Below, in pieces: positions 1 to 37,128 of a stretch of 37,128 bases of DNA (within the stretch, counting starts at the first letter, position 1; the number at the start of each line of letters is the position of its first letter). The DNA lies in NCBI GenBank assembly GCA_013205405.1, contig JABMMZ010000098.1:1-37128 (forward strand). Reading direction: 5' to 3'. Both the position numbers and the translations under genes were made by a program. The notes beneath the pieces were generated by a model. That model searched no databases. It was not told the origin of the DNA and saw only the letters and a list, made by a program, of their open reading frames with translations. The DNA is from Bacteroidota bacterium. Lineage in GTDB: Bacteria > Bacteroidota > Bacteroidia > NS11-12g > UBA955.

Positions 1-20
1 ATCTTCGCCATTATAAACTA

Positions 21-53
21 AAACACCCTCAACAAATTTTGCTGAGGGTGTTT
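21..53. terminator. Hairpin terminator downstream of ssb
   Basis: An 11-bp perfect stem (AAACACCCTCA at 21-31 pairing with TGAGGGTGTTT at 43-53) encloses an 11-nt loop. T-rich sequence flanks it on both strands, so it could terminate in either direction. It lies 29 bp past the ssb stop codon. Confidence 0.8.
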
Positions 54-81
54 TTACCAATTAATAAAGAAATGCTTTATT

Positions 82-477
82 TTAAAATGGTAATCCATCT
101 TCCATTACTTCTGCCATAGAGTTAATAGGTTCTTGGTTATTTTTTTTAGCACCTAAGAATTCAAATTCGTTCACTCTTATTTCTGTAATGAACTTTTTTT
201 CGCCTTTGTCATTAAGATACTCGCGGTTTACAAGTGTGCCTTCTATGGCTAATTTTTCGCCTTTGTCTACATACTTTTCAATAATTTCTGCTTGCTTTCC
301 CCATACTACAAGGCTATGCCAGTATGTAATTTCTACTACCTCTCCTTTGGCATTTTTTTGTCTGTCGTTAGTAGCAATACGCAAACGCGCCACTTTGTTG
401 CCATTGTCGAATGATTTTACTTCTGGTGTAGCACCAACGTTACCGATTAAACGTACTGAATTGATTAAACTTTTCAT
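82..477 (-). CDS. ssb: Single-stranded DNA-binding protein
   Basis: Binds and protects single-stranded DNA in replication, recombination and repair. The 131-aa product begins with the OB-fold pattern of SSB (LIGNVGATPEVK near residues 10-21, then TYWHSLVVWGKQAE near 51-64). It ends in an acidic tip, MEDGLPF, matching the D/E-rich ...PF tail that docks partner proteins. The length is short for SSB because the linker between the OB fold and the tail is brief, as in many Bacteroidota SSBs. It starts at ATG and stands alone with its own terminator. About 290 bp separate it from the next gene. A possible -7 box (CATCTTTG, one base off consensus, 545-552) is too weak to list separately. Confidence 0.95.
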   Translation of the reverse strand: MKSLINSVRLIGNVGATPEVKSFDNGNKVARLRIATNDRQKNAKGEVVEITYWHSLVVWGKQAEIIEKYVDKGEKLAIEGTLVNREYLNDKGEKKFITEIRVNEFEFLGAKKNNQEPINSMAEVMEDGLPF

Positions 478-767
478 GATTCTGATATATATTTTTTATT
501 TGTTTTTAATCGTATCACCACTTAGTTGTTGTTATTTGATAGTGCAAAGATGTAGGCACTCAAAAATTTTATTCGGTAATTAAATAGTTACTGTCGAATA
601 GAAACGTTTGTAAACGGTTAAAGGCGGCTTTGGTAATTGAAATGCTTATGAATTTCATTGCTAATTATTTATCTATTAAATAAAAAAATCATTTGACAAG
701 TAATATTTTTAATCAGCCTGCAGCCACAGGGTGCGTATTTAATAAATAAAAAAACAGTATTAATCTC

Positions 768-3695
768 CTAATACCCAAAAATCTCTTCTAAAGTAAGAAT
801 ATGCAGTTCGCCATACTTTTTAAGATCTTCTTGTTTTATTTTATCCTTGCTACCTACTACACTTATTATCCATTTGGTGCCTTTTACATGGGCTTGTTGA
901 AATGCCTTTACATCGCTAAATTGTATAGTTTGAATGGCTTCGTAAACTGCTTTTCTATCGTCTATAGATATGCCTTTGTCTTGTGCGCCCAAATAACTAA
1001 AAAATACGGATGTATTGTTTATTCTCTCTGCTTCAATACTACTAATAATGGCTTGTTTGGCTTGGTTAAAACTCGCTTCATTCTCAGGCATATTATTCAA
1101 TAGTTCATTCATGGCGTTGATAGCATCATTCATTTTATCGGCTTGCGTACCTACATAAGCTAATAATATGTCGTTTTTATCTTTTTCACTAGCTTGGTTG
1201 TAATAGGAGTAGGTGCTGTAAGCTAATGCACGGCTTTCTCTTATTTCTTGAAATACCACACTGCTCATGCCACCACCAAAATACTCATTATAGGCACGAA
1301 TGATTGGAGCTTTGTTGATGTCAAATATATCGGCAGTATGGCGCCAATTTATTTCTGCTTGTACCATTTCGTAATGGGTAAAATATACTTGACTAGTAGC
1401 CACAGTTAAAGGCTTGAATACATATGGTGAAATAGGGGTTAATGGTGTGGCAGATATTTTGTGATTAGCCAATAAAACAGTTTCAATCTCAGCCATATTT
1501 TGTGGTCCATAATACATTACTTGGTGTTTGTATTTGGTTATATTTTTTATAATATTTACTAAGTCGTCTGCTTTTAAGTTTTTTAGTTCTTCATTGGTTA
1601 AAGTATACGTTCTAGGATTTATTTTACCATATAATGCATAGGTGCTAAGCGCATTGGTTATCGATTTTTTATTTAGTTTAGCATCAGTTCTATTTTTTAA
1701 TTGACGGGCAATATAATCATCTAAAGCTTTTTGGTTGGGTTTAGCATTGGCTAATAGTTCTTCAAAAAGTATCAATGCTTCATTGAAATTTTGTTGCGGT
1801 CCATTCAAAGAAATAAAGCTTCTTTTATCGCCTGCAGATATACTAAAATTACATGCCAATTGATAAAATTTCATGCTCAATTCTGAAGCAGTGTATTTTT
1901 CTGTTCCTATAAACTGTAAATAATCTAAGGCAAATGGTAATTTTTTATCACTTAAACGGCCCATGTCTATTACATAGTATAAAGTAAATAATTGATTGGC
2001 AGTATTCTTTTTATACATTAATGCTGTATTGCCTAGTTTACCTATTTCAATATCTTTTTCATAATTTAAGAATACTGGTTTTATAGTATCCGATTCTTCG
2101 TTTAACAATTCAGCAACAAAAGGAGAAGTTTTATCTCTATTCAAATCAACCTCAGTAATGGTTGGCTTTTCAATTTTTTCTTTCTTAGCATCTTCACCTG
2201 TTCTTTTATATAAAATGCTATAGCCATCTGTATAATATTCGTTTGCAAAATCTACAATTTCTTGCTTTGTAATTAAGCTCATTTGGTAATTAAGATTCAA
2301 AACATCTATCCATTTTCTGCCTGTTACAAAGGCATCAAGTTGGGTATAAGCTATACCTGCATTGCTTTCTAATTTTCGAGTATCTTCTACCATATTATTA
2401 GCAATTATTCCTTTCAAAAGGCTTTCATCAAAATTACCTTTTTTAATATTTTCTATTTGTTCTAAAAGTAAATCCTTAACTTGCTCTAAGCTCTGCCCTT
2501 GCTTAGGTTTACCAGTAAGTAAATGCACACTGTAATCTTTCATAAAATCTGGAGAGGATGAGGCAGTAAGCACTTTTTGTGCTTTTACCAAGTTTAAATC
2601 TATTAATCCAGCTTTGCTATTACTCAAAATCAAATCCATAACACGCAATAGGGTTGCTTCTTTACTAGCCACGCCATCAAAACGCCATGCAATCATAATA
2701 TTAGCCGCATCAGGACCTATTATATTGATACTATCAGGCCGCATACGTGGAAATTCAGGGCTAAATGTAAAAGCAGGCACTGGTTTATTTTTCATACCTC
2801 CAAAATGCTTGTCAACCATAGCAATTATAATATCAGGGTCCATATCTCCCGACATAATAATGGCCATATTATTTGGCACATAGTACGTGTTAAAGTATTC
2901 TCTAATTTTTACTAATGAAGGGTTTTTTAAATGTTCAACAGTGCCAATGGTGGTTTGTGTGCCATACTGATGGGTGCGGAACAAACTGGCATATAATTTT
3001 TCATAAGATTCATCACCATCATTGTCTAGAGAAATATTCTTTTCTTCGTAAACAGCTTCTAACTCCGTATGAAATAATCGTAAAATTGGGTTTCTGTATC
3101 TTTCTGCTTCTAGTTCTATCCATTGGTGAATCATATTAGAAGGAATATCGTTAACATACACTGTTTGCTCAACACTTGTAAAAGCATTTGTGCCTTGCGC
3201 ACCTATACTTTGGCATACTTTATCAAACTCGTTGGCAATACTATATTTAGCAGCCAATCCGCTGATACTGTCTATTTGACGGTATATTACTTTGCGTTTG
3301 GCCTCATCGGTAGTTTTATTATATACTTCGTATAAATTATCTATTTGATCAAGATAAACTTTCTCTTTCGCATAGTCTTGGGTACCATATTTATCCGTAC
3401 CTTTAAATAAAAGATGCTCTAAATAATGGGCTAAGCCAGTATTATCTTTAGGGTCGTTTTTACTCCCTGCTTTGGTAGCTATTAAAGTTTGAATACGTGG
3501 TTGGTCTTTATTAACAGAAAGTATCACTGTTAAACCATTTGGCAAAACATACCAGCGGGTATTAGTAGGGTCGTTAGAAACTTTTGTGTAGGCGAAATTC
3601 CCTTGTTTTTCAACACCATAAGTACTGTATCTGGTTTGCGCATTTATTACTAAAGTAAGTAACAATAAAAATGAAATGAAGATTTTTTTTTTCAT
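768..3695 (-). CDS. M16 family zinc metallopeptidase (insulinase-like), exported
   Basis: A 975-aa two-repeat M16 peptidase, probably periplasmic or outer-membrane associated. An N-terminal signal peptide is visible (MKKKIFISFLLLLTLVINAQ). The inverted zinc motif HYLEH lies at residues 90-94 (zinc His90 and His94, catalytic Glu93). The downstream glutamate motif ELEAVYEE is at 211-218. About 40 extra residues lie between the two motifs compared with short M16 enzymes. The second half (about 540-975) has no HxxEH, as usual for the inactive C-terminal repeat. The length suits the single-chain pitrilysin-like forms common in Bacteroidota. It is monocistronic with a -7 box just upstream. The substrate is unknown. 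Confidence 0.93.
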   Translation of the reverse strand: MKKKIFISFLLLLTLVINAQTRYSTYGVEKQGNFAYTKVSNDPTNTRWYVLPNGLTVILSVNKDQPRIQTLIATKAGSKNDPKDNTGLAHYLEHLLFKGTDKYGTQDYAKEKVYLDQIDNLYEVYNKTTDEAKRKVIYRQIDSISGLAAKYSIANEFDKVCQSIGAQGTNAFTSVEQTVYVNDIPSNMIHQWIELEAERYRNPILRLFHTELEAVYEEKNISLDNDGDESYEKLYASLFRTHQYGTQTTIGTVEHLKNPSLVKIREYFNTYYVPNNMAIIMSGDMDPDIIIAMVDKHFGGMKNKPVPAFTFSPEFPRMRPDSINIIGPDAANIMIAWRFDGVASKEATLLRVMDLILSNSKAGLIDLNLVKAQKVLTASSSPDFMKDYSVHLLTGKPKQGQSLEQVKDLLLEQIENIKKGNFDESLLKGIIANNMVEDTRKLESNAGIAYTQLDAFVTGRKWIDVLNLNYQMSLITKQEIVDFANEYYTDGYSILYKRTGEDAKKEKIEKPTITEVDLNRDKTSPFVAELLNEESDTIKPVFLNYEKDIEIGKLGNTALMYKKNTANQLFTLYYVIDMGRLSDKKLPFALDYLQFIGTEKYTASELSMKFYQLACNFSISAGDKRSFISLNGPQQNFNEALILFEELLANAKPNQKALDDYIARQLKNRTDAKLNKKSITNALSTYALYGKINPRTYTLTNEELKNLKADDLVNIIKNITKYKHQVMYYGPQNMAEIETVLLANHKISATPLTPISPYVFKPLTVATSQVYFTHYEMVQAEINWRHTADIFDINKAPIIRAYNEYFGGGMSSVVFQEIRESRALAYSTYSYYNQASEKDKNDILLAYVGTQADKMNDAINAMNELLNNMPENEASFNQAKQAIISSIEAERINNTSVFFSYLGAQDKGISIDDRKAVYEAIQTIQFSDVKAFQQAHVKGTKWIISVVGSKDKIKQEDLKKYGELHILTLEEIFGY

Positions 3696-3706
3696 AAATT
3701 GAATTT

Positions 3707-3714
3707 CAAAAGTA
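3707..3714 (-). promoter_or_regulatory. Bacteroidota -7 box for the M16 peptidase
   Basis: Reads TACTTTTG on the minus strand, matching TAnnTTTG, and ends 11 nt before the ATG. No clear TTG -33 element was found. Confidence 0.45.
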
Positions 3715-3770
3715 ATAATAAAAAAATAATATTTAGTCGAAAATTAGATTAAATTGATAAAATAATAGAT

Positions 3771-3778
3771 TAGGTTTG
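3771..3778 (+). promoter_or_regulatory. Bacteroidota -7 box for the PspC-type pseudogene
   Basis: TAGGTTTG matches TAnnTTTG and ends 10 nt before the ATG at 3789. A TTG lies at 3754-3756, closer than the usual spacing. It may now drive only the intact small gene at 4222. Confidence 0.4.
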
Positions 3779-3788
3779 TGTTAATATT

Positions 3789-4225
3789 ATGAATAAATAA
3801 CTGTTAAGAAGCAGAAACACCAAGGTTATTGGAGGCGTATTCGGTGGCTTAGGAAGCTATTTTGAAGTAGATGCCATTATTTTAGGTTTACCTTTCTTGC
3901 TTTGCTTTTAGCAGGCGGAGGTAGTTTTATTATCTATTTAATATTATTAGTTGTAATACCCAAAGAACCTGTTTATCTCTTAAACAATACACAAGAATCC
4001 GCTTCTAGTTTTGAGGTCTTTCAACAAGAAGATTTAGCTAAAAACGAAACAGATAGCAGCAGCAAAACCCTATTTGGCTTATTAATGATAAGTGATGGTG
4101 CGCTAATGTTGTAGCACAATTTAATTCCACTATTTAAAATAGGAAAATTATGGCCAGCCATTTTAATAATAGCAGGTTTAGGTTTAGTATTTCAAAAGAG
4201 CAAAAAGGAGGCAACGAAAGCATGA
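3789..4225 (+). pseudogene. PspC-domain membrane protein, degraded
   Basis: Conceptual translation gives a PspC (phage-shock-protein C) domain: RSRNTKVIGGVFGGLGSYFE, then a hydrophobic segment LLAGGGSFIIYLILLVVIP, a polar linker and a second hydrophobic stretch (LWPAILIIAGLGLVF). Three lesions break it. A TAA at 3798-3800 replaces codon 4 (ATG AAT AAA TAA, where family members often read MNKKL). A one-base frameshift lies near 3895-3905 between ...GLPFLL and LLAGGG. An in-frame TAG sits at 4112-4114. The reading frame then runs on to a TGA at 4223-4225 that overlaps the ATG of the next gene, the spacing of a former operon. The family is linked to envelope stress. The family call is firm at domain level; the original function is unknown. 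Confidence 0.8.
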
Positions 4226-4482
4226 AAAATCAAAACTTTACAGCAGGTTTAATTTTAACATTACTTGGCAGTATTCTGTTATTGCGCAACTTCGATTTAC
4301 TAAATATAGATTGGGACGAGATTCTAAAATTTTGGCTTTTATTGCTTATTTATGCAGGCTTAGCTACATTATATGGTAATAAAAAAACGTGGCTAGTACC
4401 ATTAGCGATGATTGGTATTACAATATTGTCCATTCTACTTTATATGGTTTTTAAGGATAATGGGATAATTGTAGAAGCTTAA
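4222..4482 (+). CDS. Small membrane protein, LiaI/DUF5668-like
   Basis: An 86-aa protein with an N-terminal hydrophobic hairpin (FTAGLILTLLGSILLLRNFD, then LKFWLLLLIYAGLATLY) and a third hydrophobic segment near 58-76. This resembles the LiaI/DUF5668-type module often found beside or fused to PspC domains. I chose the ATG at 4222 over an upstream start at 4150 because the protein then begins MKNQNFTAGL, and ATGA overlaps the stop of the broken PspC gene. AAGGAGG lies 10 nt upstream, but it falls inside upstream codons and may be chance in this phylum. With its partner broken, it may be expressed alone. Confidence 0.65.
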   Translation: MKNQNFTAGLILTLLGSILLLRNFDLLNIDWDEILKFWLLLLIYAGLATLYGNKKTWLVPLAMIGITILSILLYMVFKDNGIIVEA

Positions 4483-4495
4483 AATAAAATTGTTT

Positions 4496-5497
4496 TTAAT
4501 TTAAAGTCAATTGCCATTTCCATGCAGAGTATAACATAACATCCAAATTAAGTTCCGCTTTCCAACCCAATATATTGTTAGCTTTTGAACTATTGGCATA
4601 TACTTGTTCTACATCTCCTTGACGTATAGCACCAATGGTGTAATTTAACTTTAAATTATTAACGCTTTCAAAACATTTTATTACTTCTAATACAGAATTG
4701 CCATTGCCCGTACCCAAGTTAAATACATCAAAGTGATTGTTAGGATTTTGGGCCATGTAATCTATTGCTTTTACGTGCGCTTTGGCTAAATCTACAACAT
4801 GAATATAATCTCTAATACAAGTGCCATCTGGTGTATTGTAAGTATTGCCATATACAGTTATTTTTTCTCTTAGGCCTGCGGCTGTTTGGGTTATAAAAGG
4901 AACTAAATTATTAGGCACGCCTATAGGCAATTCGCCTAAAAAAGCAGTATGATGCGCCCCGATAGGATTAAAATAACGCAACGCAATAGTATTTGTAAAT
5001 CGGTTGTCATTTAATATTTGCTCACCTACTTGCTTGGTATTTCCATAGGGAGAGGTAGCAGGTTTTAAAGGGGTGTTTTCATCTACAGGTGTATGGTCGG
5101 GTTCGCCATATACAGTGCAACTAGAACTAAATACAATATTTTTAACTTGATTAGCTTCCATTGTTTCAAGCAAAGTAATTAAACCACCAATATTATTTTT
5201 ATAATATTTCAAAGGTTCTTGTACCGATTCGCCTACCGCTTTGAAAGCAGCAAAATGTATCACTGAGTCTATGGCATGCGATTTAAATATAGCATCTAAA
5301 GCCAATGAATCATTCACATCTGTATCATAAAAAATAGGTGTTACACCACATATTTTTTCAATACCCTCTAATACCGAAAGATAAGAATTAGATAAATTAT
5401 CTATAATGATTGGTGTATATCCGTGGGCTATTAATTCTCCTACAGTATGCGAACCAATATAACCTAAACCTCCAGTTACTAATATATTTTTACCCAT
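4496..5497 (-). CDS. galE: UDP-glucose 4-epimerase
   Basis: Interconverts UDP-glucose and UDP-galactose (or the N-acetyl forms) with tightly bound NAD, supplying sugars for surface glycans. The 333-aa extended SDR protein has the Rossmann motif GGLGYIG at 9-15, the active-site serine in FSSSCTVYG (Ser126), and YGNTK at 151-155 with catalytic Tyr151 and Lys155. Downstream, the ALRYFNPIGAH and DGTCIRDYIHV segments are typical of GalE. Length is normal. Its ATG shares one base with the stop of the upstream acetyltransferase (TAATG), so the two are probably translationally coupled. Confidence 0.95.
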   Translation of the reverse strand: MGKNILVTGGLGYIGSHTVGELIAHGYTPIIIDNLSNSYLSVLEGIEKICGVTPIFYDTDVNDSLALDAIFKSHAIDSVIHFAAFKAVGESVQEPLKYYKNNIGGLITLLETMEANQVKNIVFSSSCTVYGEPDHTPVDENTPLKPATSPYGNTKQVGEQILNDNRFTNTIALRYFNPIGAHHTAFLGELPIGVPNNLVPFITQTAAGLREKITVYGNTYNTPDGTCIRDYIHVVDLAKAHVKAIDYMAQNPNNHFDVFNLGTGNGNSVLEVIKCFESVNNLKLNYTIGAIRQGDVEQVYANSSKANNILGWKAELNLDVMLYSAWKWQLTLN

Positions 5498-6069
5498 TAT
5501 TTTGTGCGTATTACAATGCTATTATTTATTTCATATTCTTGCTTACTCTCTTGACAAGTGGCTTTACCATTGGCATCAAATTCTAGTTTGTGTCCATACT
5601 CACTCATCCAACCTATTTGTCGAGCAGGATTGCCAACAAGAAGTGCAAAGTCGGGTACATGTTTAGTTACTACTGCTCCAGCACCAATAAACGCATATTG
5701 ACCAATATTATGACCGCAAATAATGGTAGCATTGGCGCCAATACTAGCACCTTTTCCTACAATGGTTTCAGCATATTGCTCTCTTCTATTTACCGCACTG
5801 CGTGGGTTGTTAACATTGGTAAACACCATGCTAGGCCCTAAAAATACATCATCCTCACATTTTACACCCGTATATATAGAAACATTGTTTTGAACCTTTA
5901 CATTTTTACCTAAAACTACTTGAGGTGAAATAACGACATTCTGTCCAATATTACAGTTTTCGCCAATGGTACAATTGGGCATGATATGACTAAAATGCCA
6001 AATTTTAGTACCTTTAGCTATATTACAGCCTTCGTCTATTACGGCTGTGGGATGTGCAAAATATTCCAT
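5497..6069 (-). CDS. WbpD/WlbB-like sugar N-acetyltransferase
   Basis: A 190-aa left-handed parallel beta-helix acyltransferase with hexapeptide repeats from about residue 8 to 150 (for example IGENCNIGQNVVI and IGANATIICGHNIG). It resembles enzymes that acetylate the 3-amino group of UDP-2-acetamido-3-amino-2,3-dideoxy-glucuronate: compare the N-terminal HPTAVIDEGCNIAKGTKIWH, the VGNPARQIGWMSEYG closing segment and a C-terminal tail with DANGKATC. That points to O-antigen or other surface polysaccharide sugars. No other gene of that sugar pathway is in the window, so the substrate is inferred. It is first in an operon with galE. Confidence 0.8.
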   Translation of the reverse strand: MEYFAHPTAVIDEGCNIAKGTKIWHFSHIMPNCTIGENCNIGQNVVISPQVVLGKNVKVQNNVSIYTGVKCEDDVFLGPSMVFTNVNNPRSAVNRREQYAETIVGKGASIGANATIICGHNIGQYAFIGAGAVVTKHVPDFALLVGNPARQIGWMSEYGHKLEFDANGKATCQESKQEYEINNSIVIRTK

Positions 6070-6081
6070 AATTTATAGGTG

Positions 6082-6089
6082 CAAAGATA
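6082..6089 (-). promoter_or_regulatory. Bacteroidota -7 box for the acetyltransferase-galE operon
   Basis: Reads TATCTTTG on the minus strand (TAnnTTTG) and ends 12 nt before the ATG, implying a leader of under about 10 nt. Confidence 0.45.
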
Positions 6090-6155
6090 AGGAAAGAATT
6101 AATTTGAGATAATTGATATTATTTCTATTTTTAACTATTCACTTTTCATTCTTCA

Positions 6156-7436
6156 CTATTCTCCCTTTCCTTGTAAAATTTTATTCCCAATTTTACAGTT
6201 TAAGCATTGTTTAGCATCGCAATAGTGTGTTTTTAATTCTATGAGTGCTTGGCTATCAAAAGCATTTGTTGCATTTATACCAAAAGTATTCCAATGGGTA
6301 ATTATGGAATTACTTTCAGGTTTTAAATGTTGCAAAATACTTATGGCTTTGGTACTCAATTTTTCATCACCAATACTTTGTGCATATACAAATAAAATGG
6401 GTACTACGGCATTAATTAATAATAAATCTATCGCATTTTGAGATAATTCTGCACTGTGTTTTTTTGTTTCTTTGCCAAATACATAATGTGTTTGCCAATA
6501 GTCTGATGCTTCTAATTCAAATAAGGCTTCAATTTTTTTAATGTCCTCCAATTCAATAATCAGCGACATTAAATGATAACTTTGGTAAATAAGTTTAGAT
6601 AATTGGGCTAAGCGCATGGTGGGGAAATTACCAGGTCGCATACGCATCATTTTAAAAGTAGAAGATTGTAATGCTTTTAATTTATATTTTTTTTGTAAAA
6701 AATGCCATTCACTTTTCAAATTGTCAAAGTAGGGGTCATTAATAGATTGTTCTAAAAACCCAGCTGTGCCAAATACAAGCGCTTCTATTTGTGTTAAATT
6801 ATTTTTATGTTTACCTAAAATAGTAATTGGTAAATTAAAGGCTAATTGCTCAAAAGGAATACTATTGGTTCCAAAACCAAAACTGCGTGCAATGGCATAA
6901 TAAAAAACAGTATGCCAATCGTTATTGCCTTGTGTAAGCCAGTTTTTAACTTGGTCTGCTTTGCGCTCCAAGCGATTGATTAATGCTCTATCCAAAGCTT
7001 GGGTAGTTGTAAAATAATCTATTTTAGCAATGAATGGTGCACACGGAATCCAATGCTTTGAGTTTTTTAATTGTGTATAATTTTTGAGAATGGAGTCATA
7101 TATTCTATCATTTATTTCTATAGTTGGAATAGCACTACCATCTTGCCTTACCGCTTGTTTATGGTGGCTAAATACAACATGTAAAATGATGTTGTTGTAG
7201 GCTGTATCTAAATGGTGTTTATGCAAATACCAATCATCAGAATGAACATGAATTTCAATGTTACCTACCCAATCGGCCTCGCCAATACGAATGCGGGCAG
7301 CGCTAAAATCGGGACCAGAATCTGTATTCAATTTACCTCTTTTTAGAATCAATACTTCTTTGCCATCTGTAGTTTTCAATCCTTCAGAATCAAACAAACC
7401 TGCTAACCATATATATTGAAGTAATTCTTCGTTCAT
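6156..7436 (-). CDS. DUF2851 family protein
   Basis: A 426-aa cytosolic protein of the DUF2851 family, with no characterised function that I know of. The N-terminal third carries the conserved pattern: NTDSGPDFSAARIRIG (about 37-52), WVGNIEIHVHSDDWYLHKHH (about 56-75), then YNNIILHVVF. The order GPDF ... EIHV resembles the Asp/Glu layout of PD-(D/E)XK nucleases; that is my inference only. The C-terminus ends in a cysteine cluster, YCDAKQCLNCKIG (C-x4-C-x2-C), which could bind metal. No signal peptide or membrane segment. It is divergent from mutL across a 106-bp gap. Confidence 0.85.
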   Translation of the reverse strand: MNEELLQYIWLAGLFDSEGLKTTDGKEVLILKRGKLNTDSGPDFSAARIRIGEADWVGNIEIHVHSDDWYLHKHHLDTAYNNIILHVVFSHHKQAVRQDGSAIPTIEINDRIYDSILKNYTQLKNSKHWIPCAPFIAKIDYFTTTQALDRALINRLERKADQVKNWLTQGNNDWHTVFYYAIARSFGFGTNSIPFEQLAFNLPITILGKHKNNLTQIEALVFGTAGFLEQSINDPYFDNLKSEWHFLQKKYKLKALQSSTFKMMRMRPGNFPTMRLAQLSKLIYQSYHLMSLIIELEDIKKIEALFELEASDYWQTHYVFGKETKKHSAELSQNAIDLLLINAVVPILFVYAQSIGDEKLSTKAISILQHLKPESNSIITHWNTFGINATNAFDSQALIELKTHYCDAKQCLNCKIGNKILQGKGE

Positions 7437-7490
7437 GTAGTTGCAAATAAAGTAAAATGTTAGGAAAAAATACGCTGTGGTTAATAATTT

Positions 7491-7524
7491 TTGTAAAAAC
7501 GCGCTGTATTAAATCTTATTTTTG
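7491..7524 (+). promoter_or_regulatory. Promoter of mutL
   Basis: TTG at 7491-7493 and TATTTTTG at 7517-7524 (TAnnTTTG) are separated by 23 nt. The -7 box ends 18 nt before the ATG at 7543 and overlaps the alternative TTG start at 7522, which argues against that start. Confidence 0.5.
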
Positions 7525-7542
7525 CTTTTTAATTTTTATATA

Positions 7543-9363
7543 ATGGATAGAATAAAACAACTGCCAGACAGCATAGCCAATCAAATAGCTGCTGGAGAAG
7601 TGGTACAACGCCCTGCCTCAGTTGTTAAAGAGCTTTTAGAAAACGCTATTGATGCAGAAGCTACCATTATAAAATTAATAACCAGAGAGGGCGGTACGGC
7701 ACTCATTCAAACCATAGATAATGGATTGGGCATGAGTGTTACAGATGCTCGCATGTGTTGGGAACGACATGCCACTTCAAAAATTAGCAATGCCGATGAT
7801 TTATTTAAATTGCGTAGTTTTGGTTTTAGAGGCGAGGCTTTGACCAGTATAGCTGCCATAGCCCATGTAGAAATGAAAACACGCAGAAGTGAAGACGAAT
7901 TGGGTGTATTAATTAAAATAGAAGGCAGCAAAGTAATAGAGCAAAGTGCCACAACCACTCAAAAAGGTACACAATTTTCAATTAAGAATTTATTTTATAA
8001 TGTACCTGCACGTAGAAACTTTTTAAAAAGTATTCCCGTAGAAATGCGGCATATTATTGATGAGTTTACAAGGGTGGCGATGCCGCATTACGATATAGCT
8101 TTTAGTTTATTTCATAATGATAAAGAAGTCTTTGATTTAAAACCTGCTGCGCTTGCCAACAGAATAGCGGAGTTAATGAGTAAGCGCAATACCGATGACT
8201 TTTTAGCAGTAAATGAAAAACATGATTTGGTGTCAGTAAGTGGTTTTGTAGGCAAGCCAGAAAGTGTTAAGAAAACACGTGGCGAGCAATTTTTATTTGT
8301 AAATAATCGTTTTATAAAAGATGCGTATTTAAACCATGCGATTAATAGCGCTTACGATCAATTAATAGCAAAAGATCAATTTCCAATGTATGCCTTGTTT
8401 TTAACCATAGATCCTGCCAGAATTGATGTTAACATTCATCCTACAAAAACAGAAATAAAATTTGATGATGAACGCTCGGTATATGCCTTGGTAAAATCGG
8501 CAGTAAAAAAAGCAATTGGGCAATATACAGCAATGCCCGAACTTGAGTTTGCAGATACCAATGTTTTTAATCCTGTGGCGTTTTTAAAAACAGATGCTAA
8601 GCACACTAACCAACCAGTAATAAAAACAGATAAAAACTACAATCCGTTTGAAGGTCAAAAACAATGGAGGCAAGTGCAAACTGCCCAATGGCATAAATTA
8701 TTTGATACAACAGCAGATAGCAATACGACTAATAGCCTTACAAATAGTCCTTCAGTAGATACTAGTGAATATTCTAAACTGCTTTTGTCTCAAGAAGAAA
8801 TATCGATAGATGCCCTTCAAATACAAGGAGGCTATATGGCAGCCGTTAAAAATGGGGTACTGTTAATTATTGATCAAAGAGCAGCACATGAGCGTATTTT
8901 ATTTGAAAAATATTGCCAAAATTTAATATACCGTTCGGCTACCGTTCAGCAATTATTATTTCCAAGAACCATAGAGCTTTCTGCAATTGATTATGCCATT
9001 GCGCATGAAATACTAGAAGATATAAAAGATTTAGGATTTGATGTAGCCGATTTTGGCACAAATTGTTTAATTATTAATGGTGTTCCTGCCGAAACCATTA
9101 AAGGCAGTGAGAAAGAATTATTGGAAGGTTTACTAGAAAACTATAAGCATAATACTAATACTTTTGCAGGCGATAAACGCAAAGCCTTAGCCCACTCATT
9201 GGCACAAAATGAAGCTATTTTAAGAACAAAAACATTAGCAAAAGAAGAACAAACAGAATTGATAAACCAATTGTTTAAATGTGAAATACCTTCCGTAAGA
9301 CCAAATGGCAAATCGGTATTTATAGAATTTTCTCTTTCCAAAATTACTGAATTATTCAAATAA
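7543..9363 (+). CDS. mutL: DNA mismatch repair protein MutL
   Basis: Couples MutS mismatch recognition to strand removal. The 606-aa protein has an N-terminal GHKL ATPase: ELLENAIDA at 30-38 (the catalytic and Mg sites), DNGLG at 59-63 and GFRGEAL at 94-100. The transducer domain has TRGEQ and FVNNR near 245-256. A poorly conserved linker runs from about 330 to 415, and the C-terminal dimerisation domain starts near 425. The endonuclease-like motif reads DQRAAHERILFE (444-455), with Arg in place of the usual His, and the C-terminal metal-site motifs are not obvious. I start at ATG 7543 (MDRIKQLPDSIANQIAAGE), which matches family N-termini, not at the upstream TTG. It is followed after 4 nt by a rhomboid gene. 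Confidence 0.95.
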   Translation: MDRIKQLPDSIANQIAAGEVVQRPASVVKELLENAIDAEATIIKLITREGGTALIQTIDNGLGMSVTDARMCWERHATSKISNADDLFKLRSFGFRGEALTSIAAIAHVEMKTRRSEDELGVLIKIEGSKVIEQSATTTQKGTQFSIKNLFYNVPARRNFLKSIPVEMRHIIDEFTRVAMPHYDIAFSLFHNDKEVFDLKPAALANRIAELMSKRNTDDFLAVNEKHDLVSVSGFVGKPESVKKTRGEQFLFVNNRFIKDAYLNHAINSAYDQLIAKDQFPMYALFLTIDPARIDVNIHPTKTEIKFDDERSVYALVKSAVKKAIGQYTAMPELEFADTNVFNPVAFLKTDAKHTNQPVIKTDKNYNPFEGQKQWRQVQTAQWHKLFDTTADSNTTNSLTNSPSVDTSEYSKLLLSQEEISIDALQIQGGYMAAVKNGVLLIIDQRAAHERILFEKYCQNLIYRSATVQQLLFPRTIELSAIDYAIAHEILEDIKDLGFDVADFGTNCLIINGVPAETIKGSEKELLEGLLENYKHNTNTFAGDKRKALAHSLAQNEAILRTKTLAKEEQTELINQLFKCEIPSVRPNGKSVFIEFSLSKITELFK

Positions 9364-9367
9364 AAAA

Positions 9368-10102
9368 ATGAACATACACTTAACCCCCGCAGTAAAACAA
9401 ATATTAATAGCTTGTGCAGTTTTATTTGCAGGAACATGGATTTTAAAACAAAGTAATATCGATTTAATAGAAATTTTGGGATTACATTATCCCAAAAGCG
9501 ATTTATTTAAACCTTGGCAGCTATTAACCCACATGTTTATGCATGGAGGCATATCGCACATTCTATTTAATATGTTTGCGTTAGTTTCTTTTGGTGTAGT
9601 ATTAGAGGATTTTTTAGGCACTAAAAAATTTGTCAAGTTATACTTTATTAGTGGTTTAGGGGCTTTGATAGTGCATATAGCGATGCAATTAATACAACTG
9701 CATATTGATTATGGCATGTGGATGCCCAGTTTTTATGATTTAGGTTTTACAATAGAAGGTGATAAAATTTCTGCTGATGGCATTCATATTAAATCGCAAG
9801 ATGCATTAAGAAAAGTAGGTGGAATATTAGGTGGAACAGTGGTAGGTGCTAGTGGCGCTATATATGGCGTTTCGGTGGCATTTGCATACTTGTTTCCAAA
9901 TTCTAAATTAATGCTTATGTTTATTCCATATCCAATACCAGCAAAAATACTAATACCCATTGTGGTTTTATTAGATATTTTTTTAGGATTTAGTAATTTT
10001 CAGAATGATCCTATTGCCCATTTTGCACATATTGGTGGCGCATTATTTGGTTTCTTAGTAGTATGGTATTGGCGCAAATTCGATAAGAAAACTTTTTATT
10101 AA
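9368..10102 (+). CDS. Rhomboid family intramembrane serine protease
   Basis: A 244-aa inner-membrane protein that should cleave membrane-spanning substrates within the bilayer. The catalytic pair is visible: Ser162 in GASGAIYG (160-167) and His221 in AHFAHIGGALFGF. The oxyanion-hole region HGGISHILFN gives His64 and Asn68. About six transmembrane segments are seen. A hydrophilic insertion at about 113-150 separates early membrane segments from the catalytic serine, a common Bacteroidota variant. Four nucleotides separate it from mutL, so the two are likely co-transcribed. Substrate unknown. Confidence 0.92.
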   Translation: MNIHLTPAVKQILIACAVLFAGTWILKQSNIDLIEILGLHYPKSDLFKPWQLLTHMFMHGGISHILFNMFALVSFGVVLEDFLGTKKFVKLYFISGLGALIVHIAMQLIQLHIDYGMWMPSFYDLGFTIEGDKISADGIHIKSQDALRKVGGILGGTVVGASGAIYGVSVAFAYLFPNSKLMLMFIPYPIPAKILIPIVVLLDIFLGFSNFQNDPIAHFAHIGGALFGFLVVWYWRKFDKKTFY

Positions 10103-10180
10103 TGGTAAAAATAATGCAACTATAAATTTTCTTATTTGCAAAATATTGAAGTAATGCAACCAAAAAAATTAGAACACAAA

Positions 10181-10794
10181 ATGACATTTTCAAAAATAAT
10201 AGCCCACCCATGGCATGGCTTTCAAATAGGAGAAAATGCGCCTGCAGAACTTACATTATTTGTTGAAATAGTTCCAGTTGATACCGAAAATATGAGCTTG
10301 ATAACCCTCAGGCTTATTAAAAGTAGATAGGTCACAAAAATTCTCTAATGTCTGCCCTATGCCTTATGGTTTTATTCCACAAACCTATTGCGGCCATCAT
10401 ATAGCCCAATACTGCATGCAGCAAACCAATAATTAATTATGCAAGGCGATGGCGACCCTTTATATATTTGTATTCTAACAGAAAAAACAATACCCCATTG
10501 CAATATTCTTATGCAGGCAATACCGATAGGAGGCTTGCGCATGATAGATAACAAAGAGGCAGACGATAAAGATTATAGCTGTAATGAAAAACGATGCCGT
10601 TTATGGCGAGTATAAAGATATTACAGATTGCCCACCCCAATTAATAGAAAGCCTCAAACACTATTTCTTAACCTATAAGTTAAAACCTGGGGGTTACTAG
10701 CCAAGTTGAAATTACACATATTTATAATAAGGAAGAGGCGTATGAGGTGATTAAAAATATTAGGCTGGATTATGAGGAATTGGTAAGTACTTAA
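10181..10794 (+). pseudogene. ppa: Soluble inorganic pyrophosphatase, decayed
   Basis: Piecing together all three forward frames recovers nearly the whole length of a family I pyrophosphatase: MTFSKIIAHPWHGFQIGENA, then [71 protein letters not shown], and a C-terminal VEITHIYNKEEAYEVIK ending at TAA 10792-10794. Lesions I can place: single-base losses near 10287-10290 and 10304-10309, a stop at 10434-10436 with a frame change before 10439, an extra base near 10571, and a TAG at 10698-10700 followed by another frame change. The active-site motif DGDPLD reads DGDPLY, so a catalytic Asp is lost as well. This is a long-dead copy; a working pyrophosphatase presumably lies elsewhere in the genome. 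Confidence 0.9.
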
Positions 10795-10864
10795 TTGGAG
10801 TTCTTAATTCTACAACAATATGTCGCGATTCCGTAATTATATTTCGTAAATTTCCGAAAATTCA

Positions 10865-11410
10865 TTATTCATATTTCTGTTTGCAATTATCTTTCCATGA
10901 TCTAACTACAAAATTTTTTATTTCGTTTGAGGCATTATTAAAATTATCATCCAATTTATAAGTGCCACCTTCTTTAAAATTACCTAAGTCAACTAAACCT
11001 ATTCCCCTTAATGCAAATTTTTTATTACCCTCATGCATTATTATTTTCATTTCATTGGGACTAACATCTGATGAACATCCTTTCTGATACATAATCCATA
11101 TTTCTGCTATACCATCTTTATTTAAATATGTTATTTGAAAGGTGTTTTTTAAATAGCCCATCATTAAATCAAATTCACAATTAGATTCAAAATCCTGTAT
11201 TTTCCAATATAACTGATATTTATTCTCTGTTTTATTCAGTAAATAGTCGTAAGAAAAAATCTTGGCATCCGCTTCGTGGTCTGAATATTTAATAGTTTTA
11301 CTGGGTATATATCCAGTTTCTGTTAGTATAATAATGTGTTCTCCTTTCAAGTCAATTAGTTTCTTTAGGTTTTTAATGTTTCCTTCAAAAACTATTTCTT
11401 TCGGCAACAT
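10865..11410 (-). CDS. Conserved Bacteroidota protein resembling the M949_RS01915 family, cut off from its leader
   Basis: An 181-aa open frame from ATG at 11410. It resembles a widespread Bacteroidota family annotated as M949_RS01915 surface polysaccharide biosynthesis proteins; this comes from memory, so confidence is moderate. Typical segments are GEHIIILTETGYI, FDLMMGYLKNTFQITYLNKD, AEIWIMYQKGC, DVSPNEMKIIMHEGNKKFAL and a C-terminal YKLDDNFNNAS. The same frame continues upstream through a TAA (11432-11434) into a lipoprotein-like leader, so this ORF appears to be the mature domain of a lipoprotein that has lost its signal. If translated, it would stay in the cytoplasm. Function unknown. 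Confidence 0.6.
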   Translation of the reverse strand: MLPKEIVFEGNIKNLKKLIDLKGEHIIILTETGYIPSKTIKYSDHEADAKIFSYDYLLNKTENKYQLYWKIQDFESNCEFDLMMGYLKNTFQITYLNKDGIAEIWIMYQKGCSSDVSPNEMKIIMHEGNKKFALRGIGLVDLGNFKEGGTYKLDDNFNNASNEIKNFVVRSWKDNCKQKYE

Positions 11411-11536
11411 TTCTTTACCAATACTGTTAACTTATATGGATGGTGTGGTATCTTTAATTTTTATTGTTGCTACTACAGTTTTTTTAGTATTCACTTTCCC
11501 CGAATTTTGATTGCACGCAAAACAAGAAAACAACAT
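11411..11536 (-). pseudogene. Detached lipoprotein leader of the gene at 10865-11410
   Basis: In the same frame as the downstream ORF, ATG at 11536 starts MLFSCFACNQNSGKVNTKK, with a lipobox-like segment ending in Cys. It stops at TAA 11432-11434, after which VNSIGKE leads straight into the downstream Met. The leader may originally have started further up: the frame is open to 11578 and reads IERRLYKNIFIYLMLFSCF, with ATA where a start would be expected. Confidence 0.6.
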
Positions 11537-11571
11537 TAAATAAATAAAAATATTTTTATATAATCTTCTTT

Positions 11572-12273
11572 CTATCTCTTAGGTCCCTTCGGCTGCAATG
11601 GTCTTACCTCCAAATTTACTTGATGAAAATTATCAGGTGTTTTTAAAGCATACACCATCATATCGGCTATATCTGTGGGCATAAGCATATAATCGTGCGG
11701 TTGTATATTAGGACTATTTCTAAAAAAATCGGTTTTAACAGAGCCAGGATAAACGCAAGTTACTTTAATTTTAAAATCTCTTAGTTCGCGCCAAAGACTC
11801 TCACTAAAGCCTTTCACAGCCCATTTGGTAGCACAATAGCCACTTACCATGGGCATACCTTCTAGCCCCGCTGTACTGGCAATATTCATAATATGTCCTT
11901 TGCCATTGGCTTTCATTTTAGGGACTGCCAAACGGGTGCAATAAAACATGGCGTCCACATTGGTTTGCATCATTTCATGCCATTGCTCCATGGGTAAATC
12001 CTCTACATTGCCAAAATAACCCAAGCCTGCATTGTTAATTAAAATATCAATAGGCTTGCTAGTAGCAACATCTATCTGTAAAAAAGCGCTTTCTACAGCC
12101 GCATAATTTCTAACATCAGTAGATATAAAAGTAAAATTGGGGTGGGCGTTAGAGTATGGGTTTCTACCCAAGCCAAAAACTATGGCACCATCTGCTAAAA
12201 GTTGCGTACATAAGGCTTCACCTATGCCTTTGCTAACGCCTGTTATTACAGCTATTTTCTGGTTTAAGTTCAT
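11572..12273 (-). CDS. Short-chain dehydrogenase/reductase
   Basis: A 233-aa classical SDR that oxidises or reduces an unknown substrate with NAD(P). The coenzyme motif TGVSKGIG is at 11-18, NNAG at 80-83, the active-site Ser133 sits in NIASTAG, and the catalytic pair Tyr146/Lys150 lies in YCATK. The PGSVKTDF segment near 175 is also typical. It resembles broad-specificity reductases of the YdfG/3-ketoacyl-ACP-reductase-like group; the substrate cannot be told. Its stop codon sits just upstream of the broken lipoprotein leader. Confidence 0.9.
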   Translation of the reverse strand: MNLNQKIAVITGVSKGIGEALCTQLLADGAIVFGLGRNPYSNAHPNFTFISTDVRNYAAVESAFLQIDVATSKPIDILINNAGLGYFGNVEDLPMEQWHEMMQTNVDAMFYCTRLAVPKMKANGKGHIMNIASTAGLEGMPMVSGYCATKWAVKGFSESLWRELRDFKIKVTCVYPGSVKTDFFRNSPNIQPHDYMLMPTDIADMMVYALKTPDNFHQVNLEVRPLQPKGPKR

Positions 12274-12286
12274 GTTATATTTTGTT

Positions 12287-12294
12287 CAAAAATA
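12287..12294 (-). promoter_or_regulatory. Bacteroidota -7 box for the SDR gene
   Basis: Reads TATTTTTG on the minus strand and ends 13 nt before the ATG. Confidence 0.45.
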
Positions 12295-12341
12295 ACCATT
12301 TAAAACCACACAATGAAAATTATTGATAAATAAAGATAATA

Positions 12342-13097
12342 CTATTTCAATTGAAAAATTTTAATAAAGTATTTTAAATAAATAATTATTAAGTTACTAT
12401 TTAAACCATTGGCTTTTATAGATTTCAAATTTTCCTTATTCATTAAAAAAGTACTTTTAAATCCTGAAGAACTTACGCCTCCATGCCTCATGCTTACACT
12501 TATAAAAGGAGTATACATTACCTTAGCTTTATTTACTTTAATGGTTCTAAGCAGCCAATCAAAATCACCACTAATTTTAAAGTTAGTATTAAATAGACCT
12601 ACTTTTTGCAATACTTCTTTTTTAAAGAAAAAGCCAGGATGTGGTGGCTGCATACCTAGTCTAAATTGCCAAAGTTTAAACCTAGTAGCTTTGTAGAGTC
12701 TGTATTGTTTGTTAAATATATTGTTTTTATAAATATTTACCGAACTACTAATACATTCCATGGTTTTATTATCTTCAAATAATGATTCAATATAAGCCAA
12801 TACATTATTGTCAGCATAAAAATCATCAGCATGTAAAAGCCCAATAATATCTCCTGTTGCTAGTTTTAAGCCTTTGTTCAAAGCATCGTATAAGCCTTTA
12901 TCGGGTTCAGAAACAAGGGTTGCTATTTTATATTTATAAGGCTCTATGGCTTTTAATGTAAGGTCTTTAGAACCACCATCAATTATTATATATTCAATAT
13001 TCGGGTAATTTTGTTCAACAACAGATTTTATAGTGTCAGCAATGGTTTTTTCTGCATTATAACAAATAGTAATAATTGAAAATTTAGGCTTATTCAA
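12342..13097 (-). CDS. Glycosyltransferase family 2, WcaE-like
   Basis: A 251-aa GT-A fold inverting transferase for surface polysaccharide assembly. The nucleotide-sugar segment begins FSIITICYNAEKTI, with DGGSKD at 40-45, EPDKGLYDALNKG at 64-76 and a DxD-type metal motif HADD at 89-92. PPHPGFFFKKE near 150-160 and a SGDFDWLLR segment near 176-184 recall colanic-acid WcaE-type enzymes. The start is TTG at 13097 (MNKPKFS); no ATG gives the full N-terminal strand. Eight bases overlap the upstream acetyltransferase, so they form a pair. Donor and acceptor unknown. Confidence 0.88.
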   Translation of the reverse strand: MNKPKFSIITICYNAEKTIADTIKSVVEQNYPNIEYIIIDGGSKDLTLKAIEPYKYKIATLVSEPDKGLYDALNKGLKLATGDIIGLLHADDFYADNNVLAYIESLFEDNKTMECISSSVNIYKNNIFNKQYRLYKATRFKLWQFRLGMQPPHPGFFFKKEVLQKVGLFNTNFKISGDFDWLLRTIKVNKAKVMYTPFISVSMRHGGVSSSGFKSTFLMNKENLKSIKANGLNSNLIIIYLKYFIKIFQLK

Positions 13098-13641
13098 TGA
13101 TGCGCTCCTTTACTCTTTCTGCAGGATTTCCTTTGTAAATACCATACGCTTCTAAATTAGAAGTGGCCACACTAAGCACTTGCAGAATACTATGCGTTCT
13201 ACACGTAATTCCACCACATACTATACCTTTAGCACCTATCCAAGTGCCATCTTCTAAAATAATTGGGGCTGTTATTAAATCAAAATTTTCAGATTTAAAA
13301 TTATGGTTGCCACACAATAGTAAAGCACCTTGCGATATACAAACATTACTACCAATAGAAACCAAATCAAGGTTATCTATCCATACCTGTTCACCTATCC
13401 ATACATTGCTGCCAATAGTCAATTTCCAAGGGTATTTTATATTTACGTGTGGCTTTATGAGCACATTTGAGCCTATGATTGCACCAAATAATTTTAGTAA
13501 AAATACTTTTAATCCATAATGTGGGCAGGCCGATTTAAAGAACAAATAATTGCATAAATACCAGCACATATTTTTAATAAATCCAGCACCAATTTGATAC
13601 GTAGAATTATTGAAACTAGCTAGACTTACTTTTTTTGACAT
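13090..13641 (-). CDS. WcaF-like colanic acid/capsule O-acetyltransferase
   Basis: A 183-aa left-handed beta-helix acetyltransferase. The N-terminus (NMCWYLCNYLFF ... LKLFGAIIG) and the core with WIGEQVWIDN, ISQGALLLCGNHNF and EDGTWIGAKGIVCGG match the WcaF/maltose-acetyltransferase-like group, with His in the GNHNF segment as the likely catalytic base. It probably acetylates a sugar of the same glycan built by the overlapping glycosyltransferase. It has its own -7 box upstream. Confidence 0.85.
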   Translation of the reverse strand: MSKKVSLASFNNSTYQIGAGFIKNMCWYLCNYLFFKSACPHYGLKVFLLKLFGAIIGSNVLIKPHVNIKYPWKLTIGSNVWIGEQVWIDNLDLVSIGSNVCISQGALLLCGNHNFKSENFDLITAPIILEDGTWIGAKGIVCGGITCRTHSILQVLSVATSNLEAYGIYKGNPAERVKERIIE

Positions 13642-13656
13642 TTTAGTTAACTATTG

Positions 13657-13664
13657 CAAAAGTA
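13657..13664 (-). promoter_or_regulatory. Bacteroidota -7 box for the acetyltransferase-glycosyltransferase pair
   Basis: Reads TACTTTTG on the minus strand and ends 15 nt before the ATG at 13641. It sits inside the 27-bp gap after the MmcQ-like gene. Confidence 0.45.
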
Positions 13665-13668
13665 TAAC

Positions 13669-14022
13669 TTAATTACTAAACCCTAATGCAGTTTTTGTTT
13701 TTTTTGACAAGCTATTTAAAACCAATTCATAACTGTGGTCTATTAATTCTTTAATAAAAGAATTGTTCAAATTTTCAATTTCCACCGTATTCCAATGTAC
13801 TTTACTCATGTGATAACCGGGCGTTATTTGAGGATATTTTTCGCGTAACAAAATGGCTTTTTCTGGTTCGCATTTTAAGTTGATAGAAATAAAATTATTG
13901 ATACTGCAAAGCGCAAACATTTTATCGCCAACCTTAAGTAATAATAAATCGGGTCCAAATGGGGTTCCCTCTGTAGTGCCTATTTTTCTTAAGCAATATT
14001 CTCTAAATTCTTCAATATTCAT
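13669..14022 (-). CDS. MmcQ/YjbR family protein
   Basis: A 117-aa small protein of the MmcQ/YjbR family (CyaY-like double-wing fold, suggested DNA binding, role unproven). The family pattern is clear: LRKIGTTEGTPFGPDLLLLK near the N-terminus, then INLKCEPEKAILLREKYP and the signature PGYHMSKVHWNTVEI near 68-82. Length is normal. It lies 32 bp downstream of the GSCFA gene on the same strand and may be the last gene of that operon. Confidence 0.9.
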   Translation of the reverse strand: MNIEEFREYCLRKIGTTEGTPFGPDLLLLKVGDKMFALCSINNFISINLKCEPEKAILLREKYPQITPGYHMSKVHWNTVEIENLNNSFIKELIDHSYELVLNSLSKKTKTALGFSN

Positions 14023-14054
14023 AGTTTAATTATTGATATTAAAATTTGTAAAAA

Positions 14055-14996
14055 TTATTTAAAAAAAGGAATATAACTCTGTACTTTTTTTAATTGTGCT
14101 TCTTTTGCCTCAATATATTGTGTGTATTCTTTTCCGGTTGTAGAAATAGGTTTATGGTTTTTTAATTGTAAATATTTTAAAATTTCAATAGAAATACTAT
14201 TCATATTTTGAGAGAAGTAAGCTTCTTTAAATTTATCAAAAACATAATCTATAGCCATTGCATTTGGATGGGCACAATCAGATTCGTAAAAACGGTAATC
14301 ACGCAAATCGTCTACCACTAATTCATAAGCTGGAAAATACATAATTTTAGTATTTAAAAGACTATTAATAGCTAATAACAATGTGCTTTTACTTAAATTA
14401 TTTTCGTGTACACCATCGCGCAAATGTTTAACAGGAGATACTGTAAAAACAATATTAAGAGCCGGATAATTTATTTTTAACTTGGCTAAAAGTGGAGCCC
14501 AAATAGTACTTATTTCTTCAATATTTAGTAGCCTTTTTTCAAAATTATTTTGTGGAATTTTATGGCAATTTGCCACAATAGTTTGATTGCTTTTTAAACT
14601 ATAAACCCATGCGCTGCCAAAGGTTATAAATAGCCATTTAGCCGTTTTAAGTTGTTCTTCAAAAGCTTCTTGTTTCTTGTTTAATAGGTTTAATAGGTCT
14701 GTTTTATCAGCATTAAATAACTTGCTATGGTGATGAATGCTATAGTGGTTCCCATTATTTTCTATTAAATCATTTTCCGTATATAATGTATTATTGAGGA
14801 ATCTTATAATTGGTTGTGCTAAGCTTACGGGATTAAAAATAGTACCGTTTGGATTGCTATTAATATCCAATTGTATTTCAGTTAATTTATAACTTATATG
14901 CTCTGAAAAGCATGAGCCAATAAACAATAATTTATCATTGCAATCTAATGTTTCAGCATACGGTTTTATTTGAATATTTAGATGATAAGGGTGCAT
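14055..14996 (-). CDS. GSCFA domain protein (SGNH-hydrolase-like)
   Basis: A 313-aa protein with the namesake motif GSCFSEHI at 27-34, supplying the likely nucleophile region, and a C-terminal Asp-x-x-His pair in ESDCAHPNAMA (Asp240, His243), as in SGNH/GDSL esterases. FITFGSAWVYS near 123-133 and VFTVSPVKHLRDG near 183-195 are further family blocks. No signal peptide is visible, so it is probably cytosolic. It might remove or transfer an acyl group; the substrate is unknown. Its ATG overlaps the stop of the serine-hydrolase lipoprotein by one base (TAATG), pointing to coupled translation. Confidence 0.88.
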   Translation of the reverse strand: MHPYHLNIQIKPYAETLDCNDKLLFIGSCFSEHISYKLTEIQLDINSNPNGTIFNPVSLAQPIIRFLNNTLYTENDLIENNGNHYSIHHHSKLFNADKTDLLNLLNKKQEAFEEQLKTAKWLFITFGSAWVYSLKSNQTIVANCHKIPQNNFEKRLLNIEEISTIWAPLLAKLKINYPALNIVFTVSPVKHLRDGVHENNLSKSTLLLAINSLLNTKIMYFPAYELVVDDLRDYRFYESDCAHPNAMAIDYVFDKFKEAYFSQNMNSISIEILKYLQLKNHKPISTTGKEYTQYIEAKEAQLKKVQSYIPFFK

Positions 14997-16177
14997 TATT
15001 TTAATAGTTCAGTAACAAATTCATCTCTCATATCATAGAAAACTTGACGCAAAGGTGTATTACCATTGGTGCCATAGTTTACTAAATTTATAAATATTCT
15101 ATTATTTTTAGTAGGAAAATAATGCGCATCACCACTATATCCTAGGTCGCGGCCACTATGCCCCATTCCTAAATGTCCTAAGTTTAAATGTATATATTGT
15201 TGCAGTAATCCAATACCTAAATTTCCCCTTTCATCATCGGTAATAATTGTTTGCATAAGGTCTAACGATTGTTGAGAAACCAAACGTTTTTCTATAAATA
15301 AGGCTTTAATAAATGTATGTAAATCTAACACATTGCTGTAAATGCCACCATACCCATTGCCACTGCCCGTTACCAAATTTGATACATTAATCATACTGCC
15401 GTTATTGTACAAATCATAGTAACCCTGCGCAGTATATTTTGGTAAATTTTCATGATGATGATACACTGTATTTGGCATACCTACTTTATCAATTACCATA
15501 TCACGCATTAATTTTTGATGGGGTGTGCCAGTAATTTTTTCAATCACTAAACTTAATAATAAAGTATTGGTATTGCTATAGTCACCTTGGGAAGCATTGG
15601 CTAGGTATTCAGTCATTTTTGGTTTTTTGTAGGCAAATTTTATCAAGTCTTTACCCGACCAATTTTTATTTGGATTATTGAGCACAGCTAAGTAAAAATC
15701 CCCATCTGAAATAATATCATAAATACCAGAACTGTGGCGCATTAAATCGCGAATAGTAGCTTGATTGGCATTTTCAACGTTTTCAATTATTTCCTTGTCT
15801 AACCATTGCGAAATTTTATCATCTAAATTTACTTTACCTTGTTCTCTCAATTGCATAACAACAGTAGCAAACATCATTTTTGTAATACTTGCTACTTTGC
15901 TTACAGTGCATGGTTTAAAATCTATACCCTCTGCTATATCGGCTTTACCTGCATTGCCAATCCAAGTACCATTTTCATCTTCTAATAAAACAGCTATTCC
16001 GGGTAAATCTTTCTTTTTATATTTATCTAAAATAGCTTTAAAAGCAGCGTTTTTTGGATGTTTATAACTACTATCAATATAATTGGCATTACATGTTTCT
16101 GTTTTTTCTAATTCTGCTTTTTTACAAGATAAAAAATAGAACAAAAGAATAAGAAACCAATATTTAAACTTAATCAT
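14996..16177 (-). CDS. Serine hydrolase lipoprotein, beta-lactamase/class C-like family
   Basis: A 393-aa penicillin-binding-protein/esterase-type serine hydrolase. The N-terminus has a hydrophobic stretch and a lipobox ending FLSC (Cys18), so it is likely membrane-anchored and periplasm- or surface-facing. The catalytic set is complete: Ser97-x-x-Lys100 in ASITK, Tyr200-x-Asn202 in DYSNTN, and HSG at 340-342 as the third motif. The family includes class C beta-lactamases, D-aminopeptidases and esterases; the activity cannot be told from sequence. It overlaps the upstream beta-barrel gene by 8 bases and the GSCFA gene by one. Confidence 0.88.
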   Translation of the reverse strand: MIKFKYWFLILLFYFLSCKKAELEKTETCNANYIDSSYKHPKNAAFKAILDKYKKKDLPGIAVLLEDENGTWIGNAGKADIAEGIDFKPCTVSKVASITKMMFATVVMQLREQGKVNLDDKISQWLDKEIIENVENANQATIRDLMRHSSGIYDIISDGDFYLAVLNNPNKNWSGKDLIKFAYKKPKMTEYLANASQGDYSNTNTLLLSLVIEKITGTPHQKLMRDMVIDKVGMPNTVYHHHENLPKYTAQGYYDLYNNGSMINVSNLVTGSGNGYGGIYSNVLDLHTFIKALFIEKRLVSQQSLDLMQTIITDDERGNLGIGLLQQYIHLNLGHLGMGHSGRDLGYSGDAHYFPTKNNRIFINLVNYGTNGNTPLRQVFYDMRDEFVTELLK

Positions 16178-16784
16178 TTTTGCCTCCTTTTAAAACCGAT
16201 ACTGGAACAGTAACACCTAAATGCAAAACATTGTAGGGTAAAAGGGGAACATAGCCAAAAACAAAAGGTGTTTGAAGCATATTTTGATATCTTATAAAAG
16301 TGCGTATTCCAGATTCTGTTATTTTATAATCTATGCCTAAAGAAAGACTAATTAAAGCTTGTGGTTTACTTTTTAATTTTAGTTGCTCCCAGTCGCCATT
16401 GTCATTCTTTTTAAACTGTTGTGTGGCAGGAATCATATGCAAATAGCCGCCACCTACTGCAGCACTAAGCCCCCATTTTTTTATTTTATAGCGATAACCT
16501 ACTTCTGTATAAAGCATTATACTTTTTTGGACAAAACGGTGGCTAAAATAGCCAGCCTTAAAACTTTGCATCCAATTGTGTTTTGGTTTTTCTTTCCAAT
16601 TAAAGCCAGTACTAATAGTAATACCAGGATGAAACTGAGAATAAAATAATTTAGGAAAACCTGAAATTGGTTTAGCCGTTACAAAATTATTAAGTGCTAC
16701 ACCCCAATATAATAAAGGCCTTTTAGCACTGTAAGTATTGAATGAGCTTAAGATTAAAAAAGTGGACAGTATAATTTTATACAT
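16170..16784 (-). CDS. Exported beta-barrel-like protein, function unknown
   Basis: A 204-aa protein with a signal peptide (MYKIILSTFLILSSFNTYSA). The mature part is made of alternating short amphipathic strands rich in Tyr, Gly and aromatic ends (ITISTGFNW, YTEVGYRYKI, GLSAAVGGGYLH, ISLSLGIDYKI, GIRTFIRYQN). This suggests an eight- to ten-stranded outer-membrane barrel. I do not recognise a family. It opens the overlapping operon with the serine hydrolase and GSCFA genes, so it may be their outer-membrane partner; that is inference from gene order only. Confidence 0.65.
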   Translation of the reverse strand: MYKIILSTFLILSSFNTYSAKRPLLYWGVALNNFVTAKPISGFPKLFYSQFHPGITISTGFNWKEKPKHNWMQSFKAGYFSHRFVQKSIMLYTEVGYRYKIKKWGLSAAVGGGYLHMIPATQQFKKNDNGDWEQLKLKSKPQALISLSLGIDYKITESGIRTFIRYQNMLQTPFVFGYVPLLPYNVLHLGVTVPVSVLKGGKND

Positions 16785-16865
16785 AAATATTCTAATTTTT
16801 AAAATTGCGAATATAGATTGATAAGGTTTAAATTACAATATTAATTAGGTTCAAGGTTTTAGTTT

Positions 16866-17729
16866 TTACCAAAATGAAGTGCCTTTTTTTATTGCATTAT
16901 CATCATCTAACAATTTAAAACGGAAACCAAAGTTAAAAGTAGAATTAAATAACCAAGTATTATTTTTTCGTAAACCTTTTAAATAATAATGAGCACCAAT
17001 ATTAGCCTCTGCAAATAAATTTAAATCGTAACTTAAATTGTATTTTACACCTAAAGGCACATAAATAAAACCGCTTCCAGTGCTAAAGTTTTCAAGCGGT
17101 ATGTTTTGTTTAATTTCGGATACTTGATTATTTTGAGTGGTTAATATTTGTTTTGAATAGCTGCCTGCACGCCCTTCATAATTGCTGCGCCAATTGCTGT
17201 AGCCTATTGCAGCGCCAATACCGCCATAAATTGCAAAACTATTTTTTAATATTTTACTATTCAGTAAATAAGAAAAATGAATTTTTTGACTGTTGTATTT
17301 ATATTGATAAAAAAATTGTCTAACTTCTTTTTGCAAACTGTTAGAAGCTGTATCCCATGTCATAGCCATAGTACTGGCATTATTCAATAAAGTAAAACTG
17401 ATGCCAATTCTAAATTCCTGCCTTTTAAACAGCTTATTTTTAAAATAACAACCAGGTGTTAATACAATGCCAGCATATAAATCAGAAATGCCTGTTCCAT
17501 TCTTCTCCATAAGGTTTGATTTAGGAAATTGATAATAATTGTTTTGATCATTGGTAAATTGTTTGGCTAATAGCTTTTCATCATTCGTTTGAATATTATA
17601 TTTACCAAAACCATATCTAAAATCTATCCCTTTGATTCTAAAACTTTTAGTATAGGTAGAATCGGCTGCATTTAGACTAAAAACCCAAATAAAAGTAGCC
17701 AATAGTCCTATATATTTTATCTTTTTGAT
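16866..17729 (-). CDS. Outer-membrane beta-barrel protein with a non-ATG start
   Basis: The mature region shows barrel-like strands (FRIGISFTLLNN, IHFSYLLNSK, FAIYGGIGAAIGYSN, LFAEANIGAHYY) and ends in an aromatic residue (GTSFW), as outer-membrane barrels often do. The only standard start is TTG at 17702, which would remove the basic n-region of the signal peptide. Upstream in frame, ATC at 17727-17729 begins a normal-looking signal, IKKIKYIGLLATFIWVFSLN; with Met this would be MKKIKYIG. The frame is closed by TGA at 17736-17738. Either ATC is used, TTG gives a short protein, or the start has been lost. Function unknown. Confidence 0.6.
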   Translation of the reverse strand: MKKIKYIGLLATFIWVFSLNAADSTYTKSFRIKGIDFRYGFGKYNIQTNDEKLLAKQFTNDQNNYYQFPKSNLMEKNGTGISDLYAGIVLTPGCYFKNKLFKRQEFRIGISFTLLNNASTMAMTWDTASNSLQKEVRQFFYQYKYNSQKIHFSYLLNSKILKNSFAIYGGIGAAIGYSNWRSNYEGRAGSYSKQILTTQNNQVSEIKQNIPLENFSTGSGFIYVPLGVKYNLSYDLNLFAEANIGAHYYLKGLRKNNTWLFNSTFNFGFRFKLLDDDNAIKKGTSFW

Positions 17730-17736
17730 AGTATTT

Positions 17737-17768
17737 CAAACATACATTAAAATTAATAATATATCAAA
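17737..17768 (-). promoter_or_regulatory. Promoter of the beta-barrel gene at 16866
   Basis: On the minus strand TTTG at 17765-17768 and TATGTTTG at 17737-17744 are 20 nt apart, fitting the Bacteroidota -33/-7 pattern. The -7 box ends only 7 nt before ATC 17729 and 34 nt before TTG 17702, so promoter position does not by itself decide the start. Confidence 0.55.
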
Positions 17769-17802
17769 CATCTTTTTTTACATCTTTTTATCAAAATAAT
17801 TG

Positions 17803-17810
17803 TAAGTTTG
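17803..17810 (+). promoter_or_regulatory. Bacteroidota -7 box for the SBF transporter
   Basis: TAAGTTTG matches TAnnTTTG and ends 25 nt before the ATG at 17836. No TTG is seen at the expected -33 position. Confidence 0.4.
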
Positions 17811-17835
17811 TTCATTATTGTGTTAAAAACTAAAA

Positions 17836-18732
17836 ATGCTAAATTTTCTATTCGCGAATATTGATTTTTTAATTGATTTGGTGCTAGCATTTATCACAAT
17901 GAGTCTTGGTTTAGGACTTACAAAAGATGATTTTAGAAAATTATTTATTTCTCCAAAATCTTTAACAATAGGCTTATTAGCACAAATGGTATTATTGCCA
18001 ATTGCCGCTTTTGTACTCATGTCAATGAGTAACTTTTCGCCTGCTACCAAGGTTGGTTTTATGATTTTATCTTTCTGTCCTGGTGGTGTTACATCTAATT
18101 TGGTAAGTTTTATTTTAAAAGGAAATGTGGCTTTAAGTATTTCATTAACAGTGTTAAATGCTATTTTTTGTATGGTTACTATACCAATTTTAGTGAATAT
18201 ATCGTTGAATTATTTTATGGGTTCTGCCCAAAGTATATCTTTACCAGTAGTAAAAACAATAGCCCATATCGCCTTTGTTACAGTATTACCAGCTATATTC
18301 GGAGTATTCATAAGACATAAATTTTCAGTAATTGCAGATAAAATACAACCAGTTTTAAAATATTTATTACCTGCTTTATTATTCTTAATTTTTGCAATAA
18401 AGTTTTTTGCACCTCAAGATAAAGGAGGTATTACACTTTCGTCAGATGAACTGTGGATTTTAGGATTATGGGGATTAGTATTAAATTTTAGTAGCATGGC
18501 CTTAGGTTATTTTTCAGGTTCATTGTTTAAAATAAATTTACAAAATAAGGTTACCTTTATGATAGAAGTAGGTCTTCATAATACGGCTTTAGCGCTATTA
18601 ATAGCAGGTAATATTTTACATAATATAGAAATGCAAAAACCAGCACTTGTATATGCTATTTTTACATTTTTCTCTACCTTATTCTTTGCTTGGCTTATCC
18701 GATTAATAGCTTTAAAATTTAACTCCAAATAA
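17836..18732 (+). CDS. Bile acid:sodium symporter (SBF) family transporter
   Basis: A 298-aa inner-membrane protein with about nine to ten hydrophobic segments. Family hallmarks are FITMSLGLGLTKDDFRK in the first helices, FCPGGVTSNLVSF near 76-88, and the discontinuous-helix motif IEVGLHNTALALLIAG near 247-262. Members move bile acids, pantoate or other organic anions with sodium; a non-gut bacterium probably uses another substrate. The stop overlaps the ATG of the secreted nuclease (TAATG), so the two are coupled. Confidence 0.9.
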   Translation: MLNFLFANIDFLIDLVLAFITMSLGLGLTKDDFRKLFISPKSLTIGLLAQMVLLPIAAFVLMSMSNFSPATKVGFMILSFCPGGVTSNLVSFILKGNVALSISLTVLNAIFCMVTIPILVNISLNYFMGSAQSISLPVVKTIAHIAFVTVLPAIFGVFIRHKFSVIADKIQPVLKYLLPALLFLIFAIKFFAPQDKGGITLSSDELWILGLWGLVLNFSSMALGYFSGSLFKINLQNKVTFMIEVGLHNTALALLIAGNILHNIEMQKPALVYAIFTFFSTLFFAWLIRLIALKFNSK

Positions 18733-19880
18733 TGAAATATTTTTTCTTAATTTCACTTTTTTTTATTTTTGATATAGTAAGTTTTTCTCAAAATCCTCCA
18801 AAAATTGGATTAAATAATAATTTGGAAATTGGCAATTGGAACTTAGAGTGGTTTGGAAAAACTTCTGCAGGTTTTGGCCCATCTGATGATGCTTTGCAAC
18901 AAGCCAATGTGCTAAAAGTAATTCAAAATGCAGATGTTGACTTATGGGGTTTTTGTGAAGTATGTAAACTAACTGTATTTGATAGCATGATGTTAAAATT
19001 GCCCAATTATGGCTATAAAATTTGTAATTATGCGCAAGAACAAAAAACGGCTTTTATTTACAAAAAAAGCTTGTTTACTTTTATTGATGCCCAATTATTA
19101 GGCACCCAAAATCCAGATAGTTTTTCTACCAGACGTTTTCCATTTAGCATTAGATTGAAAGTAAAAGACTCTTTTAATTTTACAATAGATACTTTGCAAG
19201 CTATTGTAATGCACTTAAAAGCAAATGTGGGAAATGATGCAGAGAAATTGACTGCTTACAATAGTAGAATTTTATCTTCAAATTGGCTCAAAATGTATTT
19301 AGGTAATAATGCTCAAAAAAATATTATAGTGCTAGGCGATTGGAATGATGATTTAGATGAAAGTATATATAATGGTTTGCCTACCCCATTTGCTGGATTA
19401 CTTAATAATACATTCAACTTTAAATTTGTAACTAAAGCATTAACAGATATTAATCAAGGTACAACTACAAGCTACCCAAATGCTATCGACCACCAATTTA
19501 TTTCAGGTTCGTTGAAAAGTAAATGGGTGAATAATTCTACTAAGGTATTAAAATTAGAGCCATTTATAACCAACTATAGCAGTACAACTAGCGATCATTA
19601 TCCTGTGTATTCTTTTTTTAATGCGAACACCAGCAGGATAAGCACGGTAAGTAATTTTTTATTCGAAATTTATCCAAATCCAACTCATAATTTTATAAAT
19701 ATAAAAAGTAGTAATGGTATATTTAATTATAAAATAACCAATTCTATTGGTCAGGTATGTTTACAATCTGTCTGTCAAAATCAGCTCATTGATGTTTCAA
19801 CTTTAACCTCTGGTGTTTACCTTTTGGCGGCAGAAATAAATGGAGTAGAAATACATACAAAGTTTTTTGTGACACATTAA
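18732..19880 (+). CDS. Secreted endonuclease/exonuclease/phosphatase protein with T9SS tail
   Basis: A 382-aa exported enzyme. After a signal peptide (KYFFLISLFFIFDIVSFSQ) comes an EEP (DNase I-like) domain: GNWNLEWFG near 34-42, Glu76 in GFCEV, His161, GDWNDDL at 202-208 (Asp203, Asn205) and SDHYPV with Asp288/His289. All main metal and catalytic positions are present. Residues about 313-382 form a type A T9SS sorting domain (EIYPNPTHNFINI ... STLTSGVYLL), so it should be secreted or surface-anchored. Likely role: extracellular DNA or phosphodiester breakdown. It overlaps the upstream transporter by one base. Confidence 0.88.
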   Translation: MKYFFLISLFFIFDIVSFSQNPPKIGLNNNLEIGNWNLEWFGKTSAGFGPSDDALQQANVLKVIQNADVDLWGFCEVCKLTVFDSMMLKLPNYGYKICNYAQEQKTAFIYKKSLFTFIDAQLLGTQNPDSFSTRRFPFSIRLKVKDSFNFTIDTLQAIVMHLKANVGNDAEKLTAYNSRILSSNWLKMYLGNNAQKNIIVLGDWNDDLDESIYNGLPTPFAGLLNNTFNFKFVTKALTDINQGTTTSYPNAIDHQFISGSLKSKWVNNSTKVLKLEPFITNYSSTTSDHYPVYSFFNANTSRISTVSNFLFEIYPNPTHNFINIKSSNGIFNYKITNSIGQVCLQSVCQNQLIDVSTLTSGVYLLAAEINGVEIHTKFFVTH

Positions 19881-19891
19881 TTTTTTTTTAA

Positions 19892-20365
19892 ATGGAGTTT
19901 AAGAAAGAGAATTTAACCCCTAATCAAGCTAAGCTAAAAATCGCAAACTTTTGCAATTATCAAGAAAGATGCCAGGCAGAGGTAAAAGATAAACTTTATT
20001 CTTATGGGCTAAATACAACAGATGTGAATGAGGTTTTAGCTTATACAGTGTCTGAAGGTTTGGTAAATGAAGAACGCTTTGCTATTTTATTTGCCGGAGG
20101 AAAATTTAGACAAAAAAAGTGGGGTCGTTTAAAAATTAAACGCGAGTTGAAAGAAAAACAAATTAGTGATTACTGCATTAAAAAAGCACTTTTAGAAATA
20201 GATGACGAAAAGTATATAGAACATTTGGAAAGTATAGCCGAAAAGTATTCTAGAACTTTAAAAGACAAATTAAATTATATAAAAAATCAAAAAGTAATGA
20301 AACATTTACTTTCTAAAGGATATGAAATGGATTTAATACAAGATTACATCAAAGGTTTGAAATAA
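19892..20365 (+). CDS. recX: Regulatory protein RecX
   Basis: Binds RecA filaments and dampens recombination and SOS. The 157-aa product shows the RecX three-helix repeats: LKIANFCNYQERCQAEVKDK, then VSEGLVNEERFAILFAGGKF, KWGRLKIKRELKEKQIS and ALLEIDDEKYIEHLE. Length is typical. ATG start 11 bp after the nuclease gene. recA is not in the window. Confidence 0.88.
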   Translation: MEFKKENLTPNQAKLKIANFCNYQERCQAEVKDKLYSYGLNTTDVNEVLAYTVSEGLVNEERFAILFAGGKFRQKKWGRLKIKRELKEKQISDYCIKKALLEIDDEKYIEHLESIAEKYSRTLKDKLNYIKNQKVMKHLLSKGYEMDLIQDYIKGLK

Positions 20366-20372
20366 ATGTAGC

Positions 20373-20395
20373 TTGTCTTAAAACTCCCAAGACAA
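20373..20395. terminator. Weak hairpin between recX and lpxH
   Basis: A 7-bp stem (TTGTCTT with AAGACAA) and a 9-nt loop lie 8 bp past the recX stop. There is no strong T-run directly after it on the plus strand, so termination is uncertain. Confidence 0.3.
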
Positions 20396-20400
20396 TATAA

Positions 20401-20429
20401 TTGAGTGTTATTTTTTTATTGTATTTTTG
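20401..20429 (+). promoter_or_regulatory. Promoter of lpxH
   Basis: TTG at 20401-20403 and TATTTTTG at 20422-20429, 18 nt apart, fit the Bacteroidota consensus. The box ends 28 nt before TTG 20458, supporting that start codon. Confidence 0.55.
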
Positions 20430-20457
20430 CAATTCAATTTAAGCGTAAAATTTAACC

Positions 20458-21213
20458 TTGACTTATACTAAAAAAATATATTTTGCTTCCGATTTTCATT
20501 TAGGTGCTCCTAATTTTGAAGCCTCTTTACAAAGAGAGAAATTAATTTGTAATTGGTTAGATATGGTGAAAAAAGATGCAGAAGAAATATATTTAATGGG
20601 CGATTTATTTGATTTTTGGTTTGAATATAAGCACGTTGTTCCTAGAGGTTTTACACGTTTTTTAGGTAAAATAGCTGAGCTAACCGATGCTGGCATACCC
20701 ATTACCATTTTTAAAGGCAATCACGATATGTGGACTTTTGGCTATTTAGAAAAGGAATTAGGGGTGAAAGTGATTTCAGACGAATTAATTATTGAAAGCA
20801 ATGGAAAAAAAATATTTCTGCATCATGGTGATGGTATAGGGCCCGGTGATAATGGCTATAAATGGGTACGTAAGTTTTTTAGAAGTGGATTTGCCATTAC
20901 TTTATTTGGGTTTTTGCACCCAACAATAGGCGCAGGTTTTGCCAAATATTTATCTAAAAAAAGCAGAATAAATGGGGGAGATAAAGATAAAATATACTTA
21001 GGTGATGATAAAGAATTTATAGTGCAATACTGTAAAGCGCTATTAGCCAAAACGCATTACGATTATTTTATTTGTGGACATAGGCATTTGCCATTAGATA
21101 TTAAGTTAAGCGAGAACGCCCGTTACATAAATTTAGGTGAATGGGTAAATTATTACAGCTACGCTGTTTTTAATGGCACAAATGTTGAACTTAAATATTT
21201 TAAAGAAAGTTGA
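20458..21213 (+). CDS. lpxH: UDP-2,3-diacylglucosamine diphosphatase
   Basis: Hydrolyses UDP-2,3-diacylglucosamine to lipid X in lipid A synthesis at the inner membrane. The 251-aa calcineurin-like enzyme has all metal motifs: SDFHLG (Asp12, His14), MGDLFDFW (Asp49), KGNHD (88-90), HHGDG (122-126) and GHRH (207-210). A central insertion with KWVRKFFRSGFAITLFGFLH may insert at the membrane. TTG at 20458 is the only in-frame start after a stop that gives the complete first strand (MTYTKKIYFASDFH). Assignment could also be to a close paralogue of the same family. Confidence 0.9.
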   Translation: MTYTKKIYFASDFHLGAPNFEASLQREKLICNWLDMVKKDAEEIYLMGDLFDFWFEYKHVVPRGFTRFLGKIAELTDAGIPITIFKGNHDMWTFGYLEKELGVKVISDELIIESNGKKIFLHHGDGIGPGDNGYKWVRKFFRSGFAITLFGFLHPTIGAGFAKYLSKKSRINGGDKDKIYLGDDKEFIVQYCKALLAKTHYDYFICGHRHLPLDIKLSENARYINLGEWVNYYSYAVFNGTNVELKYFKES

Positions 21214-22013
21214 AAGGTATACTTTATATCTGTTTTATAATGATATCTCCTTTGGTGTTAAAGGCAGATACACTTACTATTGTAGATACGATAGTGGTAA
21301 TGCAAGACAGTAAAATAACAACTGACAATTTAGGAAATTTATTTATTATTTCTCCTGCTAATGATATTGAAAAGTATGATAAAAATGGTCATAAAATGGC
21401 CACTGCTAATTTTAAAGTATTGGGTAATATTACCTCTATTGATGCTAGCAATCCGTTTGAGATTTATATTTTTTACCGCGACCAAAATAGAATATTATTC
21501 TTAGATAATATGCTAAACTTAAGGGGCGAAGCAGATTTAGAATCAATTGGTATTTCGCAAATAGCCTGCATAGGACGGAGTGGAGATAACCAAATATGGA
21601 TTTTGGATATGGGCGATTTAAAATTAAAAAAGTACTCTAAAGACTTGAAGTTAATTTTAGAGAGTGCAACACTCAATACATTGCCTTATATGGAAAGTAT
21701 TAATCCAGAAAAATTATTAGACATAAACAACGCTGTTCTGCTTTTAAATAATGGTAGTATTTATGAGTTTGATATATTTGCCAATTATACAAAGCTTAAA
21801 TTGACAGATAGCATTTCAATGTTTCAATATGTGAATGACAAAATATTTTATAATGTAAAAAATGAATTTAAATGGTATAATCCATTGACTTTATCAGGCA
21901 ATAATTTTGAACTTAAATTTCCTTTTTTAACCAATGCAATAAGAATAGAAAAAGAAAGATTGTACGTTTTAGGGAATCATTCTGTAATTTTGTACGCTTA
22001 TTATGAAAATTAG
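21210..22013 (+). CDS. Exported beta-propeller-like protein, function unknown
   Basis: A 267-aa protein with a signal peptide (KGILYICFIMISPLVLKA) and repeating four-strand-like units: DNLGNLFIISPANDIEKYDK, NPFEIYIFYRDQNRILFLDN, GDNQIWILDMGDLKLKKYSK and NAVLLLNNGSIYEFDIF. This pattern fits a small beta propeller (NHL/YncE-like). No catalytic motif is seen. It starts at TTG 21210, overlapping the lpxH stop by four bases (TTGA), and precedes prfA, so it is in a lpxH-prfA operon. The role is unknown; an envelope function is a guess from the neighbour and the export signal. Confidence 0.7.
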   Translation: MKGILYICFIMISPLVLKADTLTIVDTIVVMQDSKITTDNLGNLFIISPANDIEKYDKNGHKMATANFKVLGNITSIDASNPFEIYIFYRDQNRILFLDNMLNLRGEADLESIGISQIACIGRSGDNQIWILDMGDLKLKKYSKDLKLILESATLNTLPYMESINPEKLLDINNAVLLLNNGSIYEFDIFANYTKLKLTDSISMFQYVNDKIFYNVKNEFKWYNPLTLSGNNFELKFPFLTNAIRIEKERLYVLGNHSVILYAYYEN

Positions 22014-22044
22014 CCCGTCCATTTTCATTTTATAAACCCCTTTT

Positions 22045-23118
22045 ATGTTAGATAAACTAGAAGCCATTGAGGCAAGATACCGTGAAGTAGAGCTGTTATT
22101 AAGCAGTGCGGATACCATGTCGGACATGCAACGATTTACGCAATTAAATAAAGAGTACAGTGATTTGAAAGAGATTGTTGATACTACTGAAGTTTACCGT
22201 AATACCCTCAATTATTATCAACAAGCCAAGGATATGTTCATCAATGAAAAAGATTTAGAACTGAAAGAAATGGCCAAGTTAGAAGCAGATGAAATGGAGG
22301 CCAAAATAACAGAATTAGAAGAAAAAATAAAAATACTTCTGATACCCAAAGACCCTGAGGATGCTAAAAATGTAATTATAGAGGTACGCGCAGGAACAGG
22401 AGGCGATGAAGCCAGTTTATTTGCTGGAGATTTAATGAAAATGTACATGCGCTATTGCGAAAATAGAGGCTGGAAAGTACAAATATTAGATGAAAATGAA
22501 GGTACCGCAGGTGGCTATAAGGAAGTAATATTAGAAGTAAAAGGCACAAATGTATATGGCGATTTAAAATATGAAAGTGGTGTTCATCGTGTGCAACGTG
22601 TACCTAAAACAGAAAGTGCTGGAAGAGTGCATACATCGGCAGCAACTATAGCGGTGCTAGTAGAAGCAGAAGAGGTAGATGTACAATTGAATCCTGCAGA
22701 TATAGATATGCAAACCAGTAGAAGTGGTGGTGCTGGAGGGCAAAATGTAAACAAAGTAGAAACAAAAGTACAACTAACTCACCGACCATCAGGTATAGTA
22801 GTGGTTTGTCAAGTAGAGCGTTCGCAACTTGGCAATAGAGCCTTGGCTATGCAAATGTTAAGGAATAAATTATATGAGCGTGCTTTGAATGAACACAATT
22901 CTAAAATAGCCAATACCCGAAAAACATTGGTAGCAAGTGGCGATAGAAGTGCTAAAATACGTACCTATAATTTTTCTCAAAGTAGAATTACCGACCACCG
23001 TATCAATGTAACTAATTATAATTTAGATGCCTTTTTAGCAGGCGATATTCAACCTATGATAGATGCCTTGAAAGTAGCTGAAAATGCAGAACGCATCCAA
23101 GAAGGCACAGTAGTTTAA
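22045..23118 (+). CDS. prfA: Peptide chain release factor 1
   Basis: Terminates translation at UAA and UAG. The 357-aa protein carries the RF1 codon-reading tripeptide PKT (187-189, PxT type, not the SPF of RF2) and the catalytic GGQ at 231-233 in [32 protein letters not shown] near 115-130 is also standard. It is followed by a strong terminator. Its presence and RF1 type fit the standard stop-code reading used for the pseudogene calls here. Confidence 0.97.
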
Positions 23119-23130
23119 AAATCAGAGAAT

Positions 23131-23169
23131 AAAAAAAGTCCCGTAAAATTATTTTACGGGACTTTTTTT
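23131..23169. terminator. Bidirectional terminator between prfA and the DUF2723 gene
   Basis: GTCCCGTAAAAT (23138-23149) pairs with ATTTTACGGGAC (23151-23162), with an A-run before and a T-run after. It sits between convergent genes and can serve both. Confidence 0.92.
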
Positions 23170-23199
23170 ATTTTAATATTTATAAATACACTAACGGTA

Positions 23200-26100
23200 T
23201 TATTCCGGCTCGCTCAGAAAAGTTTTAACAGATTGTTCGTAGCCTTTAAGCGATTTATCCATATCGGCTTGTAATTTTGTATATCCCCATGCCTTAGCGC
23301 CTATTTCCGAAGCTCTTTGCAGGGTTTGGTAAGAATCATTCACAATACTTTTCATGTAGTTAGAAGCATGCTTATTGCCATTGTATTGAATAAAGTAACC
23401 AATTTCTTGTTTACAGCTTTCAAATAAGGCTCTTAAGGCCGCCTCGGCTTCTTTGTCTTTACCTATTTCATGGTACAATTGTGCAGTAGTAAAGTTTACA
23501 TCATTCGAATTGTGTAATACTCTTTCTGGTATTTCTTCATTGCATTTTTGAAGTAAATTATAAGCTTTGTTTTTATACTCTTTTACTTTTACTTTATTGG
23601 CGTCTAATGAAATAGAAGAATCTGTTTGTTTAATCTCATTTATTTTATTCGCGTAATTCAAAGCTAAAGAAACAAACAATTGTCTTAATACGCTTGGTAC
23701 TATTTCTGCCTTATCATCTAAGAAGAAATGTGGTTTATCTTTCATACCACTAAACTTATATTTATTCATTAAGTTATCATATACAACATCTTCATTTACT
23801 CTATCAGATTCTCCGCCACGGGCTTCAGATTTAATAGGAATTAATTGATATACCAAACCTCTTCTTTCAAAGTAAGATTCCATATTTAAAAAACCATCGC
23901 TGCCAGATGTAGTGGTAAAGCAAATAGGACGTTTCCATCCAGTGGCTGCATTGGTAGCTACTAAATCTAATAATACTAAATCGCCTTTATTTAAACTTCT
24001 TGAAGGAAAATTAAATACTATATCTCTTACAATACTTGCAGAATCATTTAAACTTACTACACCCGAACTTAATACTGCTGCTTTGTTTACAGGTACTACA
24101 AATGTTCTAGTATTGAAATTAGGTGTTGGGCTTGTTGTTAAATCTTTAATTAATCTACTTAACAAAACTGGCGCATCTGATTTTTGAGCAGTGTTAAATT
24201 CAAAATAATCATTTACACCTGCTGCCAATTGGTTTTTAGTTAATGATAATGGCAATGGCTCGCTTTTGTAAACTTTGGTTAATAATATTTGCGAATACCA
24301 GTCGGTAGGTAATAAACTTTGGTTAATAATTCTAACATCAGTTCTTATTTGCTCTACATTCTGTGCATACCATAATGGATAAGTATCATTATCGCCATTG
24401 GTAAATAAGATAGCATTTGGCGGGCAGGATTGTAAATAGTTTTTAGCAAAATCGATGCCTAAATAGCGTTTGCTTCTGTCATGATCGTCCCAACCTTGAG
24501 TACCCATTAATACAGGTGCACTTAAAGACATAATACCAGCAAGAACAGCGGCATTGGTGGCGGTTAATTTAGTTCTTAGTTTATCCCAAATAAATAAAAC
24601 GCCTAAGCCTATCCAAATACAAAAGGTTTGGAAAGAGCCCACGTGTGAGTAATCTCTTTCTCTTGGCTCGAAAGGTGGTTGATTTAAGAATATAATAATT
24701 AAAATACCAGTGAACACAAACAGCACTGTGGTAACAATAGCATCGCTTTTACCTCTTTTAAAATGGAATATTAAACCTAATACACCCAATATTAAAGGCA
24801 AGAAGAAAAATTTATTTTTTGCTTGATTATTGGCCATATACTCAGGCATATTTTTTTGTGGACCAAGCATTAATTGATCAATAAATGCAATACCTGATAT
24901 CCAGTTACCATCTACTTTAGCAGTTTCTACTCTGCCTTGTTTATCATTTTGGCGACCAACAAAGTTCCACATAAAATATCTACCATACATATACCATAAT
25001 TGGTACCTAAACATAAAAGTTAAATTATTACCAAATGTAGGTTTTTGCGCTTTTAAATCCTGAATTTGTTGTCCTAACTGCTCTTTCTGTTTTGGATCTT
25101 TAGCTTCTCTATACTGCTGTTCCGAGCTGCTTATTTCATTTTGAACATCTTCCATACCACTCCAGTAGCGGTAACCTGCACTTCTATATTCCTCTTGGTT
25201 ATCACCCATTCTTGGAAAGAAAGTGCAATAACTTTTATCATATTCATATTCTCTTTTAATACCAATACCAGTATAACTTTTTTCATCTTTTCTGTAAATG
25301 CTATCTCCTTCTATTACATCTACAGGAGGTGCGTTAAAATAGGGGCCATAAGCTAACGGGCGACTGCCATATTGTTCACGGTTAATGTAACTTAAAAGAT
25401 TAAACGGCTCCTCAGGATTGTTCATGTCAATAGCAGGATTATCTAAGGAACGAATAACAACCATGGTATAGCTAGAATAACCCAGTAAAATATAAGCTAA
25501 ACATAAAAACGCTAAATTATAATGTGGACGTACTTTTATTTTTGTAAAATAATAAATACCTGTTACAGTAATACTTACAATTAATATTAAGGCAAACATA
25601 CTTCCCGAGCCAAATCCAAATCCAAAGGAATTAACAAATAATAAATCAAACTTAGCCATTAAACTAGGTACACCAGGTATTATACCTTTTTGTACAAAGA
25701 ACAAAATAGCCAATCCTATTAAGAAGCAATACAATAAGCCTTTGCGGGTATAATCATATTTTTTGAAATAGTATATAAATGCTACAGCTGGTATTACCAA
25801 TAAATTAAGTAAGTGGGTACCTATTGCCAAACCTATTAAATAGGCAATTAATATAATCCATTTATCTGCAAAAGGACTATTGCTTTCTTCCCAACGCAAC
25901 ATTACCCAAAAGGTAAAGGCTGTAAAGAAAGATGACATGGCATATACCTCGGCTTCTACTGCACTAAACCAAAACGAATCGCTAAAAGTAAGCGCTAAAG
26001 CAGCTATCACACCACTTGCAAAAATAGCAATACTGCTACCAGTGGTAGCATCGCCCATTTTAGAGACCATTTTTTTAGCAAAATGGGTAGTTATCCAAAA

Positions 26101-26376
26101 TGTAAACAATACAGTTAAAGCACTGCAAATAGCACTCTGCATATTTACAGCATGTGCTACACCTTCTGGCGAGCTAGCAAACAAAGAAAAAATTCTACCT
26201 ATTAATAAAAAGAAAGGTGCACCTGGTGGATGAACGACTTGTAATTTATCTGAGGCAGAAATAAATTCGCCACAATCCCACAAACTAACAGATGGCTCTA
26301 AAGTTATTGTGTACACCACTAAAGCTACCAAAAACATTGCCCAACCAATAAGGTTATTTACTAATTTATAATTCAT
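23200..26376 (-). CDS. DUF2723 family membrane protein (GT-C-like)
   Basis: A 1058-aa protein with many membrane helices in the first ~650 residues and a large soluble C-terminal part (~660-1058), the last 200 residues of which look alpha-helical and TPR-like. The N-terminus has WDCGEF (Asp34, Glu37) and HPPGAP (49-54), resembling the first-loop acidic motif of GT-C glycosyltransferases. The soluble part has TNGDNDTYPLWYAQNVEQ and RTDVRIINQSLLPTDWY, both family signatures. Probable role: lipid-linked sugar transfer to proteins or glycans across the membrane; this is inference from fold. Single gene, convergent with prfA. Confidence 0.88.
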   Translation of the reverse strand: MNYKLVNNLIGWAMFLVALVVYTITLEPSVSLWDCGEFISASDKLQVVHPPGAPFFLLIGRIFSLFASSPEGVAHAVNMQSAICSALTVLFTFWITTHFAKKMVSKMGDATTGSSIAIFASGVIAALALTFSDSFWFSAVEAEVYAMSSFFTAFTFWVMLRWEESNSPFADKWIILIAYLIGLAIGTHLLNLLVIPAVAFIYYFKKYDYTRKGLLYCFLIGLAILFFVQKGIIPGVPSLMAKFDLLFVNSFGFGFGSGSMFALILIVSITVTGIYYFTKIKVRPHYNLAFLCLAYILLGYSSYTMVVIRSLDNPAIDMNNPEEPFNLLSYINREQYGSRPLAYGPYFNAPPVDVIEGDSIYRKDEKSYTGIGIKREYEYDKSYCTFFPRMGDNQEEYRSAGYRYWSGMEDVQNEISSSEQQYREAKDPKQKEQLGQQIQDLKAQKPTFGNNLTFMFRYQLWYMYGRYFMWNFVGRQNDKQGRVETAKVDGNWISGIAFIDQLMLGPQKNMPEYMANNQAKNKFFFLPLILGVLGLIFHFKRGKSDAIVTTVLFVFTGILIIIFLNQPPFEPRERDYSHVGSFQTFCIWIGLGVLFIWDKLRTKLTATNAAVLAGIMSLSAPVLMGTQGWDDHDRSKRYLGIDFAKNYLQSCPPNAILFTNGDNDTYPLWYAQNVEQIRTDVRIINQSLLPTDWYSQILLTKVYKSEPLPLSLTKNQLAAGVNDYFEFNTAQKSDAPVLLSRLIKDLTTSPTPNFNTRTFVVPVNKAAVLSSGVVSLNDSASIVRDIVFNFPSRSLNKGDLVLLDLVATNAATGWKRPICFTTTSGSDGFLNMESYFERRGLVYQLIPIKSEARGGESDRVNEDVVYDNLMNKYKFSGMKDKPHFFLDDKAEIVPSVLRQLFVSLALNYANKINEIKQTDSSISLDANKVKVKEYKNKAYNLLQKCNEEIPERVLHNSNDVNFTTAQLYHEIGKDKEAEAALRALFESCKQEIGYFIQYNGNKHASNYMKSIVNDSYQTLQRASEIGAKAWGYTKLQADMDKSLKGYEQSVKTFLSEPE

Positions 26377-26544
26377 ACTTTGCTGTAAAAGTTAGCGAAA
26401 GTAAGCAAAAAGGTTATTTTATTAAAATATTTAAGGTTAATTTTTTAAAAAAGTAAGATAAAGCATAAAATAGAATGAAATGATAGACTTTTTAAATCCA
26501 TTTTTTTATGAAACCTTTGCACCTCATTTTAAAATTGCTTAAAT

Positions 26545-27438
26545 ATTAAAAATCCACTTGTTCATATTGCGCTTTTTACGGTTGCTCTTATCTATGGTAT
26601 TACTTTTAGTTTGGTAAAGGATATTATGCCTTTTTATTTGCAAGGCTTTGGGTTTATAGTTTTAAGAGTAAGTGGTGCTGCTATTCTGTTTTTATTATTG
26701 AGCCTGAGTATTAAAAAAGAAAAAGTTAATTGGAAACTGCATTTTAAGGATTTCTTACTTTGTAGTATTTTTGGTGTGGCAGCTAATATGCTCATGTTTT
26801 TTAAAGGTTTAGAAATTACAACACCTATAAATGGCTCAGTACTCATGTTGGCTACACCTATTTTCGTTTTAATTTTAAATAGCTTTATTTTCAAAATTAG
26901 TATTTTACCGTATCAAATTTTTGGTATTTTAATTGCTTGCAGTGGTACTATTTTATTAATGATGGGTAGGCAATTTTCCTTCTCATCGGATACACTACCA
27001 GGCGATATATTAATTATTTTAAATGCCATTTCTTATACATTCTATTTGGTATTGGTAAAAAAATTAATAAAAATATACCACACTTTTACGGTTTCTAAAT
27101 ATACTTTTTTGTTTGGCTCAATATTGGTGTTACCCTTTGGCTTGCCCGAATTATTAAATGGTAATTTTAATATGCCTACAAAAATTATTTTAGAAATTGG
27201 ATTCATCATTGTGTTTACTACCTTTGTTACCTATTTGCTAAATGCATGGGCTATCTTAAAAGTAGGTCCTGCCACAGTAGGCGCTTATATTTATTTACAA
27301 CCCATATTTGCTACTGTTATAGCTATTGCCTTGCAAAAAGATGAACTAACAATACAAAAAATAATATCTGCCGTGCTCATTTTTGCAGGCGTATTTATAA
27401 CCTCTAATAATATAAAATGGTACAAATTAAAAGTATGA
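26545..27438 (+). CDS. EamA/DMT family transporter, start codon damaged or non-standard
   Basis: A drug/metabolite-transporter family protein with two EamA repeats and about ten membrane helices; conserved pieces are ITTPINGSVLMLATPIF near 92-108 and KVGPATVGAYIYLQPIFATV in the second half. The first normal start, TTG 26611, would delete helix 1. The open frame extends up to 26533 and reads IKNPLVHIALFTVALIYGIT, which looks like a family N-terminus with ATT (26545-26547) where ATG would be. Alternatively a 13-codon frame from ATG 26508 (MKPLHLILKLLKY) was once joined to it and is now split by one extra base. I give the ATT coordinate. Substrate unknown. It overlaps yicC by 22 bases. Confidence 0.65.
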   Translation: MKNPLVHIALFTVALIYGITFSLVKDIMPFYLQGFGFIVLRVSGAAILFLLLSLSIKKEKVNWKLHFKDFLLCSIFGVAANMLMFFKGLEITTPINGSVLMLATPIFVLILNSFIFKISILPYQIFGILIACSGTILLMMGRQFSFSSDTLPGDILIILNAISYTFYLVLVKKLIKIYHTFTVSKYTFLFGSILVLPFGLPELLNGNFNMPTKIILEIGFIIVFTTFVTYLLNAWAILKVGPATVGAYIYLQPIFATVIAIALQKDELTIQKIISAVLIFAGVFITSNNIKWYKLKV

Positions 27439-28301
27439 CCGGTTTTGGCACTGCCGAAATAGAAACCAACAACCTGACTGTAAAAACAGAAATTAAATCG
27501 TTAAACAATAAGTTTTTAGAACTGAATGTACGCTTACCACGTGCGTTTAAAGACAGAGATATTGAACTGCGTCAGCTATTGAATTTAAAAATAGGTAGAG
27601 GTTCAGTTTCTGTCAATATTAATGTAGAAAAAAAACAAAGCAATAATGGTGGCGATACTTTAACTATAAATGAAGCCTTAGCACTCAGTTATTCAGAAAA
27701 ATTAAAAGGATTAGCCAGTACTTTAAAAATAGATAATGTCAATTTATTCAATACTATTCTTACTATGCCCGATGTAGTGAAATATGAAGAAACAGATGGC
27801 GATGATACCGATTGGCATATGATAAAAGAAAGTGTTGAAAAAGCTTTTCTGAAATTTGATGAATTTAGAATTCAAGAGGGCAATGTAGTAGCGCAATATT
27901 TAAAAGATTGTGTTGAACAAATAGCCCATTATTTACAACAAGTAGAAAAAGAGGAAGGACCAAGAAAAGAATCTGTAAAAGGGAAACTTTTGCAAGCCTT
28001 AAAAGACAATAAAGAAGAAGCCAGTATAGATCAAAATAGATTTGAACAAGAAATAATCTATTATTTAGAAAAGTATGACATAGCAGAAGAAAAAAGCCGA
28101 CTGTCTAATCATATTAATTACTTTACAGAAACCTTAGCGCAGGATGCCAATGGTAAAAAATTAAGTTTTATTAGCCAAGAAATGGGCCGTGAGATAAATA
28201 CAATGGGCAGTAAAGCTTATTATTTTCCAATTCAGCAAGCTGTAGTTTGTATGAAAGAGGAATTAGAAAAAATTAAGGAGCAATTGTTAAATATATTGTA
28301 A
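27417..28301 (+). CDS. YicC family endoribonuclease-like protein
   Basis: A 294-aa protein of the YicC family, shown in Escherichia coli to act on RNA. The N-terminal signature SMTGFGTAEIETNNLTVKTE and SLNNKFLELNVRLPR (about 6-42), and the C-terminal domain with LSRLNHI-like text (SRLSNHINYFTETLAQDA), KLSFISQEMGREINTMGSK and VVCMKEELEKIKEQL near the end, all match. Length is typical. It overlaps the end of the EamA gene and is 5 bp from the S41 peptidase, so these are one transcript. Confidence 0.9.
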   Translation: MVQIKSMTGFGTAEIETNNLTVKTEIKSLNNKFLELNVRLPRAFKDRDIELRQLLNLKIGRGSVSVNINVEKKQSNNGGDTLTINEALALSYSEKLKGLASTLKIDNVNLFNTILTMPDVVKYEETDGDDTDWHMIKESVEKAFLKFDEFRIQEGNVVAQYLKDCVEQIAHYLQQVEKEEGPRKESVKGKLLQALKDNKEEASIDQNRFEQEIIYYLEKYDIAEEKSRLSNHINYFTETLAQDANGKKLSFISQEMGREINTMGSKAYYFPIQQAVVCMKEELEKIKEQLLNIL

Positions 28302-28306
28302 ACTAA

Positions 28307-29944
28307 TTGCAAAAAGGCACATTATATAATCAAAAAAATGCCAAGCAATTATTGGTTTACAGTCTATTTTTAGGAATTGGAATAAGTATTGGCATTTTTA
28401 TAAATATTGTAAAAAAAGATAAGTTTTCACAGATTTTAGACATCATAAATAAAGATTATGTTGATAGTGCCAAAGCGGCCAATTTAGAAGAAGAAACTAT
28501 TGATTACTTATTGGCGCAATTAGATCCTCATAGCAGTTATATTCCGACAGAATTGGCCGAGCAAAATGCACGACAAATAGATGGAAAATACGAAGGTCTT
28601 GGTATTGAGTATATGGCTTTTAAGGATACTTTATTTGTGTACAATGTGTTTGCAGGTGGACCAGCTGCTAAAGCAGGTATTTTGCCTGGTGATAGATTAT
28701 TGCAAGCCAACGGCATAAAACTAACAGATAGTTTGACACGTTCAGAAATATCTGAAGCCATGAAAGGTGAAACGGAAACCAATGCAGAGCTTTTGGTTTA
28801 TAGAAAACAAACAAACAAGCGCATCAATTTTTCTATTCCTAGAAGTACCATTATGGTAAACTCTAGCGAGATATATTACATGGTGAATGCTACAACTGGC
28901 TACATTCAAATTAAAATGTTTTCGGGCAGTACGCACAAGCAATTTGTAAAAGCTTTAAAAGAATTAAAAATACAAGGGTTAAAAGATTTAATACTCGACT
29001 TAAGAAATAATGGAGGAGGTTTATTGTTCGAAGCTACTAAAATTGCCAATGAATTTTTAACAGAAAATGCCATTATATCCTATACAGAGGGGTTGCATAG
29101 AAAACGCCAAAATTATAAGGCCGATGGCAAGGGTAATTTTATAAATGGTAAACTTATTTTACTAATTAATCATAATACGGCTTCGGCTAGCGAAATATTA
29201 GCAGGTGCATTACAAGATAACGATAGAGCAGTTATTCTAGGCAATCGTTCATTTGGAAAGGGCTTGGTACAAGAACCATTTCAGCTGATAGATGGCTCCA
29301 CATTACGCCTTACTATTTCTCGGTATTTTACCCCCAGCGGCCGAAGTATTCAAAAGCCTTATACTACTAATACGACTGCTTATCATAATGAAATATATAC
29401 ACGCAACAATTCAGATGATACCTTAAATCTAGCTTTAGATTCAACAATAGTTAAAAAATATTTTACAAAAAATGGTAGGTTGTTAACCTCAGGTGGCGGT
29501 ATCCGTCCAGATATAGTGCTAAGAGATACTATTGCAGATAGTACTGAAATAGAAAGATTAACACCAGGTTTGTTTTACAGTCATATTTTTGATGTGTATC
29601 TTTTAGATAACATGCAAAATGAAGTCGCTTTTGCGCAAAAGCAATATAAAACTTTGGGATTATTTGAAACCAATTATACCATACCTGAAAAACATATTAA
29701 ACAACTTATAATTTTGGCTAAAACGATACCTTATCTCAATCGTTTAACATATTCAAAGAAAACAGGTGATATTATTCAAAAACATTTAAAAGCAGCTATT
29801 GCTATGCGCTTATTTGGCGAAAAGGGCAAATCTCAAACTATTAATTCTGCAGAAGGTGTTTTCTCGAAAAGTTTGCAGGTTTTAAAGAATTTTAATGCCA
29901 TTTTAAATATTGGACAACAAAAAGCACATAGTTTTGACTATTAA
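28307..29944 (+). CDS. C-terminal processing peptidase, S41 family
   Basis: A 545-aa exported protease anchored by an N-terminal signal-anchor (LLVYSLFLGIGISIGIF, ~16-32). A PDZ domain (about 90-170, with GPAAKAGILPGDRLLQANG) precedes the S41 catalytic core: DLRNNGGG near 231-238, Ser293 in NTASASEI and Lys318 in RSFGKGLVQ, the Ser-Lys dyad of CtpA/CtpB enzymes. It should trim periplasmic substrates with exposed C-termini. The start is TTG 28307, directly after an in-frame stop; no ATG would keep the anchor. Confidence 0.92.
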   Translation: MQKGTLYNQKNAKQLLVYSLFLGIGISIGIFINIVKKDKFSQILDIINKDYVDSAKAANLEEETIDYLLAQLDPHSSYIPTELAEQNARQIDGKYEGLGIEYMAFKDTLFVYNVFAGGPAAKAGILPGDRLLQANGIKLTDSLTRSEISEAMKGETETNAELLVYRKQTNKRINFSIPRSTIMVNSSEIYYMVNATTGYIQIKMFSGSTHKQFVKALKELKIQGLKDLILDLRNNGGGLLFEATKIANEFLTENAIISYTEGLHRKRQNYKADGKGNFINGKLILLINHNTASASEILAGALQDNDRAVILGNRSFGKGLVQEPFQLIDGSTLRLTISRYFTPSGRSIQKPYTTNTTAYHNEIYTRNNSDDTLNLALDSTIVKKYFTKNGRLLTSGGGIRPDIVLRDTIADSTEIERLTPGLFYSHIFDVYLLDNMQNEVAFAQKQYKTLGLFETNYTIPEKHIKQLIILAKTIPYLNRLTYSKKTGDIIQKHLKAAIAMRLFGEKGKSQTINSAEGVFSKSLQVLKNFNAILNIGQQKAHSFDY

Positions 29945-29971
29945 TTTAAAAAAACTACTTAATCATTTAAA

Positions 29972-31309
29972 ATGTTCCAATCTGTAACTAGCTTACTTCC
30001 CATGCTCACTAGAATTATTGTTATACTCGTTATCTTTGTTTTATTCGATTTGTATGCCTTTCAATCTGTCAAAGGATTAACATCTGGTTTAACTGTAATA
30101 CCTCGAAGAAGTATTCGTTATTTTTATTGGGCTTTAAGTATTGGTTTTTATGTATTATTCATACTTACTATTTCTGGCAGAATGAATGAGGCTGATAGAA
30201 CTTTTAGAACCATTACAACCACCATTTTTTTTGCTTTGGTATTATCCAAAATTCTAATGATAATGCCCTTGCTGGTTGAAGATGTTTACAGAATTTTTAA
30301 TAAAATATTTACATTAATATTTGGTAAAAGCAGTGCATTGCCAATAGAAAATGAAAGCAGTAAGTTCTTAGTATCACGTAAAAAATTTATTTCTCAAATA
30401 AGCGCAGGTATTGGGGTTGTTACATTTTCTGGATTAACTTATGGAGTAGTAAAAGGAGCGCATAATTACAAATTACACAAACAAAGTATCGCCTTAAAAA
30501 ACTTGCCAAAAAACTTCAATAATATAAAAATTGGACATATTAGCGATATTCATAGCGGTAGTTTTTGGGATAAAAATGCGGTTAGTAAAGGCGTTGAATT
30601 ATTAATGAGTCAAAAGCCAGATATTGTTTTTTTCACAGGCGATTTAGTGAACAATATTGCCGAGGAGATGAATGAATATAAAAGTATTTTTGGCAAAATT
30701 AAAGCCCCATTAGGGGTCTTTAGCACTCTGGGTAATCACGATTATGGAGATTATCATCAATGGGCCGATAAAACACCGAATTTTAGCAGACGATATAGCA
30801 GGGATAAAAGCCATATGTCGCCATTGCAAAAGAAAAATTTGGAAGATTTAATACAAGTTCATGCCGATATGGGATGGAGGTTGCTAATGAACGAACATGT
30901 TCCTTTAGAAATAAACGGTGAAAAAATAGCTGTTCTAGGAATAGAAAATTATGGAAATAAACGTGGTTTTCCTAAATATGGCATTATGGAAAATGCGCAT
31001 TTAAATACCCAAGAATATCCAGTAAAACTTTTGCTGTCGCATGATCCTAGCCATTGGGAAGCCGAAGTTTTAAATAAGTATAAAGATGTGGATGTTATGT
31101 TTGCCGGTCATACACATGGTGCGCAATTTGGAATAGAAACAGCTGGTTTTAAGTGGAGTCCAATAAAATATTTATACAAACAATGGGCTGGCTTATATCA
31201 AGAAGGCAATCAATATTTATATGTGAACAGAGGTTTTGGCTATTTAGGCTATCCTGGTAGGTTAGGTATACGACCAGAGGTAAGTATTATCTCACTTAAA
31301 AATACATAG
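29972..31309 (+). CDS. Membrane-anchored metallophosphoesterase, YkuE-like
   Basis: A 445-aa protein with about three to four membrane helices in residues 10-115, a further hydrophobic segment near 141-163, and a calcineurin-like phosphoesterase domain from about 185. Motifs: GHISDIHSG (Asp192, His194), FTGDLVNN, LGNHDYG, LLSHDPSHWE and FAGHTHGAQFG. These complete the dinuclear metal site. Relatives include phosphoesterases acting on UDP-linked or lipid phosphates; the substrate is not clear. ATG start, 27 bp after the peptidase gene. Confidence 0.88.
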   Translation: MFQSVTSLLPMLTRIIVILVIFVLFDLYAFQSVKGLTSGLTVIPRRSIRYFYWALSIGFYVLFILTISGRMNEADRTFRTITTTIFFALVLSKILMIMPLLVEDVYRIFNKIFTLIFGKSSALPIENESSKFLVSRKKFISQISAGIGVVTFSGLTYGVVKGAHNYKLHKQSIALKNLPKNFNNIKIGHISDIHSGSFWDKNAVSKGVELLMSQKPDIVFFTGDLVNNIAEEMNEYKSIFGKIKAPLGVFSTLGNHDYGDYHQWADKTPNFSRRYSRDKSHMSPLQKKNLEDLIQVHADMGWRLLMNEHVPLEINGEKIAVLGIENYGNKRGFPKYGIMENAHLNTQEYPVKLLLSHDPSHWEAEVLNKYKDVDVMFAGHTHGAQFGIETAGFKWSPIKYLYKQWAGLYQEGNQYLYVNRGFGYLGYPGRLGIRPEVSIISLKNT

Positions 31310-31321
31310 TTTATTTGCATT

Positions 31322-31683
31322 CTACTGTATTACAAATTCTATAGAAGGAAGGCCCTTTCTAGATTTTATGCATTTGCCATTCGCATCCATTTTCCAATTA
31401 GTGTGTATAGAATTTAACGACTTATAATCTTTTAAAATAAGTGTTTTATTTTTAAACTCCCATTTGCCCGAAATATTTTTTTTAAACTATTAGTATTATC
31501 AAAATACTAAAATGTATTATCCGCATTTATTTTAAGTTCAATAATTGTGTTGTTGTCTTTTTTATCATCACACGAACAAATGCCATAACTGCCTGTTTTA
31601 ATAGTGTTGGTAAGTGTTTTAGTTTTAAAAGAAAAAAGAATACTTAATGTAAAAGTGGCGATTAATATTTTAAAGTTTGTCAT
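31322..31683 (-). pseudogene. Small secreted protein, degraded
   Basis: ATG at 31683 starts an exported protein (MTNFKILIATFTLSILFSFK) followed by a Cys-containing segment GSYGICSCDDKKDN. It is broken by TAG at 31507-31509 and by a one-base loss in an eight-base A-run (31476-31483 on the plus strand), after which the frame reads NISGKWEFKNKTLILKDYKS and ends IKSRKGLPSIEFVIQ at the stop 31322-31324. The continuous protein sense across both lesions indicates a former gene of about 119 codons. Similar small secreted proteins occur in the phylum; I cannot name the family. It has its own -7 box. Confidence 0.7.
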
Positions 31684-31692
31684 AATTTATAT

Positions 31693-31700
31693 CAAAAATA
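31693..31700 (-). promoter_or_regulatory. -7 box left in front of the secreted-protein pseudogene
   Basis: Reads TATTTTTG on the minus strand and ends 9 nt before the ATG at 31683. Confidence 0.4.
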
Positions 31701-31752
31701 AAGATGTCAGGAGCTAAATCCTAATTTTAATATATTCTTCGTATTATATTTT

Positions 31753-31760
31753 TATCTTTG
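31753..31760 (+). promoter_or_regulatory. Bacteroidota -7 box for tyrS
   Basis: TATCTTTG matches TAnnTTTG and ends 14 nt before the ATG at 31775, so the leader should be under about 12 nt. No T-box or attenuator-like structure is visible. Confidence 0.5.
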
Positions 31761-31774
31761 CCCACTATATAAAG

Positions 31775-33064
31775 ATGAGCAATAAACAAAATTTTATAGA
31801 AGAACTGCGTTGGCGTAATATGTTACAAGATATAATGCCCGAAACCGAAAACCTATTGAATAGTAAAATGGTGAAAGGTTATATTGGTTTTGACCCAACG
31901 GCCGATTCATTAGGGATGGGTAATATGGTACAAATAATGACCTTAATGCATTTTCAAAGAGCAGGACATCAACCCATTGCATTATTAGGTGGAGCTACCG
32001 GAATGGTAGGCGACCCAAGTGGTAAAAGTGCTGAAAGAAATCTGTTAGATGAGGAAACCTTAAATCATAATTTGAATTGTCAAAAAGCGCAATTGGAAAA
32101 ATTTCTAGATTTTGATTGTGGGGATAATAGCGCACAAATAGTGAATAATTATGATTGGTTTAAACAGATTAATTTTCTTGATTTTATAAGAGATACAGGC
32201 AAGCATATTACCGTAAATTATATGATGGCTAAAGACAGTGTAAAGAACAGATTGGAAAGTGGTATGTCGTTTACAGAATTTAGTTACCAATTGGTGCAAG
32301 GATATGATTTTTACTATTTATGGAAAAATCAAAATGTTCAATTACAAATGGGTGGTAGCGACCAATGGGGAAATATAGTTACAGGAACAGAATTGATAAG
32401 GAGAAAAGATGCAGGCGAAGCTTATGCTTTAACCACACCTTTAATTAAAAAAGCAGATGGTACTAAGTTTGGCAAAAGCGAAAAAGGTAATATTTGGTTG
32501 GATGCCAAAAAAACTACTCCTTACAGTTTTTATCAATTTTGGCTTAATTCTGCCGATTCAGATGTTGTAAATTATATTAGAATTTTTAGTTTATTAGGAA
32601 GAACAGAAATAGAAGCATTAGAGGTAGAGCATAATATTAATCCTAGCGCTAGATTACTGCAAAAAACATTGGGCAAAGAAATTACTATTCGTGTTCATAA
32701 TGAAGATGCCTACAACAGTGCTGTAAAAGCTAGTGAAATACTATTTAATAAAGGTACTGCAGAGGAATTGGCAACTATAGATGAGTCTACTTTATTAAGT
32801 GCAATGGAAGGGGTTCCACAAGCAAAAATTTCGAAATCAGAATTAGAAAACGGCATCAATATTATTGATTTTTTAAGCGAAAAAATTGCCTTATTACCAA
32901 GTAAAACAGAAGCTAAAAAAATGTTATTAGGAAATGGTATTAGCATTAATAAAGAAAAAGTAAATGATATAACGATAAATATTACTTCAAATAATTTGAT
33001 TAAAGGTAAATATATTGTAGCGCAAAAAGGTAAAAAAGAGTATTGTTTGGTAATTGTAGAATAA
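31775..33064 (+). CDS. tyrS: Tyrosine--tRNA ligase
   Basis: Charges tRNA-Tyr. The 429-aa class I synthetase has YIGFDPTADSL at 36-46, GGATGMVGDPSGKS at 72-85, QMGGSDQWGN at 191-200, KFGKS at 231-235 (the KMSKS loop), and a C-terminal S4 RNA-binding domain from about 355. The HIGH motif reads GMGN at 47-50: the first His, which helps bind ATP in the bacterial enzyme, is Gly, and the second is Asn, a known natural variant. No other tyrS is in the window. Its own promoter precedes it. Confidence 0.95.
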   Translation: MSNKQNFIEELRWRNMLQDIMPETENLLNSKMVKGYIGFDPTADSLGMGNMVQIMTLMHFQRAGHQPIALLGGATGMVGDPSGKSAERNLLDEETLNHNLNCQKAQLEKFLDFDCGDNSAQIVNNYDWFKQINFLDFIRDTGKHITVNYMMAKDSVKNRLESGMSFTEFSYQLVQGYDFYYLWKNQNVQLQMGGSDQWGNIVTGTELIRRKDAGEAYALTTPLIKKADGTKFGKSEKGNIWLDAKKTTPYSFYQFWLNSADSDVVNYIRIFSLLGRTEIEALEVEHNINPSARLLQKTLGKEITIRVHNEDAYNSAVKASEILFNKGTAEELATIDESTLLSAMEGVPQAKISKSELENGINIIDFLSEKIALLPSKTEAKKMLLGNGISINKEKVNDITINITSNNLIKGKYIVAQKGKKEYCLVIVE

Positions 33065-33077
33065 TTTTAAAATTCAA

Positions 33078-33551
33078 TCAATGCACCACTTTGTTGGCGC
33101 AACTGCTGCTAGCAAAAGCATCTGGCTTAGCCTTAAAAGTATAGCCCATACCTAATATATAGCCCATTGCTTCTTTTAAAGAATCATTGCTTTTAAATTG
33201 AGGATCGGTATTAATATCAGCATGCACTTCTAGTTCCACTTTATAAGTATCAAAAATTGGGCATAAGGCATACGCTATTTCAATAGATTTAGCCACTTCT
33301 TTAAGCATTCTTTCTTTTAAAGAAACATTGTGTTTCTCAACAAAATTACTAAAATACATAAAACCACCTTTTTTCTCTCTAACAAAAACTATAGCAGTAG
33401 CATATTCTACTTTATCTTGTTTTACTTGACTATCCGTGCCAATACAAACTTTTAGTTTATTGCCTGCAGTAGTTTCTCTAATTATAGCTGCTTCTAATTC
33501 CTGCTCAATGGAAATCAGTATTTCTGTACCATCCAATTTTCTCCAATTCAT
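33078..33551 (-). CDS. DUF458 (YkuK-like) RNase H-fold protein
   Basis: A 157-aa protein of the DUF458 family with a predicted ribonuclease H-like fold. The first strand carries CIGTDSQVKQDKVEYATAIV near 41-60 with the conserved Asp, followed by VHADINTDPQFKSND near 112-126 and the end motif AFASSSCANKVVH. The acidic residues fit a metal site, but nuclease activity is not established for the family. It ends 13 bp from convergent tyrS. Confidence 0.85.
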   Translation of the reverse strand: MNWRKLDGTEILISIEQELEAAIIRETTAGNKLKVCIGTDSQVKQDKVEYATAIVFVREKKGGFMYFSNFVEKHNVSLKERMLKEVAKSIEIAYALCPIFDTYKVELEVHADINTDPQFKSNDSLKEAMGYILGMGYTFKAKPDAFASSSCANKVVH

Positions 33552-33569
33552 AGTTTGAGTTTATATCGT

Positions 33570-33577
33570 CAAAAGTA
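33570..33577 (-). promoter_or_regulatory. Bacteroidota -7 box for the DUF458 gene
   Basis: Reads TACTTTTG on the minus strand and ends 18 nt before the ATG. Confidence 0.4.
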
Positions 33578-33615
33578 TAACAAAGAATTAAACAAATAGT
33601 TATGCGAATGTAAAA

Positions 33616-34641
33616 TTATCTAACAACATAAAAAGTACCTCTTAGATTGTATACTTTCTTATCGTTGTCTAAATATTGAATTTGGTAAACATAAATATCT
33701 TGTTGTACCAAATGATTATTATAAGTACCGTCCCATCCTTTTTGTAAATTGCTTGTTTCAAAAAGGACTTCACCCCATCTATTATATATTTTAAAAAAAT
33801 AATCTTTAGGTGCAAAATTCCATACTTTTACAAAAATATCATTCAGTCTATCTTCATTGGGGCTAAAAGCATTGGGCACAAAAACATAATGTGGGCAGCT
33901 GTCTTTTAATTCTATTTGGTCAGTAACAGTGCATTCTTTATCGGTAGTTATAGTTACCCTATAAATATCTGGTTGATTAACCACTATAGTACGTGTAGTT
34001 TGATTAGTTGGTTGCCAATTGTAGCGGTATCCGGCACCTGGTCCAGCATCTAAAGTAAAACTCTGATTTTGACACATAAACTTATCTTGCCCTAAATAGA
34101 CAGAAGGATTTGGATATTCTATTACATTCACTTCTTTGTAAACACTATCGCAGGTTCTAGTTCCAGCTTTTATAAGTGCATTTACCCGGTATTTACCAGC
34201 TGTATTGACTGTAATAGATGAAGAAGTCGCACCTGTGTTCCAAAAAAAAGACACACCTCCAAAAGAAGTGGTATTAAGCAATAAAGGAAATGAACTGCCG
34301 GGGCAATACCCAGTATCATTCGGAAAATTAAATGATGGCATAGGCCAATCTTTAACAACTATTTCAAAAGTGTCCAAAAATATTTGACCATTATTAAAAG
34401 TAGTAGTAACATAAGAATAAAAAATGCCTGCATTATTATAAAAAACTGGGTCGGGATTTTGTTTAATACTTCCTAACTGATCACCACCTATAAATATCCA
34501 AACCCATGAAATAGGAGTTCCACTTCTAGAAACACTTGTATATATTATGCCATCTTTTTTACAAATGCTCAATGATTTTATCTCAGCATAAGAATTAATT
34601 GAAAACAAATAAATCGCTGGTAGCAGAATTCTAAACTTCAT
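33616..34641 (-). CDS. T9SS cargo protein with gliding-motility-associated C-terminal domain
   Basis: A 341-aa secreted protein. A signal peptide (KFRILLPAIYLFSINSYA) is followed by Ig/PKD-like beta repeats; the segments GYCPGSSFPLLLNTTSFGG and KFMCQNQSFTLDAGPGAGYR each open a repeat. The last ~90 residues are the CHU_C/type B sorting domain: VFVPNAFSPNEDRLNDIF, FKIYNRWGEVLFET and WDGTYNNHLVQQDIYVYQI. It should be exported by the type IX system to the cell surface or medium. No enzyme domain is seen; an adhesive or structural role is plausible. It is 3 bp downstream of the dehydrogenase-like gene. Confidence 0.9.
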   Translation of the reverse strand: MKFRILLPAIYLFSINSYAEIKSLSICKKDGIIYTSVSRSGTPISWVWIFIGGDQLGSIKQNPDPVFYNNAGIFYSYVTTTFNNGQIFLDTFEIVVKDWPMPSFNFPNDTGYCPGSSFPLLLNTTSFGGVSFFWNTGATSSSITVNTAGKYRVNALIKAGTRTCDSVYKEVNVIEYPNPSVYLGQDKFMCQNQSFTLDAGPGAGYRYNWQPTNQTTRTIVVNQPDIYRVTITTDKECTVTDQIELKDSCPHYVFVPNAFSPNEDRLNDIFVKVWNFAPKDYFFKIYNRWGEVLFETSNLQKGWDGTYNNHLVQQDIYVYQIQYLDNDKKVYNLRGTFYVVR

Positions 34642-34644
34642 TTC

Positions 34645-35292
34645 TTATGCTTTTAAATATTCTGTTTTTAACAAACTACAAATTTTGTATCTATCATCTT
34701 TGGTATCATTACCCATAGCATCTAATACTTCATATACATTTTTGATACCTATTTTTTCGCACCATTCAAAAGGACCAAAAGCATAAGCAGTGCCAAGTTT
34801 CATACCTTTATCTATATCTTGTCTGTTAGCTGTTCCTTCTTGTAAAGTAAAAAAAGCTTCATTAATTATCATACAAATTACACGAGCACTTATCATACCT
34901 ACTCGGCTCTCTACTTTATAAAAATGTTGCCAACCCAAAGGAACTAATTTATCTAAATTAATATTTTCTACTGAACAATACTCTAAACTATTTCTATTCA
35001 AAAAAGTAGGTAAAGCATTGATGCCAATTGTTTGTTTCCAAAGCGATTTTGGAATAGTATTTTCTAATTGAATTTTAATAGCACTTAAACATAAAATAGT
35101 TTCAGAATTTAAATTTTTGTAAGCATCTATACGGTCTAAATGATCATCAAAATTCAAATCAAAAATGACATCAAAATTACTTTCTAAAATATTATTTGTA
35201 TTTTCCAAAACTTGCACATTACTTTGTCCTAATGAAAGCACCTGCTTTAATTCTGATATGCGTTTTGGCTCTCCTATGGCTGCAATGTTCAT
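34645..35292 (-). CDS. 3-hydroxyacyl-CoA dehydrogenase-like protein with reduced NAD domain
   Basis: A 215-aa protein whose C-terminal half (about 128-205) matches the 3-hydroxyacyl-CoA dehydrogenase C-terminal domain: SRVGMISARVICMIINEAFF, DIDKGMKLGTAYAFGPFEWC and EKIGIKNVYEVLDAMG. The N-terminal ~125 residues are shorter than the usual Rossmann domain, and the opening MNIAAIGEPKRISELK lacks the GxGxxG loop, so NAD binding looks doubtful. Such short forms recur in Bacteroidota; the role is unknown. Divergent from ridA across 26 bp. Confidence 0.75.
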   Translation of the reverse strand: MNIAAIGEPKRISELKQVLSLGQSNVQVLENTNNILESNFDVIFDLNFDDHLDRIDAYKNLNSETILCLSAIKIQLENTIPKSLWKQTIGINALPTFLNRNSLEYCSVENINLDKLVPLGWQHFYKVESRVGMISARVICMIINEAFFTLQEGTANRQDIDKGMKLGTAYAFGPFEWCEKIGIKNVYEVLDAMGNDTKDDRYKICSLLKTEYLKA

Positions 35293-35299
35293 CGAATGG

Positions 35300-35307
35300 C
35301 AAAAATA
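35300..35307 (-). promoter_or_regulatory. Bacteroidota -7 box for the dehydrogenase-like gene
   Basis: Reads TATTTTTG on the minus strand and ends only 7 nt before the ATG, so this transcript may be nearly leaderless. Confidence 0.4.
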
Positions 35308-35318
35308 CGCATAGAATT

Positions 35319-35699
35319 ATGGAAAAAAAAATCATTTTAACAAGCACAGCTCCAGCGCCAATTGGCCCTTATTCTCAAGCTGTTATGGTAGGCAATACCT
35401 TGTATTGTAGTGGGCAAATAGCCTTGAATACAAAAGGAGACATAGTAAATGATAGTATACAGGCACAGGTAAAACAAGTAATGAAAAATATAGGAGCGCT
35501 TTTAAAAGCTGCTCAAATGGATTATTCTAACATCGTAAAAACAAGTATTTTTTTAACCGATATGGATGATTTTGCAAAAGTAAATGAAATTTATGCAAGC
35601 TATTTTACTTCCAATTTTCCAGCACGCGAAACTATTCAAGTAAGTGCGTTACCTAAAAAAGTAAATGTAGAAATAAGTGTTATAGCAGTTGCAAATTAA
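35319..35699 (+). CDS. ridA: RidA family enamine/imine deaminase
   Basis: Hydrolyses reactive 2-aminoacrylate and related imines, protecting PLP enzymes. The 126-aa product starts MEKKIILTSTAPAPIGPYSQ, contains GNTLYCSGQIALNTKG near 28-43, and IVKTSIFLTDMDDFAKVNEI and FPARETIQVSALPK with the conserved Arg. I use ATG 35319; a longer frame from 35196 would run back through the divergent gene and does not fit the family. Cytosolic. Confidence 0.93.
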   Translation: MEKKIILTSTAPAPIGPYSQAVMVGNTLYCSGQIALNTKGDIVNDSIQAQVKQVMKNIGALLKAAQMDYSNIVKTSIFLTDMDDFAKVNEIYASYFTSNFPARETIQVSALPKKVNVEISVIAVAN

Positions 35700-35754
35700 G
35701 ACAACCAAATTTACTAAATTTTGGTCAATTGTATTTACTCTAAAAATTAAAAAA

Positions 35755-36324
35755 ATGTTCAATTTTAAAGAAGCTATAACAGTTACGTTTACACTATTTG
35801 CAGTTATAGATATTGTAGGTTCTATACCAATACTTATTACTATGCGAAATAAGTTGGGCCACATACAATCTGGTGTAGCCACTTTGGTAGCAGGTTTATT
35901 AATGACAACCTTTTTTTTAATTGGCGAACAATTTTTAGGATTGCTAGGTATAGATATACATTCTTTTGCTTTAGCAGGTTCAGTAGTTATTTTTATTATT
36001 GGATTAGAAATGATTTTGGGTAGAGATATTTTTAAATCAGATGGCAATGCCAAAACAGGCAGTATAGTTCCTATTGCTTTCCCCATTATAGCAGGTAGCG
36101 GAACCCTTACAACAATCATGTCTTTAAAGGCAGATTATAATGCCATTAATATTTATATCGGTATAATATTAAATCTTATTATTATATATGCTGTTTTAAA
36201 ATCAACTAAGCAAATAGAAAAAATATTAGGTGAAGCTGGATTGCTTGTTGTTAGAAAGTTTTTTGGTGTAATATTGATTGCAATAGCAGTAAAAATATTT
36301 AAAAATAATTTAATTTTTCCTTAA
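35755..36324 (+). CDS. MarC family integral membrane protein
   Basis: A 189-aa six-helix inner-membrane protein of the MarC/UPF0056 family. It begins FNFKEAITVTFTLFAVIDIV with the SIPILI segment, and carries VIFIIGLEMILGRD near 75-88 and the family motif IVPIAFPIIAGSGTLTTIM near 103-121. Function is not known despite the name (early work tied it to antibiotic resistance). I chose ATG 35755; the longer upstream frame overlaps ridA and adds no family sequence. 55 bp follow ridA. Confidence 0.9.
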   Translation: MFNFKEAITVTFTLFAVIDIVGSIPILITMRNKLGHIQSGVATLVAGLLMTTFFLIGEQFLGLLGIDIHSFALAGSVVIFIIGLEMILGRDIFKSDGNAKTGSIVPIAFPIIAGSGTLTTIMSLKADYNAINIYIGIILNLIIIYAVLKSTKQIEKILGEAGLLVVRKFFGVILIAIAVKIFKNNLIFP

Positions 36325-36348
36325 AATTTTATTCTAATAAAATTTTAA
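36321..36348. repeat. AT-only inverted repeat after marC
   Basis: TTAAAATTTTAT (36321-36332) pairs with ATAAAATTTTAA (36337-36348) around a 4-nt loop, overlapping the marC stop codon. It may act as a weak terminator. The rest of 36349-36527 is very AT-rich and shows nothing I can name. Confidence 0.35.
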
Positions 36349-36527
36349 TATGAGAATATTAATCCAATTTCAATCAAAATTAGCAATATTTATTACTAAA
36401 AAATATATAAATAAATATTTTTTATTTAAAAAAGTAGTCAACATTGTTTACTAATATATATATATTATTTTTGATAACTTGTGAATACAATTATTCATTA
36501 AAGCACAATCAAATTAATACTTTGACT

Positions 36528-36535
36528 TACATTTG
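36528..36535 (+). promoter_or_regulatory. Bacteroidota -7 box for the SET-domain gene
   Basis: TACATTTG matches TAnnTTTG and ends 19 nt before TTG 36555, supporting that start. The next gene, 31 bp after the SET stop, shows no box of its own. Confidence 0.45.
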
Positions 36536-36554
36536 ACCTCGATATAAAATTAGT

Positions 36555-36941
36555 TTGAGTAGTAATAAAATTGAAAATGGAAATTTGTATGTGTCCAATG
36601 CAGGACACAAAGGTAGGGGAGTGTTTACATCTAAAATTTTATATAAAGGAGATGTTATTGAAATTTGTCCTGCGATTGAGATAAGATATAAAGAGCATCA
36701 AGCATTAGTTAGTCATCAATTAGAAAACTATACTTTTGTTTGGAACACTAAAAAAAAGAGCGCTGCTATTATTTTAGGATTTGGCTCACTTTATAACCAT
36801 TCAAAAAAAGCAAATGCAGATTATATAAAAAAAGTAAGTGAAGGAGTAATGATATACAAGGCACTAAAAACAATAAAAAAAGGCGAAGAAATAACCATAG
36901 ATTATGGGGATATGCACGCTGATTTAAATACAGAAAAATAA
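36555..36941 (+). CDS. Stand-alone SET-domain lysine methyltransferase
   Basis: A 128-aa protein that is almost only a SET domain, which in eukaryotes and chlamydiae methylates lysines with S-adenosylmethionine. Motifs: AGHKGRGVFTSKILYKGDVI (16-35, the SAM-binding GxG strand), FGSLYNHS (76-83, matching the NHS knot) and GEEITIDYG (110-118, the catalytic Tyr region). It lacks the cysteine-rich pre- and post-SET parts, as small bacterial forms do. The start is TTG 36555. It lies 31 bp before a Lys/Ala-rich histone H1-like gene, a candidate substrate. Confidence 0.85.
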   Translation: MSSNKIENGNLYVSNAGHKGRGVFTSKILYKGDVIEICPAIEIRYKEHQALVSHQLENYTFVWNTKKKSAAIILGFGSLYNHSKKANADYIKKVSEGVMIYKALKTIKKGEEITIDYGDMHADLNTEK

Positions 36942-36972
36942 CAACAAAAAACCAAACCAATTATTAATCAAA

Positions 36973-37128
36973 ATGGCAACAACAAAAAAACCAGCTGCTA
37001 AAGCAAAAGCTACAAAAGCAGCACCGAAAGCGAAAGCAAAAGCGAAAGCGAAAGCGAAAGCGAAAGCGAACGCGAAAGCGAACGCGAACGCGAACGCGAA
37101 CGCGAACGCGAACGCGAACGCGAACGCG
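36973..37128 (+). CDS. Histone H1-like Lys/Ala-rich protein, partial (runs off the window)
   Basis: ATG 36973 opens a frame with no stop before the window end (52 residues seen). It begins MATTKKPAAKAKATKAAPKA, the composition of bacterial H1-like DNA-binding proteins (Hc1/AlgP type), which compact DNA through lysine tails. The coding then turns into a hexanucleotide repeat, GCG AAA units changing to GCG AAC units, so lysine gives way to asparagine and the last 48 bases are eight AACGCG copies. Asn-Ala repeats would not bind DNA well, so the end may be a collapsed or error-prone repeat. Likely co-transcribed with the SET gene. Confidence 0.65.
   Translation, partial: MATTKKPAAKAKATKAAPKAKAKAKAKAKAKANAKANANANANANANANANA
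37029..37128 (+). repeat. Hexanucleotide tandem repeat GCGAAA/GCGAAC at the window edge
   Basis: From about 37029 the sequence is tandem GCGAAA-type units that become GCGAAC; 37081-37128 is exactly eight AACGCG units. It keeps the reading frame of the H1-like gene. Base composition jumps sharply from the AT-rich surroundings. The window, and perhaps the contig, ends within it. Confidence 0.9.

Follow-up and report, generated by a model that had tools for sequence, protein, structure and literature searches.

A gene for a minimal SET-domain protein and a gene for a Lys/Ala/Pro-rich, histone H1-like protein stand next to each other on the same strand in one genus of uncultured bacteria of the Bacteroidota, and the layout of these loci gives good support to a two-gene operon with one promoter and one terminator. 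The reading that we favour, as the probable one, is that the SET enzyme methylates its H1-like partner and so tunes the binding of that partner to the nucleoid. A more far-reaching version, in which the pair is a self-contained chromatin-modification operon of environmental Bacteroidota, with a writer and its own H1-like substrate under one regulated promoter and the same functions fused in related bacteria, is put forward tentatively, its chances being a little short of even. The pair suggests a bacterial counterpart of the chromatin ‘writer and substrate’, and our searches of open-access literature brought up no description of a SET/H1-like operon in Bacteroidota.

The window, meaning the whole stretch of DNA that was analysed, is a contig of 37,128 bases (C93) from a metagenome-assembled genome of 2.15 Mb that is 83.8% complete. 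Its last 574 bases hold the whole SET gene and the first 156 bases of the Lys/Ala-rich gene. The features of the locus are as follows.

36435–36453, no strand assigned: palindrome TAGTCAACATTGTTTACTA, a possible operator, about 100–120 nt before the SET gene
36470–36487, + strand: conserved upstream box TTTGATAAnnTGTnAATA, with an exact match in 12 of 17 genus genomes
36528–36535, + strand: −7 promoter element TACATTTG, whose TAnnTTTG columns are invariant in 14/14 loci (alignment A2)
36555–36941, + strand: putative SET-domain protein lysine methyltransferase, 128 aa, TTG start, assigned from the Pfam SET match, 13 genus orthologues and the predicted fold
36942–36972, + strand: intergenic stretch of 31 nt, with neither a hairpin nor a −7 box
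36973–37128, + strand: histone H1-like, Lys/Ala/Pro-rich gene, cut by the contig end; its start MATTKKPAAKAKATKAAPKAKAK agrees with the orthologues
37042–37125, + strand: (GCGAAA/GCGAAC)n run, a probable assembly artefact in the Asn-coding part

A first-pass annotation of this DNA had described a minimal SET domain with intact motifs, and that description holds. The window protein matches the Pfam SET model PF00856 over its full length (positions 1–105 of 105; 6.9e-15, 55.8 bits against a cut-off of 22.4), and the stretches GHKGRGVF, LYNHS and EEITIDYG carry the cofactor-binding and catalytic motifs GxG, NH and EE....YG. Residues K19, G20, G22, N81, H82, E111, E112, Y117 and G118 are invariant among 13 sequences, two distant ones included; the catalytic roles that we assign among them are presumed. 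PF00856 matches a single place in the window's genome (83.8% complete), namely this gene, and a second, different SET gene is present in several relatives.

Compared with solved structures, the family profile finds S. pombe Set7 (5.7e-25) and PBCV-1 vSET (1.9e-21) at the top. An AlphaFold model built from an alignment of 28 sequences that includes viral relatives (A4) reached a pLDDT of 87.0 and a pTM of 0.79; an earlier model from a 15-sequence alignment (A3) was discarded at a pLDDT of 40.8. The predicted structure has a SET fold: its top Foldseek matches are Set7, vSET and PFL0690c, all three recorded as histone or putative histone methyltransferases, and it superimposes on vSET (3kma_A) with a TM score of 0.92 by vSET length and an rmsd of 1.8, and on Set7 (5h6z) with a TM score of 0.79–0.81 by target length. 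The gene is under purifying selection. A finite dS was obtained for 87 of 91 pairs, whose median dN/dS is 0.107; the seven closest pairs lie at 0.04–0.08 and some pairs are higher, for example L022/L030 at 0.36. The assignment to the minimal, vSET/Set7-like protein lysine methyltransferases is well supported by profile and model, and the protein would be expected to methylate lysines in a S-adenosylmethionine-dependent manner.

The second open reading frame begins with an ATG at 36973, 31 nt past the SET gene and on the same + strand, as the first-pass annotation had placed it; what needs correction is its tail, as the frame is cut by the contig end and its Asn-coding part is probably not real protein. 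This part lies in a pure hexanucleotide run (37042–37125) whose translation ends ANANAN. We regard it as a probable artefact because the 13 complete orthologues use no Asn codon (0 of 1303 codons), because GCG is rare in them (53 of 570 Ala codons), and because another contig of the same genome (C89) starts within a normal H1-like tail AKAAPKAKAKAKAAPKAKAKAKAKADPKAKAKKSAKKK, which is followed by a hairpin and then by XerD on the opposite strand. The assembler probably broke the H1-like gene in the repeat. Contig C89 may be the continuation of the window's gene, which we can only infer, because unlinked H1-like paralogues exist in two genus genomes, G009 and G014. In these genomes the second paralogue has no adjoining SET gene (L045:1203–1523 and L046:1212–1523).

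The 13 complete H1-like orthologues have the composition of a histone H1 C-terminal tail, with 37–41% Lys, 41–46% Ala and 8–13% Pro, and their net charge runs from +23 to +48; the protein is small, strongly basic and probably disordered. Its N-terminal start hardly varies, KATKAAPK being present in 14/14 sequences, and the number of repeats that follow differs widely among orthologues. We take this start to resemble the stretch of histone H3 around Lys27, a likeness that may be due to chance because so few letters are in use. A Pfam and NCBIfam scan of three of the 13 complete orthologues gave no match, hence no Hc1 domain, and the Hc1 family (PF07432) was found in 0 of 59 genomes, 17 of the genus among them, with one control genome positive. 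As judged from the three orthologues scanned, the H1-like protein appears to lie outside the Hc1 family. K/A-rich C-terminal tails also occur on other proteins in the genus, on ribosomal protein bL20 in G011 (L119:1084–1644) and on topoisomerase I in G005 (L121:1458–3020).

The likely single transcript proposed in the first-pass annotation, with a −7 box before the SET gene and none before the second gene, gains support from the sequences across the genus. The motif TAnnTTTG, which we take to be the Bacteroidota −7 element, precedes the SET gene in 14/14 loci and occurs within 150 nt before the H1-like ATG in 0/14. The window has an extra copy about 90 nt before the SET start, one of four loci with an additional copy further upstream (the others are L026, L028 and L029); a plain count of the motif misses the box of L027 because the mechanically called start of that frame sits upstream of it. 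Of the 13 exact sites of the upstream box TTTGATAAnnTGTnAATA in the 17 genus genomes, 12 are at the SET promoter. In the upstream alignment the palindrome follows the pattern TAGT[CA]AACnnn[GT]TT[GT]AC, with core columns invariant in 14/14 loci. In 12 of the 14 a change in one half-site is matched in the other (C..G or A..T), and the window and L030 are mixed; a relaxed form of the pattern finds the palindrome in all but L024 (13/14).

Minimum-energy folding of the stretch between the two genes gave 0.0 kcal/mol in 14/14 loci, that is, no hairpin. A hairpin 3′ of the H1-like stop was predicted in 13/13 relatives and on contig C89, mostly with a T-rich run after it (minimum-energy folds, taken without a shuffle control). 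With a single conserved promoter region ahead of the pair and a single hairpin behind it, the two genes would be transcribed as one unit. The genes are thus adjacent and co-directional, with a single putative promoter and a single putative terminator, and this arrangement is conserved across species.

We found a SET orthologue with 68–80% identity in 13 of the 16 other genomes of the genus (96 other related genomes were searched), and at 13/13 of these loci a complete H1-like gene of 59–126 aa lies 24–48 nt downstream on the same strand. All 13 come from metagenome-assembled genomes, carrying the names Bacteroidetes (6), Bacteroidia (2), Bacteroidota (2), Chitinophaga pinensis (2) and bacterium (1). 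Outside the genus, the 96 related genomes hold distant SET matches in two, at 30–31% identity. When 84,980 species, each represented by one genome, were scanned with the SET alignment, 14 loci came up: the 13 already described and a distant relative. The scan used two short peptide patterns and therefore reaches close relatives only.

The pair stays together as a unit while its outer neighbours change. The upstream neighbour is MarC in the window, a GNAT-type protein in seven relatives, a PurQ-like GATase_5 protein in four and a PMT_2-type protein of 491/492 aa in two (Pfam was run on two, one and one of these, respectively). The downstream neighbour is a Peptidase_M1-type protein in 12 of 13 loci by size and place, with Pfam run on two; it is partial in L020 and L026 and absent from L021, and XerD holds the downstream place on contig C89.

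For the three genus genomes without a SET orthologue (G003, G005 and G007, just 82–85% complete), a search with the H1-like start pattern gave no match. MarC, used as a locus marker, was not found in G003, and was located in G005 and G007, but other genes come next there. The joint absence of both genes is suggestive only, because the genomes are incomplete, the pattern also missed G001, which has the gene, and MarC is followed by other genes. The Peptidase_M1-type neighbour was rejected as a locus marker, its best matches in G000, G003, G005 and G007 being just 31–33% identical.

SET genes as such are common: in a sample of the phylum 177 of 395 genomes have one, and in a sample of the class 186 of 396 do. 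We examined the neighbours of a subset of these matches, 196 SET loci (90 from the phylum and 106 from the class sample; 193 distinct, the duplicates being L291/L140, L292/L142 and L294/L152), with flanks of about 1.5–2 kb per side, some cut by contig ends, and the SET frame present in all 196. The detector flags 13/13 genus loci and, after inspection of the raw hits, none of the 196 has a co-directional H1-like neighbour. Of 16 additional SET loci from the order, ten being paralogues within the genus and six others, none has such a neighbour. In the samples examined the SET/H1-like pair is a feature of one genus, so that the adjacency, whose conservation in related genomes the first-pass annotation had named as the check on its proposal, stands within the genus and falls as a general trait of Bacteroidota.

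Ten raw hits outside the genus were dropped on inspection. Five were frames over longer open reading frames (L065, L072, L158, L051 and L272), one was an RF-1-domain protein with a Lys-rich end (L161), and at L273, L299 and L332 the tails belong to the SET proteins themselves. The tenth is a real near case: at L183 (1866–3046) a DUF2934 protein with a K/A/P-rich start is convergent with the SET gene at a distance of 332 nt, and it was not counted as an operon. A wider K/A-run pattern gave matches in 25 of 97 relatives, spread over 7 of 24 genera; the loci inspected from other genera (L106–L113, L129 and L130) proved to be without an H1-like frame, and the pattern was set aside.

Lys-rich C-terminal tails are carried by 6 of the 208 SET frames in the 196 loci outside the genus, the most H1-like being those of L273 (1336–2010), L324 (1917–2390) and L332 (1888–2376). 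An H1-like part is thus a separate neighbour of SET in one group and a segment of the SET protein in others, which hints at functional coupling; the tail on a SET protein may serve the DNA binding of the enzyme rather than act as a substrate. Among viral SET loci, 0 of 31 (IMG/VR contigs, L240–L270) have an H1-like neighbour, and phage and plasmid collections hold just distant SET relatives, in 3 and 8 records. One distant SET gene sits on a contig of phage-like look (L016/L092, G093:C355), with no H1-like gene adjoining.

In the mechanism that we propose, the two proteins would be made together from one operon, and the H1-like protein would bind DNA, or other polyanions, as the C-terminal tail of histone H1, Hc2 or AlgP does. 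The SET enzyme would use S-adenosylmethionine to methylate one lysine or several in its partner, most likely within the KATKAAPK cap at the N-terminus or within the AAPKAKAK repeats, and methylation would alter how tightly the H1-like protein holds the nucleoid. On balance we expect the H1-like protein to be the substrate of the SET enzyme, and we infer an effect of methylation on its DNA binding. Evidence against a writer and its substrate comes from the restriction of the pair to one genus in the samples, from the H1-like paralogue that lacks a SET neighbour in G009 and G014, and from the charge of the SET proteins, which at +2 to +6 are weakly basic themselves, so that there is no simple charge fit with a basic substrate.

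SET enzymes outside chromatin include Rubisco methyltransferases. The two genes could accordingly be co-expressed in a shared growth state without being writer and substrate, with SET acting on another protein, such as a ribosomal protein or the tail of a topoisomerase. The basic tails of bL20 and topoisomerase I are of the same kind as the H1-like protein, which makes other SET substrates possible, and since no co-directional H1-like gene adjoins SET at the loci sampled outside the genus, SET proteins generally must have other targets. We nevertheless rate co-expression of this kind as unlikely, as the pair has been kept while the genes on both sides changed, and some SET proteins end in an H1-like tail.

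The composition of the H1-like protein is closer to that of the AlgP tail, in which Lys, Ala and Pro also dominate, and this raises an AlgP/PhaF-like tether of polyphosphate or storage granules to the nucleoid as a rival, with SET tuning the tether and not chromatin as such. In the available part of the AlgP paper (PMC9239181), the KPAA-repeat tail is likened to histone H1, and AlgP is placed on polyphosphate granules, whose spacing needs the repeats. There the tail is joined to an N-terminal domain, and in AlgP and PhaF the H1-tail-like, Lys/Ala/Pro-rich repeats are the C-terminal parts of larger proteins (PMC9239181), whereas the genus proteins consist of the tail alone, and the three scanned gave no Pfam or NCBIfam match; we consider a granule tether improbable. 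The string ‘methylat’ occurs 0 times in the accessible text of that paper.

Neutral inheritance, in which the genes met once in the ancestor of the genus and have never since separated, would explain why all cases lie in one genus and why the samples hold no independent origin of the adjacency, but it is very improbable, as the flanks differ while the pair, the −7 box, the palindrome core, the short spacing and the hairpin stayed, and as just 4 of the 91 SET pairs have a dS below 0.5.

The favoured reading, of a SET enzyme that methylates the H1-like protein encoded beside it, can be compared with several known systems. The closest solved relatives by profile and fold, vSET and Set7, are likewise small SET proteins and are given in their structure records as a histone H3-Lys27 methyltransferase and a histone methyltransferase, respectively; they differ from the genus protein in sequence, with 29–33% identity in structural alignments. 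MC1, the chromosomal protein of the archaeal system, is a folded protein and not a K/A repeat. Go1-SET of Methanosarcina mazei methylates MC1-alpha in vitro, as described in the accessible part of the report (PMC3980110), which makes it a prokaryotic SET enzyme acting on a chromosomal protein of its own cell; that system is archaeal.

In chlamydiae, too, the proposed target of a bacterial SET protein is a Lys-rich, H1-like protein of the bacterium. The first-pass annotation had named a chlamydial SET protein as reported to methylate Hc1, and the available portions of the reports disagree on this: cpnSET of Chlamydophila pneumoniae binds Hc1 and Hc2 and methylates Hc1 (PMC3980110), and NUE of C. 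trachomatis was reported as secreted and did not methylate Hc1 (PMC2904774). A paper on Waddlia speaks, in the part available, of ‘discordant results’ for chlamydial SET and Hc1 (PMC6426960), and the cpnSET–Hc1 precedent is disputed. Unlike the chlamydial partner, the genus H1-like protein shows no Hc1 domain in the orthologues and genomes searched. Its gene is directly adjacent to the SET gene in one putative operon.

Methylation of a bacterial nucleoid protein by a SET enzyme rests on few and partly conflicting chlamydial reports, as far as the accessible parts of these go. The genus described here adds a presumptive writer and a presumptive substrate in a conserved two-gene operon outside the chlamydiae. 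If our reading is right, the methylation state of a nucleoid protein would be set by a writer encoded in cis, the pairing of SET with H1-type tails would not be confined to host manipulation, and this pairing may go back to an old use of SET enzymes among prokaryotes.

The palindrome upstream of the SET gene has a wider distribution than the pair. It occurs at one site per genome, the SET promoter, in G000, G001 and G002, and gives 10–22 matches per strand in G004, G006, G007, G012 and G015; among the copies inspected, several lie inside genes or at gene ends. G007 has many copies, yet no SET/H1-like pair was seen there. We dropped the palindrome as a regulon marker and, because it is abundant and partly intragenic, left it out as evidence for function; it could be a nucleoid-organising or a mobile element.
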